Shown here in pieces: positions 1-64,000 of a stretch of 64,000 nt of DNA (the stretch's first letter is position 1; the number at the start of each line of letters is the position of its first letter). Below the pieces are notes generated by a model. The model did not search any database, was not told the DNA's origin, and was given only the letters and a program-made list of their open reading frames with translations. The translations under genes were made by a program, and so were the position numbers. Origin of the DNA: an uncultured Magnetospirillum sp. (GTDB lineage: Bacteria > Pseudomonadota > Alphaproteobacteria > Rhodospirillales > Magnetospirillaceae); contig NZ_CAINTR010000008.1 of NCBI RefSeq assembly GCF_903853455.1, positions 1 through 64,000 on the forward strand. The letters run 5' to 3'.

Positions 1-45
1 CAACGGCTCCATGTTCCCCTTGCGCAGCGTCTTCCGAGACGGCAT
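1..45 (-). CDS. Start of an unidentified protein, cut by the window edge
   Basis: Only the first 15 codons are present (MPSRKTLRKGNMEPL), running off the left edge. The start is supported by a strong GGAGGAGG Shine-Dalgarno sequence at about 51-58, four to six bases before the ATG. It lies 73 bases downstream of the TIR gene on the same strand and could be co-transcribed with it. No function can be assigned from so little sequence. Confidence 0.5.
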   Translation of the reverse strand, partial: MPSRKTLRKGNMEPL

Positions 46-118
46 TCGACCCTCCTCCGTTTCTCTTCGCAAAGAACGAAGTGGGTCATGTGGCGGGATT
101 CACCCGCCCTGCGCGCTC

Positions 119-1249
119 TCAAAAAGTGCCAAAGTCGAGCTTATGGCGGGTGCGGTAGGTCTTGAGGTAGCGGGCGAGGCTCCAATGGCTGGCGAACATG
201 TAGGCCGCCGCCTGTTCCAGCGCCAACGGCAGGTAGCCCAACTCCGTCGCCAGCTCCGCCGCCGACTTGGCATCAGGATCGCCGCTGCGCTCGGTCAGCA
301 GCGCCGCCGCGTCGGCCGGGCTCATGACGTCCACGTCCAGCGGCTGGACATGGTGCCATGCCCCGTCGCGGGACGTCAGGATCACCGCCCCCGATCCCTG
401 GGGCAGCCAGTCCTTGACGTCGTCCTCGGTCTCGGCGTTGTCGTAGACCAGCAGCCAGCCGGGATGCGCCTTCAGCCAAGCCAGCGCCGCCCGGGCGCGA
501 GTCTCGGCGTTGGTCTCCTCCGGCGCCACCGCCCCCAGCTCGACCGCCAGCCCGCCCAAGCCGCCCAGCAGTCCCTCGACGCTCTCCGCCCGCAGCCACC
601 ACACCAGTTCGAAATCGGCGAGGTGGCGCCAGGCATATTCCAGCGCCGTCTGGCTTTTGCCGATGCCGCCCAGCCCGTGCAGCGCCGTCAGCGCCACCGG
701 TCCCGAGGTCAGGGCCCGCTCCAACCGCTCCAGCAACTCGGCCCGGCCGGTGAAATGGGGATTGGAGGCGGCGAGGTTGTGGCGGGTGGCACCGGGAAAA
801 CGCGGCTCGGGCGGCGGCTGGCCGGGAAAGTCCGGCTCGGTGGTGGGGCGGCCGGATGGCCCGATGGCGTCGAGCAAAAGCCGCTTGGCCGCGTCACGGT
901 CCTGGATGCCCACCAGATCGCAATAAACGTTGGTCTTCAGCAGTCCATCCGGCTGGCACTCGCCGACCCGCACCCCCAGCAGCTTGCGGGCGGCACCGAC
1001 CGGATCGTCCACAAAGATGTTGGTCCATTCCGCCAGACAAAACTTCGACGTCAGGTAGGGCGGCGACAACACCATCACCGTGCGGTCGCACTCCTGGATC
1101 GCCTTGTGCATCTCGGCGACGAAGTTGCTTCCCGCCGGAAAATCATAGGCCTGAAGGCGGGTGATATAGCCCTTGCCCCGCAGGACGAAGTCGATCCACT
1201 TCGCCCATGACAGGTCGGCCCCGGTATAGCTGATGAAGAAATCCGTCAC
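119..1249 (-). CDS. TIR domain / NB-ARC-type STAND ATPase
   Basis: A 376-residue protein from a GTG start with a GGCGGGAGGG ribosome site; a TTG eight codons upstream is less likely. Residues about 3-130 are a TIR domain (FFISYTGAD, then SPPYLTSKFCLAEW with the glutamate typical of NADase TIRs at 74). After a proline-rich linker comes an NB-ARC-like NTPase with P-loop GLGGIGKS (192-199), Walker B WLLVYDN (265-271), TSR (292-294) and GYLPLAL (338-344). Family members normally continue into helical or TPR sensor repeats, but this one stops after the NTPase core. TIR-STAND proteins can act in immunity or cell suicide by NAD+ depletion; that role is inferred. The short C-terminus may be a minimal architecture or a truncation. 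Confidence 0.8.
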   Translation of the reverse strand: MTDFFISYTGADLSWAKWIDFVLRGKGYITRLQAYDFPAGSNFVAEMHKAIQECDRTVMVLSPPYLTSKFCLAEWTNIFVDDPVGAARKLLGVRVGECQPDGLLKTNVYCDLVGIQDRDAAKRLLLDAIGPSGRPTTEPDFPGQPPPEPRFPGATRHNLAASNPHFTGRAELLERLERALTSGPVALTALHGLGGIGKSQTALEYAWRHLADFELVWWLRAESVEGLLGGLGGLAVELGAVAPEETNAETRARAALAWLKAHPGWLLVYDNAETEDDVKDWLPQGSGAVILTSRDGAWHHVQPLDVDVMSPADAAALLTERSGDPDAKSAAELATELGYLPLALEQAAAYMFASHWSLARYLKTYRTRHKLDFGTF

Positions 1250-1325
1250 GCGCCACCCTCCCGCCTTTCTCAACCTTAACAGGCTGGATGGCGTGGGGAA
1301 AGGGGGCGCATAACCTCAAGAATCC

Positions 1326-1443
1326 GTCATGCGCGGGCTTGTCCCGCGTATCCACGCGGTTGGGCGACTTGATCATGCCCTATGGTCCCACCACCGGCGG
1401 GGCACTGCGGCGTGGACCCCCGGGACGAGCCCGGGGGTGACGA
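1326..1443. repeat. Intergenic inverted-repeat element, family 1, copy 1
   Basis: Starts GTCATGCGCGGGCTTGTCCCGC, continues to TATCCACGC, and after a variable middle ends with a GCGTGGA block, a CCCGGG-rich hairpin and TGACG. The left arm folds as GCGGG/CCCGC around CTTGT, and the right arm as a GC-rich stem. Related copies lie at 13750-13851 and 41885-41984. It fills the gap between the DUF1150 gene and the TIR gene. I see no coding capacity in it. Confidence 0.8.
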
Positions 1444-1456
1444 CGGGCGTTGACTC

Positions 1457-1693
1457 TCAGTGGACGCTCAGCGGCTCCAGGTCGTGCTGGCGCACGGCGG
1501 CGAAGGCGGTGGCGCGGTCGGGGGCTTCGCCGATCTGGGTGCCGTCGGCGGCATGGATGGCCCAGCTGCCCTCGCCGGTGGCGCCCTTGTGGCGGACATA
1601 GGCGATGATGGGAATGCCCCAGGTCGCCAGATCGGACACGCTCATGATCCCGACGGGGACGGTGGCGATGGCCTTGTCGTCTGTGTTCTTCAT
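1457..1693 (-). CDS. DUF1150 family small protein
   Basis: A 78-residue protein with the alphaproteobacterial DUF1150 signature: SVSDLATWGIPIIAYVRH, then a glycine-rich strand and a C-terminal DRATAFAAVRQHDLEPLSVH. The start chosen is the ATG with GGGAGG just upstream (MKNTDDK); a longer reading adds 17 residues lacking this signal. Its start is one base beyond the stop of the Hsp20 gene, so the two are surely co-transcribed. This pairing with small heat-shock genes is common in alphaproteobacteria. Function is unknown; a role in stress response is inferred from its neighbour only. Confidence 0.8.
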   Translation of the reverse strand: MKNTDDKAIATVPVGIMSVSDLATWGIPIIAYVRHKGATGEGSWAIHAADGTQIGEAPDRATAFAAVRQHDLEPLSVH

Positions 1694-1694
1694 G

Positions 1695-2204
1695 TCAGAC
1701 CTCCCTGTTCTGGCCGGTTCTGGCCCGGGAATGTGCGGAACCATCGGCGTCGGCCGCGACCGTGATGGTCTGGGCCTGAGTATTGGGACGCGCGCCGCCC
1801 TGGATGGGGATGCTGCGGATACGGGGCTCCGGCAGCTGGCGGATCAGATCGATGTGCAACAGACCGTTGTCGAGCGCCGCCTCGCCCACTTCGATCCCCT
1901 CGGCCAGCACGAAGGCGCGCTGAAACTGCCGCGCGGCGATGCCGCGATGGATGAAGATGCGACCGGCCTCGTCCTCGTTCTGGCAACCGCGGATGACCAA
2001 CTGGTTGTCTTCCAGCGCCACCGACAGATTGTCCATGGAGAACCCGGCCACCGCCAGGGTGATGCGCAACCCGCTTTCGCCGGTCTGCTCGATATTGTAG
2101 GGGGGATAACCCTCCGCCGAAGTCTTCGAGATACGGTCGAGCACCCGCTCGAAATGATCGAAACCCAGCAGCAGCGGACTATTGAAGGCGGATAAACGGG
2201 ACAT
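1695..2204 (-). CDS. Small heat-shock protein, Hsp20 / alpha-crystallin family
   Basis: A 169-residue IbpA/HspH-type holdase chaperone that would bind unfolding proteins in the cytoplasm. The N-terminus MSRLSAFNSPLLLGFDHFERVLDR and the following YPPYNIEQ are typical of the class. The alpha-crystallin domain occupies roughly 35-135 (LRITLAVAGFSMDNLSVAL, then IFIHRGIAARQFQRAFVLAEG). The start is the ATG preceded by CGAGGAGGA. An upstream promoter-like sequence at 2274-2306 probably drives this gene and the DUF1150 gene. The C-terminal tail after the domain is long and polar. Confidence 0.9.
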   Translation of the reverse strand: MSRLSAFNSPLLLGFDHFERVLDRISKTSAEGYPPYNIEQTGESGLRITLAVAGFSMDNLSVALEDNQLVIRGCQNEDEAGRIFIHRGIAARQFQRAFVLAEGIEVGEAALDNGLLHIDLIRQLPEPRIRSIPIQGGARPNTQAQTITVAADADGSAHSRARTGQNREV

Positions 2205-2273
2205 ACGGACGTCCTCCTCGAACGATGAGCGAGTACGATGTCGAAGGGCCCGACCATTCGGCACCCTTGCTGT

Positions 2274-2306
2274 ATTATATCTGGGCGGTATTAAAGGATC
2301 GTCAAG
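2274..2306 (-). promoter_or_regulatory. Promoter-like sequence for the Hsp20 gene
   Basis: Reading the minus strand, CTTGAC (2306-2301) is followed 20-21 bases later by TATAAT (2279-2274), just upstream of the Hsp20 gene. The spacing is long for the housekeeping sigma factor. A CTTGA-type -35 with a CCCAGATAT-like downstream box resembles alphaproteobacterial RpoH (heat-shock) promoters, which would fit the gene. The -35 overlaps the region immediately after the stop of the fcl gene. Position is seen; sigma assignment is inference. Confidence 0.45.
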
Positions 2307-2307
2307 T

Positions 2308-3261
2308 TTAATGGATGTCCCCCGCCCGCCGCAGATAATCCTGGTAGGCCGCCCGCAGCCCGTCCTCCAACGACGTCCGCGCCCGCCAGCCTAGGGCGTG
2401 GACCTTGGCGGAGTCCATGAATTTGCGCGGCATGCCGTCGGGCTTGGTGGTGTCGAAGGCGAAGCTGCCGGTCCAGCCCACCGCATTGGCGATAGCCTCG
2501 GCCAGTTGGCGGATGGAGTATTCATTGCCGCTGCCCAGGTTCAGCATCTCCTCGCCCGAGTAATGCGTCATCAGGAACACCGCCCCGTCGGCCATGTCCT
2601 CGGAATACATGAATTCGCGCAGCGGCGTGCCGGTGCCCCACAAGGTGACGCTGTCCAGCCCCTGGCGCTTGGCGTCGTGGATGCGCATCATCAGCGCCGC
2701 CGCCACATGGCCGTGGGCGGGGTCGTAGCGGTCGCCCAGGCCGAACAGGCCGGCCGGCAGCGCCGAAATGAAGTCGCAGCCATACTGGCGGCGATAGGCC
2801 TGGCACAGCTTGATGCCGGCGATCTTGGCGACGGCGTACCATTCGTTGGTGGGCTCCAGCGGCCCGGTCAGCAACATTCCCTCGGTCAGCGGCTGCTCCG
2901 CCAGCCGGGGATAGATGCAGTTGGACCCCAGGAACAGCAGCTTGGACACCCCGGTCTTCCAGGCTCCGTGGATGACGTTGGTCTCGATGGCCAGATTATC
3001 GTAGAGGAACTCGGCCGGCCGCGTGCTGTTGGCCAGGATGCCCCCCACCGTGGCGGCGGCCAGGAATACCGCCTCGGGCTTGTGGGCCGCCATCCAGTCC
3101 TCGACCTCGGCCTGGCGGCGCAGGTCCAGCGCGTCGCGCCCCACCGTCAGGATCTCGCAGCCCTCGGTTTGCAGCCGGCGGACGATGGCCGAGCCGGCCA
3201 TGCCGCGATGGCCCACCACCCACACCCGCTTGCCGGTCAGTTGGAAAATCCGTTCGCTCAT
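2308..3261 (-). CDS. fcl: GDP-L-fucose synthase
   Basis: A 317-residue short-chain dehydrogenase/epimerase that converts GDP-4-keto-6-deoxy-mannose to GDP-L-fucose with NADPH. Visible are the nucleotide-binding VVGHRGMAGSAI, the LGSNCIYP block carrying the catalytic serine, and the YxxxK motif in NEWYAVAKIAGIK. PAGLFGLGDRYDP and REFMYSEDMA are typical of the family, and length is normal. It follows the membrane protein gene by three bases in a minus-strand run with gmhB and rsmB. No GDP-mannose 4,6-dehydratase (gmd) is in the window, so the substrate must come from elsewhere. Confidence 0.93.
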   Translation of the reverse strand: MSERIFQLTGKRVWVVGHRGMAGSAIVRRLQTEGCEILTVGRDALDLRRQAEVEDWMAAHKPEAVFLAAATVGGILANSTRPAEFLYDNLAIETNVIHGAWKTGVSKLLFLGSNCIYPRLAEQPLTEGMLLTGPLEPTNEWYAVAKIAGIKLCQAYRRQYGCDFISALPAGLFGLGDRYDPAHGHVAAALMMRIHDAKRQGLDSVTLWGTGTPLREFMYSEDMADGAVFLMTHYSGEEMLNLGSGNEYSIRQLAEAIANAVGWTGSFAFDTTKPDGMPRKFMDSAKVHALGWRARTSLEDGLRAAYQDYLRRAGDIH

Positions 3262-3264
3262 GAC

Positions 3265-5025
3265 TCAGTCCTTGTCCGCCGCCGGGTCCATGTCGGCCGG
3301 ATACGGCCATGATTTCAGCACCCGCCACCCCGCCGCCTCGCGCGCCAGCAGATGCGACGCGGCCTCGTCCAGGGGCTGGCCGAGAACCGCCGCCACGGCG
3401 GGAGTCTGAGTGCGCACCCAGATGAAATCGGGCTTCACCTTGGCCACTTGGTCGGCGATGGCAGGAGCGTTGAAGGCGGTCATGCTGGACACCACATGGC
3501 TGCCGAATCCCAGGTGGTAATTGGCGTAATTGCTGAAGAAGCCGGTGCCGTGGGCGTCGATCACCATCAGCCGCGCGCCCGCCGGCAACAGGCCCGCCAT
3601 CTCGGCGATGGTGGCGCGGGCATGCAGCTTGACCGGCGAAAGGTCGAACCGGATGTATTTCTGGCCGGCAAAAGGAACCACCACCGCCGCCAGCCCGCCC
3701 ACCACCATGGCCGCGCGGCCGATCCTCCTGCCGCCGAAGCGCCGCCACAGCCCCCCGGCCAGCAGGGCCGCGACCAGCATCTGCAAACTGCCGAGATGGG
3801 TGTTGTAGCGCCAGAACGACGCCGCGTTGGCGCTTTCGTAGCCGCCCAGGATGGCGAGGTAGACGAACAGCAGGAAGGCGTTGTAGCCGACGAAGACCAC
3901 GGCGAACAGCGGCACCAGCCGATGCTCCGGCCGCCGCCACGCCGCCAGGCCGACCATCACCAGACCGAGGCCGAAATAGCCGCCCTTGGCCGCCGCCACG
4001 TGGCGCATGCTGGTGAGAATCTCCGGCAGCAGCGGCCATTGCCAGTCGGACACGGCGCGAATGGACATGTCGCCGCCGCTGCCGGATACGTGCAGCCGCC
4101 AGGCCAGGGTCGCCACCACCGCCGGAACCAGGGCGACGGCCAGGATCGCCCAGGACAGCCGCCATCGACCGCCTTGACGCCAGGACTCCCAGTCCAGCGC
4201 CAGCACCAGCAGCCCCATCAAGGCGAAGTTGCCCTGCTTGGTCATGGGCAGCAGGGCGAAGACCAGGGCGAATTGCAGGGCGCGCCCCCGACCGCCCTCC
4301 CACAACCGCAGGCCCAGCACCGCCGAGAAGCCCACCGCCACGGCGGTGGCGGTATCGGCATAGCTGCTCAGCACCAGCTTGGGCACGAAGGTGGTGGCCA
4401 GGATCGTGACGCCGAGCACGCCCCAGGCGGCCCCGCCTCCCACCGTGTCGTCACCCCGGAACAGCCGCACCATCAGCCGGGCGCTGGCCGCCAGCAGCAA
4501 CAGGTTGAACCACGGCGCCACCGTGTCGGTGAAGTGCCCGATCAGCCGCCCGACCAGATAGAACACCACCGTCACCCCCGGCGGATAGCCGGGAAAGACG
4601 CTGTCGCTGGCCGGATGGCTGGGGCCGGGAAAGGCGTCGAACAGCGCCAGATAGCGGGCATTGGGCAGCCACTGGGAGAACTCGTCCCACTGCGACGGCT
4701 GCATGGAGGCGGTGGTCAGCAGCAGCGGCAGCATGGCCAGCAGCACCGTCACGCCGCCCCGGTCCACCGGCGGCTCGCCACGGCGCCACAGCACCAGAGC
4801 CGCGCCGCCCGCCATGACCAGCGACACCACCGCCAGGACGGTCAGCGGGACGTCGAGGACGCCGCCGGCCACGGTGAACAGGCCCGCCACCACCGCCCAG
4901 CCCACCGGCAGGTCGGCCTCGGGCAGACGGTCGCGCCCGCCCAAGGCGGCGCCGATCAGGGTGAAGCCCAACGCCACCGCCAGCAGGCCGGCCAGGGACA
5001 ACAATTGTGCCGCGCTCGGCACCAT
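3265..5025 (-). CDS. Polytopic membrane protein, probable GT-C-type glycosyltransferase
   Basis: About 586 residues with a dozen or so hydrophobic segments and a soluble C-terminal tail. A loop after the early membrane segments contains QPSQWDEFSQWLPNARY, an acidic loop reminiscent of GT-C enzymes that use polyprenyl-phosphate sugars, such as the dolichyl-phosphate-mannose mannosyltransferase group. The ATG at 5025 is used; an in-frame GTG at 5037 overlaps the stop of gmhB and could be the real, translationally coupled start. Its place between gmhB and fcl suggests glycan assembly. The exact donor and acceptor cannot be told, and a flippase or polymerase role is not excluded. Confidence 0.65.
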   Translation of the reverse strand: MVPSAAQLLSLAGLLAVALGFTLIGAALGGRDRLPEADLPVGWAVVAGLFTVAGGVLDVPLTVLAVVSLVMAGGAALVLWRRGEPPVDRGGVTVLLAMLPLLLTTASMQPSQWDEFSQWLPNARYLALFDAFPGPSHPASDSVFPGYPPGVTVVFYLVGRLIGHFTDTVAPWFNLLLLAASARLMVRLFRGDDTVGGGAAWGVLGVTILATTFVPKLVLSSYADTATAVAVGFSAVLGLRLWEGGRGRALQFALVFALLPMTKQGNFALMGLLVLALDWESWRQGGRWRLSWAILAVALVPAVVATLAWRLHVSGSGGDMSIRAVSDWQWPLLPEILTSMRHVAAAKGGYFGLGLVMVGLAAWRRPEHRLVPLFAVVFVGYNAFLLFVYLAILGGYESANAASFWRYNTHLGSLQMLVAALLAGGLWRRFGGRRIGRAAMVVGGLAAVVVPFAGQKYIRFDLSPVKLHARATIAEMAGLLPAGARLMVIDAHGTGFFSNYANYHLGFGSHVVSSMTAFNAPAIADQVAKVKPDFIWVRTQTPAVAAVLGQPLDEAASHLLAREAAGWRVLKSWPYPADMDPAADKD

Positions 5026-5033
5026 GGCGGCGA

Positions 5034-5576
5034 TCACGCCGCCACGCTCTTTTCGATGATCGCCACCGCTTCGGCCAGGTCGGCGACCACATGGTCGGCC
5101 TTGGTGCCGTCCACATGCTTGGCGCCATGGCCGGTGCGCACCAGGAAGGTGGCGGCGCCCACCGCCTGGCCCAACTCCACATCCACTTCCTTGTCGCCGA
5201 TCATGAAGGCCTGGGCCGGGTCGAAGTGATGCTCGGCCACCGCCTGGTCCACCATGCCGGGCAGCGGCTTGCGGCAGTCGCAATCGTCGTCGGGACCGTG
5301 GGGGCAGATATACAGGCCGTCGATGGCGGCGCCCTCGGCCTCCAGCATGGCGTAGAGCCGGGTGTGGATCTCGTCCAGCCGCGCCAGGTCGAAATAGCCG
5401 CGCGCGATGCCCGACTGGTTGGTGACCACGACGACGCCGAGATTCAGCCGGTTCAGCCGCCGGATCGCCGCCGCCACGCCGGGATAAAGCTCCAACTGAT
5501 CGGGATCGGACAGATAGTGCTTTTCCACATTGATGGTGCCGTCGCGATCGATCAGCACGAAACGTCGCTGGTTCAT
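5034..5576 (-). CDS. gmhB: D-glycero-D-manno-heptose 1,7-bisphosphate 7-phosphatase
   Basis: A 180-residue HAD-family phosphatase of the ADP-heptose pathway. It shows the nucleophile motif FVLIDRDGTI, the VVVTNQSGIARGYF block and the zinc-binding CPHGPDDDCDCRKP segment that sets GmhB apart from other HADs, plus MIGDKEVDVE. The start is the ATG beginning MNQRRFVLIDRDGT; a longer reading adds 19 implausible residues. Its ATG overlaps the region of the rsmB stop (TGAGATG). It pairs functionally with the isomerase gmhA at 27185-27805, which lies about 22 kb away. Confidence 0.92.
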   Translation of the reverse strand: MNQRRFVLIDRDGTINVEKHYLSDPDQLELYPGVAAAIRRLNRLNLGVVVVTNQSGIARGYFDLARLDEIHTRLYAMLEAEGAAIDGLYICPHGPDDDCDCRKPLPGMVDQAVAEHHFDPAQAFMIGDKEVDVELGQAVGAATFLVRTGHGAKHVDGTKADHVVADLAEAVAIIEKSVAA

Positions 5577-5577
5577 C

Positions 5578-6870
5578 TCAGACCCTTTGCAGCCGCGCCG
5601 CGAAGAATGCATCCATGCCGCCCTGCTCGGCAAGATGGCAGGGCAGGGTGCGCAGGTCGCCGGCCGGCGTGATCGCGTCGGCCAAGCCGCCGATCTCGTC
5701 CGTGGTGATGGGAATGCGCCGCAGCGGCGCCCCGGCCGCCAACAGGCGCTCGACCTGATCGACGCCCTCCTGGGGCTCCAGCGAGCAGACGCAATAGACC
5801 AGAACGCCGCCCGGCTTCAGCATGCCCACCGCCGCCTTGAGCAGGCGCTCCTGCACCATGGCCAGCTTGGTGATCTCGGCCGGATTCTTGTGCCGCGCCA
5901 CGTCGGGGTGACGCCGCAGGGTGCCGGTGGCCGAGCACGGCGCGTCGAGCAGGATGGCGTCGAACGGCGCCGGGGGAACCCAAGCGCCGGCATCGGCCTC
6001 GACCACATTGGCCGACAGGCCCAGCCGGGCCAGATTGGCGGTGAAGCGCACCAGCCGCTTGGCCGAACGGTCCACCGCCGTCACCACTCCACCGGCGGCG
6101 GCCAGTTGCAGCGCCTTGCCGCCCGGCGCGGCGCACAGATCGGCGACGGCCTTGCCCGCCACGTCGCCCAGCAGGCGAGCCGGCAAGGCGGCGGCCACAT
6201 CCTGAACCCACCATGTCCCCTCGTCGAAGCCGGCCAGCCCCGCCACCGCGCCGCCGCCGCGCCGCCGCAGGGTGCCGGTGGGCAGGATCTCGGCCTCCAG
6301 CTTTTCCGCCCAGCCCTGGGGGTCGGCGGCGACGGTGATGTCCACCGGCGCCTCGGTCAGATGGGCGGTGGCGATGGCGCGCGCCGTGTCCTCGCCATAG
6401 GTCGCGACCCAGGACCGCCACAGCCAGTCGGGCGTGTTCAGCAGGGCGGCGTCCTGGGCCGCCACCATGGCGGCGCCATCGCGGGACAGCCGGCGCAAAA
6501 CCGCGTTGACCAGCTTGGCGAACCCGGCCAGCGGGGTTCCCTTGACCAGATCGACGCTGGTGGAAATGGCGGCATGGGCCGCCACGTCGAGAAACAGCAG
6601 TTGAGCGATGCCCAGCCGCAGCGCATGGGTGGCGGCGGCGGACTTGGCGCCCAGCGGCTTTTCCATGCAGCGCTCGATCAGATCGTCGATCTGCCCCAGC
6701 CGGCGTAGCGTGGTGGCCAGCAGCAGGCGGACGAAGCCGCGGTCGCGCTCGTCGAGGGCGGCAAGGCGGCTGTCGTCGAGGACGTCGTCCAGCAGCCGGT
6801 CGCGGTCCAGAACGGCGGCGAGGAGGTCGAGGGCGACGGAACGGGGCGTGGTGGCAGGTTTGCGGCTCAT
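5578..6870 (-). CDS. rsmB: 16S rRNA (cytosine-967-C5)-methyltransferase
   Basis: A 430-residue RsmB-type enzyme. The N-terminal third is an all-helical NusB-like RNA-binding domain ([20 protein letters not shown]). The C-terminal half is the SAM-dependent methyltransferase fold with [14 protein letters not shown] as the SAM site, [15 protein letters not shown], and [11 protein letters not shown] carrying the catalytic cysteine. The start [12 protein letters not shown] is preferred over an upstream extension of 24 residues. It heads the minus-strand run leading to gmhB and the glycan genes, which is likely positional rather than functional. Confidence 0.93.
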
Positions 6871-6935
6871 GGCGGCACCCTCGCCTCTCGGCTGGCGATT
6901 GTCAAATCCCGAGCCCCCGAAAAAGCCAATCTTTC

Positions 6936-6964
6936 TTGTCAATTCCAGGTGATTGCCGTAGAAG
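6936..6964 (+). promoter_or_regulatory. Sigma-70-like promoter for the UXS gene
   Basis: TTGTCA (6936-6941) and TAGAAG (6959-6964) are separated by exactly 17 bases and sit about 30 bases upstream of the start codon, in the divergent gap between rsmB and the UDP-glucuronate decarboxylase gene. Both boxes are imperfect, so this is a candidate only. Confidence 0.4.
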
Positions 6965-6992
6965 GCTGGGCATCATAAGGGGACGAAATCCG

Positions 6993-7946
6993 ATGAAATA
7001 CGGTCGCAAGCGGGTTCTGGTGACGGGCGGTGCCGGCTTCCTGGGGTCGCATCTGTGCGAACGCCTGCTGGCCGAGGGCAACGACGTCCTGTGCGTCGAC
7101 AACCTGTTCACCGGCACCAAGGACAACATCGTCCACCTGCTGGACAACCCCTATTTCGAGCTGGTGCGCCACGACGTGACCTTCCCCCTCTATGTGGAGG
7201 TGGACGAGATCTACAATCTGGCCTGCCCCGCTTCGCCCATCCACTACCAGCGCGACCCGGTCCAGACCACCAAGACCTCGGTGCATGGCGCCATCAACAT
7301 GCTGGGCCTGGCCAAGCGGGTCGGCGCCAAGATTTTCCAGGCCTCCACCTCCGAGGTCTACGGCGACCCCGAAGTCCACCCCCAGACCGAGGATTATCGC
7401 GGCAGCGTCAACCCCATCGGCCCGCGCGCCTGTTACGACGAGGGCAAGCGCTGCGCCGAGACCCTGTTCTTCGACTATTGGCGCCAGCACGGCATGCGCA
7501 TCAAGGTGGCGCGCATCTTCAACACCTATGGCCCGCGCATGCATCCCAACGACGGACGGGTGGTGTCGAACTTCATCGTCCAGGCGCTGGAAGGCCAGCC
7601 GATCACCCTGTACGGCGACGGCAGCCAGACCCGGTCGTTCTGCTTCGTCGATGACCTGATCGAAGGCTTCATCCGCCTGATGGCTTCGCCCGACGACGTC
7701 ACTGGCCCGATCAATCTCGGCAATCCGCGCGAAATGACGGTGCGCGAGCTGGCCGAAATGGTGGTCGCCATGGTGGGTGGCGCCAAGACCGAGATCGTCT
7801 ACCATCCGCTGCCGGCCGACGATCCGTTGCAGCGCCAGCCCAACATCACCCTGGCCAAGGACAAGCTCGGCTGGGAGCCCCGGATCACCCTGGAGCAGGG
7901 TCTCGAGCGCACCATCGCCTATTTCCGCGAGCGCATGAAGGCGTAA
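6993..7946 (+). CDS. UDP-glucuronate decarboxylase (UDP-xylose synthase)
   Basis: A 317-residue extended short-chain dehydrogenase that converts UDP-glucuronate to UDP-xylose via a 4-keto intermediate. It has the NAD-binding [12 protein letters not shown], the family-specific [13 protein letters not shown] and [16 protein letters not shown], and the catalytic YDEGKR (YxxxK). [21 protein letters not shown] is near diagnostic for UXS. The ATG is preceded by AAGGGGA at a good distance. It stands alone on the plus strand, divergent from rsmB, with a candidate promoter at 6936-6964. It supplies a pentose donor for the glycan pathway. Confidence 0.93.
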
Positions 7947-8056
7947 GAGGCCTCTCGATTTCGCGGAGGAGGTGACGCGGGAAGCATGGATGTGTGGGAC
8001 GCGTTCCGCGTGTCCTAAGTCTTCCGCCCGCGTGAGGGGCCATGGCGGCCTCTCCC

Positions 8057-8075
8057 GTCGTCCCTTCGGGATGAC
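8057..8075 (+). terminator. Candidate terminator hairpin after the UXS gene
   Basis: GTCGTCCC and GGGATGAC pair (one G-T wobble) around a TTC loop about 110 bases after the UXS stop. There is no clear T-run after it, so it may be a repeat fragment rather than a terminator. Confidence 0.3.
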
Positions 8076-8322
8076 ACCCTCGATTCCACCGCAACCACGC
8101 CTTATACCGTATCCCGCTGATCGGAACCGATCAGCGGTGCCCTCAATCGGCGGGCGGGCGCGAGCGCCCTTGCCTTCCGCGGCATGGGCCGCGCGTCGCG
8201 TTGCTCCTAACCAAGTCCCATCACAGGGGGCGATACCCCCCTGCAGCCCTTGCCATGACTGCGGCATCGGGGCGGGACTGTGGACGAGGTCATAGACGCC
8301 ACCCCGGCCGCCCCCGAGACTA

Positions 8323-8340
8323 GATTGCGGATCCGCAATC
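8323..8340. promoter_or_regulatory. Perfect 18-base palindrome upstream of the nuclease gene
   Basis: GATTGCGGATCCGCAATC reads the same on both strands and lies about 170 bases before the nuclease start, just ahead of the AT-rich probable promoter. Its form is that of an operator for a dimeric regulator; no regulator can be named. Confidence 0.4.
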
Positions 8341-8511
8341 ATCGCGCCTTGCCGGGGACGCGGCGCCCCCGATTATCTCGCAATACGTGATTATTTATCT
8401 TTCTATACAGTCTCGGACTCCATATCAATCGCCATACGCAACCTGCAGTGATTGCGATTTCGGCGAACCATGGGCATTCTACGAGAGCTGTCAATCTCTC
8501 CCAGGTGCGCC

Positions 8512-9549
8512 ATGCTGCATTTATCAAAAAAACATCTTGTTTTAGTTGCCGGTCTTGTCGCCGCGATGACGGCGGTATCCGAGGCGGCCCTGGCCCAGAA
8601 GGGCAATCCGCTGGCCTGCGCCGGCCAAGCCGGTTCGCTGGCCCTGCCCTACCAGTCGACGGTTCCGGCCGGGTACGACCATGACCGCTTCGACACCGAA
8701 CCGAAGAGTCTGATGTTCACCTATGGTCCGTTCACCAGTTCGTTCGAAACCCCCGACGACGACCGGACGGATTCGCCCTACAAGGGGGTGCCCAAATGGG
8801 TCGCCTATGAAATGCGGGCCTTGCTGGGCGAAGACGGCAAGCCCATCCATCCCCAGGGCGCCAAGCGGCCGACCAAATGGTACGAGTTGGAAGACACCGC
8901 CTTCCTGTGGAGCGACAAGCCCGATATCCGCAAGCGGGGGATTGATCCGTCCTATCGCGGCTTCGCCGTCTTGTGGAATCGCGGCCACATGGCGGCCCGC
9001 AGCCACGCCAACCGCATCGCCTGGCAGGAGGGCTGCAACACCCACGTCTTCGTCAACGCCCTGCCCCAGTTCGCCGACATGAACCAGGGCGACTGGCTGG
9101 CGTTGGAGAACTATGCCATCGCGGCGGCCAACAAGTTCGGGCGAGTCTGGACCATCGCCGGGCCGATCTTCGAACCCGAGCGGGAGATCGACATGATCGG
9201 TGCGCCGGGGACCGTTCCGGTCGCGATTCCCCATGCCCTGTTCAAGATTCTGGCGGTGGAGATCGGGGGCAAGGTCGAGGCCCGCGCCTTCATCTTTCCC
9301 CAGGCCGACGAGGATCAGCGCGGCGTTTACCGCAAATGCGCCGGCACGCCCCAGGCGAAATACGACCTGACGCGCTACGCCGCCACGGTCTCCGAGGTCG
9401 AGCAGGCCACCGGGCTGCGCTTCTTCAACGCCCTGCCGGAGCCGGACCGCAAGCGGCTCGACGCCAAGTCCGCCACCGGACCTTGGCCCATGGAAACCCG
9501 CTATTACGATGATCGTTGCGGCGGCAAGGGCGACGACGAGGACGGCTGA
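8512..9549 (+). CDS. Secreted DNA/RNA non-specific endonuclease (NUC1 family)
   Basis: A 345-residue protein of the Serratia nuclease / EndoG family, which cleaves DNA and RNA with a beta-beta-alpha-metal site. The chosen ATG gives a clean signal peptide (charged MLHLSKKH, hydrophobic core, AALAQ cleavage region), so export is likely; an upstream ATG would bury it. The active-site block is NRGHMAARSH (156-165) with the catalytic histidine at 159, followed by FVNALPQFADMNQGDWLALE, which carries the metal-binding asparagine. The usual motif is DRGH; here the first residue is asparagine. A role in nutrient scavenging, biofilm DNA turnover or competition is inference. Confidence 0.85.
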   Translation: MLHLSKKHLVLVAGLVAAMTAVSEAALAQKGNPLACAGQAGSLALPYQSTVPAGYDHDRFDTEPKSLMFTYGPFTSSFETPDDDRTDSPYKGVPKWVAYEMRALLGEDGKPIHPQGAKRPTKWYELEDTAFLWSDKPDIRKRGIDPSYRGFAVLWNRGHMAARSHANRIAWQEGCNTHVFVNALPQFADMNQGDWLALENYAIAAANKFGRVWTIAGPIFEPEREIDMIGAPGTVPVAIPHALFKILAVEIGGKVEARAFIFPQADEDQRGVYRKCAGTPQAKYDLTRYAATVSEVEQATGLRFFNALPEPDRKRLDAKSATGPWPMETRYYDDRCGGKGDDEDG

Positions 9550-9562
9550 TGGTCGAGCCTTT

Positions 9563-9705
9563 GCGACGGAGCGCAGCGACTATGCCCATTGAGGGCGCGC
9601 CGCCGCCGGCTTCGCCGACAGACATATGAATGCACGCCTGCGCGTGCGTGCGGCGAAAGCCAAGGGTCACGGAAGTGGCCCGCCCGGCGCTTGAGGGGCA
9701 TAAAG
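9563..9705 (+). repeat. Intergenic repeat, family 2, copy A
   Basis: Contains the family core GCGAAAGCCAAGGG, a small variable stem (TCAC/GTGG-like), then GCCCGGCGCTTGAGGGGCATAAA, preceded by a GAGGGCGCGC block. Other copies lie at 18028-18232, 35398-35520 and 39012-39139. This copy lies between the convergent nuclease and fabI genes and ends directly before a terminator-like hairpin. An internal GC-rich hairpin segment appears near 9630-9650. Confidence 0.75.
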
Positions 9706-9709
9706 AGAG

Positions 9710-9737
9710 TCGGGGCGAGCGTTTCCGCTCGCCCCGA
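9710..9737 (-). terminator. Strong hairpin terminator after fabI
   Basis: TCGGGGCGAGCG and CGCTCGCCCCGA form a perfect 12-base stem around a TTTC loop, five bases after the fabI stop. Read in the fabI direction, it is followed by ACTCTCTTTAT, a moderately T-rich tail. It may also stop transcription coming from the nuclease gene. Confidence 0.7.
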
Positions 9738-9741
9738 TCCG

Positions 9742-10542
9742 TCAGCCGACGATGTGGGCACCGCCATCGATGAACAAGGTGGTGCCGGTCACCGACTTGG
9801 CCACGTCGCTGACCAGATAGGCGGCGAACGAACCGCAATCGTTGATGTCGGCCAGCTGATGGGTCGGCGCCTTGGCGGCGGCGGCGTCCATCAACTCGTC
9901 GAAGCGGTCGATGCCCGACGCGGCGCGAGTCTTCAACGGCCCCGGCGACAGGGTCAGGACACGGATGCCCTTGGGGCCCAGCTCGTGCGCCAGGTATTTG
10001 GTGGTGCTCTCCAACGCCGCCTTGACCGGTCCCATGACGTTGTAATGCTCGACCACCTTGCGGCCGCCGTAGAACGACACGGTGATCAGGGCGCCGCCGT
10101 TGGTCATCAGCGGCTCGGCCAGCTTGGCGCAGCGGATGAACGAGAAGCACGACACGTCCATGGCCAGGGCGAAGCCCTCGCGCGAGCAATCGACCACCCG
10201 GCCGTGCAGATCGTCGCGATTGGCGTAGGCGATGGAGTGGATGACGAAGTCCAGACGGCCCCATTTCTCCTCGATGGTCTTGAACACCGCCTCGAGCTGC
10301 CCTTCCTCGCGCACGTCGCAGGGCATGATGATGGGGGCGTGCAGCTGCTCGGCAAGCGGCCGCACATACTTGTCGCTCTTTTCGTTGAGATAGGTGATGG
10401 CCAGTTCGGCGCCGTAAGCATGGCAATGGCGGGCGATGCCATAGGCGATGCTCTGGTCGTTGGCGATGCCGATCACCAGCCCCTTCTTGCCCCGGAGGTC
10501 CAGCAACTTGAGCGGAGTGGCGGCGGCGGAAATTTCATTCAT
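9742..10542 (-). CDS. fabI: Enoyl-[acyl-carrier-protein] reductase (NADH)
   Basis: A 266-residue FabI that reduces trans-2-enoyl-ACP in the last step of fatty-acid elongation. It has the atypical dinucleotide site GIANDQSIAYGIA, HSIAYANRDDL, and the FabI catalytic arrangement YNVMGPVKAALE (tyrosine, six residues, lysine). DCGSFAAYLVSDVAKSVTGTTLFIDGG closes the fold. GAAGGA lies upstream of the ATG, and a well-spaced promoter is visible at 10578-10606. It is transcribed alone and ends at a strong hairpin. Confidence 0.93.
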   Translation of the reverse strand: MNEISAAATPLKLLDLRGKKGLVIGIANDQSIAYGIARHCHAYGAELAITYLNEKSDKYVRPLAEQLHAPIIMPCDVREEGQLEAVFKTIEEKWGRLDFVIHSIAYANRDDLHGRVVDCSREGFALAMDVSCFSFIRCAKLAEPLMTNGGALITVSFYGGRKVVEHYNVMGPVKAALESTTKYLAHELGPKGIRVLTLSPGPLKTRAASGIDRFDELMDAAAAKAPTHQLADINDCGSFAAYLVSDVAKSVTGTTLFIDGGAHIVG

Positions 10543-10577
10543 GACGGATCAATCCTTCGATGATCATTGTGCATTGC

Positions 10578-10606
10578 AGCATAGGCGGGTGCCGTCCATT
10601 CCTCAA
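10578..10606 (-). promoter_or_regulatory. Sigma-70-like promoter for fabI
   Basis: On the minus strand TTGAGG (10606-10601) and TATGCT (10583-10578) are separated by exactly 17 bases, about 35 bases upstream of the fabI start. The boxes match the housekeeping consensus at most positions. Confidence 0.5.
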
Positions 10607-10754
10607 GTGGTATGACCCCGGTCGTTACCAATTTCGCACATTGGTCACATTTCATTTCCGGGCCGTGCGCCTCTAATATTCTTTAGGGGATCGTTAAACG
10701 CCTACCCCTATGGTATTGGATCAACGAGGACTCACGAGCGGGAATCCAGAACGG

Positions 10755-12437
10755 ATGGACGCACCAGGCGACAGACAACGGAACCGCGCCGCCTTTGGGG
10801 GCCGGGTTACCGTGACATTGGGCCAAGAGGGGCTGGCCGCCTTTCCCGGCCCGGCCGTGGTGCTCGACCGCGACGGCCACATCGTCGCCAGCAACGGCCG
10901 CGCCGAGACCCTGGCCGCCGCCATCGCCCAAGGCCGGCTGACCTGCCTGCCGGAATTGCTCGCGGCGCCGGGCGCCACCTCGGTGGAAAGCCTGCCGGTG
11001 CCCAGCGGCGGCACCATGATCCTGGATCTGGTCTCCCTGCCAGCCGAAAACGGCCAGATGGTGGTGCTGGCCCGCGACGTGACCCTGGAACGCAACCTGC
11101 GTGCCGCCCTGGTGGAATCGCGGCAGCGTTACAAGGACTTGGTGGAAATCTCCAGCGACTTCGCCTGGGAGATCGGCCCCGACGGCCGCTTCGTCTTCGT
11201 CAGCCCCAAGGGCGCCATGGGCTTCGCCGCCGACGAGCTGGTCGGGCGCCGGCCGGCCGATTTCATTCTCTGCGAGGAAGGCGGCCAGGGCACCGTGCCG
11301 TTCGAGACCAATGTGGAGATGGAGGACGTCGAGGTCTGGATGCGCCAAAGCGACCACACCCAGGTCTGCCTGCTGGCCTCGGCCACCCCCATCCGAGGCG
11401 AGCGAGGGGAATGGCGCGGCGCCCGCGGCGTCTGCCGCGACGTCACCCAGGAGCGGCTGCGCGACGCCGCCCTGTCGCGCGCCAACAACCGCGAGCGGCT
11501 GCTGGGCTACATCGTGCGCACCATCCGCGACGAGGTCGATCCCGCCGACATGCTGAAGACGGCGGCGGAGGCCACGGCGCGGGCGCTGGGCGCCTCCGGC
11601 TGCCAGATTTTCCGCATCCTGCCCGAAAACTCCGATTTCGAACTCTCGGCGCTGTCGGGCACCGCCGGAGACGAAAAGCCGGTGCTGGACTCCTTCCTGG
11701 GCTCCGACCACTTCGACGCCGATCTCGACGATTGGCGGGTGCTGGCCACCGTCTGCCGCTATCGCCACTCCATCAACGGCGCCGTGCTGCTGTGGCGGGG
11801 CCAGGACCGCCCCGCCTGGAGCGACGACGACCGCCTGCTGATCGACGACGTCGCCAATCAGGTCGGACTGGCGGCCGAGCAGATCACCAACCACGAACGG
11901 GTGGTCAAGCTGTCGCGCACCGATGGGCTGACCAGCCTGTTCAACCGCCGCGCCTTCTTCGACGAGATCGCCCGCCGCTTCGGTCGCCTGGCCCGCGAAG
12001 GCAAACCGGCCACCCTGATCTATGTGGATCTCGACAACTTCAAGGCGGTCAACGACGTCCACGGCCATCAGCGCGGCGATCACGCCCTGCTGGCGGTGCG
12101 CGACCTGCTGCGCCTGCACACCCGACCCATCGACCTGGTGGCGCGGCTGGGTGGCGACGAATTCGCCATCTGGCTGGAAGGCGCCGGCGAGGAGATCGCG
12201 GTGCAGCGCTGCCAAGACCTGCTGACCGCCGGCAAGATCGAGTTGGACCCTTTCTCGGGCAGCCCGGACAAGCCGCTGCACTTTTCCCTGGGGGTGGCGG
12301 TGCATGCGGGCGGCAGCCGTGAGACCATCGAGGAGTTGATCGTACGCGCCGACAAGGCCATGTATGAGGTCAAGCGAAGCGGCAAAGGCGCCTGGCGGCT
12401 GGCGCCCGCCATCGGCGCCGAAGGGGAAGAGGCGTGA
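10755..12437 (+). CDS. PAS-GAF diguanylate cyclase
   Basis: About 560 residues. An N-terminal PAS-like region (FPGPAVVLDRDGHIVASNGRAE) is followed by a second PAS with the linker YKDLVEISSDFAWEIGPDGRFVFVS, then a GAF-like region (MLKTAAEATARALGASGCQIF) and a C-terminal GGDEF domain. The signature LGGDEFAIW is intact (GGDEF at 466-470) and an RxxD inhibitory site lies five residues before it (457-460), so it should make c-di-GMP with product feedback. No membrane segment is seen, so it is probably cytoplasmic. The start is uncertain; an ATG at 10710 is possible, and neither has a strong ribosome site. It is coupled to the next gene. Confidence 0.88.
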   Translation: MDAPGDRQRNRAAFGGRVTVTLGQEGLAAFPGPAVVLDRDGHIVASNGRAETLAAAIAQGRLTCLPELLAAPGATSVESLPVPSGGTMILDLVSLPAENGQMVVLARDVTLERNLRAALVESRQRYKDLVEISSDFAWEIGPDGRFVFVSPKGAMGFAADELVGRRPADFILCEEGGQGTVPFETNVEMEDVEVWMRQSDHTQVCLLASATPIRGERGEWRGARGVCRDVTQERLRDAALSRANNRERLLGYIVRTIRDEVDPADMLKTAAEATARALGASGCQIFRILPENSDFELSALSGTAGDEKPVLDSFLGSDHFDADLDDWRVLATVCRYRHSINGAVLLWRGQDRPAWSDDDRLLIDDVANQVGLAAEQITNHERVVKLSRTDGLTSLFNRRAFFDEIARRFGRLAREGKPATLIYVDLDNFKAVNDVHGHQRGDHALLAVRDLLRLHTRPIDLVARLGGDEFAIWLEGAGEEIAVQRCQDLLTAGKIELDPFSGSPDKPLHFSLGVAVHAGGSRETIEELIVRADKAMYEVKRSGKGAWRLAPAIGAEGEEA

Positions 12438-13705
12438 CCGGATTCTTGAAGCGACTGTTCGGCGGCGGCACCCGGCCGTTGGACTATGATCGGGCCAAGG
12501 AGCTGGCGGCCCACCCCGACGCCAAGGTCCGGGCCGATCTGGCTGATCGCACCGACGTCAAATCCGAGATTCTGTATTTCCTCGCCGAGGACGGCGACCC
12601 CGAGGTGCGCCGCCGGGTCGCCGCCAACGCCCATGCTCCCGCCCAGGCCAACCTGCTGCTGGCCGCCGATCCGAACGACGCGGTGCGCGGCGACCTGGCG
12701 GCCAAGATCGCCCGCGTCGCCCCCGGCTTGTCGGCCCACGAGCAGGACCGCCTGCGCCGCGTCACCTACGAGGCGCTGGAGGTGCTGGCCCGCGACCAGA
12801 TTCCCAAGGTTCGCCAGATCCTGGCCGAGGCGCTGAAGGATGTGGCCCAGGCCCCGCCCGACGTCATCCGCCGGCTGGCCCGCGACGCCGAACTGGTGGT
12901 GGCCGGTCCGGTGCTGCAGTATTCGCCGGTGCTGAACGACGAGGATCTGCTGGAGATCATCGGCGCCAACCCCATCCCGGGGGCGCTGGCCGCCATTTCG
13001 CGGCGCTCGGTGGTCAATGTGCGAGTCTGCGACGCCATCGCCGCCACCGAGGATGTGGACGCCATCGCCATCCTGCTGGGCAACCCCTCGGCCCAGATCC
13101 GGGAAGAAACCCTGGACCGTCTGGCCGACCGCGCCACCAACATCGAGGCCTGGCACAAGCCCTTCGTCGAACGGCCGAAATTGTCGGCCAAGACGGCGAC
13201 CAAGCTGGCCCGTTTCGTCGCCGCCAGCCTGCTGCAAACCCTGGCGGCGCGCCAGGACCTCGGCCCCGAGGCCGCCGCCGCCGTGGCGGCGGTGGTGGCC
13301 CGGCGCATCGACGAGATCGAAGGCGCCGCCGAGCCCAAGGGCGTTTCCGACGAGGCCGCCCTGCTGGCCCGGATTCGCGCCATGAACACTGCCGGGCAAC
13401 TGGACGAGGGCGTCATCGGCGCGGCGCTGGCCTCGGGCGACGCCTCCTTCGTGGTGGCCGCCCTGGCCGAGCTGGCCGCGTTGTCGCCCCGGCTGATCCG
13501 CAAGGTGGTGGACACCCAGAGCGCCAAGGGAATCGTCGCGGTGGGCTGGAAGGCCGGCATGTCGGCCGACCTTGCCGCCCATCTCCAGATCAAACTGCTG
13601 CGGCTGCCGGTCAGCAAGATTCTCAATCCCAAGACCGGCGGCGATCATCCGCTGACCGAGGACGAGATGGAGTGGCAGCTGGAATTCTTCGGCGCCCAGG
13701 GATAG
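12434..13705 (+). CDS. DUF2336 family protein
   Basis: A 423-residue, helix-rich, HEAT-like protein (DYDRAKELAAHPDAKVRADLADRTD, then DPEVRRRVAANAHAP and similar repeats) matching DUF2336, a family largely confined to alphaproteobacteria. It starts with GTG overlapping the TGA of the diguanylate cyclase gene, so translation is coupled and a shared c-di-GMP-related role is plausible. No catalytic motif is visible. The C-terminal part (LTEDEMEWQLEFFG) is typical of the family's end. Function is unknown; a scaffold or regulator is inference. Confidence 0.8.
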   Translation: MTGFLKRLFGGGTRPLDYDRAKELAAHPDAKVRADLADRTDVKSEILYFLAEDGDPEVRRRVAANAHAPAQANLLLAADPNDAVRGDLAAKIARVAPGLSAHEQDRLRRVTYEALEVLARDQIPKVRQILAEALKDVAQAPPDVIRRLARDAELVVAGPVLQYSPVLNDEDLLEIIGANPIPGALAAISRRSVVNVRVCDAIAATEDVDAIAILLGNPSAQIREETLDRLADRATNIEAWHKPFVERPKLSAKTATKLARFVAASLLQTLAARQDLGPEAAAAVAAVVARRIDEIEGAAEPKGVSDEAALLARIRAMNTAGQLDEGVIGAALASGDASFVVAALAELAALSPRLIRKVVDTQSAKGIVAVGWKAGMSADLAAHLQIKLLRLPVSKILNPKTGGDHPLTEDEMEWQLEFFGAQG

Positions 13706-13749
13706 GGCGAGGGGTTATGCCCCGTCAGGCCTCTGAATCACGTGATGTC

Positions 13750-13851
13750 GTCATGCGCGGGCTCGTCCCGCGTATCCACGCCCATCCGCCCCTCGGACGC
13801 CGGTGCTATGGCACGGCGTGGATGGCCGGGACTTAAGCCCGGCCATGACGA
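13750..13851. repeat. Intergenic inverted-repeat element, family 1, copy 2
   Basis: GTCATGCGCGGGCTCGTCCCGCGTATCCACGC at one end and GCGTGGATGGCCGGGACTTAAGCCCGGCCATGACG at the other, each arm able to form a hairpin. It lies between the convergent DUF2336 and chemoreceptor genes, where it could act as a bidirectional terminator. Confidence 0.8.
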
Positions 13852-13896
13852 CGGTATGATTCATATCATGAGAAGAGATATCCGAACGCCGTAGCG

Positions 13897-15606
13897 TCAG
13901 GCCTGACGGATGCCGGAAAGGAAGCGGTCGACTTCGCTGCGCAGGGTACTCGCCTGCTGTTGCAGGGCCTCGACGGCGCCGAGCACGTCCTTGGCGGAAC
14001 GGTCGGTCTCGAGGATGGTCTGCGACACCCCGGTGATGTTCTCGTAGACGTAATTGGTTCCCGAAGCGGCGTGGTCGATGTTGCGCGCGATTTCCTGGGT
14101 CGCGGCCCCCTGCTCCTCGATGGCGGCGGCGATGGTGGTGGTGATGCCGTCCATGGACGAGATGGTGGTGCCGATGCCGCGGATGGCGCGGACCGTCTTG
14201 TCGGTTTCCTGCTGGATGGTGTTGATCTGGGTCGAAATGTCCTCGGTGGCGCCCACGGTCTGGCGGGCCAGATTCTTGACCTCCGAGGCCACCACCGCGA
14301 AGCCCTTGCCGGCCTCGCCGGCACGGGCCGCCTCGACGGTGGCGTTCAGCGCCAGCAGGTTGGTCTGCTCGGCGATGCCGGTGATCATCTCGATGATCTC
14401 GCCGATCTTGTCGGCCGCCCCGGCCAGACTCTGAACCCTGGTGTTGACGGAGTTGGCCTCCTTGGTCGCCGAGGCCGCCACCTTGTTGGACATCCCCACC
14501 TGCTGGGCGATCTCGTTGATGGACGCCGTCAGCTCCTCGGCGGCGGCGGCGACCATGCGCACGTTCTCGTTGGCTTCGCTGGCCTGGGTGGCCGCCGAAT
14601 TGGACCGCTCCAACGCCTGATCGGCCGAGTCCACCATGCTGCGCGCCGTATGAATCATCTGCTGCGCCGAGGAGGCGACGGAATCCAGCACCGCCGTCAC
14701 CGCCTTGTCGAACCCGGCGATCAAATCCTCCAGCCGGTGCATGCGGGCCTCGCGCGCGGTGGCGGCGGCACGGGCCTCCTGCTCCATCTGCTGCTTGGCG
14801 ATGGTGTTGTCCTTGAACACCTGGACGGCGCGGGCGATGTCGCCGACCTCGTCCTGGCGTTCCAGCGCCGGCACCGTGATGGACACGTCGCCACCAGCCA
14901 GTTGGTTCATGCGCCGGGTCATGTCTTCGATGGGATCGGCGATGATCCCCTTGAGAATCCAACGCACGCCGATCACAGCCAGAATGGTGGCGGTGACGCC
15001 GCCCAGGATCAGCCAGGTCAGCACCCGGTTGAGGCGCGCCTCGGACTCGGTGGTGGACAGCGACGACGACAGGACGGCGATGACGTCGCCATCCTGCATG
15101 CCCATGCCGCCGTGACAGCTGTGACAGATTTCTTCCTTGGCGCCGTCGGTGACGCCCAGCACGATGGGCAGGGAATAGCGGTAGAAACCGTCGTCGGTGA
15201 AGCGGCTGACCGGCACCTTGGTGGCGAAGGCCTCGCGGTCGACGTCGTCCCGCGGCAGCTTGGGCGGCCGATTGAAGTCAAGCTCCTTCATATAATCCAC
15301 GACGTGCGGACCCCAAGCGCTCCACACCTTGCCGGGATAGTGAATGTTACGGCTGTCGAACCAGTTGTTGAAAACAGTGATGCCGATATTGTCGGCGTCT
15401 TCCGGCCGCTTGGCCATGACGTTCAGAATCAGGGCGTGCAACGAGGTCATCTCGTTGGCGGAGAGTTGCTGAAGCTGGCGCTCCATCTCCGCGCGCTCGA
15501 AGCGAGCGATGGTGGTCACCACGCTTGCAATCAAGGCGATGACGCCCAATCCAACGATAAGCATGAAACGGCTCGATAGCCGCAAATTGCTCCAAGCGTG
15601 CGACAC
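13897..15606 (-). CDS. Methyl-accepting chemotaxis protein with a haem-c motif in its sensor domain
   Basis: About 569 residues. A first membrane segment (about 14-33) leads to a periplasmic domain of the DUF3365/Tll0287-like type. Near its end is CHSCHGG, a CxxCH haem-c attachment motif (C161, C164, H165). A second membrane segment (about 195-217), a HAMP domain and the methyl-accepting signalling domain follow (EIIEMITGIAEQTNLLALNATVEAARAGEAGKGFAVVASEVKNLA, full hairpin tip). The likely ligand or redox input is sensed through a covalent haem and passed to CheA/CheW. The GTG at 15606 has GGAG five bases ahead; an ATG at 15663 is an alternative. Confidence 0.88.
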   Translation of the reverse strand: MSHAWSNLRLSSRFMLIVGLGVIALIASVVTTIARFERAEMERQLQQLSANEMTSLHALILNVMAKRPEDADNIGITVFNNWFDSRNIHYPGKVWSAWGPHVVDYMKELDFNRPPKLPRDDVDREAFATKVPVSRFTDDGFYRYSLPIVLGVTDGAKEEICHSCHGGMGMQDGDVIAVLSSSLSTTESEARLNRVLTWLILGGVTATILAVIGVRWILKGIIADPIEDMTRRMNQLAGGDVSITVPALERQDEVGDIARAVQVFKDNTIAKQQMEQEARAAATAREARMHRLEDLIAGFDKAVTAVLDSVASSAQQMIHTARSMVDSADQALERSNSAATQASEANENVRMVAAAAEELTASINEIAQQVGMSNKVAASATKEANSVNTRVQSLAGAADKIGEIIEMITGIAEQTNLLALNATVEAARAGEAGKGFAVVASEVKNLARQTVGATEDISTQINTIQQETDKTVRAIRGIGTTISSMDGITTTIAAAIEEQGAATQEIARNIDHAASGTNYVYENITGVSQTILETDRSAKDVLGAVEALQQQASTLRSEVDRFLSGIRQA

Positions 15607-15785
15607 GGACACTCCAATCCGATCACGCGGCCGGAAAAGCCCGACCGCGACGCCCCTAAACATTCCCCAAGAAGAAGACTATTACGAACGGTGCGAAAAG
15701 AAAATACCGCCCATTCAGCAGATCGCGGAAAAGCCTTGGCGCGCGGTGGTCAACCGCGCGCCTTCGGGCCTGGAATTGAAGTCTT

Positions 15786-16658
15786 CTAAACTCGCACCAA
15801 GGCTTCGTAGTCGGCAATCAGCTGCCGGGTGATCTCGCCCGGCGTGAAGGTATAGCTGCCGATCTCACGCACCGGGGTGACCTCGGCGGCGGTCCCGGTC
15901 AGGAAACACTCGCTGGCCTTGGCCATTTCCTCGGGCAGGATGGCCCGCTCCACCACCGTGATCCCGCGCGCCTTGGCCAGGTCGATCACGGTCTGGCGGG
16001 TGATGCCGTTGAGGAAGCAATCGGGCAGCGGCGTATGAAGCTCGTTGCCGAACACGAAGAACACGTTGGCGCCGGTAGCCTCGGCGACTTGGCCGCGCCA
16101 GTCGAGCATGAGAGAATCCTCGTAGCCGTCGCCCTCGGCCTTGTGCTTGCTCATGGTGCAGATCATGTAGAGACCGGCGGCCTTGGCCTGGGTCGGGGCG
16201 GTCTCCGGGTGCGGCCGCTTCCAGCTCGACACGTTGAGGCGGATGCCGCGCATGCGGGCTTCCGGGCTCCAATAGCTGGGCCAGCTCCAAGTGGCGATGG
16301 CGACCCGGATCTTGCTGGTCTGGGCGGCGACGCCCATCATCTCGCTGCCGCGCCACGCCACCGGGCGGACATAGCCTTCGACGATGTTGTTGGCCTTGAT
16401 GGTGGCGTTGGTCGCAGCATTGATCTCCTCCACCGAGTACGGAATCTCGAAGCCCAGGATGCGGCCCGAATCGATCAGGCGCTGGGAGTGTTCGCGCAGC
16501 TTGAACACCTTGCCGTGATAGACCCGCTCGCCCTCGAATACGCACGAACCGTAATGCAGACCATGGGTCAGGACGTGGATGCCGGCGCTTCGCCAGTCAA
16601 CCAGCTTGCCGTCGAACCAGATGAAGCCGTCGCGGTCGTCGAAGGGAGAAACTGCCAT
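15786..16658 (-). CDS. ilvE: Branched-chain amino acid aminotransferase
   Basis: A 290-residue class IV PLP aminotransferase that interconverts branched-chain amino acids and their keto acids. FIWFDGKLVDWRSAGIHVLTHGLHYGSCVFEGERVY is the classic N-terminus. The PLP lysine lies in APTQAKAAGLY, and EATGANVFFV and LTGTAAEVTPV are the cofactor-phosphate and carboxylate-binding loops. Length and motifs fit bacterial IlvE; a D-amino acid aminotransferase is less likely given EGER and the overall sequence. It is divergent from the marR gene, sharing about 120 bases of regulatory DNA. Confidence 0.92.
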   Translation of the reverse strand: MAVSPFDDRDGFIWFDGKLVDWRSAGIHVLTHGLHYGSCVFEGERVYHGKVFKLREHSQRLIDSGRILGFEIPYSVEEINAATNATIKANNIVEGYVRPVAWRGSEMMGVAAQTSKIRVAIATWSWPSYWSPEARMRGIRLNVSSWKRPHPETAPTQAKAAGLYMICTMSKHKAEGDGYEDSLMLDWRGQVAEATGANVFFVFGNELHTPLPDCFLNGITRQTVIDLAKARGITVVERAILPEEMAKASECFLTGTAAEVTPVREIGSYTFTPGEITRQLIADYEALVRV

Positions 16659-16771
16659 GGGAATGTCCGTCCGGAAAGAGGTGGGAAGGGGGCCGAAAGT
16701 GTGGGTGGCGGGGGTGGAGACGACTGAAAATTACCATTCGCTCTTGCATGGCGTAACATTTTTAGGGCATA

Positions 16772-16792
16772 TATGTCAATATGACTGACATA
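16772..16792. promoter_or_regulatory. Inverted repeat across the marR start codon, probable operator
   Basis: TATGTCA (16772-16778) and TGACATA (16786-16792) form a perfect inverted repeat with a seven-base spacer, and the marR ATG (16781) lies inside it. Size and position fit an autoregulatory site for a dimeric MarR-type repressor that would also affect the downstream response regulator and perhaps ilvE. The palindrome is seen; binding is inferred. Confidence 0.5.
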
Positions 16793-17281
16793 AAAACCGG
16801 CTTCAATCCCCTTTTTCTCCGCGAGGAGGAACTGCGCCAAGGCATCGAACTGCTGTTCTTCGCCTATCGCGACTTCACCGCCGAACCCGACGCCATCCTG
16901 GCGGAATACGGCTTCGGCCGAGCCCATCATCGCGTCATCTATTTCGTCGGCCGCCATCCCGGCATCACCGTCAGCGAGCTGCTGGAGATCCTGCGCATCA
17001 CCAAGCAGAGCCTGTCGCGGGTGCTGGGCCAGCTGGTGCGGGAAAAATTCATCACCCAGCGGCCGGGAAGCCGTGATCGCCGCCAGCGCCTGCTGGAGCT
17101 GACCGAGAAGGGAATCGAGTTGGAACGCCAGTTGACCGAGCGCCAGCGCGCCCGCATCGCCAAGACCTATCGCGAGGCCGGGGCGGAATCGGTCGAAGGC
17201 TTCCGCAAGGTGCTGCTGGGCCTGGTGGAAGAGGCCGACCGGACGCGCTTTCCGTCCCGCCCCCAGCAACGGCGGGGATGA
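16781..17281 (+). CDS. MarR family transcriptional regulator
   Basis: A 166-residue winged-helix regulator. The recognition region runs through HHRVIYFVGRHPGITVSELLEILRITKQSLSRVLGQLVREKFITQ, with the wing GSRDRRQRLLELTEKG, as in MarR proteins. It overlaps the next gene by four bases (ATGA), so it forms an operon with the response regulator. No ribosome-binding site is obvious and the start codon lies within a palindrome, suggesting autoregulation. The ligand is unknown. Confidence 0.88.
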   Translation: MTDIKTGFNPLFLREEELRQGIELLFFAYRDFTAEPDAILAEYGFGRAHHRVIYFVGRHPGITVSELLEILRITKQSLSRVLGQLVREKFITQRPGSRDRRQRLLELTEKGIELERQLTERQRARIAKTYREAGAESVEGFRKVLLGLVEEADRTRFPSRPQQRRG

Positions 17282-17976
17282 CGGCGATGACGGTGGAGGA
17301 CGCCCATATCCTGGTGGTCGACGACGACAGGCGGCTGCGCGAGCTGTTGCGCAAATATTTGTCGGACAACGGCTATCTAGTGGCGACCGCCGCCGACGCC
17401 GCCGAGGCGCGCCATCGCATGGCGGGCCTCTCCTTCGACCTCATCGTTCTCGACGTCATGATGCCGGGCGAGGACGGAATGCAGTTGACCCGCTCGTTGC
17501 GCGCCGACGGCAGCCGGGTGCCGATTTTGCTGCTGACGGCGCGGGGCGAGGTGGACGACCGCATTCGCGGCCTGGAGGCCGGAGCCGACGACTACCTGTC
17601 CAAGCCGTTCGAACCGCGCGAACTGCTGCTGCGGCTGGGCTCAATCCTGCGCCGCGCGCCGCGCGACGAACCCGAGGCGGCCCGCGAACTGCGGCTGGGC
17701 GAGTTCACCTGGGACCTGACCCGCTCGGAGCTGCGCCGCGGCGACCAGCCGGTCCACCTGACCCAGGCCGAACGCGACCTGCTGGCGGTGCTGGCCGAAG
17801 TCGCCGGCCAGGGCGTGGCCCGCGACGATCTGGCGCTGCGCACCGGCAACTCGGCCAATCCGCGCACCGTGGACGTGCAGGTGACCCGCCTGCGCAAGAA
17901 GATCGAGGACGACCCCAAGCTGCCGCGCTATCTTCAGACCGTGCGCGGCATGGGCTACATGTTGCGGCCGGATTGA
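17278..17976 (+). CDS. OmpR-type response regulator
   Basis: A 232-residue two-component regulator. The receiver domain has the acidic pocket VVDDD, the phospho-acceptor aspartate 59 in LIVLDVMMPGEDG, the switch threonine in LLLTARGE and the lysine in YLSKPFEPRE. The C-terminal winged helix ends PRTVDVQVTRLRKKIEDDPKLPRYLQTVRGMGYML. Start overlaps the marR stop. The histidine kinase at 18235 is the evident partner, although a repeat element separates them. Target genes are unknown. Confidence 0.92.
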   Translation: MTAMTVEDAHILVVDDDRRLRELLRKYLSDNGYLVATAADAAEARHRMAGLSFDLIVLDVMMPGEDGMQLTRSLRADGSRVPILLLTARGEVDDRIRGLEAGADDYLSKPFEPRELLLRLGSILRRAPRDEPEAARELRLGEFTWDLTRSELRRGDQPVHLTQAERDLLAVLAEVAGQGVARDDLALRTGNSANPRTVDVQVTRLRKKIEDDPKLPRYLQTVRGMGYMLRPD

Positions 17977-18027
17977 GGGCAGCCGGGTACGTAGATTCTT
18001 GGCCTCATCAGCGAGGCTTTAGCCGAG

Positions 18028-18232
18028 TGTCGCCGCGTTGAGCGGCCCGGAGTGGCCCCGAGCGCAAGCGAGGGAACAGCCACGGAGGAAAGCCAAGGGG
18101 GCGCGAGCCCCCGCCGGCGCTTGAGGACAAAACGACCCGGAGCGTAGCGACTAGCCCGTTGAGGGCGCGCGCCACATGGCGCGAAAGCCAAGGCGAACGG
18201 AGTTCGCCGCCCGGCAATTGAGGGACAAGAAA
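18028..18232 (+). repeat. Intergenic repeat, family 2, copy B (about two units)
   Basis: Two units follow each other. The first ends AAAGCCAAGGGGGCGCGAG, a stem, then GCCGGCGCTTGAGG. The second runs CCGGAGCGTAGCGACTAGC, then GTTGAGGGCGCGCGCC, GCGAAAGCCAAGG, a CGAAC/GTTCG stem, and CCCGGCAATTGAGGGACAAG. Its final AGGGA lies nine bases before the histidine kinase ATG and is the only evident Shine-Dalgarno sequence for that gene. Confidence 0.75.
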
Positions 18233-18234
18233 CA

Positions 18235-19560
18235 ATGCTCACACCCAGCCAGTGGCTGAAGCGTTTGCTGCCCCAGGGTCTGCTGGGACGCTCGCTTCTG
18301 ATCATCATCATGCCGCTGGTGGTGATGCAGCTGGTCTCCACCTACGTCTTCTACAGCACCCACTGGGAAACGGTGGCCAAGCGGCTGGCCAAGGGGCTGG
18401 CCGGCGACATCGGCACCGTGATCGAGGCGATCCGCGCCTTCCCCGACCCCGATTCCCGCGCCGTCATCCTGGACATCGCCGCCGCCAAGATGGAGTTGGA
18501 CATCCGCTTCATTCCCGGCGGCATCCTGCCCAACCAGCCGCAGCCGCTGCCGTCGAGCTTTCTCGAACGCGCCATGGCCGAGGCCATGGACGAGCGGGTG
18601 CAGCGGCCTTACCGCCTCGACGAGACCAGCTTCGAACGCGAAGTGGTGATCCGGGTCCAGTTGTCCGACGGGCTGCTGGAGATCTTCGCTCCCAAGAAGC
18701 GGCTGTTCAGCTCCACCACCTATGTCTTCATCCTGTGGATGCTGGGCACCTCCATGCTGCTGTTCGGCATCGCCACGGTGTTCATGCGCAACCAGGTGCG
18801 CAGCGTCCGCAAGCTGGCGGTGGCCGCCGACCGCTTCGGCAAGGGCCTCGACGTGGCCAATTTCAAGCCCGAGGGCGCCACCGAGGTGCGTCAGGCGGCC
18901 CAGGCCTTCAACCTGATGCGCGAGCGCATCCAGCGCCAGATCCAGCAGCGCACCGAGATGCTGGCCGGCGTCTCCCACGATCTGCGCACGCCTCTGACCC
19001 GCATGAAGCTGCAACTGGCCATCATGGGCGACATGGACGGCCGCGCCGAGTTGGACGAGGACGTGGCCGAGATGGAGCGCATGGTCGAGGGCTATCTCGC
19101 CTTCGCCCGCGGCGAGGGCAGCGAACAGCCGGTGGCCACCGACCTGCCGGCGCTGGTGGACGAAGTGGTGGGACGCTACCGCCGCCAGGGCAGTTCCATC
19201 GACCTGCACAGCGAGGGCGAGATCGTCATGCCGATCCGCCCTGACGCCATGGCCCGCGCCCTGGGCAACCTGATCGGCAACGCCATCCGCTATGGCGGCC
19301 AAGTCTGGGTGCGGGTGGGCTGCCGCCGCGACGCCGCCGAGGTGCTGATCGACGACGACGGCCCCGGCATCCCGCCCGAACGGCGCGAGGAGGTGTTCAA
19401 ACCCTTCACCCGGCTGGAGGAATCCCGCAATCTCGGCACCGGCGGGGTGGGGCTGGGCCTGACCATCGCCCGCGACATCGTGCGGACCCATGGCGGCGAC
19501 CTGCTGCTGGAGGATTCACCGCTGGGGGGCTTGCGCGCGCGCGTGAGATTGCCGCTCTAG
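18235..19560 (+). CDS. EnvZ-like sensor histidine kinase
   Basis: A 441-residue membrane kinase. A first membrane segment (about 18-40), a periplasmic sensor of about 110 residues, and a second segment (TYVFILWMLGTSMLLFGIATVF) are followed by HAMP. The dimerisation helix carries the phospho-acceptor histidine 248 in GVSHDLRTPLTRMKLQ. The ATPase domain shows NLIGNAIRYGG, DDDGPGIP and TGGVGLGLTIARDIVRTHGG. It would phosphorylate the regulator at 17278-17976. A repeat of about 250 bases sits between them, so translation depends on a ribosome site inside the repeat. Confidence 0.9.
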   Translation: MLTPSQWLKRLLPQGLLGRSLLIIIMPLVVMQLVSTYVFYSTHWETVAKRLAKGLAGDIGTVIEAIRAFPDPDSRAVILDIAAAKMELDIRFIPGGILPNQPQPLPSSFLERAMAEAMDERVQRPYRLDETSFEREVVIRVQLSDGLLEIFAPKKRLFSSTTYVFILWMLGTSMLLFGIATVFMRNQVRSVRKLAVAADRFGKGLDVANFKPEGATEVRQAAQAFNLMRERIQRQIQQRTEMLAGVSHDLRTPLTRMKLQLAIMGDMDGRAELDEDVAEMERMVEGYLAFARGEGSEQPVATDLPALVDEVVGRYRRQGSSIDLHSEGEIVMPIRPDAMARALGNLIGNAIRYGGQVWVRVGCRRDAAEVLIDDDGPGIPPERREEVFKPFTRLEESRNLGTGGVGLGLTIARDIVRTHGGDLLLEDSPLGGLRARVRLPL

Positions 19561-19582
19561 TTCAGCCAAGCGTGGGCGCGGG

Positions 19583-20329
19583 CTAGGCCTTCGCCACCAG
19601 CAGGATGTTCTTGCCGACCGGCGCGCCGATCAGGCGCTCCAGGCCACGGGTCAGCGGCACCCCCACCCGGTCGTAGAACCGTGCCGCCTCGCGGTTGAAG
19701 CCGGTGTTGCCCAGCACCCGGTGAACCAGCCACCACGCGGCGACACCCAGAAGGTCGCGATAGCCGGCGGTCCGCACCGAAAAGCCGGCCTCGACCACCT
19801 TGGCCGTCAACTCGTCCAGGGTGTAGCGGCGATGATGGCCCAGCGCCTCGTCCATGGGGCTGAACAGGGCCGGCAGGGCCGGCACGAACAGCAAGAGATG
19901 GCCGCCGGGACGCAAGGCCCGCCGCAACTCGACCAGGGCGCCCCGGTCGTCGGCCACATGCTCCAGCACGTTGACCATGACGATGCTGTCGCGGGACGCC
20001 GGTTCCGCCGCCGCCAGCCACTGCTCCAGACTGCCGTGATGGATGGCGACGCCGCTGCCGGCCAGAGTCGTGGCCAGCGCCGCCTGCAGGTTGTCGGCCG
20101 GTTCCACCACTTCCAGGCTGTCGACCAGCGGCGCGATCTTGCGCGCGATGGTGCCGACCCCGGCGCCGATCTCCACCGCCCGCCCGCCGAGATAGGGGCC
20201 GAAACCGTCCAGGATCCAGGCATGATAGTTGGGAAGATTGGAAAGAGCTTCCAGGTCGTGGCCGTGATAATGGGACTCTGCGGTCAACGGATGGGTCCTT
20301 CGCCAGGGGCTTGCCGGTATTACAGCCAT
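19583..20329 (-). CDS. Class I SAM-dependent methyltransferase
   Basis: A 248-residue methyltransferase. The SAM-binding motif AVEIGAGVGTIARKIA, the acidic residue at the end of the second strand (LEVVEPADN) and VNVLEHVADDRGALVELRRALRPGGHLLLFVPA match the Methyltransf_11 type. A C-terminal part after HHRRYTLDELTAKVVEAGF probably shapes the substrate site. It is encoded just before the membrane glycosyltransferase gene on the same strand, converging on the kinase gene. A glycan or lipid substrate is likely from context but cannot be proved. Confidence 0.8.
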   Translation of the reverse strand: MAVIPASPWRRTHPLTAESHYHGHDLEALSNLPNYHAWILDGFGPYLGGRAVEIGAGVGTIARKIAPLVDSLEVVEPADNLQAALATTLAGSGVAIHHGSLEQWLAAAEPASRDSIVMVNVLEHVADDRGALVELRRALRPGGHLLLFVPALPALFSPMDEALGHHRRYTLDELTAKVVEAGFSVRTAGYRDLLGVAAWWLVHRVLGNTGFNREAARFYDRVGVPLTRGLERLIGAPVGKNILLVAKA

Positions 20330-20341
20330 TGACGGCCCGGA

Positions 20342-22258
20342 TCAAGGCCGCCTCGGCAGGGGACAGCTCTCCGGCACGAACTCCACGACCACGACGCTGG
20401 TGGCGGTGGCGGCCTGACCGCCCAGGGTCCGCGACGCGGCGGCCCCCGGCCCGGTCAGCACCTCGACCACCCGGCCGCATCCGGCGGCGACCACTCTGTC
20501 GACCAATCCGTAAAAGCCGCCCGCGCCGGCCAATGCGGCCATGCCGGCCGGATCGACGCCGGGCAGCAGGGCATGGGTGACGCCATGGGCGCGCATCTGG
20601 CGCCAGAACAACCGCTCGTCCATGTTGTCGAACCGGACGTTGATCTCGGTCTGGTCGATGGGATTGGCATAGAAGGCCTGGGTGTCCAGCAGGTAAAGCC
20701 ACTGACGGATATGCATGGCCACCTTGGCCGACGGCGGCAGATGGGCGTTGACCCAGGTGGTGGCGAAAGCCAGGGCGACATTGCGCTCGATGAAGGCTTG
20801 GCGGCTTTCACCCTGGGTCAGGCGATGGACGAAGTTGCGCGCGAACACCACCTGTCCCGCCGATTGGAGCAGCAGCACCGCCGCCACCCCCGCCGCCAGG
20901 GCGCGCCGGACCCCTGGCGCCGCGGTGGCCCGCTCTGCGGCGGCCATCAGCCCGACGAGGATCAGCGGCATGAACGGCAGGTAGTGCCGCACCCGCTGCG
21001 ACGCGCCGAAGGCGAACCAGATTGCGTAAAAGCCCAGACAGACCAGACCGGAAACCATCCATGTCCGCGCCGCCGGCCGCCGGCGGCAGCGCCACGCCCC
21101 GAGGACGGCGAAGGGCGCCAGCAGAACCGGCAGCACCCCCAACCCGGTACGACCGGCATCGACGGAGCCGGGGGGGGCGAAGGTCACCATCACGGGATAG
21201 AGCAGGAAATCCACCAGACCGCGCGGCAGCGGGGATTCGATCTGGCCGCTCCATTCGCGGAACTCGGCGTGCTGCGCCGCGTCCCACGCCACGCCGGGAT
21301 GATAGGGCAGCACGCCGTACAGCACCGGAAACAACGGGTCGCCGGTGTTCCACCAATTCCAGCCATACCACTGCAATCCGGCGGCCAGCGCCGCCGCCGA
21401 GAACACCGCCGCCGACAGCACTCCACGCCGCTGCGCCAGCAGCACCAGGCCGCACAAGAACACCACCAGCAGACCGGGGTATTTGCTGGCCATGGCGAAA
21501 CCGGCGGCAAGACCGGCGACCGCCGCCCAGCCCAATCTTCCCTGCTCACGCGCCCGGGCGGCGGCGACCACGGCGACCACGGTGAAGGCCGCCAGCCGGG
21601 TCTCGACCTGCCCCGACCCGGCGCCGTAAAGGACGGCGGGAAGGGTCGCCAGGGCCAAGGCCGCGGCCAAGGCCCAATCGCGGCCCAACACGCCACGCCC
21701 CAAGGCATAGGTCAGGGCGACCGTCGCCCAACCGGACACGCCGCACCACAGGGTCATGGCCTGCTCGCCGCCCAAGCCCAAGGCGGCGAGATAGGTCATC
21801 TGCAACAGCAGGGGAACCGCCGCGTCGGCGGCGCGCGGCACGAAGACCAGATGATGGTCGCGGAGAATTTGGCGGGGAATGGCGAAATGGTAGGCCAGGC
21901 TGTCGGCGTCGGTGGGCGGCGCCAGCCCCTCGACTAGGTCGCCCATCAGGATGGCGACGCCCAAGGCCAGCAGCGCCCAGGTCCAGACGGTGAAGGGCTC
22001 GGCCGACACCTCGACCCGGCGCAACTCCCACAGGCCCGGCAAGCCGGCGGCGCAGATCAGGGCGAAGGTCGCCGGCTCGACCCGTCCGGCCAGGGCGGCA
22101 AAGAAGCCGAACCAGCCGATCACCCCCATGCCGAGGCCGAACGACCATGCGGCGCGCTCGCGCCAGACCAGGCCGTCGCCGATCCCGGCCCCCCGCAGCG
22201 CCAGCGCGCCCCAGCCCAGGCACGACGCCGTCATCAGCAGGACGACCACCCAGCTCAT
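20342..22258 (-). CDS. Polytopic membrane glycosyltransferase, GT-C (GT39-like)
   Basis: About 638 residues with 11-13 predicted membrane segments. An early loop contains PPTDADSLAYHFAIPRQIL, an acidic D-x-D-type loop as in ArnT/PMT-like enzymes that take sugars from polyprenyl phosphate. A C-terminal soluble part of about 170 residues has NAHLPPSAKVAMHIRQWLYLL, common in this group. The ATG overlaps the stop of a 37-codon frame (ATGA) and follows a polyprenyl-phosphate glycosyltransferase-like gene, so donor synthesis and transfer are encoded together. Substrate unknown. Confidence 0.75.
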   Translation of the reverse strand: MSWVVVLLMTASCLGWGALALRGAGIGDGLVWRERAAWSFGLGMGVIGWFGFFAALAGRVEPATFALICAAGLPGLWELRRVEVSAEPFTVWTWALLALGVAILMGDLVEGLAPPTDADSLAYHFAIPRQILRDHHLVFVPRAADAAVPLLLQMTYLAALGLGGEQAMTLWCGVSGWATVALTYALGRGVLGRDWALAAALALATLPAVLYGAGSGQVETRLAAFTVVAVVAAARAREQGRLGWAAVAGLAAGFAMASKYPGLLVVFLCGLVLLAQRRGVLSAAVFSAAALAAGLQWYGWNWWNTGDPLFPVLYGVLPYHPGVAWDAAQHAEFREWSGQIESPLPRGLVDFLLYPVMVTFAPPGSVDAGRTGLGVLPVLLAPFAVLGAWRCRRRPAARTWMVSGLVCLGFYAIWFAFGASQRVRHYLPFMPLILVGLMAAAERATAAPGVRRALAAGVAAVLLLQSAGQVVFARNFVHRLTQGESRQAFIERNVALAFATTWVNAHLPPSAKVAMHIRQWLYLLDTQAFYANPIDQTEINVRFDNMDERLFWRQMRAHGVTHALLPGVDPAGMAALAGAGGFYGLVDRVVAAGCGRVVEVLTGPGAAASRTLGGQAATATSVVVVEFVPESCPLPRRP

Positions 22259-22368
22259 CGCAGCCACACCGCCGCGAGAGCGGGCAGGATGTCACGGAAC
22301 TGCGCCAGATAGGCGGCCAGAACCACCGCCACCCAGACCCAGGCCAGTGCTGGTGCCGTAAGCCTCAC
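22255..22368 (-). CDS. Putative 37-residue membrane peptide
   Basis: A GTG-initiated frame fits between two coupled genes: its stop overlaps the next ATG (ATGA) and its start lies 19 bases after the preceding stop, with GGGAGCGGCCGG upstream. The product has a hydrophobic centre (LAWVWVAVVLAAYLAQF) followed by a short amphipathic end (PALAAVWLR), enough for a single membrane span. It may be a small subunit or coupling peptide for the neighbouring glycosyltransferases. No homologue is recognised; the case rests on exact spacing and hydrophobicity. Confidence 0.45.
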   Translation of the reverse strand: MRLTAPALAWVWVAVVLAAYLAQFRDILPALAAVWLR

Positions 22369-22386
22369 TCCGGCCGCTCCCGACGA

Positions 22387-23100
22387 TCAGTCGAACAGGT
22401 TGTAGCGGGCGATGCAGTACAGGGCGCGCACGCCGTCGCGCCAGCCGATCTTCTTGCCTTCCTCGTAGGTGCGGCCGGAATAGCTGATGCCGACCTCGAA
22501 GATCCGGGGACGCGGACGCAATTTGGCGATCTTGGCGGTGATTTCCGGCTCGAAGCCGAAACGGTTCTCGACGATGGAGATGCCCTGGATGATCTCGCGC
22601 CGGAAGACCTTGTAGCAGGTCTCCATGTCGGTGAGGTTGAGATCGGTGAACATGTTGGAGGTCAGGGTCAGCACCGTGTTGCCGATGGAGTGCCAGAAAT
22701 ACAGCACCCGCACCTCCTCGCCGCCGCGAAAGCGCGACCCGAACACCACGTCGGCGCGGTCGCCGATGATCGGGTTCAACAGCTTGGGATAGTCGTTGGG
22801 GCTGTATTCCAGATCGGCGTCCTGCACCAGCACGATGTCGCCGGTGGCCTTGGCGAAACCGGTGCGCAAGGCGGCACCCTTGCCCTGGTTGACCGCATGG
22901 CCGGTGGTGACAATCTCGGGATGCCGGGCGGCCAGCCCCTTCGCCACCTCGACCGAACGGTCGCGGGACGCGTCGTCGACGATGACGATCTCGATGCCCA
23001 GGCCGCACCGGTCCGCCGCCAGCACCCGCTCGACAATCGCCTCGAGCGTCTTCTCCTCGTTGTAGCACGGGATCACGACAGACAGTTTGGTGACGCTCAT
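22387..23100 (-). CDS. Glycosyltransferase family 2, polyprenyl-phosphate sugar synthase type
   Basis: A 237-residue GT2 enzyme. It opens with [21 protein letters not shown], then [19 protein letters not shown], the metal-binding [16 protein letters not shown] and [21 protein letters not shown], and ends with [30 protein letters not shown]. This resembles DPM1-like enzymes lacking membrane segments, which charge a lipid phosphate with a hexose. The ATG beginning MSVTKLS has AGGAG upstream. The GT-C enzyme downstream is the natural user of its product. Confidence 0.85.
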
Positions 23101-23116
23101 CGACCTGCTCCTGGGA

Positions 23117-24697
23117 TTAGTGCCGGAAGTGACGCATGCCGGTAAACACCATGGCAAGGCCCTTTTCGTCGGCCGCCGCGATCACCTCGGCGTCGCGCAT
23201 GGAGCCGCCCGGCTGGATGACCGCCGTGGCGCCCGCCGCCGCCGCCGCCAGAAGCCCGTCGGCGAAGGGGAAGAAGGCGTCCGAGGCGACCACCGAACCG
23301 ATGGTGCCGGCCTCGGGCAAACCGGCGGCGTCGGCCGCCTCCTTGGACTTCCAGGCGGCGATGCGCGACGAATCGACCCGGCTCATCTGGCCGGCGCCGA
23401 TGCCCACCGTGGCGCCGTTCTTGACGTAGATGATGGCGTTGGACTTGACGTGCTTGCAGACCCGGAAGGCGAACAGCAGATCCTTCAACTCCTGCTCGGT
23501 GGGGGCGCGCTTGGTCACCACCTTGAGCTCGGCCAGGGTGATGCGGCCGTTGTCCTTGGTCTGGAACAGGTAGCCGCCGGCCACCGGCCGCAGGGTCATG
23601 CCCGGCTCGGACGGGGCGGGCAGGCCGCCGGTCACCAGCAGGCGCAGATTCTTCTTGGCGGCGAAGGCGGCCACGGCGGCCTCGTCGGCCTCGGGCGCGA
23701 TCACCACTTCGGTGAACAGCTTGGCGATCTCGGTGGCCGTGACGCCGTCCAGCTTGCGGTTGATGGCGACGATGCCGCCGAAGGCCGAAACCGGGTCGGT
23801 GGCCAGGGCGTTGAGATAGGCCGACTTGATGTCGGCGCCGGTGGCGACGCCGCACGGATTGGCGTGCTTGATGATGGCGACGGCGGGCTGGTCGAACTCC
23901 GCCACCAGCTCATAGGCGGCATCGGTGTCGTTCAGGTTGTTGTAGCTGAGTTCCTTGCCCTGAAGCTGCGTCGCGGTGGAAACGCCGGGGCGATGGTGGC
24001 CGGTGACGTAGAAGGCGGCCTGCTGATGCGGGTTCTCGCCATAGCGCAGGCTCTGCTTCAACTCGCCGGCGACGACGACACGGCGGGGGAAGGTGTCGCC
24101 CAGTTCCTTGGCGAACCACTGGGAGATGGCGGCGTCGTAGGCGCCGGTACGGGCATAGGCGGTGGCGGCGAGACGCTTGCGCAAGGCCAAGGTGGTGGCG
24201 CCCTGGTTGGCCTCCATCTCCGCCATGACCACCGCGTAATCCTCCACGTCGACCACCACGGTGACGGCGGCGTGGTTCTTGGAGGCGGCACGGATCATGG
24301 CGGGGCCGCCGATGTCGATGTTCTCGACGCATTCGTCGTAGCCGGCGCCCTTGGCCACGGTGGCCTCGAACGGATAGAGGTTCACCACCAGCAGGTCGAT
24401 GGGGGCGATGCCGTGGTCGGCCATGGCCTTCTCATGCTCGGCGTTGCCGCGGATACCCAGCAAGCCGCCATGGACCTTGGGGTGCAGGGTCTTGACCCGT
24501 CCGTCCAGCATCTCGGGAAAGCCGGTGTGGTCGGCCACGTCCTTGACTGGAATGCCGGCGTCGCGGATGGCCTTGGCGGTGCCGCCGGTGGACAGGATCT
24601 CGACGCCTTTGCCCGCCAGGAAGCGGGCGAAGTCGAGCAATCCGGTCTTGTCCGAGACCGAAAACAGGGCGCGGCGAACGAGGGACAGGTCGGACAT
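23117..24697 (-). CDS. purH: Bifunctional AICAR transformylase / IMP cyclohydrolase
   Basis: A 526-residue purine enzyme catalysing the last two steps to IMP. The N-terminal MGS-like cyclohydrolase domain starts [38 protein letters not shown]. The transformylase domain has [26 protein letters not shown] and [18 protein letters not shown] near the C-terminus. Full length with no interruptions. The start MSDLSLVRR is preferred over a 15-codon extension. It is divergent from wecB, sharing about 120 bases. Confidence 0.95.
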
Positions 24698-24817
24698 GGG
24701 CGAGGCCTCCGGGCAGGACGGGATGGGTGGGGGATATAGCAAATTGGCGCCGCCGTAAACGCTGGATTCACACCAATGCAGCGGCTATATACAGCCGGCA
24801 CTGCAAAAGGTTTCCTG

Positions 24818-25927
24818 ATGCCGAAGCGCTCCAGAACGGTTGTCTGCGTGGTCGGGGCTCGCCCCAACTACATGAAGGCGGCGCCCATCGTCGCCGCCCT
24901 GCAGGACTCCGTCCGCCTGTCGCCGCTGCTGGTTCACACCGGCCAGCATTACGACCCCGACATGAACGAGAAATTCTTCGCCGAGCTGGGCATGCCCGCC
25001 CCCGATTCCAATCTGGACGTGGGCTCGGGCAGCCATGCGGTGCAGACCGCCGAGGTGATGATCCGGTTCGAGCCGGTGCTGGACGCCGCCGCCGATCCCG
25101 TCGTCCTGGTGGTGGGCGACGTCAACTCCACCATCGCCTGCGCCCTGGTCGCCGCCAAGAAGGGCATTCCGGTGGTCCATGTGGAGGCCGGCCTGCGCTC
25201 GCGCGACCGTGCCATGCCGGAAGAGATCAACCGGGTGCTGACCGACCAGTTGTCGGACCTGCTGTTCACCACCGAGCGTAGCGCCGCCGCCAATCTGGCC
25301 GCCGAGGGCATCGACGCCGCCCGCGTTCATTTCGTCGGCAACGTCATGATCGACACCCTGATCGCCAACCTGCCCCGCGCCATCGCCCCGGCCGCGACCC
25401 TGGCCGCCGCCGGGTTGCCGGCACCGGCCCAATTCGCGGTGGCCACCTTGCACCGCCCGTCCAACGTGGACGATCCGGCGGTGCTGCGGCGCCTGCTGGA
25501 GTGTCTCGCCGAGATCGGTGAAACCTTGCCGGTGGTGCTGCCGCTGCATCCGCGCACCCGCGCCCGTGTCGACGCCGCCGGCCTCGCCCCCATGCTGGAC
25601 GGACGCCGCATCCTGGCCCTGGGGCCGCAAGGCTACCTCGCCATGCTGGGGCTGATGAAGAATGCGCGGCTGGTGCTGACCGATTCCGGCGGCATCCAGG
25701 AAGAGACCACGGCGCTGGGGGTTCCCTGCCTGACGCTGCGCGACAACACCGAACGGCCATCGACGGTGGAGTTCGGCACCAACACCCTGGTCGGCCGCGA
25801 TCCCGGCCGCATCCTGGCCGCCGCCCGCGAGAGTCTGGCGACCGGCGGCAAGGCCGGCCGCATTCCCGAATTCTGGGACGGCAACGCCGCCCGGCGGATC
25901 GTCGCCGTGCTGGAGGACAGCTTCTGA
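24818..25927 (+). CDS. wecB: UDP-N-acetylglucosamine 2-epimerase (non-hydrolysing)
   Basis: A 369-residue GT-B-fold epimerase that makes UDP-ManNAc from UDP-GlcNAc. Visible are VGARPNYMKAAPI, LVHTGQHYDPDMNEKFF, VGDVNSTIACALVAAKK, HVEAGLRSRDRAMPEEINRV, and LTDSGGIQEETTALGVPCLTLRDNTERPSTVEFGTN, all typical. The start MPKRSRT has AAAAGG upstream; an in-frame ATG 14 codons earlier is less likely. It ends one base before the O-antigen ligase-like gene, so ManNAc-type precursors and polymer handling are co-expressed. Confidence 0.93.
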   Translation: MPKRSRTVVCVVGARPNYMKAAPIVAALQDSVRLSPLLVHTGQHYDPDMNEKFFAELGMPAPDSNLDVGSGSHAVQTAEVMIRFEPVLDAAADPVVLVVGDVNSTIACALVAAKKGIPVVHVEAGLRSRDRAMPEEINRVLTDQLSDLLFTTERSAAANLAAEGIDAARVHFVGNVMIDTLIANLPRAIAPAATLAAAGLPAPAQFAVATLHRPSNVDDPAVLRRLLECLAEIGETLPVVLPLHPRTRARVDAAGLAPMLDGRRILALGPQGYLAMLGLMKNARLVLTDSGGIQEETTALGVPCLTLRDNTERPSTVEFGTNTLVGRDPGRILAAARESLATGGKAGRIPEFWDGNAARRIVAVLEDSF

Positions 25928-25928
25928 C

Positions 25929-27188
25929 ATGACCGGTCGCCGCTTCGACGAGTCCCACGTCCTGGCCCTCGCGGCCCTGTTCGGGCCGCTGCTGGCGCTG
26001 TACAGCGCCCTGGGCATGGCGCCGCTGTTCACCGTCGTGGCGGTGGCGGCCCTGGTGCTCGCCCGCTCGCGCCGGCCGTGGCTCCGGGTCGCCAAGCCGG
26101 CGGCGGTCGCCCTGGCGGTCATCGTGGCATGGGCGGCCGCCTCGATGATCTGGACCATCGAGCCGCATATGGGCCTTTACACCGTGCCCAGGATGGCGGG
26201 CCTCGCCTTCGGCGGCCTCAGCCTGGTCGTCGTCGCCGGCGACCTGGACGAGGCCGGGCAGCGGCGGCTGCGCCTCGCCCTGGCGGCCGGGGTGACCATG
26301 GCCCTGGTGATGGCCGCCATCGAGATCTTCTGGCGCGGCCCCGGCGGCATGGTCTTCTACACCCGCAACCCGTGGTTCGATTCCTACATTCCCCGGCTGG
26401 GGCGCGGCTTGACCGTCGCCGCCGCCCTGCTGGTTCCGGCCATGGTCGCGGCGTGGCGGTGCGGTTTTCGCCTATGGTCGGGCGTCATCCTGGTCCTGGC
26501 CGTCCTCACCTTCGTCGCCGGCCACACCTTGTCGGCCAAGCTCGCCCTGGTGGTCATGCCGGTGGTGTTCCTGGTGACCTGGAAGTGGCCGCGGCTGGGC
26601 GGCGGCGCCGTCAGCGCCGCCATGGCCGCCGTCATCCTGGCCTTTCCCCTGCTGGCCCTGGCGCCCTCGCCCCAGGAAACCTCCGACGCGTTTCCCTTTC
26701 TGCCCAACTCCTCCCACCACCGCCTGACCATCTGGACCTTCACCGCCTCCAAGGTGATGGAACACCCGCTGCTCGGCTGGGGCATCGAAGCCTCGCGCTC
26801 GATCCCCAACGGCGAGGACATCGTGGTGGTCTTCCGCCCCGACCTCCGGCGAGGCGGGCGGGAGCATGTGGACGAGCAGTTGATGCCGTTGCATCCCCAT
26901 AACGGCCCCGGCCAGATCTGGCTCGAGTTGGGCGGGGTCGGCGCCCTGCTGGTCTGCGGCCTGATGGTGGTGCTGGGCCGGATCATCGCCACGGCGCCGA
27001 CCCGGATCGACGCCGCCATGACGGCGTCGCTGACCGCCAGCGCCTTCATCGTCGCCTGTGTCAGCTATGGCGTCTGGCAGAGCTGGTGGCTGGGTTCGCT
27101 CGGCCTGTCGGCGGCGCTGTGCACGGCGGTTTCGACCCGCCGCACCGACGCCGCCGAGACGAAAATGCTCTCAGGGGGGCTCTCATGA
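25929..27188 (+). CDS. O-antigen ligase / Wzy-like membrane protein
   Basis: A 419-residue protein with about ten hydrophobic segments. The large periplasmic loop late in the protein contains SSHHRLTIWTFTASKVMEHPLLGWGIEASR and PLHPHNGPGQIWLELGGVGALL, the Wzy_C signature with the conserved histidine of the O-antigen ligase (WaaL) family. Such enzymes transfer or polymerise undecaprenyl-linked glycan outside the inner membrane. Sequence alone does not separate ligase from polymerase. Start follows wecB by one base; its end overlaps gmhA by four. Confidence 0.85.
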   Translation: MTGRRFDESHVLALAALFGPLLALYSALGMAPLFTVVAVAALVLARSRRPWLRVAKPAAVALAVIVAWAAASMIWTIEPHMGLYTVPRMAGLAFGGLSLVVVAGDLDEAGQRRLRLALAAGVTMALVMAAIEIFWRGPGGMVFYTRNPWFDSYIPRLGRGLTVAAALLVPAMVAAWRCGFRLWSGVILVLAVLTFVAGHTLSAKLALVVMPVVFLVTWKWPRLGGGAVSAAMAAVILAFPLLALAPSPQETSDAFPFLPNSSHHRLTIWTFTASKVMEHPLLGWGIEASRSIPNGEDIVVVFRPDLRRGGREHVDEQLMPLHPHNGPGQIWLELGGVGALLVCGLMVVLGRIIATAPTRIDAAMTASLTASAFIVACVSYGVWQSWWLGSLGLSAALCTAVSTRRTDAAETKMLSGGLS

Positions 27189-27805
27189 CGTTTCCAAGCA
27201 AACCCTATTCCAGCGTCGCCGCCTTCTTCGAGTCCTATTCCGGGCAGATCACCCAGGCGCTGGCCTCGGTGCCGAAGAGCGCCCTGGCGGCGGCGGAGAT
27301 CCTGTTGGCGGGGGCGCTGGAGGCCGACGCCCATGTCTACGCCTGCGGCAACGGCGGCTCGGCGGCGATCTCCAATCATCTGGTCTGCGACCACGTCAAG
27401 GGCATCCAGACCGACACCTGCCTGAGGCCCCGGGTCCACAGCCTGTCGGCCACCATCGAGATGATCACCGCCATCGCCAACGACCTCGACTATGCCGAGG
27501 TCTTCGCCTACCAGCTGAAGACCTTCGCCCGGCCGGGCGATGTGCTGATCACCATCAGCTCGTCGGGCGATTCCGAGAACGTGGTCCGTGCCGTCCAGTG
27601 GGCGCGCGACAACGGCGTGCGCACCATCGCGCTCACCGGCTTCACCGGCGGCCGCACCGCCAAGTTGGCCGAGGTCAACCTGCATGTGGACGCCGACAAT
27701 TACGGCGTGATCGAGGACGTGCACCAGTCGCTGATGCATGTGCTGGCCCAGTTCATCCGCATGAACCGCATGCCCAAGGACCTGGTGACGGCGCGGAAGT
27801 TTTAG
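27185..27805 (+). CDS. gmhA: Sedoheptulose 7-phosphate isomerase-type SIS protein
   Basis: A 206-residue SIS-domain isomerase, first step of ADP-heptose synthesis. HVYACGNGGSAAISNHLVCDHVKGI is the characteristic loop, ISSSGDSENVVRAVQWA binds the phosphate, and GVIEDVHQSLMHVLAQFI carries the glutamate and histidine matching the catalytic residues of GmhA. The ATG overlaps the ligase-like gene stop. The phosphatase gmhB is at 5034-5576; HldE is not in the window. Another phospho-sugar substrate is possible but less likely. Confidence 0.87.
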   Translation: MTFPSKPYSSVAAFFESYSGQITQALASVPKSALAAAEILLAGALEADAHVYACGNGGSAAISNHLVCDHVKGIQTDTCLRPRVHSLSATIEMITAIANDLDYAEVFAYQLKTFARPGDVLITISSSGDSENVVRAVQWARDNGVRTIALTGFTGGRTAKLAEVNLHVDADNYGVIEDVHQSLMHVLAQFIRMNRMPKDLVTARKF

Positions 27806-27833
27806 GGTCTTTTTTGTCCCTCAGGCGCCGAGA

Positions 27834-28757
27834 TTACACTCCCACGAACTCCCCGGCGAGGCGGTATTCCTCGCCGTTCATGCCACGCTTGAAGGCGGCG
27901 ATGCCCGGCGTCAGCTTGTCGTCGATGCCGCCGAGGTCGAGCCAGCGCACGCCGCGCCTGGGCAATTCCACCACCGCTTCCCACAGCAGCCGGTTGTTGG
28001 CCTTGCGCTTGCGGCCCTCGTCGCCGTTCCAGCCGATCAGATAGGTGGCGGCGTCGCCGTGCCGCGCCAGCAGGATGCCGGCCACCGCCTCGGTCTCGGC
28101 ATGGGCGCGCAGCACCAGCAGGTCGTCGGGACGATAGGCCTGGGCGGCCAGCGCCTCCACCAGGGCCGGCGGGGTGGCGCCGAAGCCCTTGTCGCGCAGC
28201 AGCTCGCAATAGCGGTCCAGCAGCCAGGGCAGGGCGTTGGGGGTCGCTTCCACCACCAGGGCGGCCTTTTCCGAGGCGTTCAGCATGTTGCGCCACTTGC
28301 CGTCCAGCCGTTTGCGCAACGCGTCGGCCCCAAGCGACAGGTCGATCCAGGCCGAGCACCAGCTGTCGCCGGCGCGGCGGCGGAACCCCGGCACCTGGGC
28401 GCCTTCGGGCAGCTCGGGAGCCAGCGACAGCCCGGCCAGATTGAACCAGCGCCAGCGCGACCGCAGCGCCGTGATCACCACCAGCCGGTCGTTGGCCGAC
28501 ATCTCGCGCAGCCAGATGGGGCCACGGTTGAGCCGCCCGACCCGGGCCAGCCCGCCGATACGCTTTTCCAGCACCTGGGCCAGCGCCACCGGCTGCCCGG
28601 CCCAGCTCACCACCGCCCGGCACGGCCGCCAGCCCTCCACCGCCCGCTTGGCCTCGCCATAGGCCCAGCTCTGCACCAAGGTGGAGCGCCCGGCGCCGGC
28701 GAACAGCGCCTCCCACCCGTCGCGCTCCATCAGGTTCCACTCGACTCTTAAACTCAC
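27834..28757 (-). CDS. FemAB-like / GNAT-fold acyl or aminoacyl transferase
   Basis: A 307-residue protein of the FemAB-related GNAT group (BioF2-like). It starts WNLMERDGWEALFAGAGRSTLVQSWAYGEAKRAVEGW, has the DLSLGADALRKRLDGKWRNMLNASEKAALVV helix pair, and closes with the GNAT-like core RKRKANNRLLWEAVVELPRRGVRWLDLGGID and FKRGMNGEEYRLAGEFVGV. These match peptidoglycan or exopolysaccharide-associated transferases. It ends the minus-strand operon begun by the second AsnB. An amide-forming role on a glycan or peptide is inferred from that context; the true substrate is unknown. Confidence 0.75.
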   Translation of the reverse strand: MSLRVEWNLMERDGWEALFAGAGRSTLVQSWAYGEAKRAVEGWRPCRAVVSWAGQPVALAQVLEKRIGGLARVGRLNRGPIWLREMSANDRLVVITALRSRWRWFNLAGLSLAPELPEGAQVPGFRRRAGDSWCSAWIDLSLGADALRKRLDGKWRNMLNASEKAALVVEATPNALPWLLDRYCELLRDKGFGATPPALVEALAAQAYRPDDLLVLRAHAETEAVAGILLARHGDAATYLIGWNGDEGRKRKANNRLLWEAVVELPRRGVRWLDLGGIDDKLTPGIAAFKRGMNGEEYRLAGEFVGV

Positions 28758-28767
28758 CGGGACCCTC

Positions 28768-29877
28768 TCACTTCAACACCTTGGCATAGGCCCGCGCCAG
28801 CCGGTCGGGCGACAGGGCGGCGTGAACCGGCAGCAGCAGCACGCTGCGCCGCAACGCCACCGCGCCCTCGGCATGGAGGGGATCGGCCGTCACCTCGGGC
28901 GGCAGGTCGGGCCAGCTCTCCACCGGCAGATGGGCCTGGCGCAGCGCCCGGTAGCGCTGGACCGCCGCCTTGGGCGAGGCGCAGCGCAGCGCCAGCCGGT
29001 AGGGCACGGCGGTGTCGGAGTGAAACAGCGGCCGCAGGTCGGGGGTGTTGCGCACCACGTCCCGCAGCGCGGCGGCATTGTCGCGCCGCCGGCTCGCCTC
29101 GCGCGCCAGATCGGCACCAGCCAGCAGACGCCGCGCCAGCCCCGAGGGCGCGGCGGCCGGCGGCACCGGCTGGGTCGCCGGATCGCCGCGAAAGTCCGGC
29201 TGCCCCCCCTGGGGCAGGCGCGGGCGCAGGGCGTCGGGCACCAGCATCTGGGCCAGCCGCTTGGCCAGCCATTTGAACGACCCCGCCGCCGGCAGCGGCC
29301 GCCCCAGCTCACGCGCCAAACCGTCGGCCCAAGCCTCGGCGCGGGGGTTCAGCACCACCACCCCGCCCTCCGGCACCGGCAACAGCTTGTGGGGGCTGTA
29401 GAAGGTGGCGTCGCCGGCCTCGCCCACCCCGGCGATGGGCGCCAGCACATGGGCGGCATCCTCGATCAGGAAGGCGCCGCGCCGGGCGCAGAATTCACGC
29501 GCCTCCAGGGCATCGACCGGATAGCCGAAGGTGTGGACCACCATCACCATGTCGATGGTGCCCAGCGCCTCGGCGGCCTGCCAATCCGGCCGCCCATCGG
29601 GCAGCACCGGCAGGAACACCAGCTCCGCCCCGGCCTGACGCAACGGCCATAGCGACTGATTGCAGATCCAGCCGGGCAGCAGGATGCGGGCCGGCAGGCC
29701 GAGACGCTCGCTCGCCGCCGCCACCAGCGCCGCCAGCGACCAGGTGGAGCGCCCCACCAGCCAGGCGACATCGCCCGGCCGCCGCCACGGCGCCGTCACC
29801 TCGTCGTCGTCGCCGGGCGTGTCCACCACGGCCCGCAACAGCTGCGACCAGTCGGGAAGCGGCGCGGTGGTGATCAT
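28768..29877 (-). CDS. DegT/DnrJ/EryC1-type PLP enzyme
   Basis: A 369-residue fold-type I PLP protein of the sugar aminotransferase group, somewhat divergent. PARILLPGWICNQSLWPLRQAG, the aspartate in FLIEDAAHVL that contacts the PLP nitrogen, and YSPHKLLPVPEGGVVV carrying the PLP lysine are present. Such enzymes aminate keto-sugars. The ATG overlaps the asnB stop by four bases. With two amidotransferases upstream and a FemAB-like gene downstream, an amino-sugar intended for amide formation is a reasonable guess. Confidence 0.8.
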   Translation of the reverse strand: MITTAPLPDWSQLLRAVVDTPGDDDEVTAPWRRPGDVAWLVGRSTWSLAALVAAASERLGLPARILLPGWICNQSLWPLRQAGAELVFLPVLPDGRPDWQAAEALGTIDMVMVVHTFGYPVDALEAREFCARRGAFLIEDAAHVLAPIAGVGEAGDATFYSPHKLLPVPEGGVVVLNPRAEAWADGLARELGRPLPAAGSFKWLAKRLAQMLVPDALRPRLPQGGQPDFRGDPATQPVPPAAAPSGLARRLLAGADLAREASRRRDNAAALRDVVRNTPDLRPLFHSDTAVPYRLALRCASPKAAVQRYRALRQAHLPVESWPDLPPEVTADPLHAEGAVALRRSVLLLPVHAALSPDRLARAYAKVLK

Positions 29878-31721
29878 GCCGCCGCCTGCCAGCGTTCCAG
29901 CACCAGCAGCGCCCAGACCGGCAGCGCGCAGTCACGACGGCCGGCACGGTGCTCGGCCAGCAGGCTTGCCACCGCCGTCCACTCCAGCCCCAGCGCCGCC
30001 ATGCGGTCGGGCACCAGCCGCTCGGCCACCATGGGGGCCAGCTCGTTCCTCAGCCACAGCCCCATGGGCGGGTTGAAGCCCAGCTTGGGGCGATCGACGA
30101 TGGCGGCCGGCAACAGCTTGCGCGCCGCCGCCTTCAGCAGGGTCTTCTTGCCGCTGGCGAAGCGGCAGCCGGCGGACAGCGCCTGGACCAGCTCGATCAG
30201 GCGGTGGTCCAGCAGCGGCAGGCGCAATTCCAGGGCGTGCATCATGCTCATGGCGTCACCATAGGCCATCAGATTGCCGGGCAGGAAGGACAGAAGATCG
30301 GTCTCCTGCATGGCGTCCAGCGCATTCGCCCGCCCGGTGGCGCGGTACAGCTCGGCGATGGGGCGCGGCGGCAGCGCCCCTCCCAGCAGGGCGCGGCGCT
30401 CCTCCGGGCTGAAATACTCCACCCAGGAGGCATACATCTCGGCATCGGGCCGGCCGGCGCCGGCGACGAATTCACGGATGCGGCGCAGGGTATGGTTGCC
30501 CGAACTGCTTTCCGGCAGCAACGACACCAGCGGCTCGATCAGCCCTCGCCGCAGCGGGGCCGGAATCCGCCGCCACTTGGCCGCCAGCAGGCCGCCCTGG
30601 TAGCGGGGATAGCCGGCGAAGACCTCGTCGCCGCCATCGCCCACCAGCGCCACCGTCACATGCCGGCGCGCCTTGGCGGACAGGTCGCCGATCAACAGCG
30701 CGGTGGGATTGCCGAACGGCTCGCCGAAGGCTTCGATCATGCGGTCCAGCCCGGCCACCAGCCCGGCCGAGGCCGGCAGTTCGGTGTGCCGCGTGCCCAC
30801 ATGCTCCGACACGGCGCGGGCGGCGTCCCGCTCGTCATAGGCGGCTTCGGTGAAGGTCATGGTGAAGCTGGACACCGCGTCCCGGCCGCGCGCCTCCGCC
30901 ATCAGGGCGGCGATCACCGAGGAATCCACCCCGCCCGACAGGAAGCATCCCACCGGCACGTCGGCGACCATGCAGGAGCGCACCGCCGCCCGTAAAGCCG
31001 GCATCAGCTCCTCCACTGCCTGATCGGTGGACAGGGCGCGGGTGCCGGTGAAGGCCGGTTTCCACCATTGCCCGATCTCCGGCGTCTGACCGGGGCTCCA
31101 GCGCAGCCAATGACCGGGTGGCAGCTTCTTGATTCCGGCATGCATGGTGCGCGGCGCCGGCACGTAGAGGCAGGCGAGGAATTCGCTGAGAGCCTGGGAG
31201 TCCAGCACCAGATCCACCCCCGGCACCGCCTTCAGCGCCCGGATTTCCGAGGCGAAGGCCAGCCCGCCGCCGGGCCGCGACGCCCAGACCAGCGGCTTGA
31301 TCCCCACCCGGTCGCGGGCCAACAGCACCGAACCGGTCTGGCGATCCAGCAGGGCGAAGGCGAACATGCCGACCAGCCGGTCCAGCGCCGCCGCGCCGTG
31401 GGTCATCAGCAGGGCCAGCAGCACCTCGGTATCGCTGGTGCTGCGAAACGACTGGCCGCGCGCCTCCAATTCGGCCCGCAGCTCGGCGTGGTTATAGATC
31501 TCGCCGTTGAAGGTGATCACCCAGCGGCCGCAGGCCGAAGCCATGGGCTGACGCCCGCCCTCGGTCAGATCGATCACCGCCAGTCTGGTATGGGCGAGGC
31601 CGAATCCCGTCATGTCGCAAACGAAACGATCCGCGCCGTCGGGGCCGCGATGGGCGAGGCGCGCCTGCATCTCGGCCAGGATCTCCGGGGTGGCGGCGGA
31701 CAGGCCGGCTATGCCGCACAT
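29874..31721 (-). CDS. asnB: Asparagine synthetase-like glutamine amidotransferase (first AsnB)
   Basis: A 615-residue class II amidotransferase. The N-terminal MCGIAGL exposes Cys2 for glutamine hydrolysis, with HRGPDG, RLAVIDLT and NGEIYNHAELRAEL following. The synthetase half has the ATP pyrophosphatase loop FLSGGVDSSVIAAL, VGDGGDEVFAGYPRYQGG and LELRLPLLDHRLIELV. Three paralogues lie in this window amid glycan genes, so a sugar or uronic acid carboxylate as acceptor is as likely as aspartate. It overlaps GT2 upstream (13 bases) and the DegT gene downstream. Confidence 0.88.
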   Translation of the reverse strand: MCGIAGLSAATPEILAEMQARLAHRGPDGADRFVCDMTGFGLAHTRLAVIDLTEGGRQPMASACGRWVITFNGEIYNHAELRAELEARGQSFRSTSDTEVLLALLMTHGAAALDRLVGMFAFALLDRQTGSVLLARDRVGIKPLVWASRPGGGLAFASEIRALKAVPGVDLVLDSQALSEFLACLYVPAPRTMHAGIKKLPPGHWLRWSPGQTPEIGQWWKPAFTGTRALSTDQAVEELMPALRAAVRSCMVADVPVGCFLSGGVDSSVIAALMAEARGRDAVSSFTMTFTEAAYDERDAARAVSEHVGTRHTELPASAGLVAGLDRMIEAFGEPFGNPTALLIGDLSAKARRHVTVALVGDGGDEVFAGYPRYQGGLLAAKWRRIPAPLRRGLIEPLVSLLPESSSGNHTLRRIREFVAGAGRPDAEMYASWVEYFSPEERRALLGGALPPRPIAELYRATGRANALDAMQETDLLSFLPGNLMAYGDAMSMMHALELRLPLLDHRLIELVQALSAGCRFASGKKTLLKAAARKLLPAAIVDRPKLGFNPPMGLWLRNELAPMVAERLVPDRMAALGLEWTAVASLLAEHRAGRRDCALPVWALLVLERWQAAA

Positions 31722-32665
31722 AGCGGGACCTCCTCGGCCTGGGGCTCCAGTTGCGCCAGAAAGTCGGGCCGCTCCCCCGTCGCGACGGGCAGGCGCAGCA
31801 GCATTTCGGCCGCCCGCAGCGGCAGACGCAGCACCTGGCCCAGCGCCGCCAGGGTCTCGCCCCGGGCGCGATAGCCCTGCACCGCCTCGTAATGAATGAT
31901 CAGCAGCCGCAGCAGCACGGGGGCCAGCACGGGGCCGGGCAATTGCTTCAACACCCCCATATGGCGGCGCAGGATGGCCAGGGAGCAGGCGACCTTGCGG
32001 TCGATGCGGCTGGTGATCCCGTCCGGCGCCAGGGTGTAGCGCAGCAGCGGATCGGCGAAGGTTTCGAACCGCTTGCCCGCCTTGGCCAGCACCGCCAGCC
32101 ACAATTCGTAATCCTGGGCCGAGCGCAACGTCACGTCGAAACCGCCCGCCGCCACCACCGCGTCGCGCCGCACCAGCACCGTCGATGACGAGATGAAGCC
32201 GCGCAGGAACAGCGTCCGGTAGGGATCGTCCGGGTTGCGCAACCAACGCGCCCGGCTGTCGTTCAGGGTCTCGCCCGCGGGGCTAACATTGAACAAATTG
32301 TGCGACGACATGATCAGGTCGCCGGCCTCGCTGACCGCCAGACTGCGCTCCAGCTTGGCCGGCAGCCATTCGTCGTCGGAATCCAGGAAGGCCAGCCAGT
32401 GTCCGGTCGCCACCGCCACCGCCCGGTTGCGCGCCGCTCCGGCGCCAAGGTTGCGCTGACGAAACAATCGCAGGGAGACACCGTTCATCCGCCCCGCCAT
32501 GGCCGCGACCCGCGCCACCGTGTCGTCGGCGGAGCCGTCATCGACGACGATGACCTCCTTGGGTTTGACGCTCTGGGCGGCGATGGAGGCCAGGGCGCGC
32601 TCCACCGTCGCGGCGGCGTTGTAGGCCGGCATCACCACGGAAACATCGGCAAACTCATCCAGCAT
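31709..32665 (-). CDS. Glycosyltransferase family 2
   Basis: A 318-residue GT-A enzyme: VSVVMPAYNAAATVERALASIAAQSVKPKEVIVVDDGSADDT, the arginine-rich NLGAGAARNRAVAVATGHWLAFLDSDDEWLP with the metal-binding DSDD, and LRSAQDYELWLAVLAKAG with the catalytic-base region. The C-terminus has amphipathic helices likely to lie on the membrane. The start MLDEFADVSVV sits inside the end of the second asnB gene (11-base overlap). It probably adds one sugar to a growing lipid-linked glycan. Confidence 0.85.
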   Translation of the reverse strand: MLDEFADVSVVMPAYNAAATVERALASIAAQSVKPKEVIVVDDGSADDTVARVAAMAGRMNGVSLRLFRQRNLGAGAARNRAVAVATGHWLAFLDSDDEWLPAKLERSLAVSEAGDLIMSSHNLFNVSPAGETLNDSRARWLRNPDDPYRTLFLRGFISSSTVLVRRDAVVAAGGFDVTLRSAQDYELWLAVLAKAGKRFETFADPLLRYTLAPDGITSRIDRKVACSLAILRRHMGVLKQLPGPVLAPVLLRLLIIHYEAVQGYRARGETLAALGQVLRLPLRAAEMLLRLPVATGERPDFLAQLEPQAEEVPLCAA

Positions 32666-34550
32666 CGGCCATCTCCGCCAGACTGGCGCCGGGGGCTTCC
32701 GGATACGAGGCCTCGCCATGCAGCCGGACGGTCAGCTCCAGCACCAGCAGGGAATACAGACGGAAGGCGTGGCGCTCCGGCTGGGCCAGCAGACGCTCGA
32801 TGCCCTCCTCGCTCCACCAGCCGCGCTCCAGGCTCTGCTTGCGGGTCAGCATCCGCCGGGCCAGCGGCGCCAGCCCACCGGTCGTGAACCAGGCCGGCAC
32901 CGGCGAGGCGAAACCCTGCTTGGGGGCGTTGAGCAGCGATGCGGGCAGGAAGTCGGCGGCGATGTCGCGCTCCAGCGCCTTCTGACGGCCGCCGGGGGTG
33001 CGGATGGCCGGCGGCACCGCCAAGGCGGCTTCCACCAGCCGGTGATCCAGCAACGGCACCCGGCCCTCCACCGAATGGGCCATGGTGGTGCGGTCCAGCA
33101 GGGTCAGCAGATCCTCGGGCAGATAGGTGTTGAGTTCGGCATACAGCGCCGCCGAATCGGCGGGGCCGGCGAACTCGGCGAAGAAACCGACCTGGGCTGG
33201 CGCCGGCATCGTGAGGGTGCAGCCCAGCAGGGCGCGCATGGGCGGCGGGAACAAGGCGCAGTGGTCGTGGAGGTAGCCGCCGCGATCACGGTCGAACTTC
33301 TCCGCCCGCGCCAATTGCCAGGCCAGGAAGGGGTCGGCCAGCCCCACCGCCGCCTCGATCATTTTGCGCAAGGGGCGCGGCAGCCTGAGATAGCGCGCCT
33401 CCACCGGCAGCCGGAAATAACGGCCGTAACCGGCGAACAACTCGTCGCCGCCGGTGCCGTTCAGCACCACCCGGGTCTCGCGGCCGATCACCTGGTTGAT
33501 CAGGTGATTGGGCAGCAGCGAGGCGTCGGCCAGCGGCTCGTCGGCATGCCAGCACAGCCGGGGCAGCAATTGGGCGGCGCTGTCGGTGGACAGCTCGAAC
33601 ACGGTGTGATCGGTGCCATAGCGGGCCGCCACCTGGGCCGCCAGCGGCGTCTCGTCCACCTTCGCCCCCAGGAAGCGCACCGTATAGGTCTTGAGCGGCC
33701 GGTCCACCTGTCCCGCCGCCAAGGCCACCAGCAGCCCGGAATCCAGCCCGCCCGACAGCATGGCGCCCACCGGGACGTCGGAGCGCAGTTGCAGCCGCAC
33801 CGCGTCGCGCATGATGTCGGTGAGATGGGCGCGGATACCGGGCGCGTCCTTGGGAAGATCCGGGGCGGCGGTGGCGCGCCAGTAGCGCTGGATATCCACC
33901 GTGCCATCGGCCGCCACCGTCATGATCGAGGCCGGCGGCAGCTTGAACACGCCGCGATACAGGGTCGCCGGCGCCGGCACATAGCCATGGGCGAGATAGG
34001 CCGCCACCGCGCCCTCGTCGATGGTGGCCGCGACCAGACCCGACGCGAACAGCGCCTTGATCTCCGAGGCGAACACCACGCCGCCGCCCGCGATCCGCGC
34101 CCAGTACAGCGGCTTGATCCCCAGCCGGTCTCGCAGCAGCACCAGTCGGTGAGGCTCGCGCTCGTACAGCGCAATGGCATACATCCCATTCAAATCATTG
34201 ACGAAATCGAGACCTTTCGCCACGTAGCTTTCGAGCGCCGCCTCCATGTCGCCCTGGGTTTTGAAGACATGGCCGCGCCCGCCCAACTCCGTCCGCAGTT
34301 CACGGTAGTTGTAAACCTCGCCGTTTCCCAGCAAGACCATTTCGCCCCCGTTTCGGATCAGCGGCTGATCGCCGGTGGCGAGGTCGATGATGGCCAGACG
34401 GGTGAACCCGGCCTGAAAGTGTTTATTTTCAGAGGCATAGTGGCCGATTCCATCGGGGCCGCGATGGCGCATCACCGCCAGCATGGCGGCGATATCCGCC
34501 TCAACCACGTTCGCAGACTTGGGGAGAAAGAGGCCGGCGAGGCCGCACAT
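32655..34550 (-). CDS. asnB: Asparagine synthetase-like glutamine amidotransferase (second AsnB)
   Basis: A 631-residue AsnB-type enzyme. MCGLAGLFLPKS gives Cys2; HRGPDGIGHYASENKHFQAGFTRLAIIDL, NGEVYNYRELRTELGGRG, MLSGGLDSGLLVALAAG, NGTGGDELFAGYGRYF and VEGRVPLLDHRLVEAAL follow in order. It differs clearly from the first AsnB, so this is not a recent duplication. It heads a five-gene minus-strand operon (AsnB, GT2, AsnB, DegT, FemAB-like), divergent from the ACP gene across 139 bases. The acceptor is unknown. Confidence 0.88.
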   Translation of the reverse strand: MCGLAGLFLPKSANVVEADIAAMLAVMRHRGPDGIGHYASENKHFQAGFTRLAIIDLATGDQPLIRNGGEMVLLGNGEVYNYRELRTELGGRGHVFKTQGDMEAALESYVAKGLDFVNDLNGMYAIALYEREPHRLVLLRDRLGIKPLYWARIAGGGVVFASEIKALFASGLVAATIDEGAVAAYLAHGYVPAPATLYRGVFKLPPASIMTVAADGTVDIQRYWRATAAPDLPKDAPGIRAHLTDIMRDAVRLQLRSDVPVGAMLSGGLDSGLLVALAAGQVDRPLKTYTVRFLGAKVDETPLAAQVAARYGTDHTVFELSTDSAAQLLPRLCWHADEPLADASLLPNHLINQVIGRETRVVLNGTGGDELFAGYGRYFRLPVEARYLRLPRPLRKMIEAAVGLADPFLAWQLARAEKFDRDRGGYLHDHCALFPPPMRALLGCTLTMPAPAQVGFFAEFAGPADSAALYAELNTYLPEDLLTLLDRTTMAHSVEGRVPLLDHRLVEAALAVPPAIRTPGGRQKALERDIAADFLPASLLNAPKQGFASPVPAWFTTGGLAPLARRMLTRKQSLERGWWSEEGIERLLAQPERHAFRLYSLLVLELTVRLHGEASYPEAPGASLAEMADAG

Positions 34551-34689
34551 GTCAGGGATTTCCGGCCTGTTGTGTATTAACTAGCTTGTACCCCGCCGCC
34601 GCCTTGGCCGGCAAGGCCATGGTGGAGCGCTTGTCCCGGCCCGAACATCTGTGCTAGTGCACGCAAGCCAGTATTCATGGAGGGATGCA

Positions 34690-34932
34690 GTGACCCATCG
34701 CGATGATGTCCGCGACCGGCTCCAGACGGTTTTCCGCGAAACCTTCGACGACGATTCCATCGAGCTTGCCGATGAAATGACCGCCGAGGACCTGGACGAC
34801 TGGGACTCGGTGTCCCACATAAGCCTGGTGCTGGCGGTGGAGCGGGAATTCGGCGTGACCCTGAACGCGGCGGAAATCGGTTCGCTGGAGAATGTGGGCG
34901 CCATGATCGCCATGCTCCGCGCCAAGAAATAA
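34690..34932 (+). CDS. Acyl carrier protein
   Basis: An 80-residue dedicated ACP. The phosphopantetheine serine is Ser40 in LDDWDSVSHISLVLAVEREFGV, and the four-helix pattern is complete (DRLQTVFRETFDDDSIELADEMTAEDL, then LNAAEIGSLENVGAMIAML). The GTG start is chosen because GGAGGG lies five bases ahead of it. It is not the fatty-acid AcpP, whose motif is usually DSLD. It starts the plus-strand set with a hotdog hydratase, a radical SAM enzyme and an FkbH-like protein, so it probably carries the unit they build. Confidence 0.88.
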   Translation: MTHRDDVRDRLQTVFRETFDDDSIELADEMTAEDLDDWDSVSHISLVLAVEREFGVTLNAAEIGSLENVGAMIAMLRAKK

Positions 34933-34948
34933 CACCAGAGGTGCCGTC

Positions 34949-35395
34949 TTGTCCGAGGCCGTCGTGATCGCCGCCCTTCGCCCCGAGGATATCGCGGTGG
35001 GAGCCTCCGCCTCCTTCGAGCAGCGGGTCGATGCGGCCGACATCGACGCCTTCGCGCTTCTTACCGGCGACGTGTCGCCGCTGCACATGGATGCCGCCTT
35101 CGCCCGCTCGCGCGGGCATCGCGACCGGGTCGCCCATGGGGTGCTGCTGGCCGGCTATGTGTCGCGGCTGTTCGGGGTGCACCTGCCGGGCCGCGACTGC
35201 CTGCTGCAATCCCTTAACCTGAAATGGCTGCACCCGGTCTGCGCCGGCGACACCGTGCGCTTCACCGCCACGGTGTCGCAGATCTCGGCCCCCGCCCGGG
35301 CGATGATGGCCGAGGTCGTGGTGGAAAACGCCGAAACCGGCGTGACGGTGGCGCGGGGCAAGGTTCAGGCGGGCTTCACCGGAGACGAGTCATGA
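34949..35395 (+). CDS. MaoC-like / (R)-specific enoyl hydratase, hotdog fold
   Basis: A 148-residue hotdog protein. FALLTGDVSPLHMDAAFA matches the hydratase-2 motif with the catalytic aspartate and histidine, then GHRDRVAHGVLLAGYVSRLF and LQSLNLKWLHPVCAGDTVRFTATV. PhaJ-type members hydrate enoyl-thioesters; some act on ACP substrates. The start appears to be a TTG with AGAGGTG upstream. It lies 16 bases after the ACP gene. A family 2 repeat directly follows its stop. Confidence 0.8.
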   Translation: MSEAVVIAALRPEDIAVGASASFEQRVDAADIDAFALLTGDVSPLHMDAAFARSRGHRDRVAHGVLLAGYVSRLFGVHLPGRDCLLQSLNLKWLHPVCAGDTVRFTATVSQISAPARAMMAEVVVENAETGVTVARGKVQAGFTGDES

Positions 35396-35397
35396 GC

Positions 35398-35520
35398 AAG
35401 GCCCCGGCGCTTGAGGGACGTGACCGGAGCGAAGCGACTAGCCCGTTGAGGGCGCGCGCCTCATGGCGCGAAAGCCAAGGGATGCGGCACGCATCCCGCC
35501 CGGCGCTTGAGGGACATAAA
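35398..35520 (+). repeat. Intergenic repeat, family 2, copy C
   Basis: Contains CCCCGGCGCTTGAGGGACG, CCGGAGCGAAGCGACTAGCC, GTTGAGGGCGCGCGCC, GCGAAAGCCAAGGGATGCG, a GATGCG/CGCATC stem, and CCCGGCGCTTGAGGGACATAAA. The closing GAGGGA is eight bases before the radical SAM ATG and is its only evident ribosome site. ATGAGC occurs on both sides (35392 and 35523), possibly a duplicated target. Confidence 0.75.
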
Positions 35521-35522
35521 CA

Positions 35523-37139
35523 ATGAGCGACGTGGATCTGATCCTGGTCTGCCAGTCCAACGTGCTGGATTACGACAGCCTGTCGGGTTTCCCGCTGGAC
35601 CGCCTGGACCTCTACAAGACCCTGGTCTATCCCCGCATGGTCCGCGACGGCGACCGCTTCATCGGCCATCTCGACGTCCTCAACAGCCTTGACGGCGGCA
35701 CCACCTATTTCGACGCCGACTATCCCCAGCGGCGCGAATTGCTCAATATCTGGAACCTGCCCTCGGCCAGTGGCCTGCACTTGGCCAATGTGCTGCTGGC
35801 CAGCGGGTTGCGGGTCAAGATCATCAACAACCTGGATTCCGAGTGGGATTGGTTCGAGACCGCCTATGCCGCCAACCGGACGCCGCCCCTGGTGGGCATC
35901 TCGTCCACCTTCTATCTCGGCATCAAGGAAATCGGCCGCATCGCCAAGCGCCTGCGCAAGCTTGATCCCGACATGGAGATCGTCCTGGGGGGCGCCCATG
36001 CCAACGGCAGGGCGGTGGGCGCCGGCGTGGCCTCGTTCGAGGCGCCCATGCGCCGCTACGGCATCAATTACGTGCTGCACGCCTTCAACTCCGACAGCGA
36101 TCTGCGCGACCTGCTGCTGGCGCGCAAGGGGGCCAAGAGCCTGGACACGGTGAAGAACCTCTGCTTCTTCGACCAGGGCCGCTTCACCGCCACCCGCTCG
36201 GAGTGGAACACCCCGCTGCTGGACGAGGTGCCGGCCAACTGGGACAAGGTGGACACCCCCTTCCTCAACCGCACCATCCAGATCCGCACCGCCTCCGGCT
36301 GTCCGTTCTCGTGCTCGTTCTGCTCGTACCCCACCACCGCCGGCGGCTGGAAGACCATCGAGGCCGAGCGGGTGCGCGCCCATCTGGAAAGCATCAAGCG
36401 CATCCCCGGCATCGACCGCATCATCTTCATCGACGACACCTTCAACGTGCCGCCGCACCGGTTCAAGGACCTGCTGAAGATCTTCAAGGACTACGATTTC
36501 GAGTGGTTCTCGTTCCTGCGCGTCCAGTATGTGGACGACGACATGGTTCGCAGCATGAAGGAATCCGGCTGCGCCGGCGTCTATCTCGGCGTCGAATCGG
36601 CCAGCGACCGCGTGCTGAAGAACATGAACAAGAAGGCGCGGCGCGCCGACTTCGCCCGTGGCATCGAGCTTCTGAACAAATACGACATCCGCTCGCTGTC
36701 GGCCTTCGTGCTGGGCTTCCCCGGCGAGGACGACACCTCCATCAAGGACAGCATCGACTTCATCGAGAATTGCGGCGTCGATTTCTACTCGCTGAAGGAG
36801 TTCTTCTACATGGAGAACACCGAGATCCACAATCAGCGCGCCCAGTTCGGCCTGACCGGCATGGGCACCAAATGGTCCCACGACACGATGAGCTACGACG
36901 AGGCCAGCCAGATCAAGCTGGAGATGTTCTCCTCCATCAAGAACGCCACCTCCATCGATCCCGACACCAGCCTGTGGTACCTTGCCTATCTCTACGACCG
37001 TGGCTACGGTTTCGACGAGATCAAGCGGTTGCAGCAGGGCATCAACGCCATCATGGCCGACCAGATGAACGGCGACATGTCGCGCGACAGCGCCGCCTAT
37101 CGGGCCTTGACCGACATGATGGCCAAGGCGGCGGAGTAG
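35523..37139 (+). CDS. B12-binding-type radical SAM enzyme
   Basis: A 538-residue protein. The N-terminal half looks like a cobalamin-binding Rossmann domain (PPLVGISSTFYLGIKEIGRIAKRL, then MEIVLGGAHANG). The radical SAM core has GCPFSCSFCSYP, the CxxxCxxC iron-sulphur site (C260, C264, C267), then RIIFIDDTFNVPPHRF, CAGVYLGVESASDRVLKNMNK and FVLGFPGEDDTS. Overall it resembles PhpK-like methyltransferases that methylate unactivated carbon or phosphorus. Two bases separate it from the FkbH-like gene, so its substrate may be the ACP-bound unit. Actual chemistry is inference. Confidence 0.82.
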   Translation: MSDVDLILVCQSNVLDYDSLSGFPLDRLDLYKTLVYPRMVRDGDRFIGHLDVLNSLDGGTTYFDADYPQRRELLNIWNLPSASGLHLANVLLASGLRVKIINNLDSEWDWFETAYAANRTPPLVGISSTFYLGIKEIGRIAKRLRKLDPDMEIVLGGAHANGRAVGAGVASFEAPMRRYGINYVLHAFNSDSDLRDLLLARKGAKSLDTVKNLCFFDQGRFTATRSEWNTPLLDEVPANWDKVDTPFLNRTIQIRTASGCPFSCSFCSYPTTAGGWKTIEAERVRAHLESIKRIPGIDRIIFIDDTFNVPPHRFKDLLKIFKDYDFEWFSFLRVQYVDDDMVRSMKESGCAGVYLGVESASDRVLKNMNKKARRADFARGIELLNKYDIRSLSAFVLGFPGEDDTSIKDSIDFIENCGVDFYSLKEFFYMENTEIHNQRAQFGLTGMGTKWSHDTMSYDEASQIKLEMFSSIKNATSIDPDTSLWYLAYLYDRGYGFDEIKRLQQGINAIMADQMNGDMSRDSAAYRALTDMMAKAAE

Positions 37140-37141
37140 GC

Positions 37142-38977
37142 ATGACGGATTGGGGGGGGATCAAGGCGCGGGCGGCGGCCGGCGATGCCAAGGGGGCCTT
37201 CGCCGGTCTGGCCGCCCTGGCGCGCCACGAAGACGATTTCGTCACCCAGCGCAAATACGCCCGCCTGCTGGACAAGCTGCCCAAGGACGGGCTGGAGCTG
37301 CGGCCGCTGAAACTGGCGTTGCTGGCGTCGTCCACCACCGACCATTTCGCCGAGATCCTGCGGCTATGGCTGGCGCTGGAGGGGTTCGACGCCGACATCT
37401 TCCAGCCGAGCTTCGGCCAGACCGCCCAAAGCGTGCTGGACCCGGCCAGCGACCTTTATGCCTTCGCCCCCGACATGGTGTGGTTCTTCGGCAACTGGCG
37501 CGACGTGCGCATCGAGGTGGCTCCGGGGGCCGGCCGCGCCGAGGTCGATGCCGCCATCGAGGCGGCGGTGGCCGAGGCCGCCGGCTTGTGGCATGCGCTG
37601 CAACGCCACGCCCCGGCCCTGATCGTGCACAATAACGCCGACATTCCAGCCATGGACGTGTTCGGCCATCTCGAGGCCAATGTGCCGTGGAGCCGCCGCT
37701 CGCTGCTGCGCCGCTACAACCTGGCGCTGGCCGACGCATTGCCGCCCGGCGTCAGCCTGTTCGATCTGGAGCATGTGTCGTCGTGCTGGGGCAAGGACCG
37801 CTGGACCGATTCCCGCTACTGGTACCATTCCAAGCACGCCTTCGCCTTCGACGCCGCCGGCACCCTGGCCTTCCAGTTCGCCCGGCTGGCCGGCGCCGCC
37901 AAGGGGCTGGCCAAGAAATGCCTGGTGCTGGACCTCGACAACACCCTGTGGGGCGGGGTCATCGGCGATGACGGCATGGACGGCATCAAGCTGGGCAACG
38001 GCGCCGCCGGCGAGGCCTTCGCCGATTTCCAGGACTATGCCCGCGAGCTGAAGGAGCGCGGCGTCATCCTGGCGGTGTGCAGCAAGAACGAGGACGCCAA
38101 CGCCCGCGAGCCGTTCGAGCACCACCCCGCCATGCGCCTGCGCCTGGACGACATCGCGGTGTTCCGCGCCAACTGGAACAACAAGGCCGACAATATCCGC
38201 GAAATCGCCGAGACCCTGAACATCGGCCTCGATTCGGTGGTCTTCGTCGACGACAACCCGGCGGAGCGCTCGCTGGTGCGCGACTTCCTGCCCATGGTGA
38301 CGGTGCCGGAACTGCCCGAGGACCCGGCGCTCTACGCCGCCGCCCTGCATCGCGAGCGACTGTTCGAGACCCTGTCCTTCTCGTCGGAGGACCGGGTGCG
38401 CAACGATTATTACCGCGCCAACGCGTCGCGTTCCGAGCTGCGCCACGCCTATGCCGACCTGGGCGAGTTCCAGCGGAGCCTGACGATGGTGGCCGCGGTG
38501 GGTGCGATCGACAGCTTCCACCTGCCGCGCGCCGCCCAGCTCATCAACAAAAGCAACCAGTTCCATCTGACCACCACCCGCTACGGCGACGCCGCCATCA
38601 AGGCCATGCTGGAAGATCCCGCCTGGCAGGGCCGCCATTTCAGCCTGAAGGACCGCTTCGGCGACAACGGCCTGATCGCGGTGGTGTTGCTGCACCGGCA
38701 GGGCGGCGACGCGCTCGTCGACACCTGGGTGATGAGTTGCCGGGTGCTGGGGCGCGGCATGGAGGAGTTCATCGCCAACGACCTGGTCCAGACCGCCCGC
38801 GCCATGGGCTGTCGTCACCTGATCGGCCGCTACATCCCCAGCAAGAAGAACAAGCTGGTGGCGGGATTGTATCCCCGCCTCGGCTTCACCTTGGTGGAAG
38901 ACCGCGACGGCGAGACCGTCTGGCGGCTCGACCTTGACGACGCGCCGCCCCTGACGACGTTCATCGCACGGGGTTGA
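37142..38977 (+). CDS. FkbH-like HAD-IIIC phosphatase/acyltransferase
   Basis: A 611-residue protein. An N-terminal SGNH-like region precedes the HAD domain with CLVLDLDNTLWGGVIGDDG (nucleophile D264, D266), LAVCSKNEDANAREPFEHHPAM, NWNNKADNIREIAETLNIGLDSVVFVDDNPAERSLVR, and a C-terminal GNAT-like domain (FGDNGLIAVVLL to YIPSKKNKLVAGLYPRLGFTLV). FkbH proteins load D-1,3-bisphosphoglycerate onto an ACP as a glyceryl thioester. The ACP at 34690 is the obvious partner. No polyketide synthase is in the window, so the product is probably used outside polyketide assembly. Confidence 0.87.
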   Translation: MTDWGGIKARAAAGDAKGAFAGLAALARHEDDFVTQRKYARLLDKLPKDGLELRPLKLALLASSTTDHFAEILRLWLALEGFDADIFQPSFGQTAQSVLDPASDLYAFAPDMVWFFGNWRDVRIEVAPGAGRAEVDAAIEAAVAEAAGLWHALQRHAPALIVHNNADIPAMDVFGHLEANVPWSRRSLLRRYNLALADALPPGVSLFDLEHVSSCWGKDRWTDSRYWYHSKHAFAFDAAGTLAFQFARLAGAAKGLAKKCLVLDLDNTLWGGVIGDDGMDGIKLGNGAAGEAFADFQDYARELKERGVILAVCSKNEDANAREPFEHHPAMRLRLDDIAVFRANWNNKADNIREIAETLNIGLDSVVFVDDNPAERSLVRDFLPMVTVPELPEDPALYAAALHRERLFETLSFSSEDRVRNDYYRANASRSELRHAYADLGEFQRSLTMVAAVGAIDSFHLPRAAQLINKSNQFHLTTTRYGDAAIKAMLEDPAWQGRHFSLKDRFGDNGLIAVVLLHRQGGDALVDTWVMSCRVLGRGMEEFIANDLVQTARAMGCRHLIGRYIPSKKNKLVAGLYPRLGFTLVEDRDGETVWRLDLDDAPPLTTFIARG

Positions 38978-38983
38978 TTCCGA

Positions 38984-39011
38984 CGAGCAAATGGAAACAT
39001 CCGTTTGCTCG
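38984..39011 (+). terminator. Candidate hairpin terminator after the FkbH-like gene
   Basis: CGAGCAAA and TTTGCTCG pair perfectly around a 12-base loop, beginning seven bases after the stop. The stem is AT-mixed and no long T-run follows, so strength is uncertain. Confidence 0.4.
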
Positions 39012-39139
39012 GAGTTGCGGCCTCGCCGGCTTCGCCGGCAGATCAGGTTTAATGCGCGCCTGCGCGCGCAGGGCCGGCGCGGCTCGTGCCGCGAAAGCCA
39101 AGGGCCACGAAGGTGGCCCGCCCGGCGCCTGAGGGGCAT
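39012..39139 (+). repeat. Intergenic repeat, family 2, copy D
   Basis: Holds a GCCGGCTTCGCCGGC hairpin, GCGCGCCTGCGCGCGC, GCGAAAGCCAAGGGCCACG with a GCCAC/GTGGC stem, and CCCGGCGCCTGAGGGGCATA. It lies between the convergent FkbH-like and SGNH-like genes and is followed by another hairpin. Confidence 0.7.
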
Positions 39140-39144
39140 ATGGA

Positions 39145-39164
39145 CGAGCCGATTTATCGGCTCG
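39145..39164 (-). terminator. Hairpin terminator at the end of the SGNH-like gene
   Basis: CGAGCCGA and TCGGCTCG form a perfect eight-base stem around TTTA; the stop codon of the minus-strand gene lies in the loop. A compact stem at a gene end fits a terminator or mRNA-stabilising hairpin. Confidence 0.45.
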
Positions 39165-40170
39165 CGGGGATAACCCTTTCCGCTTTCAACCCTTCGACCA
39201 GCCGCGCCGCCCAGCGGGTGGTGGTGGTCGGCTTGGGATGGGTTCCATCGACGAAATCGGCGGCGGCGTTCATGTCCTGCATATTGACATAGGCACCGCC
39301 GCGCGCCTTGACGGCGACGATCATGGGCAGCTTGGCGCTCTGATAGCGGGCCCAGCGGGGGTCGCGGCTGCTGACCGTCTCGTTGACGGGCAGGTCCACC
39401 AGCACCAGCTTGCCGCCGCCACGGGCGACCTTGTCGGCGATGGCCACCACCCCGTCGAACTGCACCGACGGCAGGGGAACGTCCTCTTGCGGCGGCGGCG
39501 GCGGCGGCGGCGGAACCGCCGGAGCCGCCGGCTCGCCCCCCTGGGCCTGAAGCCAGCGCATGACGGCACCCTGCGAGCTCAGCGTGTTCTGCAACAGGAA
39601 GAACGGCCGCAGTGCCTGGACCACCAGATCGAAGCTTTGCGGCCGCACCGCCAGGGCGAAACCGTCGCCGCTGCGCCGGAACAGTCCGAACCGCATCATC
39701 TGGCGGGCCAGCGGCGTCGCCATGGGATTGCTTTCGCTGTGCAGGAACTCGCCGTGCCACAGGCCGAGGACGAAGACGAGACCGTCGCGGCTGCCCGGCG
39801 GCCGCTGGGCGTAGGCCAGATCCACCGCCACCCCCATGCCGTCGATATTGGTCCCGCCCACCGCCAGATTGTGAACCCGGATTCCGGGCGGCAGCAGGGC
39901 GGCAACCTGATCGGGACGCAGCCCGACCTCCACGTTGGACGGCCCGATGAGCAGGATGGCGGGATCGTTGCCAGCCAGCAACGAACTGCGGAAGGCCACA
40001 TAGGCCGGCTCGACCGCCAGGAAGCTGGCGGTGGCACGGGCCGAGTCCAACTGGATCTCCTCCGTCCTGGCCGCCGGTTCCAACAGCATGGCCGCGGCGA
40101 ACAGCGCCACGAAGACCGCCACCGCCGGCGCCACGATCTTGGCCACTTCGCCCAGGATCAGCCGCACCAT
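39154..40170 (-). CDS. SGNH-like membrane-anchored protein, MBOAT partner
   Basis: A 338-residue protein with one N-terminal membrane segment (IVAPAVAVFVALFAAAMLL) and an exported domain. LLIGPSNVEVGL sits where the GDS serine block is expected, and DGTHPKPTTTTRW supplies a D-x-x-H. A run of eight prolines separates two halves. It follows the MBOAT gene with TGAGATG, so the two are coupled, as in AlgI/AlgJ or DltB/DltD pairs that O-acylate cell-surface polymers. It may hand the acyl group to the glycan; hydrolase activity is not excluded. Confidence 0.72.
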   Translation of the reverse strand: MVRLILGEVAKIVAPAVAVFVALFAAAMLLEPAARTEEIQLDSARATASFLAVEPAYVAFRSSLLAGNDPAILLIGPSNVEVGLRPDQVAALLPPGIRVHNLAVGGTNIDGMGVAVDLAYAQRPPGSRDGLVFVLGLWHGEFLHSESNPMATPLARQMMRFGLFRRSGDGFALAVRPQSFDLVVQALRPFFLLQNTLSSQGAVMRWLQAQGGEPAAPAVPPPPPPPPQEDVPLPSVQFDGVVAIADKVARGGGKLVLVDLPVNETVSSRDPRWARYQSAKLPMIVAVKARGGAYVNMQDMNAAADFVDGTHPKPTTTTRWAARLVEGLKAERVIPASR

Positions 40171-40171
40171 C

Positions 40172-41836
40172 TCAAAAGCCCTTGTAGACGAAGTCGGGAA
40201 CCGACCCGGCATGGGTCAGCCCGACGAACAGCAGCAGGATCAAGCGCACCGACAGACCGGCGCGACTGGGCCCCGGCCGCTCGGGCGTGAGGTCGCGCAG
40301 ACCCCAGGCCAGCAGCATCAGCCCACCGCCCGCCGCCGCCTTCATGGCGTCGGGCAGGCCGATGCCGATCAGCGATTCCAATCGCGACCCCAGTCCCAGC
40401 AGGTTGCCCCAGATCACCGCCAGATAGAGGAAGCCGAGATAGGTGGCCACCGCGCCAGCCGGCATCCAGCGCCGGGCCAGGGCGATCAGCCAATCCCATC
40501 CCGACAGTGCCACGGCGCAGAACACCGCCATCACCACGAACAGCCGGACCAGACCCGACGCGCCGTAGAACCGGATCAGCTCGCCCCACTGGCTCGCCTC
40601 CAGCCACAGGCAGGACAGGGACAGGACGAAATAGGCAACCCAGATACCCCGGCTGACGGCGCCGTAGAGCGGCCGCGCCGCCAGGGCGGCATAGCGCTTC
40701 TTGCCCAGCCGGCCCTGCATCACCAGTTGGAACAGCTTGTTGACGGCGACACCGACGCCGAGGAAGGCGCCGTAATACCAGAACACCAAGGTGGTGCCGT
40801 GCCACACTCCCATCACCAGGAAGGTGACCAGGAAGGCCGGAACCGCCAGATAGGCCGAGGCCTTGCCGCGCCCGGCATGCTTGGCCGCCAGCTTCAGCAG
40901 GGTGTTGAACAGGTAGACCTTGAACCAGTTGGACAGGGTCATGTGCCAGCGCGACCAGAAATCCATGAAGTTCCGCGCGCTGAACGGCCGGTCGAAATTC
41001 TCCGGCAGGCGAAAGCCGAACAGCGCGGCGGCACCCAGCACGATATCCATGTAGCCGGCGAAATTGGCGTAGAGATAGACGGTGAAGGCCGCCCCATGGA
41101 GCAAAAGCCGCAAGGTGGTGCGCAGGGCCAGCTCGCCCTCGGCAGTGCCGAACACCAGGCCAATCCCCTGGGGGAATCCGCGTAGGACGCTGAGGCCGAA
41201 CGCCGAATCCGGCGCGATGGTCAGCGGCAGGCTGTCGGCGATGTCGTTGGCCACCACCGCCACCACCATGACCTTGACGAAGCCGGCGAGCATCCGTTCC
41301 AGGGCGACGCGGACCAGCGCCCGGTCGGGCGGCGTGGCGCTGTCGGCGACGAAGCGGACATGGTCCTCGTAGCGCTGGATCGGACCGGAAACGAAGGTGA
41401 GGAAGCAGAACAGGTAGTTGAAGGTGGCGGCCGGTCCCGGCACCGTCCGGATGGCGCCCTGACGGATGTCGACCACCAGATGCAGCACCCGGAACAGCAC
41501 ATAGGACAGGCCGACCGTGGTGTAGGAAAAACCCAGCAGAAGCGGCTCGGGCACGATGGTGTAGCGCTTGACCTCGATAAAGGCGGCAACCAGCACCAGC
41601 AGGACCAGCGGCAGCCCCCAAGGCCCACGCAGCCGCGCCGCCAGATGCATGGCGGCCCAGCCGGCCAGGGCGAAGGCGGCAAGAGGCAGCGCCGCCAGCG
41701 GATTGGCGAAGAAACTGGCCACGAACAGGAGGTTGACCGCCAGCAGCCTGAGGGGGCGCGGCACTCCGGGAAGGCCGTGGTAGACGACCAGAGCCCCAAG
41801 CAGATAGGCGAGGAAGGTTAGTGAGCTGATATCCAT
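40172..41836 (-). CDS. MBOAT family O-acyltransferase
   Basis: A 554-residue polytopic protein. It has SGPIQRYEDH, the NFDRPFSARNFMDFWSRWHMTLSNWFK block and GVWHGTT with the putative catalytic histidine 346. The family (AlgI, DltB, PatA) transfers acyl groups from cytoplasmic donors across the membrane. C-terminal membrane segments extend beyond the core. Its SGNH-like partner lies directly downstream. A second, distinct MBOAT is at 58496-60040, so this strain probably has two acylation modules. Confidence 0.9.
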   Translation of the reverse strand: MDISSLTFLAYLLGALVVYHGLPGVPRPLRLLAVNLLFVASFFANPLAALPLAAFALAGWAAMHLAARLRGPWGLPLVLLVLVAAFIEVKRYTIVPEPLLLGFSYTTVGLSYVLFRVLHLVVDIRQGAIRTVPGPAATFNYLFCFLTFVSGPIQRYEDHVRFVADSATPPDRALVRVALERMLAGFVKVMVVAVVANDIADSLPLTIAPDSAFGLSVLRGFPQGIGLVFGTAEGELALRTTLRLLLHGAAFTVYLYANFAGYMDIVLGAAALFGFRLPENFDRPFSARNFMDFWSRWHMTLSNWFKVYLFNTLLKLAAKHAGRGKASAYLAVPAFLVTFLVMGVWHGTTLVFWYYGAFLGVGVAVNKLFQLVMQGRLGKKRYAALAARPLYGAVSRGIWVAYFVLSLSCLWLEASQWGELIRFYGASGLVRLFVVMAVFCAVALSGWDWLIALARRWMPAGAVATYLGFLYLAVIWGNLLGLGSRLESLIGIGLPDAMKAAAGGGLMLLAWGLRDLTPERPGPSRAGLSVRLILLLFVGLTHAGSVPDFVYKGF

Positions 41837-41884
41837 CCGGTCCTCAGGGCAATTCCCGCAGTGGCGAAATCAGCCTCTTTCCTC

Positions 41885-41984
41885 GTCATGCGCGGGCTTG
41901 TCCCGCGTATCCACGCCGTTCAGCACCGCAACCGTCCGAGCTTGTGGCACCACGTGGATCACCGGGTCAAGCCCGGTGATGACG
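41885..41984. repeat. Intergenic inverted-repeat element, family 1, copy 3
   Basis: GTCATGCGCGGGCTTGTCCCGCGTATCCACGCCG at one end, and a CGTGGATCACCGGGTCAAGCCCGGTGATGACGG arm at the other. It fills most of the gap between the heparinase-like and MBOAT genes, both on the minus strand. Confidence 0.82.
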
Positions 41985-41991
41985 GAAAACC

Positions 41992-43704
41992 TTAGTCGGC
42001 GTCCACGCTTAAGGCGCCCGACCAGGGCAGCCCGGCGGTCACGGTGATCTCGATGCGGCTGGCCGGCTCGCCCCGTCCATAGGCGGTCCAGTTGCGGGTC
42101 GGCAGCACCGTGACCACCGCCCCCGCCGCCGTCACCAGGAACCGCCGCCCCCCCGGCGCGGTCAGCCGCACGCCGTCGGCCACGCTCTCCACCCGGCAGG
42201 TGGTGTGCAGCCGCCGGACGATGGTGTGAGTGCCGCTGCCCTCGACCCGGTCAGAGAGGACCAGCCGGCGGCCACTGAAACTCCAGCGCCGCTCCACCCG
42301 CCCGACCCCGCCCAGCCGGCCGAACCCGTCGCAGGCCTGCGTCACCGCGTCGTCGGTCCGCGCCAGCCGCGGCGGCTCGCCTCCCACCTTGCGGCGGAAG
42401 GACGGGGCGTAATAGGGCTTGTTGGCGGGATAGGGATCGGCCCCGTCCACCGACACCCCGTTATGGGCACGGGCGGTGACGGTCTCCTCGGCTTCGCCGG
42501 CCAGGGCGTAGGAGCCGCGACCGGGATCGATGAATACCGGTTCCGCCTCGAAATGCAGCTCGAACGACCCGCAATCCTGGTGGCCGTGACCGGGCATCGG
42601 GCTCCAGCCTTCGGGATCGGCGTGCCACAACCCGGTCCAGTCGCCGAAGCCGGCCCGCAGCCAGCCGGCGGCGGTCAGGGGAGAGGTAACCTCGCCCTGG
42701 CCCAACAATCCGGCCAGCCGGGTCCGCTCGTCGGGACTCAGCAGGCTCATCCACCCGGAACGGCGGTCGCCGCCGGGCAGCAGGCAGAACAGATGCTCCG
42801 GCGGACAGTCGGGCGACACGTCGCCCACCAGGGGAAACCGCCCCGGCAGCACGATCTGGGGCAGCACCGCCACGGCGCGGCGCAAATACGCTTGGAACGC
42901 CTCCGCCTCGGGCCGTCCGTGACTCGCCAGCCAGATGCTGGCCAGCGAGCGGGTCAGCAGCAGATGGTAATGGCTCGACCCCTCGCGCAGGACGCCACTG
43001 GGGCGGAAGATACGCTCGGCCTCGGCCAGCAGCAGCGCCGTCCCCGCCTTCGTCGCCTGGGGCAGCCCCAGGGCGAGACCCAGCAGGTAAAGCCCACGGC
43101 CGTTGTTGAATAGGTGGTTGGAAGTGTGGTGCTCGCCGAAATATTCCAGCCGCGCCGCCATGGCCGGGGCATGAGCGGCCAGCACCGCTGCCGTGTCCTC
43201 GGCCGGGCCGGGCAGGCCGTGGCGGCGGGCGAAGGTCAGCAGGTTGACGGCGCGCTCGGCCGCCGTGTAGGGGTGCCAGGCCCAGGATTCGTCGGGAGTG
43301 CCGAACCGCCGGCGCCATTCCCGCCACACCGCGCCGACCCAGCGAGGATCGTCGCCGTTCTTCATCAGCGGCACCCAGGCGAAGCGGTGCAGCCCCAGCT
43401 GGGTTTCGGGATCGTCGAACACGCGGGCCGCCAGCGCCGCCGCCTCGCCCGGCTCGATCTCCACGGTGACGCCGGGCAAGTGGACGGACAGCCGCCCCTT
43501 GGGCGCTCCCTCGGGCAACGGCGCGAACACCGCCGTGGCGGTTTCCCGCTCCAACCCGGCCCAATCCCCCCCCAGCGACGGCGGATGATGGGGGGTGAAG
43601 CTCGGCTCGGCCGGCGTCAGGCGCAGGGCGCGCAGCAGCAGCCAGCGCCGCAGCACCGGGTCTGCGGCCAATTGTCGTCCTTTGCGGATCAGGGCTCTCA
43701 ACAT
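41992..43704 (-). CDS. Heparinase II/III family protein
   Basis: A 570-residue protein. The N-terminal alpha/alpha-toroid region includes AVNLLTFARRHGLPGPAEDT and EYFGEHHTSNHLFNNGRGLYLLGLALG, with the asparagine/histidine of the lyase site. The C-terminal beta-sandwich has WSPMPGHGHQDCGSFELHFEAEPVFIDPGRGSY and TARAHNGVSVDGADPYP. These match the heparinase II/III family often encoded in polysaccharide clusters. It may be a uronate-glycan lyase for chain trimming. No signal peptide is obvious, so localisation is uncertain. Confidence 0.8.
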   Translation of the reverse strand: MLRALIRKGRQLAADPVLRRWLLLRALRLTPAEPSFTPHHPPSLGGDWAGLERETATAVFAPLPEGAPKGRLSVHLPGVTVEIEPGEAAALAARVFDDPETQLGLHRFAWVPLMKNGDDPRWVGAVWREWRRRFGTPDESWAWHPYTAAERAVNLLTFARRHGLPGPAEDTAAVLAAHAPAMAARLEYFGEHHTSNHLFNNGRGLYLLGLALGLPQATKAGTALLLAEAERIFRPSGVLREGSSHYHLLLTRSLASIWLASHGRPEAEAFQAYLRRAVAVLPQIVLPGRFPLVGDVSPDCPPEHLFCLLPGGDRRSGWMSLLSPDERTRLAGLLGQGEVTSPLTAAGWLRAGFGDWTGLWHADPEGWSPMPGHGHQDCGSFELHFEAEPVFIDPGRGSYALAGEAEETVTARAHNGVSVDGADPYPANKPYYAPSFRRKVGGEPPRLARTDDAVTQACDGFGRLGGVGRVERRWSFSGRRLVLSDRVEGSGTHTIVRRLHTTCRVESVADGVRLTAPGGRRFLVTAAGAVVTVLPTRNWTAYGRGEPASRIEITVTAGLPWSGALSVDAD

Positions 43705-43752
43705 GAAATTGCTTGTAGCCGAGACAAAGGCCGGAGGCTATAGAGGATCATC

Positions 43753-44655
43753 ATGACCGCCCCCGCCAAAACCGACATCCAAGCCTTCTGGAAGGCGCTG
43801 TACGACTCGCTCTACGAGGACGTGGACGCCTCGCTCACCCGCGACGCCCTGTTCTCGTCGCTGGACGACCTGGAGGACATGTTCCGCCTGCGCAAGCATA
43901 TGGCGGTGGTGGAGATGCCGCTCGGGGATCTGGCCGGCAAGCGGGTGCTGGAGGTCGGCCCCGGCGCTGGCGGCCATTCCGCCCTGTTCGCCAAATACGG
44001 CGCGGTGATGACCAGCCTGGACATCACCCCGGCGCGGGCCCGGGCCACCGAGGCCAAGTTCCGCCTGATGGGGGACACGGCCGCAGGCTGCCACGCCGTC
44101 AACGGCGATTCCGAGGCCCTGCCCTTCGCCGACGCCACCTTCGACATCGTCTATTCCAACGGGGTGCTGCACCACACCCTGGACACCGAGCAGGCCATCG
44201 CCGAGGTGTTCCGGGTGCTCAAGCCCGGCGGCCGGGCGGTGATCATGCTCTATTGCAAGAGCTCGTGGCACTACTGGATCAACATGTTCCTGCCTATCGG
44301 TCTGCTGATGGGCAAGGCGTTGCGCGACCCTAACTGGCTGGGCAAGGCCACCGAATGGGGCGGCAAGAACAAGCAGAGCGTCGCCAATCCGGTGACCCGC
44401 TGCTACACCGGCTCCGGCATCGCCCGGCTGTTCGCCGCCTTCAACGACGTGCGCGCTCGCAAGGGCGAGTTCTACTGGTATCTGGTGCCCAAGCTGGGCC
44501 GCCTCTACCGCAAATACCAGATCAAGCGCTACGGCACCCATCCCGGCGGGGTGCTGGTCTATGGCGAGCCCTGGCCGATCCAGTCGCCCTTAGAGCTGAA
44601 ACTGGGCGAGATCATGGGCTTTTCCTGGTTCATTTCGGCAACGAAACCGGACTAG
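43753..44655 (+). CDS. SAM-dependent methyltransferase whose stop codon is the IS border
   Basis: A 300-residue Methyltransf_11-type enzyme: RVLEVGPGAGGHSALFAKYGAVMTSLDITPARARATEAKF, then FDIVYSNGVLHHTLDTEQAIAEVFRVLKPGGRAVIML. GAGGATC precedes the ATG. The TAG stop (44653-44655) uses the TA and G at the very end of the outer IS630 element. Rebuilding the empty site gives the same TAG, so the protein was not shortened. Substrate unknown; a sugar or lipid-linked glycan is likely from context. Confidence 0.82.
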   Translation: MTAPAKTDIQAFWKALYDSLYEDVDASLTRDALFSSLDDLEDMFRLRKHMAVVEMPLGDLAGKRVLEVGPGAGGHSALFAKYGAVMTSLDITPARARATEAKFRLMGDTAAGCHAVNGDSEALPFADATFDIVYSNGVLHHTLDTEQAIAEVFRVLKPGGRAVIMLYCKSSWHYWINMFLPIGLLMGKALRDPNWLGKATEWGGKNKQSVANPVTRCYTGSGIARLFAAFNDVRARKGEFYWYLVPKLGRLYRKYQIKRYGTHPGGVLVYGEPWPIQSPLELKLGEIMGFSWFISATKPD

Positions 44656-44782
44656 AGCAATTCGCGATCTGACTGAATCGCAGGGGATTCACAAGCGCGG
44701 CTAAAGCGGTTTGCGTTTGATCAGAATCGCCGGGATTCCCTTCGTGGGGTTAACGTGATTCACTTCCATCTGGAGGTGACGC

Positions 44783-45142
44783 ATGGGCAAGCCGTATTCC
44801 TTGGATCTTCGCGAGCGCATTTTCAACTACATCGCGGCGGGACATTCTCGACGGGATGCTGCGCGGGTGTTTGGCGTCAGCCCGAGTACGGCGGTGCGGC
44901 TGGCGGCCAGCCATCGTGACCGGGGCAGCATCGCGCCGAAGCCGCAGGGGCGTGCGCCGGGTACGGCAGGCAAGCTCGTTCCGCACATGGATTTCCTGGC
45001 CGAGATGGTGCGGACAGAGCCGGACATCACGCTTCAGGAGTTGGCAGGAGCTTTGGCCGAGACGCACGATGTATCGGTCGTGCTTTCGTCGATACATCGA
45101 GCGTTGGTGCGATCTGGATTGTCATATAAAAAAAAGGCCTGA
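44783..45142 (+). CDS. IS630 transposase, N-terminal part (inner element)
   Basis: 119 residues with the DNA-binding helix-turn-helix GHSRRDAARVFGVSPSTAVRLAASH and a second helical domain. GGAGGTGACGC precedes the ATG. It ends SYKKKA and stop, right after eight consecutive A (45128-45135). The rest of the enzyme is in the -1 frame, read from the same A-run. Slippage on the run would fuse both parts. Confidence 0.85.
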   Translation: MGKPYSLDLRERIFNYIAAGHSRRDAARVFGVSPSTAVRLAASHRDRGSIAPKPQGRAPGTAGKLVPHMDFLAEMVRTEPDITLQELAGALAETHDVSVVLSSIHRALVRSGLSYKKKA

Positions 45143-45213
45143 TCGCTCAGGAGCGAGAGAACGCTGACCTCCGGCAGTACCGGCGAGAATGGGTCTCCCA
45201 TCGTCAGCCCCGA

Positions 45214-45744
45214 ATGCGAGAAGCGCCGCAACGAATTGTATTTATTGATGAAACCTCGGTCAAAACCAACATGACCCGGCTGCGAGGACGGAGCCCCGTC
45301 GGTGAGCGCCTCTTCGGCGTCGCCCCCTTTGGGCGCTGGCAGACTCAGACCTTTATCGCCGGGCTCACTTTCAACGACTTCATCGCCCCCTGGGTCATCC
45401 CAGGCGCGATGAACAGGGATGCATTTGATACGTACATAGAGACCCAACTCGCCCCAGCCCTGGAGCCGGGTACGGTGGTCATCCTCGACAACTTGGTTAC
45501 CCACAAGAGCCCAAAGGCCGTCCAGGTGCTCAAGGCGCGCAGATGCTGGATGCTGTTTCTTCCTGCGTATTCGCCGGATCTCAATCCGATCGAGATGGCG
45601 TTTTCAAAGCTGAAAGCCCATCTCCGCAGAATCGGAGCGCGAACCTACGACCAACTGATCCAGGCGCTCGGCGACATATGCGATCTCTTCGAGCCCCAAG
45701 AGTGCTGGAACTTCTTTAAGGCCGCCGGATATGCGCCATATTAA
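45214..45744 (+). CDS. IS630 transposase, catalytic part (inner element)
   Basis: DDE-type catalytic domain: first aspartate in IVFIDETSVKTNM, second in VVILDNLVTHKSPKA, glutamate in [21 protein letters not shown]. The frame is open back to the A-run at 45130 (GLIAQERENADLRQY), so the ATG at 45214 is only a formal start. It is expected to be made as a fusion with the upstream part by -1 frameshifting or transcriptional slippage. Confidence 0.85.
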   Translation: MREAPQRIVFIDETSVKTNMTRLRGRSPVGERLFGVAPFGRWQTQTFIAGLTFNDFIAPWVIPGAMNRDAFDTYIETQLAPALEPGTVVILDNLVTHKSPKAVQVLKARRCWMLFLPAYSPDLNPIEMAFSKLKAHLRRIGARTYDQLIQALGDICDLFEPQECWNFFKAAGYAPY

Positions 45745-45792
45745 ACGCAAACTGCTTTAATCGTGATTCACTTCCTGTGGAGGTGGCCCGCG

Positions 45793-46197
45793 ATGACTCG
45801 AGCTTTATCCGTAGATCTGCGCGATCGTGTTGCGCGATATGTTCTGGCCGGCCATTCGCGCCGACAGGCGGCCAGTGTCTTCAATATCTCGGTGAGCTCG
45901 GCGGTACGCTATGTGGCGCAATATCTGTCGAGTGGGACGGTGGCGCCAAAGCGGCAAGGCGGTGATCGGCGCAGTAAATTGGGCGATCATCGGGCCTATG
46001 TGCTGCTGCGTGTTAAGCAGGTTCCGGATATCTCCCTGGTCGATTTAACCAAAGAACTGGCCGAGCGGGGCGTTCAAATCCATCTTTCCAACCTTGCCCG
46101 GTTTCTACGGGCACAGGGGCTGACCTATAAAAAAAACTTTGGTCGCGTCCGAGCAGATGAGGCCGGATGTCCGGTTGCTGCGCGAGGAGTGGATTAA
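45793..46197 (+). CDS. IS630 transposase, N-terminal part (outer element)
   Basis: 134 residues: [45 protein letters not shown] is the helix-turn-helix region. GGAGGTGG lies ahead of the ATG. The correct reading reaches LTYKK at an A8 run (46129-46136), after which this frame runs on into unrelated residues until 46197. The catalytic part is in the +1 (or -2) frame, the opposite offset from the inner element. Confidence 0.82.
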
Positions 46198-46744
46198 GGG
46201 CCGCCAACCGCTGATGCGCCGTCAAGCCCATCGTCTGGTGTTCCTCGACGAGACCGGAACCAATACCAAAATGACCCGTCTGCGCGGCCGCTCACCCAAA
46301 GGGGCGCGGTTGAAAGCCTCTGTACCCTTCGGGCATTGGAAGACGGAGACTTTCATCGCCGGGCTGCGTCATGATGGCCTGGTGGCCCCCTTTGTCATCA
46401 ATTGCCCGATGAACCGGAAGATGTTCGAGGCCTATATCGAGACCCAACTGGCCCCAACCCTGGAACCGGGCGACGTCGTGATCCTCGACAATCTCGCGGC
46501 CCACAAAAGTCCTCGGGCAGAACGGATCATCCGAGATCGTGGCGCATTCATGCTGTTCCTGCCGCCGTATTCTCCCGACCTCAATCCCATCGAAATGGCG
46601 TTCTCGAAGCTCAAGGCCCACCTCCGGAAAAGGGAGGCCAGGACAATTCAGGACCTATGGGACGCCATCGGCCGAATCTGCGATCTCTACGAGCCCGAAG
46701 AGTGCCGGAATTTCTTCAAGGCCGCCGGATATGAACCAGTATGA
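46139..46744 (+). CDS. IS630 transposase, catalytic part (outer element)
   Basis: DDE domain with [28 protein letters not shown] and [23 protein letters not shown], all three acidic residues intact. The frame is open back through the A-run ([21 protein letters not shown]). It overlaps the first part by 59 bases. One base lost from the A8 run would give a continuous transposase, so this may be a one-base frameshift mutant or rely on slippage. Confidence 0.82.
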
Positions 46745-46756
46745 TCGCGAATTGCT

Positions 46757-47716
46757 CTAGGCCAACCCCGCCGCCCGCCAGACCTCGGAGCCCGGCTGCG
46801 GCACCACCGCCTGGACCAAGCCGGCAATGGCGGCGCGGCCCATGGCCAGCACCGCTTCCTCGGCGCTGCCGCCGATATGGGGCGTCGCCAGCAGGTTGGG
46901 CAGGGCCAGCAACTCGCGATCCTCGGGCGGCTCGCCGTTGAACACGTCGAGGCCGGCCCCCGCCAGCTTGCCGGTCATCAGCATGGTCTTCAGCGCCGCC
47001 TCGTCCACCAGCCCGCCCCGGGCGCAGTTGATCAGGATCGCGTCGGACCGCATCAGCGCCAGCTTGTCCGCCGACAGGATGTTGACGGTGGAGGAATCCA
47101 GCGGCAGATGCAGGGTGACCACGTCGGCACGGCCGAGCAAATCGTCGAGGCCCACCTTCTCCACCCCATGGGCGGCATAGAAATCGGCGAAGTCGCGGAT
47201 GTCATGGGCCAGCACGGTACAGCCGAACGCTTTCAGCAGCGGCGTCAGGTCCTGGCCGATATGGCCGCAGCCGATAATACCGACGCAGCGCCCCGACAGA
47301 TGGCGGCCCTGCAACTGGCGCCAGCCGCTGGCGCGCACCTCCAGATTGCCCTGGGGGACATGGCGCAGCAAGGCGATGGCCATGGAGATCACCAGTTCCG
47401 ACACCGAGCGCCTGTTGACGCCGCCGGTCCAACCCAGGCGGATGCCGCGCCGGCGCATGGCGTCGAGATCGACCATGTCGAGGCCGACGCCATACTTGCC
47501 GATCACCGTCAGCTCGGGCAGGGCGTCGAACAGGGAATCGTCGAGGCGCTCCAGGGCGGTGACGGCGGCATCATGGCCCTGAAGGAAGGCGACCAACTCC
47601 GCCCCCGCCAGACTCTTGCCGGCATCGTTAAAGGTCGCATCGGGAAAGCGCGCCTGCAACTCGGCCCGCAGGACGGGATGCTTGGAAAACGACCGCGACG
47701 CCACCGCGACTTTCAT
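46757..47716 (-). CDS. D-isomer-specific 2-hydroxyacid dehydrogenase
   Basis: A 319-residue phosphoglycerate dehydrogenase-like NAD enzyme. The NAD-binding VGIIGCGHIGQDL, the catalytic arginine in INCARGGLVDEAAL, glutamate in DVFNGEPPEDREL and histidine in ATPHIGGSAEEAV are all in place; YGVGLDMVDLDAMRRRGI precedes. It lacks the regulatory ACT domain of many SerA proteins. Its TAG stop is formed at the IS right border but is restored identically in the empty site. It follows the HAD phosphatase gene with a four-base overlap. Confidence 0.88.
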   Translation of the reverse strand: MKVAVASRSFSKHPVLRAELQARFPDATFNDAGKSLAGAELVAFLQGHDAAVTALERLDDSLFDALPELTVIGKYGVGLDMVDLDAMRRRGIRLGWTGGVNRRSVSELVISMAIALLRHVPQGNLEVRASGWRQLQGRHLSGRCVGIIGCGHIGQDLTPLLKAFGCTVLAHDIRDFADFYAAHGVEKVGLDDLLGRADVVTLHLPLDSSTVNILSADKLALMRSDAILINCARGGLVDEAALKTMLMTGKLAGAGLDVFNGEPPEDRELLALPNLLATPHIGGSAEEAVLAMGRAAIAGLVQAVVPQPGSEVWRAAGLA

Positions 47717-48402
47717 GACAACAGCTCCCGGATCACCCCTGGCAGCTCGGCGAAATGGGAGATCAGGCGGTCGGCCCCCAACTGTTCCACCGGCATGCGG
47801 GCATAGCCCCAGTCCACCGCCACCACCGGCAGGCCGGCATCGCGCGCCGCCCGCACATCGGTGATGGAATCACCCACATAGAGCGCCGGGCGGCCTTCGG
47901 CCCCCATGCGCCGCAGGGTTTCGCGGATATGCTCGCCATCGGGCTTGCGGCGGGGAAAGTCGCCACCCAACAGGGCGGCGAAGTGGCGCGACAGGCCGAG
48001 CGCGTCCAGCACGATCTCGGTCATGCGATGCGGCTTGTTGGTGCAGATCCCCAGCAGGGCGCCTTCGGCCCGCAAGCCCTCCAACATGGCCACCACCCCG
48101 TCGTAAACCACGGTGTGGTCGGCGGGGCAGGCGCGGTAATGGGCGAGATAGCGCTCCACCAGCGCCGCCACCGCTTCGGGCGCCGCCGTTTCGCCGGTGA
48201 CGGCCCAGGCCCGCTCGATCAACGCCGAGGCGCCCTCGCCCACCAGATCCTGCACCTGGGGCAGGCTGAGCTGGGAACGGCCTTCCTCGGCCAACAGGCG
48301 GTTGAGGGCGGCACGCACGTCGGGGGCGCTGTCGATCAGGGTTCCGTCCAGATCGAAGACGATGGCAAACGGGGCAAACGGGGCAAACGGGGCAAACGGC
48401 AT
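47713..48402 (-). CDS. gph: HAD phosphatase, phosphoglycolate phosphatase-like
   Basis: A 229-residue HAD-IA enzyme: VFDLDGTLIDSAPDVRAALNRLL, ICTNKPHRMTEIVLDALGL, PDGEHIRETLRRMG and YVGDSITDVRAARDAGLPVVAVDWGY. It starts MPFAPFAPFAPFAIVFD, where a nine-base unit is repeated about four times, adding PFA triplets before the catalytic motif. The symbol is by resemblance only; between a 2-hydroxyacid dehydrogenase and a KdsB-like gene the substrate may be a sugar-acid phosphate. Confidence 0.75.
   Translation of the reverse strand: MPFAPFAPFAPFAIVFDLDGTLIDSAPDVRAALNRLLAEEGRSQLSLPQVQDLVGEGASALIERAWAVTGETAAPEAVAALVERYLAHYRACPADHTVVYDGVVAMLEGLRAEGALLGICTNKPHRMTEIVLDALGLSRHFAALLGGDFPRRKPDGEHIRETLRRMGAEGRPALYVGDSITDVRAARDAGLPVVAVDWGYARMPVEQLGADRLISHFAELPGVIRELLS
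48364..48400. repeat. Nine-base tandem repeat inside the HAD gene start
   Basis: The unit GCAAACGGG recurs four times (the last copy imperfect) in the first codons of the HAD phosphatase. Each unit adds three residues, so copy-number change keeps the frame. Confidence 0.85.
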
Positions 48403-49170
48403 CTAGTACTTGCCCCACAGCGGGTCGGCCCGCATGTGCCGCTCGACGGTGTCGGCGTCGGCCGGGCTGTCCACCGAGAAGTAGCTCACTCCCGGATAGG
48501 GGGCCATGCGCTGGAACCAGCCATTGTCGGGGATGCGGTTGGAGTCGCAGGATTCCTTCTTCTCCAGCGGCGATTCCGGGGTCTCGGTGAACCAGCGCAG
48601 CGCTTCCCAGCGGAAGCCGAAGATGCCGCCGACCCGGCGCGCTTCCAGCTCGGGGGTGAAGGTCTTAGCGTAGGGAACCGGGCTGCGCGAGGTATAGAGC
48701 ACGTTGCCGTTGAGGTCGTGGATGATCTTGACGATGTCGGGATTGTGCCACATGGCCTCGTCGGTGATGTGGACCCCCAGCATGGTGCCCCGCACGGTGG
48801 GATCGTCGTCGAACGGCTTGACCACGGCTTTGATCATGTCGGGGTGCAGCATGGGCTCGTCGCCTTGGACGCAGACCACGATGTCGTCGTCGGCTAGGTC
48901 GATGCCGCATTTGCCGGCCGCCTCGGCGACGCGGTCCAGGGCGCGGGTATGGGTGTTTTTGGTCCAGATCACCGGCCAGCCCTTGGACTCGGCGAACGCC
49001 TTGATCTCGTCGTCGCAGGTGCAGATGGCCAGGGCGTCCCAGCGCGGAAACAGGCTGGCCCGCGCGAAGCAATGCTCCAGCATGGGGCGGCCGCACAGGG
49101 GGAACAGCGGCTTGCCGGGAAAGCGGCTGGCCGCCATGCGGGCGGGAACGAGGCCGATGATCTTGGTCAT
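48403..49170 (-). CDS. KdsB-like cytidylyltransferase
   Basis: A 255-residue protein of the CMP-KDO synthetase family. GLVPARMAASRFPGKPLFPLCGRPMLEH is the nucleotide-binding loop; VCVQGDEPMLHPDMI, LYTSRSPVPYAK and GGIFGFRWEALRWFTETPESPLEKKESCDSNR follow. True KdsB normally clusters with KDO genes; here the neighbours are a hydroxyacid dehydrogenase, a HAD phosphatase and a methyltransferase, so it may activate a different sugar acid for the surface glycan. Start overlaps the methyltransferase stop by four bases. Confidence 0.82.
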   Translation of the reverse strand: MTKIIGLVPARMAASRFPGKPLFPLCGRPMLEHCFARASLFPRWDALAICTCDDEIKAFAESKGWPVIWTKNTHTRALDRVAEAAGKCGIDLADDDIVVCVQGDEPMLHPDMIKAVVKPFDDDPTVRGTMLGVHITDEAMWHNPDIVKIIHDLNGNVLYTSRSPVPYAKTFTPELEARRVGGIFGFRWEALRWFTETPESPLEKKESCDSNRIPDNGWFQRMAPYPGVSYFSVDSPADADTVERHMRADPLWGKY

Positions 49171-49973
49171 GACGAGGATACCTTCTTGGTTCCGACAAGA
49201 CTCCAGCTCACCCCCACATAGGGCCGGATGGAGACGCTGCCCGGTTCGAACCGGTCCGGGCTCATCCACTCCCCGGCCTTGGCGCGGGTGGTGAAGCGGG
49301 TCTGGGGCGCGTTGAGCTTGTCGAACACGTTGAGCATGTTGCGCTCGAAGCCCATGCGCCGGAAATTGGCGAAATACTCCCAATAGGGCAACATCTTCAA
49401 CGGCAGCCGGTAGATGCTGTAGACGATGGGGTAAAGCAGGGCGGTGACCGCGCTGGAGACGCCGACCAGGGCCTTGCGCGACAGATGGCGCAGCACCAGC
49501 TTGCGCACCGGCTCGACGCCGTAGCGCACCAGGGCGTTGCCCTCGGCGCTGTAGGTCCAGATGATCACCGTGCCGCCCGGCTTGCAGTGGCGGTAGAGGT
49601 TGCGGAAGGTGGCGTCGGGATCGTCGGTGTGATGGATGACGCCGATGCAGATCACCACGTCGTACTGGCGGCCCAGATCCATGGTGGCGAGGTCGGCATC
49701 CACGAAGGAAACGTTGGCAAGCGAGGCGCAGCGCTGCCGCGCCAGATCGGCGCAGTTGAGATCGACCGCGGTGACCGAACGCGCCACCGCCGCCATGTGG
49801 GGGGTGTGGTGGCCGCCGCCGCAACCGCATTCCAGCACGTCCTTGCCGCGGAAATCCTCGGTGGTCGCCGGCCGGATCCATTCGTCGAACAAAAAGCGTT
49901 CATCGTCGGAAAACATGGCCCATTGCTCGGCCCATTCGCTCGAACGACTTTGCTGGACCGGTGAAACCGACAT
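49167..49973 (-). CDS. SAM-dependent methyltransferase
   Basis: A 268-residue methyltransferase with DVLECGCGGGHHTPHMAAVARSVTAVDLN, then YDVVICIGVIHHTDDPDATFRNLYRHCKPGGTVIIWTY. A middle hydrophobic stretch (ALVGVSSAVTALLYPIVYSIYRLPL) suggests membrane contact, as in enzymes acting on lipid-linked sugars. It starts the minus-strand group with the KdsB-like, HAD and dehydrogenase genes. Confidence 0.8.
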   Translation of the reverse strand: MSVSPVQQSRSSEWAEQWAMFSDDERFLFDEWIRPATTEDFRGKDVLECGCGGGHHTPHMAAVARSVTAVDLNCADLARQRCASLANVSFVDADLATMDLGRQYDVVICIGVIHHTDDPDATFRNLYRHCKPGGTVIIWTYSAEGNALVRYGVEPVRKLVLRHLSRKALVGVSSAVTALLYPIVYSIYRLPLKMLPYWEYFANFRRMGFERNMLNVFDKLNAPQTRFTTRAKAGEWMSPDRFEPGSVSIRPYVGVSWSLVGTKKVSSS

Positions 49974-50071
49974 GAGTATCCTGCCCCGCTTGAAATGATT
50001 GGCGTCGGCGCGACTTTGCCCGATGCCAGGATGGGGCGCAAAGGTTTCGTGCGCACGCTTGAGGAGGTTTT

Positions 50072-51853
50072 ATGGTTGGTCCTGGGGCGAAGCGACAGGA
50101 AACCGCCTTGATGATGGCGGCCTTCGCGATCTTCGTGTGCGCCACGTATTTCGGTTACCAGCCTCCTTATCAGCACTACCTGCCCATGCTGGCCAAGGCC
50201 CGCGATCCCGGCCTGTTCCCGCTGGACATCCACCTGCAGAATTCCACCTATATGCGGGCGTCGATCTTCTATCCGTTCCTCCATTTCACCCAGCTTCGGA
50301 TCGAGGACGATGTCGTCGGCTTCGGTCTGCACCTCGTCCTCAACACCCTGCTGTTCGCCGGAGCGGTCGCGGTGGTGCGCCAGCGGCTCACCGATGGCGA
50401 CCGGGCGCTGGCGCTGCTGGCCGCCCTGGTCAGCTGCTTCTTCTACACCAAGCTGGTGGAAGGGGCCCGCGCCACTCCCATCACCTTCATCACCTCGACC
50501 CCCACCGGCATCGGCCATATTCTGGGCATGGCGGCGCTGTTCCTGGGACTGGGGCGGCGGCCGGCCCTGGCGGCAATCCTGGCCACCCTCTGCGTGGCGG
50601 TGGCGCCCAAGGGCAACATCCTGATCGTGCCGGTTTTGGGACTGTGGATGCTGCTGGACCGGTCGCTGCCGCGCCGGGCGGTGCTGTGGATCGCCCTGCC
50701 GCTGGGCTATATCGGCTACATGGCTCTCAGCACCACCAGCAGCATTCCGCCCGACCAGAAGTATCAGATGCTGCAGATGCTGATGTCGCGCGAGCAGGAG
50801 GACGGCCTGTTCATCTACCAGCCGCTGCTGACCAACCTGCTGTTGCCGGCGGGTCTGGTGTTCGCCGGCTGGCTGGCGCGAAAGTCCGCCGATCCGACCG
50901 TGCGCTCCATGCTGTGGTCGCTGATCGTGGTGACCGGTGGCGGCTGGCTGGTGATGCTGATTTATCCCTTCGGCCTCGACCGGCTGTTGCCCATGCCGCT
51001 GCTGGTGATGCTGTCGGTGCCGCAGGCCACCAAATACTTTATCTGGCTGACCCTGACCGCCGGTCTGGTCATGGCGCTGAAGACCGAAAAGCTGTCGTGG
51101 TACGAGAAGGTGGGCGTGGTGCTGGCCCTGATCGCCTTGCGCCCGGACCCGCTCCACGCCGTGCTGGCGCTGGGCATCGGCGGCGCGGTGGGGCTGTCGG
51201 CCGGGCTGCGACGCCGCGCCGGCACGAAACCCTCCCGACGGATTCGCCCCACCTTGGCGATTCCGGTGATCCTGATCGTCTTCCTGTTCTCACGCATCGG
51301 CCACAGCTATGTGGGTCCGAACTGGATCGACCGGATCGGTTTCGCCCATTCGGGCAGTTGGACCTCCATGGTGTTCGCCGACGAGGACACGTGGAAGGCC
51401 TGGGAGTCGTTGCGTCCGCTGCCGGACTTCCAACTCCTGGCGATTTACCGAACCCATCCGGGAAAGATCGGTGGTTTCAGTGACGGAACTCCCCATCTGA
51501 GCTTCCACCCCGCCGCCAACATCGCCGCCGGCAAGTCGCAATTCTGGTCGGTGGCGGTGCACGGCTACAACGACCCGCCGCTGATGAAGGAGATCCTGCT
51601 CCGCAGCGAGGTCGTCTTCGAAATGGTCCATCGCCTGGACACGGGCGAGAGCCTGGACGGCTTTCGCATGGGCACGGTGCCGGCCAGCAAGGAAGGCATC
51701 GACGTGGTCATCGAGCAAAACGTGGTGGACTTCCTGATCCAGCGGAAGATGATGCTGATGGTCCCCACCGACGTCGTGCCGCTGTTTCCGGCCGATCTGC
51801 CGCGCCGGCAAATCGGCGGCCAGACGCTGATCGGCTTCGGGCTGACCCCGTGA
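50072..51853 (+). CDS. Polytopic membrane protein of unknown function
   Basis: A 593-residue protein with about ten membrane segments and a soluble C-terminal domain of about 170 residues. The ATG has GGAGG close upstream. An early loop reads YQPPYQHYLPMLAKARDPGLFPLDIHLQNSTYMRASIFYPFLHF. It resembles GT-C-like or DUF-type integral proteins in glycan loci but lacks a clear catalytic motif. It is 37 bases from the DPM1-like glycosyltransferase downstream, suggesting joint work on a lipid-linked sugar. Function not recognised. Confidence 0.6.
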   Translation: MVGPGAKRQETALMMAAFAIFVCATYFGYQPPYQHYLPMLAKARDPGLFPLDIHLQNSTYMRASIFYPFLHFTQLRIEDDVVGFGLHLVLNTLLFAGAVAVVRQRLTDGDRALALLAALVSCFFYTKLVEGARATPITFITSTPTGIGHILGMAALFLGLGRRPALAAILATLCVAVAPKGNILIVPVLGLWMLLDRSLPRRAVLWIALPLGYIGYMALSTTSSIPPDQKYQMLQMLMSREQEDGLFIYQPLLTNLLLPAGLVFAGWLARKSADPTVRSMLWSLIVVTGGGWLVMLIYPFGLDRLLPMPLLVMLSVPQATKYFIWLTLTAGLVMALKTEKLSWYEKVGVVLALIALRPDPLHAVLALGIGGAVGLSAGLRRRAGTKPSRRIRPTLAIPVILIVFLFSRIGHSYVGPNWIDRIGFAHSGSWTSMVFADEDTWKAWESLRPLPDFQLLAIYRTHPGKIGGFSDGTPHLSFHPAANIAAGKSQFWSVAVHGYNDPPLMKEILLRSEVVFEMVHRLDTGESLDGFRMGTVPASKEGIDVVIEQNVVDFLIQRKMMLMVPTDVVPLFPADLPRRQIGGQTLIGFGLTP

Positions 51854-51890
51854 CCGCGATTCCTTTCCGCCTTAAGCCCATGGAGCAGCC

Positions 51891-52754
51891 ATGATTTCCG
51901 TTGTCATCCCCGCCTATAACGAGGAAGGGGCCGTCGCCGAAACCGTGGCGCAGGTCGGCGACATCCTGGTGAAGGCCGGATTCGAAGGCTTCGAGATCAT
52001 CGTGGTCGACGATGGCTCGGCCGACCGCACCGCCGAGGTCGCCGCCGCCGCCGGCGCCAAGGTGGTGCGCAAGCCGCAGAACATCGGCTATGGCCACTCG
52101 CTCAAGGTCGGCATCGCCGCCGCCCGTCACGACACCGTCGTCATCACCGACGCCGACGGCACCTATCCCATCGACCAGATTCCGGCGCTGGTGGAGCGCT
52201 ATCGCCAGGGATTCGACATGGTGGTGGGCGCCCGCACCGGCGAGCACTACCACGAGTCATGGCTGAAGTCGCCGCTGCGCCATGTCCTTACCTGGCTGGT
52301 GGAGTTCGCCTGTGGCCGCTCGGTTCCCGACGTCAATTCGGGCCTCCGGGTGTTCTCGCGCGACACCATCACGCCGTTCTTCACCCATCTGTGCGACACG
52401 TTCAGCTTCACCACCTCCATCACCATGGCCTATATCCTGCGCCGGAAATATGTGGAGTACATCCCGGTGCCCTACCACAAGCGCATCGGCGCCACCAAGG
52501 TCCGGCTGTTCCGCGATTCGCTGCGCACGACCCAGTACATCGTCCAGGCCATCGTTTTCTACAATCCGCTGAAGCTGTTCCTGCTGCTGTCCATGATCCT
52601 GGCGCTGGGCGCGGTGCTGGCGCTGGGCGCCAGCCTGGTCGGCTTGGCCGGCGGAGCCATGCTGGCGGGTCAGGCGCTGATCGGCGCGGTGGTGGTGTTC
52701 GGCCTGGGCCTGGTGGCGGAAATGCTCCGCCAGATCGACCTCAACCAGAACTAA
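51891..52754 (+). CDS. Glycosyltransferase family 2 with C-terminal membrane segments
   Basis: A 287-residue DPM1-like enzyme. ISVVIPAYNEEGAVAETVAQVG, IIVVDDGSADRTAEVAAAAG, ITDADGTYPIDQIPALVERY and VVGARTGEHYHESWLKSPLRHVL form the GT-A domain. KRIGATKVRLFRDSLRTTQYIVQAIVFYNPLKLFLLLS leads to two membrane helices. It likely transfers a sugar to undecaprenyl phosphate. Its end overlaps the convergent methyltransferase gene by four bases. Confidence 0.87.
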   Translation: MISVVIPAYNEEGAVAETVAQVGDILVKAGFEGFEIIVVDDGSADRTAEVAAAAGAKVVRKPQNIGYGHSLKVGIAAARHDTVVITDADGTYPIDQIPALVERYRQGFDMVVGARTGEHYHESWLKSPLRHVLTWLVEFACGRSVPDVNSGLRVFSRDTITPFFTHLCDTFSFTTSITMAYILRRKYVEYIPVPYHKRIGATKVRLFRDSLRTTQYIVQAIVFYNPLKLFLLLSMILALGAVLALGASLVGLAGGAMLAGQALIGAVVVFGLGLVAEMLRQIDLNQN

Positions 52755-53512
52755 CCCTTCTTCTTCCAGCGGGCGACGAAGTAGGGGAACCACACCTTGC
52801 CGGGCAGGTGGTTGTAGAGGCGCTCGGCGGCGAACAGGGCCGGGGCCATGCTGGCCTTGCGCTCGACGCTGATGCGGAACAGCAGGCTGTTGAGAATCAG
52901 GAAATAGGCGGGGCCGCCCATATGGCGGCTGTGCTCGACCGCGAACCAGGGCTCGCCCAGCTTGGCGACCTTGTCGTGGTTGAGGGCGGCCTCGGTCTCG
53001 GCGTCGAAATACCGGTCCATGCGGTACCAGATCTTGCGGCCCAACTCCAGGAAGCACTGGCTGCTGGGCTCCACCATGAAGAAGTGCCCGCCCGGCTTGA
53101 CCATGGCGGCGACGTTGCGCAACGCGGCGGTCAGGTCGCTGACGCAGTGGTGCAGGCCGACCACGATCATGGCCGCGTCCACCTGGATGTCCGGCGGCGT
53201 CGGGCTGCACAGATCGAACTGGCGGCACTCGGCCCCGACATTGTTGCGGCGGTAGTCGTCGCAGGCCCGGTCGGAGAGGTCGAAACCGATGGTGCTGACC
53301 CCCGGATAACGCTGCTTCAGCGACACCGAGTTGTGGCCGCTGCCGCAGGCCAGGTCGGCCACCAGCTTGCCGTTGAGGTCGATGTCGCCGAACATGGGGT
53401 CGTAGATGAACTCACGCCGATAGGCCATGGACGAGGCGTCGTAGTAGTGACGCTCATAATCGTCGTGAATGGACTCGTAGAGTTCCTTCTGGACTTGATT
53501 CGGCGTGGTCAT
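52751..53512 (-). CDS. SAM-dependent methyltransferase
   Basis: A 253-residue class I methyltransferase: LVADLACGSGHNSVSLKQRYPGVSTIGFDLSDRACDDYR, then AAMIVVGLHHCVSDLTAALRNVAAMVKPGGHFFMVEPSSQ. It has a well-formed promoter at 53546-53574 and is probably transcribed alone. A glycan-related substrate is suggested by position only. Confidence 0.8.
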   Translation of the reverse strand: MTTPNQVQKELYESIHDDYERHYYDASSMAYRREFIYDPMFGDIDLNGKLVADLACGSGHNSVSLKQRYPGVSTIGFDLSDRACDDYRRNNVGAECRQFDLCSPTPPDIQVDAAMIVVGLHHCVSDLTAALRNVAAMVKPGGHFFMVEPSSQCFLELGRKIWYRMDRYFDAETEAALNHDKVAKLGEPWFAVEHSRHMGGPAYFLILNSLLFRISVERKASMAPALFAAERLYNHLPGKVWFPYFVARWKKKG

Positions 53513-53545
53513 GATTCACCTGAAACAGGGTGCGGCGCGGCCGGC

Positions 53546-53574
53546 AGTAGAGAGGAAAGCCCCTTGCCTGTCAA
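53546..53574 (-). promoter_or_regulatory. Sigma-70-like promoter for the methyltransferase gene
   Basis: On the minus strand a perfect TTGACA (53574-53569) and TCTACT (53551-53546) are separated by 17 bases. The -35 box overlaps the stop codon of the GMC oxidoreductase gene, so the methyltransferase can be expressed separately from it. Confidence 0.5.
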
Positions 53575-55127
53575 CGCTGGGCCAGATGCCGCCCGATGCG
53601 GTCGGCGTTGGCCATCATGGTGAAGGTGTGGTGCTTGGCCGACACCCCCGGCAGCGCCGCGCCGTCGGCGACGAACAGGCCGGGAGCGCCGACGAGCTGA
53701 CCGTTACGGTCGCTCGGCCCGCCCATGGCCAGGGTGCCGGCGTAATGCACCTCGGTTCCCGGCGAGAACGGCTGGACCGAGCCCGGCAGCATCCAGGCGC
53801 CGAGGCGGCGGAAATGACGGTCGATCTCGCGCGCGGCGGCGCGCAGCGCCGGGCCGTGCCCCTCCGCCACACCGCCTTCGATCTCCAGGACTCCGGCGGC
53901 GGACAGCCGCACCCGGTTGCGGGAATAGCGCCCCGGCAGATAGCCCAGCCCGACCAGCAGGGCCGGCATCAGCGCCCCGAACAGGGCGGCGGAACCGCGC
54001 CGGGTCAGCGGCAAGCCGGCCACCAGATCGGCGACGGCGAAGCCGTCGGCCTCGTAGAGCGAGCCGAACACCGAGTCCTCCGCGTGGCCGAGATGGAAGG
54101 CCAGTTGAGCCATGCCGAAGCCTTCGGCGGCCAGCGGCGATCCCAATCGCGACGGCAGCAGCGCGGCGAAGGCGAAGCACGGCGCGGTCACCAGCGGCCG
54201 GTCCTCGCCGACCCGCCCCATGGCCGCCAGGGCCAGCCGGGTGGTGGCCAGGGCGCCAGCGGCCAGCACCACGCGCGGAGCCCGGAAGCGGCGTTCCGCT
54301 CCGTCGCGGCGGTCGCGCGCCGTCACCGCCCAGCCGTCGCCGTCGCGGTTGATCGCTTCGACCATCACATGGGTTTCCAGCCGCAGATTGGGCCGCCGGA
54401 TCAGCGCCTCGGCATCATCGGCACTGTTGTAGATGGCGCCGCGCGGGCAGCCCCACATGCAGCCCTTGCACAGGTTGCAGCCCTGCCGTCCACCGAGGTC
54501 GGCCGACAGCACGGCATTGCGGGCGAAACCGAGGCGGAACGCCCCTTCCTTCCGGCGCAAACGGTAGCGCTCCAACACCAAAGCCGCCGCGCCGCTGGCG
54601 GGAAGCGGCGGTTGCAGCGGCAGCCCGGCGCCTTGCAACACGGCGAGATCGTCGTCGGAACTGCCGGACAGGCCGATCCGCGCCGCCACGGCGCGGTAGG
54701 ATTCGGCCAGATCGGCGGCGGTGACGGGCCAGCCCGCCATGTCGGAATCGTCATAGGCGGGCGCCACCGCTCCCCACAGATTGGACAGCCCCCCCAGGGC
54801 GAAGGCGCCCACCGGCCGGAAGCCGGTGGCATGGATGCGGTTCTCCGCCGCGACGGTCTCCCCGAAACCGGGCGGCGCCGCCGTGCGCAGCTTGGGCGAG
54901 GCGAAGCCCACGTCGCGCAGCGCCGACAAGCGATGCCCGAGCAGGCTGGACCAGCCCTCCTCGGAGGCGCGCAACTCGGCCAGGGACTGACGCTCGCCGG
55001 ACGGACGCGGCAGCCGGCCCTCCCCCGCCTCCAGCAGCAGGACCTGGAGACCGGCCTCGGCCAACGGCCAGGCCGCCGACACCCCGGCCGGCCCCGTCCC
55101 GATGACGATGATGTCGGGCTCGGTCAC
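53571..55127 (-). CDS. GMC-family FAD oxidoreductase with a four-cysteine segment
   Basis: A 518-residue flavoprotein. It starts PDIIVIGTGPAGVSAAWPLAEAGLQVLLLEAG, the FAD site, and ends GLFVADGAALPGVSAKHHTFTMMANADRIGRHL, the GMC C-terminal signature. In between is GCNLCKGCMWGCPRGAIYNS, with cysteines at 217, 220, 223 and 227 followed by proline, as in a ferredoxin-type cluster site. The GTG start overlaps the upstream small gene by four bases. The substrate may be an alcohol or sugar moiety of the glycan precursor; that is inference. Confidence 0.82.
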   Translation of the reverse strand: MTEPDIIVIGTGPAGVSAAWPLAEAGLQVLLLEAGEGRLPRPSGERQSLAELRASEEGWSSLLGHRLSALRDVGFASPKLRTAAPPGFGETVAAENRIHATGFRPVGAFALGGLSNLWGAVAPAYDDSDMAGWPVTAADLAESYRAVAARIGLSGSSDDDLAVLQGAGLPLQPPLPASGAAALVLERYRLRRKEGAFRLGFARNAVLSADLGGRQGCNLCKGCMWGCPRGAIYNSADDAEALIRRPNLRLETHVMVEAINRDGDGWAVTARDRRDGAERRFRAPRVVLAAGALATTRLALAAMGRVGEDRPLVTAPCFAFAALLPSRLGSPLAAEGFGMAQLAFHLGHAEDSVFGSLYEADGFAVADLVAGLPLTRRGSAALFGALMPALLVGLGYLPGRYSRNRVRLSAAGVLEIEGGVAEGHGPALRAAAREIDRHFRRLGAWMLPGSVQPFSPGTEVHYAGTLAMGGPSDRNGQLVGAPGLFVADGAALPGVSAKHHTFTMMANADRIGRHLAQR

Positions 55128-55537
55128 CGGCGCCGCCCCAGAACGAGGCGCCCCAGAACGAGGCGCAACGGCAACAGCACCGCCTCGGCCAGGACGATGA
55201 CCGCCAGCCGGAACAGGGTCGGCACCAGCCCCGCTCCGGCGGGATGGGTCAGCGCCGCGCCGCGCGGCGTCGCCTCGGCCACCCGCAGGGCCAGGGCCAG
55301 CCGATGGCCGAGCCGCGAGTCTTTCGCCCCCACCGGCTCGAAGGCGCGGATCAGGGCGGGGCAATGGAAAACCACGCGCGGCAGGCGAAGCGGAACACCG
55401 TCCTGGAACCGTTCGGCCCCGGCCGCATAGCGGCGCAGCGCCCCCGATCCCGGCGGTCCGCCCAGGATGGAGCCGACCAACACCCGGCCCTCGGCGATCA
55501 GGGCGCGCCGCCGGGCGATCTGGGGGCCTGTGCTCAT
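55124..55537 (-). CDS. Small protein paired with the GMC oxidoreductase
   Basis: About 137 residues, polar at the start (MSTGPQIARRRALIAEGRVLVGSILGG) with a hydrophobic helix near the end (LFRLAVIVLAEAVLLPLRLVLG). Its stop overlaps the oxidoreductase start (GTGA), so the two should work together, perhaps as a membrane anchor or small subunit. A TTG 15 bases upstream is an alternative start. I do not recognise the family. Confidence 0.6.
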   Translation of the reverse strand: MSTGPQIARRRALIAEGRVLVGSILGGPPGSGALRRYAAGAERFQDGVPLRLPRVVFHCPALIRAFEPVGAKDSRLGHRLALALRVAEATPRGAALTHPAGAGLVPTLFRLAVIVLAEAVLLPLRLVLGRLVLGRRR

Positions 55538-55645
55538 CTCGGATATGTCCAATCCATCGGGGTTCTTCCTTCGCCCGTTTCGCGCCGCATTGTCAATCTC
55601 TTCCCATGCCGCTAAGAAGGCATGAGGCTGGCGAGGTTATCCAAC

Positions 55646-57520
55646 ATGTGCGGAATTTGCGGTGTCGTGGACCTTGGGGGAATGCCCGCCCCCCAGATGG
55701 CCGCCCTGGTGGAAGCCATGGCCGCGACCATGACTCATCGCGGTCCCGACGGCTTCGGGCAGTGGAGCGATTCCGGCGTCGGGCTGGCCCATCGGCGGCT
55801 GGCCATCATCGACATCGCCGGCGGCGCCCAGCCCATGGTCGGCCGCTCCGGCCGGGTCGTCACCTTCAATGGCGAGATCTACAACTTCGTCGAGATCAAG
55901 GCCGAGCTGGAACAGGCGGGTGAGATCTTCGACACCCACTCCGACACCGAGGTGCTGCTGCGGGCCTTCGAGCGCTGGGGGCCGGATTGCCTCAAGCGGC
56001 TGGTGGGCATGTTCGCTTTCGCCGTGTGGAACCCGGCCGACCGATCGCTGTTCCTGGCCCGCGACCGGTTGGGCAAGAAGCCGCTGTTCATCGCCCGCGC
56101 GGAAGGGCGCATCGCCTTCGCCTCCGAGATCAAAGCGCTGCTGCGTCTCGACTGGGTGCGTCGAGGCGCGAAAGTGGACTACCGCGCCATCAGCGACTTC
56201 CTGTCGCTGGGCTACGTCCAGTCGCCCAAGACCGCCTTCGCCAATGTGGAAACGCTGCCCGCCGCCCATTGGGCGCGCTGGGAAGCCGGAAACTGGCGCG
56301 ACGGCGAATACTGGTCGCTGGCCGAGACGGTCAAGGGGCCGAAGCGGGCCATGTCGGTGGGCGTGCGGGAGGAATTCCTCGACCTGCTGAAAGATGCGGT
56401 GCGCATCCGCCTGCGCTCGGACGTGCCGGTGGGGGTGCACCTCAGCGGCGGCATCGATTCCTCGGCGGTGATGGCGGTGGCGGCCAAGGTGGCGGCGACA
56501 CCGCCCAAAGCCTTCGTCGCCCGCTTCGACGACGAGGAGTTCGACGAATCCGGCTATGCCCGCAAAGTCGCCGCCCATGTGGGAGCCGAGATCGAATCCT
56601 GCCTCGGCCATTCCGACCATCGCGATCTGCGCCACATGCTGTGGCATTACGACGAGCCCTTCGCCGACACCTCGCTGGTGCCCTGTTTCCACCTCAACGC
56701 CATGGCGCGGCCCTTCGCCCGGGTGGTGCTGGGAGGAGACGGCGCCGACGAGCTGCTGGCCGGCTATTCCACCTATGGCGCCGACCGGGCCTATGACCTT
56801 TATCGCCTGCTGCCGCAGCCTGTGCAGAAGGCCGCCTCGGCCCTGGCCGACCGGCTGGTGCGTCCGCGCTACAAGAAGGTGGGCTGGGACTACAAGCTGC
56901 GCCAGTTCCTCAAGAGCGGCGGCCTCAGCCGGGAAGAGGCCCATTGCTGGTGGCGGACCCTGTTTTCCGAGGACGAGAAGCGCCGCATCCTGTCGCCCGA
57001 GGCCCTGGCCGAGATCGGCGACTACCGGCCGGTGGACACGTCCCTCGCCCATTTCCGGGATGTGGAGGGCGGCGAGGCCGGCTTCCTCGACCGCTCGCTC
57101 TACGTGGATATCAAGACTTGGCTGGCCGACGACATCCTGGTCAAGGTGGACCGGGCCAGCATGGCCAGTTCGGTGGAGATCCGCTCGCCCTTCCTCGACC
57201 ACCGGCTGGTGGAGTTCTGCTTCACCCTGCCCGAGGCGGCCAAGATGGACGGCGGCGAGCAGAAGGTGCTGCTGAAACAGGTGATGCGCGACCTGCTGCC
57301 GGCCGAGATCATGGCGCGCAAGAAGCGCGGCTTCAACGCCCCGACCCGGCCCTACTGGCGTCCCGACGCCGATATCGGCGGCCATGTGCCCGGCATCCGG
57401 GCCGGTCTCGCCCTGGACGAGACCCGGGAAGACGTCACCTTCCGCCGCTTCGGCCTCAGCGTGCTGGCCACCTGGCTGGAGATGGTCGACGAGCTCGGCC
57501 GCAGCGGCGAATGGAAATAG
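55646..57520 (+). CDS. asnB: Asparagine synthetase-like glutamine amidotransferase (third AsnB)
   Basis: A 624-residue AsnB-type enzyme: MCGICGVVDLGG (Cys2), THRGPDGFGQWSDSGVGLAHRRLAIIDI, NGEIYNFVEIKAELEQAG, HLSGGIDSSAVMAVAAK, GGDGADELLAGYSTY and SSVEIRSPFLDHRLVEFCF. The GADE rather than GGDE variant in the synthetase loop differs from the other two copies. It starts alone on the plus strand and directly abuts the convergent SGNH-like gene. Its acceptor may be a carboxylated sugar. Confidence 0.88.
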   Translation: MCGICGVVDLGGMPAPQMAALVEAMAATMTHRGPDGFGQWSDSGVGLAHRRLAIIDIAGGAQPMVGRSGRVVTFNGEIYNFVEIKAELEQAGEIFDTHSDTEVLLRAFERWGPDCLKRLVGMFAFAVWNPADRSLFLARDRLGKKPLFIARAEGRIAFASEIKALLRLDWVRRGAKVDYRAISDFLSLGYVQSPKTAFANVETLPAAHWARWEAGNWRDGEYWSLAETVKGPKRAMSVGVREEFLDLLKDAVRIRLRSDVPVGVHLSGGIDSSAVMAVAAKVAATPPKAFVARFDDEEFDESGYARKVAAHVGAEIESCLGHSDHRDLRHMLWHYDEPFADTSLVPCFHLNAMARPFARVVLGGDGADELLAGYSTYGADRAYDLYRLLPQPVQKAASALADRLVRPRYKKVGWDYKLRQFLKSGGLSREEAHCWWRTLFSEDEKRRILSPEALAEIGDYRPVDTSLAHFRDVEGGEAGFLDRSLYVDIKTWLADDILVKVDRASMASSVEIRSPFLDHRLVEFCFTLPEAAKMDGGEQKVLLKQVMRDLLPAEIMARKKRGFNAPTRPYWRPDADIGGHVPGIRAGLALDETREDVTFRRFGLSVLATWLEMVDELGRSGEWK

Positions 57521-58492
57521 TCAAAGACCACATGCCGCCAGGGCGGGGCCGGCCCGCTCGGTGAAGCTCTTTCCCCAGCGCTCGGCCTCCGGCACCGTCA
57601 TGTGGCTGCCGTCGAAGCCCCAATAGCCCTCGGTCGGCACGTCCACATAGGGCGCACCGATGGCGGCGGCGATCTGGCGGGAGTATTCGGGATTGCCGTC
57701 CACCGACGGCACCGTGGTCAGGATCAGGCAGCCGCCGCGCTCTTCCACCATGCGCTTGAACTCGCGGCCGGTCTCGATGATGTGGGTCAGGCCGGTGGGC
57801 GTCTCGGTGAGCGGCCGGATGAGGGTCGCCGGCACGTCCGGCAGATCGACGGTCAGCGCCCGCCCATTCAGCCGGGAACGATACTGGGCCATGGCCTTGC
57901 CGCAGATCAGGTCGGACAGCCGGTTGCGGTCGTCGCGGCACAGCTTGCGATGGATGCCCAGCGCCATGGATTTGAGCTTGTACTCCAGCTCCACCTCGGG
58001 ACGGCCGGAGATGATCCGGCGGCCCCACAGATTGATGGAGTTGAAGAAGAAATAGTCCTCGTTGACCACGACGACGCGCGGATGCAGGTCCAGCTTCTGA
58101 ACCACCAGCTTGGCGAACAGGTCCCATTCGCCGTTGATGGAGGCGTTGAAGGTCTTCAGGCCGCGCTGCTCGAACGGCTGGCGGAAGGAGTCGGCGGAAA
58201 AGCCGATCACCGCCCGGCTGTTGCCGAGAAACAGGGCGTCGGCCGCCTTGACGTTGGCGACCGCTTCCGGCTCCTTGCCCAGCCACAGCGCCGCGTGCTC
58301 GTAATCGCCGAAACCGCGGTCGGCGCAGGTCCCCATGAAGAACTCGTCGGAATAGCCGGCCGGCGAACAGCGGAACACCCAGAAATTGGCCGACAGCCGG
58401 CCGTCGACGGCGCTACCGGCCAGGGACAGCACCAGGGCCAGCGCTCCCCAGCCCAGCAGAATGCGCAGATAGCGAACGGAATTGCTGCTCAT
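57521..58492 (-). CDS. SGNH-like protein, MBOAT-associated
   Basis: A 323-residue protein with an N-terminal membrane segment (YLRILLGWGALALVLSLAG). ADALFLGNSRAVIGFSADSF corresponds to the serine block and FDGSHMTVPEAERW to the D-x-x-H block. It is the last gene of the minus-strand operon, after the MBOAT by three bases, and probably completes an acylation module. Confidence 0.72.
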   Translation of the reverse strand: MSSNSVRYLRILLGWGALALVLSLAGSAVDGRLSANFWVFRCSPAGYSDEFFMGTCADRGFGDYEHAALWLGKEPEAVANVKAADALFLGNSRAVIGFSADSFRQPFEQRGLKTFNASINGEWDLFAKLVVQKLDLHPRVVVVNEDYFFFNSINLWGRRIISGRPEVELEYKLKSMALGIHRKLCRDDRNRLSDLICGKAMAQYRSRLNGRALTVDLPDVPATLIRPLTETPTGLTHIIETGREFKRMVEERGGCLILTTVPSVDGNPEYSRQIAAAIGAPYVDVPTEGYWGFDGSHMTVPEAERWGKSFTERAGPALAACGL

Positions 58493-58495
58493 GGG

Positions 58496-60040
58496 TCAGA
58501 ACTGCCAATAAATGAATTCAACGGGCTGCATCGACTGGATGAAGGCGACGCAGCCGACGACGATCATGACCACCGCCCAGGCGATGTTGGGCGACCACGC
58601 CCCGATCCGCGCCAACAGGCCGGGAGTCGGCCGCTCTCCCAGCGCCGGCTGGTGGGCGTGCAGCCATTCCTGGGTGTTGGGCAGCACCAGGGCCAGGGCC
58701 AGCACCAGCAGGGTCACCGCCAACTGATGGAAGCCGAGGAAATAGGGCAGCGACTGCCCGGCGTTCACCGTCGCCGGCCCCAGCACCGGCGCCAGGATGC
58801 GCGCCACCGATTGCAGGCCGGGGGTGACCACCAGCCGCCCCTCGGCGGCGACCATGCCCTTGAAGATGTTCAGCGCCGCCTCGAAGCTGGCGGCGCGGAA
58901 GAACACCCAGGCCAGCATCACCGCCACGAAGGTCACCAGCCAGCCCAGGGCGCGGTACGGGAAAGCCGGCCCCGGCATCCGCCAGCCGGTGCGCTCGACC
59001 AGCATCCGCCAGCCGTGGTTGATCATCAGATAGATCCCGTGCAGCCCGCCCCAGACCGCGAAGGTCCAGTTGGCGCCGTGCCACAATCCGCCCAGCAGCA
59101 TGACCACCATCAGGTTGACCATGCGGCGGCTTTCGCCGTGCCGGTTGCCACCCAAGGGGAAATAAAGGTAGTCGCGCAGAAAGCGGGACAAGGTGATGTG
59201 CCAGCGCCGCCAGAAGTCGATGATGCTGGTGGCCTTGTAGGGCGAATTGAAGTTGACCGGAAAGCGCAACCCGAACATGCGGGCCAGGCCGATGGCCATG
59301 TCGGAATAGCCGGAGAAATCGAAGTAGATCTGCAGCGTGTAGGCCAGGGCGCCTGGCCAGGCTTCCAGGAAGGTGATGGGGTCGCCCGCCGCCGCGCCGT
59401 CGAACATGGGCGAGGCGTAGCGGGCCATGGCCTCGGCGATCACCACCTTCTTGAACAACCCGGCGATGAACAGGGTCAGGCCGACCGACACGTTCTCGGC
59501 ATCCAGCCCGGCCTTGCGCGCCTGATATTGGGGCAGGAACTCGGCGTGGTGGATGATCGGACCGGCGATCAACTGGGGAAAGAACAGCACGAACAGCGAG
59601 AATTCCAGCATGTCGTAGGGCTTGGTCTCGCCGCGCCAGCAATCGACCAGATAGGCGATCTTCTGGAAGGTGAAGAACGAGATGCCCAACGGCAGCGCCA
59701 CCGTGACGACGAAGCCGTCGAGACCGGTCAGGCTGGCGAGGGTGTGGCTGAACAGCCCGGCATACTTGAACCAGCCCAGGACACCCAGGTTGAACGTCAG
59801 TCCGAGGATCAGGACGGCGCGCGACCGGGTCTCCGCCAGGGCCTTGCCCAGGCGGTAGTTGACCAGGGTCGAGCCCAGGATGAGGGCGAGATAGCCCACG
59901 TTCCACCAGCCGTAGAACACGATGGAGCACAGCACCAGCCAGCCGGTGGCGGCGCGGCGTCCGAAACGGCCGCACAGCGTATAGCCGCCCAGGGTGGCGG
60001 GCAGGAACACCAGCATGAACAGGTAGGAGTTAAACAGCAT
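58496..60040 (-). CDS. MBOAT family O-acyltransferase
   Basis: A 514-residue polytopic acyltransferase close to AlgI: MLFNSYLFMLVFLPATLGGYTLCGRFG, LPLGISFFTFQKIAYLVDCWRGE, AGPIIHHAEFLPQ, FSGYSDMAIGLARMFGLRFPVNFNSPY, DFWRRWHITLSRFLRDYLYFPLGGNRHG and the catalytic-histidine motif GLWHGANWTFAVWGGLHG. It should move acetyl or similar groups to exported glycan. Flanked by SGNH-like genes on both sides. Confidence 0.92.
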   Translation of the reverse strand: MLFNSYLFMLVFLPATLGGYTLCGRFGRRAATGWLVLCSIVFYGWWNVGYLALILGSTLVNYRLGKALAETRSRAVLILGLTFNLGVLGWFKYAGLFSHTLASLTGLDGFVVTVALPLGISFFTFQKIAYLVDCWRGETKPYDMLEFSLFVLFFPQLIAGPIIHHAEFLPQYQARKAGLDAENVSVGLTLFIAGLFKKVVIAEAMARYASPMFDGAAAGDPITFLEAWPGALAYTLQIYFDFSGYSDMAIGLARMFGLRFPVNFNSPYKATSIIDFWRRWHITLSRFLRDYLYFPLGGNRHGESRRMVNLMVVMLLGGLWHGANWTFAVWGGLHGIYLMINHGWRMLVERTGWRMPGPAFPYRALGWLVTFVAVMLAWVFFRAASFEAALNIFKGMVAAEGRLVVTPGLQSVARILAPVLGPATVNAGQSLPYFLGFHQLAVTLLVLALALVLPNTQEWLHAHQPALGERPTPGLLARIGAWSPNIAWAVVMIVVGCVAFIQSMQPVEFIYWQF

Positions 60041-60043
60041 CGG

Positions 60044-61063
60044 TCAGGGCTTTCGGCTCAGCAGGCTTTCCACATACGGCGCGATCACCGTCTCGGGCGG
60101 ATGGACGGCGTCGGTCCACGAATTGGGCTCGCCCGGCACGCCCAGCACCGGCGCCAGGGCGCATTGCAGCCCCTCGCGGGCGCAGGCCTCGATGAAGACC
60201 TTGCGCAGGGCCTGCGGACCGGAGCGGGGATGGGCGGCGTAATGGGCGGCGGTGGCCGGCTCCAGCGGCAGCTCGATCACCACGACCCGCGGCCGGCCCG
60301 CCAGGGTGGCGAGGCGATGCAGGTCGTAGGCGAGGAAGGAGGGCAGCACCTGCGGCTGCTCCGGCAGGGCCTCCGCCACCGGAACCAGGCCGGGCCGGGC
60401 GGCGGTCATGGGTCCGCCGGCGCCGTCGGTCTTGTAGCGGCCCCACACCCGGTCGCCCGTCACCTCATAGGGAACATCCAGGACCATCTTGACATGCTCG
60501 GCCACGGCCGCCGGCCGCAGGGCAGAGATCCACATCCCGACCTCCTGCTTGCCCAACCGGGCCGCCATGCGCAGCCAGTCGCGGGCCGGCACCCTGGGAT
60601 CGCGCAGACTGCCCGCCAGCAGGCGGACCGTGTCCGGCCAGCGGGCGCGCAGGGGCAGGGTCTGGACCTGCTGGGTGAACAGCTCGAAATTCTCCACCAG
60701 CACCACCAGGATAGGGGCCAGCGCGCCCTCGGCATCCAAGGTTTGGGCCAGCGACGCCGACGAGCCCAGCGACGAGCCGGGAACCGCCATGCTGAACACC
60801 GTGCCATGGGCGGCAAGCTGCGCTTGGCCCAGGGCCAGGGTGGCGTTGTCGCCGAAGATCAGCAGGTCGAACGGCCCGGCTTCCACGACATGGCGCAGCT
60901 TGTGGGCGATCAGCAGCGGAGTGGATTGCAGCATCACCCGCGCCAGCCGCCGGTCCTGGCCGGGGGCGAAGGGGTCCGGCCCGATGGCGCCCCACTGCTG
61001 GAACGCCTCGACCGCCAGCAGCAGACCGGCCAGGGCGAGAAGGAACCGGCGAAGGATGGTCAT
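60044..61063 (-). CDS. SGNH-like exported protein
   Basis: A 339-residue protein with a signal or anchor (FLLALAGLLLAVEAF). FDLLIFGDNATLALG takes the serine-block position, although the serine is replaced, and SWTDAVHPPETVIAPYVE supplies D-x-x-H. Loss of the serine suggests a non-catalytic or accessory member. Starts within the previous gene's stop (ATGA). Confidence 0.65.
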   Translation of the reverse strand: MTILRRFLLALAGLLLAVEAFQQWGAIGPDPFAPGQDRRLARVMLQSTPLLIAHKLRHVVEAGPFDLLIFGDNATLALGQAQLAAHGTVFSMAVPGSSLGSSASLAQTLDAEGALAPILVVLVENFELFTQQVQTLPLRARWPDTVRLLAGSLRDPRVPARDWLRMAARLGKQEVGMWISALRPAAVAEHVKMVLDVPYEVTGDRVWGRYKTDGAGGPMTAARPGLVPVAEALPEQPQVLPSFLAYDLHRLATLAGRPRVVVIELPLEPATAAHYAAHPRSGPQALRKVFIEACAREGLQCALAPVLGVPGEPNSWTDAVHPPETVIAPYVESLLSRKP

Positions 61064-62166
61064 TGCCCCGGCCCGGCCCCGGTCAATTCGGTCAGCCGCT
61101 TGGCCGCCGCCTCGCCGGCCAGACGATGGCCAAGCGCCGACCAGTGGCCGTCATGGGCGAAATGGATCTTGGCGGCGCCTTCCGGCTCGAACGAGGGATA
61201 GGGATCGACCACCGCGATTCCCTTGGCGGCGAGGCGCGACGCCAGCCCTTCGCGCAGGGAGCGGAAATAGGGGTCGGCCTTCATCAGGTCCAGGCGCGCC
61301 GGGATGAGCACCACCGCGAAGGGGGTTCCGGCGGGAAGCTCCTCGTTCAGCCGCCCGATCTCGGCGACGGTGGAGTCCAGCACCTCCTCGACGCGATCCT
61401 CGGGGAACTGGTGCAGCTCGGCGGCCGGCGGTGCGATCAGGTGCAACCCCACCAGCAGGCTCTCCAGGCTGGAGATCTGCTTCACCGACACCGCGACGAA
61501 GTTGTACAGCGCCGAAATGCCGGTCAGGCCATGCTTGAAATAGATCAGGGGCGGCAACCGGAACGACCGCTTTTCCGGCACCGGCTCCGCCGCCGACGCG
61601 GCCGTCCGGGCCGGGCAGTCGTATTCCATCAGGTCGTTCTCGATGGTCAGGCCCATCAGAACCGCCTTGGGCCGCGCCTCCTTGGGCATGCGGGCCACCA
61701 GGGTGCGATAGCCGCACACATCGGTGCCGGGGCTGGCGACGCTGTACCAGGGCCAGCCCAATTGGCCCGCCGCCACCGCGCCGAAGCTTTCCTCGTTGGC
61801 GACGCCCCAGCCGAAGGTGAAGGAATCGCCCACCTCCCACAGCCGTCCGTCGGCGGCGGCCACCGGGTCGAGGTCACGCAGGCCGGACTCGTTGATCTGA
61901 AGATGGGCGCGGAAATCGCCGTTGTTCTGCGAGAACCAGCCGTCGAAACCGGGCCGCGCGATGGGAACGTCGGGCCAGCCGGCGACCTTGGCGGTGGTGA
62001 TGAAGCGGGTGCTGTCGAACTCGGCCCAGCGGGGGAACATGACCCGCGCCGCGCCCTCCGCCAGCCCCAGCGCCACCACCAGCCCGATCAGCGCCGCGAA
62101 CAGATTGCCCAGCAGCGAGCGCGGCCCGGACTCGTGGTAATGATGACTGCGCCGCCGCCTTTTCAT
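61060..62166 (-). CDS. SGNH hydrolase-type exported esterase or acyltransferase
   Basis: A 368-residue protein: a basic N-terminus, one membrane helix (LFAALIGLVVALGLAEGA) and an exported SGNH domain with GDSFTFG (113-119) and HDGHWSALGHRLAGEA, so serine, aspartate and histidine are present. It resembles AlgJ/AlgX-type proteins that finish O-acetylation. Overlaps the dehydrogenase gene before it and the SGNH-like gene after it by four bases each. Confidence 0.8.
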   Translation of the reverse strand: MKRRRRSHHYHESGPRSLLGNLFAALIGLVVALGLAEGAARVMFPRWAEFDSTRFITTAKVAGWPDVPIARPGFDGWFSQNNGDFRAHLQINESGLRDLDPVAAADGRLWEVGDSFTFGWGVANEESFGAVAAGQLGWPWYSVASPGTDVCGYRTLVARMPKEARPKAVLMGLTIENDLMEYDCPARTAASAAEPVPEKRSFRLPPLIYFKHGLTGISALYNFVAVSVKQISSLESLLVGLHLIAPPAAELHQFPEDRVEEVLDSTVAEIGRLNEELPAGTPFAVVLIPARLDLMKADPYFRSLREGLASRLAAKGIAVVDPYPSFEPEGAAKIHFAHDGHWSALGHRLAGEAAAKRLTELTGAGPGQ

Positions 62167-63221
62167 ACCAGTCCCTCCGGAACCGAATCGGACAATCCCC
62201 AACGCGCCTTCCAGGCCGGATCGGCGCAGTAGATGCGGTAGACCATCTCCATGGTCTTGAACGCTTCCCGCGACGAGCCGTTGACGATGGGCTTGGCGGT
62301 CTTCACCGCCTCGGCGAATTCGGCGATCTCGTCGGCCCAGCTGGGGTCATGGTTGTAGCGGGTGGTCTGTTCCTTGGGGTCGCCGGCGTCGTCGGGATGG
62401 GCCCAGGCCACCGTCAAGGTCTCGGCGCCATAGGATTTGGAGCCCGACAGGATACCGGCCAGCACGATGGTTCCCTTCGACAGGGTGATTTCCAGGTTGA
62501 AGCGATGCCGCCACTGGGTCGCCGAGGAATGCAGCATGGCCACCACGCCCTCGGTGGAGCGCATCAGGGCGAAGGCGTTGTCCTCGACGTCGTGGTTCCA
62601 GAAGTCGTTGGACACGAAGGAATGCACATCGGCGAACTCGCCGCCGAACAGCCGGATCAGGTCGACCATGTGGATGCCCTGGTCCAGCAGGACGCCCCCG
62701 CCGGCGATGGCGCGCTTGGTGCGCCAGTGGTCGGGCGAGCGGTAATCGATGATGGTGGACTTGCCGTAGACGCCGCGCAGGTTCAGCACCCGGCCCAGTT
62801 CGCCCGACTGCACCAGCGCCAGGGCGTCGCGTACCGAATCGTGGTAGCGATGGTTGAAGCCGTATTTGAGCCGCAGATCCGGATGATGCTTCTCGCAGGC
62901 GATGACACGGGCGACGTCGGCCAAGTCGCGGCCCGGCGGCTTCTCGCAGAAGACATGCAGACCATGCTCCAGGCCGGCGATGGTGACCTCGGCGGCGATG
63001 TCGTTGGTCAGGCAGACGAACAGGATGTCGAGCTGTTCCGCCTCCAGCAGGCGCTGATAGGTGGTGTAGTGGCGCACGCCATCAGAAAAACAACCTTCAC
63101 CCTCCAGCCGGCGGTCGCACACCGCCACCGTCACCAGATCGGGATGCAGGTCGATACATTGACGGCGGCGCAGCCCGACCACGCCGTAACCGGCGATGCC
63201 CACCCGCAACCGGTCAGCCAT
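62163..63221 (-). CDS. Gfo/Idh/MocA family sugar dehydrogenase
   Basis: A 352-residue NAD(P) oxidoreductase. RVGIAGYGVVGLRRRQCIDLHPD binds the nucleotide, LHVFCEKPPGRDLADV holds the catalytic-lysine motif EKP, and GGGVLLDQGIHMVDLIRLFGGEF carries the histidine. Family members oxidise or reduce nucleotide-sugar positions. Together with the next gene it makes a tandem pair. Confidence 0.85.
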   Translation of the reverse strand: MADRLRVGIAGYGVVGLRRRQCIDLHPDLVTVAVCDRRLEGEGCFSDGVRHYTTYQRLLEAEQLDILFVCLTNDIAAEVTIAGLEHGLHVFCEKPPGRDLADVARVIACEKHHPDLRLKYGFNHRYHDSVRDALALVQSGELGRVLNLRGVYGKSTIIDYRSPDHWRTKRAIAGGGVLLDQGIHMVDLIRLFGGEFADVHSFVSNDFWNHDVEDNAFALMRSTEGVVAMLHSSATQWRHRFNLEITLSKGTIVLAGILSGSKSYGAETLTVAWAHPDDAGDPKEQTTRYNHDPSWADEIAEFAEAVKTAKPIVNGSSREAFKTMEMVYRIYCADPAWKARWGLSDSVPEGLV

Positions 63222-64000
63222 GGGCGGGGGTCCGGTAGAGATTGGACAGGGCCTCGTTGACCCGGCCCAGCCGGCTCGACTGCTCGGGCGAGTCCACCGC
63301 CACCCAACCGCCCGCCGCCTCGTCGGAGCGATAGAAGGCGTGCAGCAGCTTCAAGGTGCCGAGGCAATCCTCGCGGCTGACCGGATAGGGGGTGCCGTTG
63401 TGAAAAGTATTGGCGATGTCCTGGTACATGGTGGCATGGCCGTAGCCGTAGACCGCGCCATGGCCCTCGATGCCCTTGAAGTCCTCGGAGTTGACGGCGC
63501 AGGCGCCAGGATCGGGGGTGAAGACCTGCAGCTCGTTGACGGCGATGCCGCCGATCTGGGCCAGACCCTTCTCGCCGACGATGGAGATGGAAGCCTCGAA
63601 ATCGTCGGGCCGCGCCGCCGTGGTCACTTCCAGCACGCCCACGGCTTTTCCGGCGTAACGCAAGGTGGCGACGACGGTGTCCTCCACCTCGATATCGGCC
63701 CCCAGGGTGCGCATGGTGGCCGAGACCTGATCGACCTCGCCACCCAGATGGCGCAGCAGATCCACATGGTGGATGCCCTGGTTGGTCAAGGCGCCGCCGT
63801 CATGGCTGAAGGTGCCGCGCCACGGCGCCAGATCGTAATAGCGCTGCGGCCGGCACCAGCGCACCCGCACGCTCATGATGCGGATCTCCCCCAGCTCGCC
63901 GGTCGCCAGTGCCTGGCGGACGCGACGCACCGCCTTGTTGTGGCGGTTCTGGAACACCGGGAAGATGGAGAGTTTCAGCCGGTCGGCGGTCTCCCAGGCG
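63214..64000 (-). CDS. Gfo/Idh/MocA family sugar dehydrogenase, cut by the window edge
   Basis: The C-terminal 261 residues or so are visible; the frame stays open to 64000 (AWETADRLKLSIFPVFQNRHNKAV). FQNRHNKAVRRVRQALATGELGEI and FSHDGGALTNQGIHHVDLLRHLGGEV are typical of WlbA-like sugar oxidoreductases. The nucleotide-binding start lies outside the window. Its end overlaps the next dehydrogenase by eight bases. Confidence 0.82.
   Translation of the reverse strand, partial: AWETADRLKLSIFPVFQNRHNKAVRRVRQALATGELGEIRIMSVRVRWCRPQRYYDLAPWRGTFSHDGGALTNQGIHHVDLLRHLGGEVDQVSATMRTLGADIEVEDTVVATLRYAGKAVGVLEVTTAARPDDFEASISIVGEKGLAQIGGIAVNELQVFTPDPGACAVNSEDFKGIEGHGAVYGYGHATMYQDIANTFHNGTPYPVSREDCLGTLKLLHAFYRSDEAAGGWVAVDSPEQSSRLGRVNEALSNLYRTPAHG

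Follow-up and report, generated by a model that had tools for sequence, protein, structure and literature searches.

A gene cassette in the window, a stretch of 64,000 nucleotides from an uncultured Magnetospirillum sp., probably encodes an O-acylation pathway akin to Dlt, in a Gram-negative bacterium and with an FkbH protein in place of DltA. Four intact open frames, for an acyl carrier protein (ACP), a MaoC-type protein, a radical SAM enzyme and FkbH, lie on the + strand and are adjoined by an opposite-strand SGNH/MBOAT pair at 39154-41836. An earlier note on this DNA had described the four genes as a unidirectional set and inferred from it a glyceryl-derived, possibly methylated unit on a surface glycan. 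The set is indeed real, intact and in one direction, but it was drawn too short, as the SGNH and MBOAT genes directly past its reported end also belong to it, and the note thereby overlooked the pair that would supply the export route.

The host bacterium is a relative of the magnetotactic Paramagnetospirillum. Its ACP gene (34690-34932, 80 amino acids) matches PF00550 with 22.4 bits against a cut-off of 20.8 and retains the attachment serine within WDSV, just as had been read before; GTG at 34690 is the best start since GGAGGG, a likely ribosome-binding site, precedes it at 34679-34684. A MaoC-type hydratase/dehydratase of the hotdog fold follows at 34949-35395 (PF01575, 58 bits), and the catalytic D and H are kept within GDVSPLH, which agrees with the earlier assignment; GDxxPxH is present in 20 of the 21 listed MaoC proteins, the window's own counted. 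The radical SAM frame (35523-37139; PF04055, 88 bits; CPFSCSFC) overlaps by 4 bases with that of FkbH (37136-38977), a predicted glyceryl-ACP loader consisting of an FkbH_N domain (PF21211) and an FkbH/HAD-IIIC domain. With 294 bits against TIGR01686 (cut-off 147) it passes the curated threshold, and it carries the HAD motif LDLDNTLWGG together with VCSKN, so that its description as a complete FkbH-like protein holds.

On the - strand, the MBOAT membrane acyltransferase (40172-41836; PF03062) ends in FVYKGF (40175-40192), an instance of the published acyl-shuttle hexapeptide FxYxxF (PMC12148441), and its neighbor is an SGNH-type acyltransferase, predicted periplasmic (39154-40212; alternative start ATG at 40170). 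Profile searches of the Pfam/NCBIfam type gave no family match for the SGNH protein, which was assigned through alignment motifs, GxSN and TH being invariant in an alignment of six, and through its predicted fold (pLDDT 73.5). The fold search gave only weak matches, PatB and DltD among them, with a best E of 1.6e-4 and query TM of 0.35-0.42. In a tree, the window MBOAT falls in the branch of cassette MBOATs with support of 100/100. A tyrosine is located four residues from the C-terminus in 18 of 19 cassette MBOATs, with the exact FxYxxF in 8; however, 43 of 44 control MBOAT domains have a shuttle-like ending too, and the motif was rejected as a mark of carrier use. DltB membership by score was rejected as well: the window MBOAT reaches 171 bits against the DltB equivalog model (cut-off 375), and ordinary MBOATs score the same as those of the cassette. 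Since both features are common to ordinary MBOATs, the argument for carrier use is one of linkage. The window also holds a second, ordinary MBOAT at 58499-60040, which was left out of the linked counts.

A search for co-occurrence brought out the gene set in other genomes, with the cassette found at 21 loci in several phyla, and this recurrence indicates more than chance. Gene order is shuffled among the loci, of which 20 hold MaoC and 18 each hold ACP, FkbH and MBOAT (tblastn for ACP and MaoC). In tblastn, FkbH was absent from L043-L045 and ACP from L039, L044 and L045, while L041, L054 and L058 showed no MBOAT within the stretch examined, which in L054 and L058 ends at the contig end; the genome of L041 has an MBOAT further along, beside a second set. 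L076 carries two MBOATs near a second FkbH.

For the linkage test, MBOATs were picked solely by likeness to the window MBOAT, giving 12 of 149 genomes with our own counted. Of the 12 like MBOATs, 9 have an ACP within 4.3 kb, compared with 0 of the 27 ordinary MBOATs whose flanks are complete and 0 of all 40 (Fisher 1e-6 for ACP, values that are too small since the genomes are related), and FkbH lies within the same distance of 10 of 12 against 1 of 40. Within 6 kb the counts are 11/12 for ACP and 10/12 for FkbH versus 0/40 and 2/40, an uneven comparison as control stretches stopped at a contig end or at a distance of 6 kb measured from the center of the match and mostly reached only about 5.2 kb, and hence it was repeated at 4.3 kb, where 27 of the 40 have full flanks. 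The ACP of the window is 5.2 kb from its MBOAT, and one control (L113, G011) is itself a member of the cassette, with an ACP about 6.1 kb away and thus just outside. Training of the ACP and FkbH profiles drew on some of the test loci; among the six test genomes that played no part in it, ACP was found within 6 kb in 6/6 and FkbH in 4/6. Telmatospirillum siberiense 26-4b1 carries all six genes in one place, and Paramagnetospirillum marisnigri SP-1 has the cassette as well; in P. marisnigri about 45 kb separate the MBOAT from the closest like ACP. The combination FkbH-ACP-MBOAT-SGNH also occurs without the radical SAM gene.

All seven like MBOATs that have no shuttle tail are accompanied by a separate one-helix peptide of 35-44 amino acids ending in AYQ[QR]F, encoded on the MBOAT's own strand at most 4 kb away (7/7), which resembles DltX. 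Peptides of this type are present, for instance, at L072 and L073. AYQxF before a stop occurs 0 times in 433,345 control bases; a loose microprotein pattern gives about one candidate per 9.2 kb in controls, and for this reason only the strict ending was used.

The Dlt pathway (DltA, DltB, DltC, DltD and DltX) carries out the D-alanylation of teichoic acids in Gram-positive bacteria. The cassette resembles it in its carrier protein, its MBOAT, the shuttle tyrosine (fused here, on a separate peptide in relatives) and the SGNH partner, whereas its predicted loader is FkbH instead of the adenylating DltA, and no DltA-type adenylation gene was noted in the cassette. It further differs in a predicted glycolysis-derived acyl unit, tailoring enzymes and a Gram-negative exopolysaccharide setting. 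From gene content, motifs, predicted folds and linkage against controls, which are the observed layer, we infer the catalysis at every step, the group that is transferred and its acceptor as follows. FkbH would take glyceryl from 1,3-bisphosphoglycerate and load it on the dedicated ACP, FkbH enzymes being described in passages of PMC8949500 and PMC7489565 as producers of glyceryl-carrier. MaoC and the radical SAM enzyme would alter the ACP-bound three-carbon unit, probably by dehydration and C-methylation, and the MBOAT may then take over the ACP-bound acyl group on its own C-terminal tyrosine at the outer side of the membrane, a carrier protein being described as the source of DltB's acyl group (PMC12148441). 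The last step would fall to the SGNH protein, which would attach the group to an exopolysaccharide hydroxyl, the polymer itself being the product of the surrounding genes.

The O-acetylation of peptidoglycan by PatA/PatB and that of alginate by AlgI-type systems likewise combine an MBOAT bearing a C-terminal shuttle motif with an SGNH partner, but in PMC12148441 acetyl-CoA is shown as the donor of PatA, and these systems, like the MBOAT/SGNH pathways other than Dlt, are held there to be without a carrier protein or DltX-like peptide. The present loci contrast with that account, as they appear to own a carrier, in some cases also a peptide, and a different loader. Among the matches listed in the open-licence PMC literature, no paper linked FkbH with MBOAT/SGNH glycan acylation, the sole joint match of FkbH, MBOAT and ACP being a paper on aeruginosins (PMC10143770). 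It is possible, and put forward here tentatively, that carrier-protein-fed MBOAT/SGNH acylation extends beyond teichoic acids, with 1,3-bisphosphoglycerate as its source and DltX-like microproteins in Gram-negative bacteria, and that in the window a B12 radical SAM enzyme leads to a C-methylated three-carbon acid on exopolysaccharide. If true, acyl export fed by a carrier would be a more general principle, the glycerate-type esters on polysaccharides of bacteria would become accessible to genetics, and a radical SAM clade akin to PhpK would have a likely substrate, bound to ACP. To our knowledge, no C-methylated three-carbon acid is known on glycans.

The nature of the acyl group depends on the radical SAM enzyme, which occupies the place where relatives often carry a short-chain dehydrogenase (SDR; 1 of 22 loci with radical SAM versus 10 of 17 without). 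CxxxCxxC cysteines are present in 22/22 radical SAM proteins. As to the earlier "B12-type" label, the Pfam B12-binding match scores 27.8 bits where the cut-off is 32.1; the predicted fold (pLDDT 78.9) is near TsrM, MgmA, AprD4, CysS, OxsB and TokK, so including B12 enzymes, with residues 256-274 around the cysteines poorly modelled. PhpK/BcpD P-methyltransferases are the nearest sequence family, PhpK (TIGR04479) being the nearest NCBIfam model, yet 383 bits against a cut-off of 600 puts the enzyme outside the PhpK family. This proximity and the predicted fold are what the "methylated" of the earlier note draws on, and they suggest a C-methylated unit as the likeliest product. A true P-methyltransferase in a set building a phosphinate decoration would also have PhpK as nearest model, but the four cassette members scored stay at 353-386 bits, well under the cut-off, where a relative from a different genome attains 644, and PEP mutase (TIGR02320) has 0 matches in the own genome; P-methylation and phosphonates were rejected on these grounds as extremely improbable. 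It is unlikely, too, that within the main pathway the enzyme, rather than methylating, deoxygenates the glyceryl diol like AprD4, so that a unit of 3-hydroxypropionyl or lactyl type results. In the PDB, the radical SAM profile has its best sequence match in AprD4, which is also among the best fold matches, and the SDR that relatives often have instead of the radical SAM enzyme could give lactyl; on the other hand, the AprD4 family scores only 65 bits versus 383 for PhpK, and the remaining top folds belong to enzymes that depend on B12, with several methylases among them.

An amino sugar or a nucleotide sugar could also receive the ACP-bound unit while still in the cytoplasm, with the MBOAT/SGNH pair doing no more than acetylate the glycan. 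Such a route may hold for the 2,3-di-O-methylglyceroyl of pseudaminic acid on Campylobacter jejuni flagellin; a methylated glyceroyl on a surface glycan of that species is known (PMC3068675), there as an amide on a nonulosonic acid, and a FemAB/GNAT-like protein is encoded at 27834-28757. That the MBOAT clade accompanies ACP and FkbH even without radical SAM, which ordinary MBOATs do not, makes this quite unlikely. We regard as very unlikely that the cassette supplies a polyketide or lipid starter or extender and is leftover or trans-acting here. Large homologous PKS-type frames do flank it in L046, L047, L051, L052, L056 and L059, the two scanned in L052 being PKS modules, but here the MBOAT and SGNH genes are next to it, and the window's 174,775-base contig has no ketosynthase (PF00109) match, in line with the earlier statement that the window lacks a polyketide synthase. 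A PKS partner in the own genome was rejected, since all ketosynthase matches there fall on other contigs, four in number, and in frames of 401-548 amino acids. Polyketide genes just outside, which the earlier note had taken as counting against a glycan role, are thus seen in the six relatives and not here. One further locus has a very large frame beside the cassette, and in the gene lists of these seven loci no SGNH was noticed next to the MBOAT, which may point to another acceptor. Returning to the Dlt-like reading, the conserved linkage and the MBOAT/SGNH pair support a glyceryl-type ACP unit destined for a surface glycan, and the six PKS-flanked relatives mean that the unit does not go with a glycan in every case. 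FkbH-derived glycerate units of polyketides (methoxymalonyl-ACP, tetronates) share FkbH and a dedicated ACP with the cassette, which differs in having an MBOAT alongside; no dehydrogenases, O-methyltransferase or FabH-like partner were seen in it, and thus not the two dehydrogenases and O-methyltransferase beside FkbH/ACP that mark methoxymalonyl-ACP. A methyltransferase gene is located past the MBOAT, at 43753-44655.

The four genes of the earlier note, encoding an ACP (34690-34932), a MaoC hydratase (34949-35395), a radical SAM enzyme (35523-37139) and an FkbH protein (37136-38977), all on the plus strand, are intact and lie where described, and profile searches matched the set to PF00550, PF01575, PF04055, PF21211 and TIGR01686. 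The ACP gene most likely starts at GTG 34690, preceded by GGAGGG. Directly beyond FkbH, on the minus strand, are two genes that had been overlooked: an SGNH-type candidate (39154-40212) without any family match and an adjoining MBOAT (40172-41836). GxSN and TH are invariant in an alignment of six SGNH-type proteins, and the predicted structure (pLDDT 73.5) weakly resembles GDSL esterases, PatB and DltD (best E 1.6e-4, query TM 0.35-0.42). The MBOAT ends in FVYKGF, consistent with FxYxxF, given as the acyl-shuttle motif of MBOAT/SGNH systems in PMC12148441. The contig measures 174,775 bases, of which the window takes up the initial 64,000, and the whole genome 5.18 Mb. Among the named genomes scanned, Paramagnetospirillum marisnigri SP-1 came closest (82% identity). 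By eye, transposase-like pieces occupy 44783-46744, just past the methyltransferase gene ending the block.

We consider this system to be probably a new variant of MBOAT/SGNH acylation in which an FkbH loader supplies a carrier protein. Published work describes FkbH enzymes forming glyceryl-carrier from 1,3-bisphosphoglycerate (PMC8949500, PMC7489565) and DltB taking D-alanine from the carrier DltC (PMC12148441); joining the two, glyceryl-ACP would be tailored and its acyl unit passed by the MBOAT to the shuttle tyrosine, then to the SGNH serine and finally to a polysaccharide hydroxyl. The acceptor would be the exopolysaccharide of the surrounding genes (asparagine-synthase-like, glycosyltransferase, Wzy_C and heparinase-like).

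Since the DltB model did not separate cassette MBOATs by score from ordinary ones, and the shuttle motif is widespread, being present in 43 of 44 control MBOAT domains, it is linkage that points to carrier use. MBOATs picked solely by similarity to that of the window (E<=1e-30) turned up in 12 genomes of the 149 searched, that of the window among them; 11 had an ACP within 6 kb and 10 an FkbH, versus 0 and 2 of 40 controls (the best 40 matches when 60 genomes were searched for MBOATs in general), both FkbH loci being known beforehand. The two sides are unevenly matched here, since the control stretches extend about 5.2 kb or stop at a contig end. A wider ACP profile (E<0.01) likewise found none in the 40 controls. 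Within 4.3 kb the counts were 9/12 for ACP and 10/12 for FkbH, versus 0/40 and 1/40, and 0/27 for ACP in controls with full flanks (Fisher 1e-6), a check that made us slightly less confident of the reading; one control is itself a cassette member, with its ACP 6.1 kb away. Cassette loci, some test loci among them, served to train the profiles; six test genomes contributed nothing to the training, and of these 6/6 had an ACP and 4/6 an FkbH within 6 kb. When 74 MBOATs were placed in a tree, a 100/100 branch (bootstrap rough) set apart 24, all from cassette-type loci, from the rest. Seven more sit with the ordinary MBOATs, and five of these group together (99/94); because many rows were fetched for their FkbH or radical SAM gene, the tree gives placement, not rate.

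The four-gene set recurs in other genomes. A radical SAM relative of at least 60% identity occurs in the own genome and eight others among the 149, and a named-genome scan yielded 21 cassette loci, these eight included, with varying gene order. By tblastn (E 1e-3) MaoC was found in 20/21, and FkbH, ACP and MBOAT in 18/21 each, counts in which the MaoC and ACP of locus L041 come from a second, distant copy, the L043 ACP shows a likeness of just 30%, and the tree places the MBOATs of L040, L042 and L049 with the ordinary ones. At the same threshold no ACP was found near L039, L044 and L045, and no FkbH in L043-L045. By record title the hosts, many metagenome-assembled, include Rhodospirillales, Acetobacteraceae, a Desulfobulbus, an Omnitrophica and a Binatia bacterium.

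As for tailoring, the nearest model to the radical SAM enzyme is the PhpK P-methyltransferase (383 bits against a cut-off of 600); three cassette relatives score 353-386, and a non-cassette relative from another genome of the same order (L032, 9198-10751) scores 644. The structure predicted for the window's enzyme (pLDDT 78.9) comes closest to TsrM, MgmA, AprD4, CysS, OxsB and TokK, mostly B12-dependent enzymes. Because AprD4 is a diol dehydratase, methylation is a likely rather than a certain role. Of 17 FkbH loci lacking the radical SAM gene, 10 have an SDR, separate or fused to MaoC, no more than 4 kb from FkbH; of 22 radical SAM loci, only L043 has one that close to the radical SAM gene, and the match is weak (Fisher 2.6e-4); the profile was seeded by four of the 17, without which the counts are 6/13 versus 1/22 (Fisher 0.006). 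The radical SAM enzyme seems to take the SDR's place. MaoC and SDR together would dehydrate and reduce glyceryl-ACP to lactyl-ACP, a route that the MaoC-SDR fusions of loci L073 (5555-7009, domain scan) and L075 (10166-11611, by similarity) would suit. Both fusions adjoin an ACP, FkbH, an SGNH-like frame and an MBOAT.

A different acceptor is suggested by large PKS-type frames flanking the cassette in L046, L047, L051, L052, L056 and L059 (two of L052's were scanned), and by an unscanned 2,435-aa frame flanking it in L043. The gene lists of these loci revealed no SGNH beside the MBOAT, and a lipid or polyketide may serve as acceptor in them. The earlier proposal of a glyceryl-derived unit for a surface glycan is partly borne out and, in the window, extended by a carrier-linked MBOAT/SGNH pair, but the acceptor may differ in the PKS-flanked loci. 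Further ordinary MBOAT genes, some next to frames SGNH-like by eye, lie at 57521-60040 of the window and at 77589-80010 and 83861-85279 of the contig, so this appears to be a surface region with several acylation systems.

Seven cassette-branch MBOATs (L055, L072, L073, L074, L075, L080 and L081) lack the shuttle tail. No more than 4 kb from each, on its own strand, is one short frame predicted to encode a peptide of 35-44 aa with a single hydrophobic stretch and a C-terminal AYQQF or AYQRF; the L055 frame runs across the stop codon of the MBOAT gene. The 433,345 control bases contained no AYQxF followed by a stop, and of the other loci searched L041 alone had one, at the same place as in L074. 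The arrangement of these candidate peptides beside tail-less MBOATs is that described for DltX in PMC12148441.

A second FkbH (TIGR01686, 267 bits) lies outside the window at contig 107967-109918 (3967-5918 of L035, a stretch of the same contig) and adjoins a 101-aa frame without NCBIfam match; translated beginnings of unscanned neighbors look like nonulosonic acid genes, recalling the glyceroyl-pseudaminic acid case.
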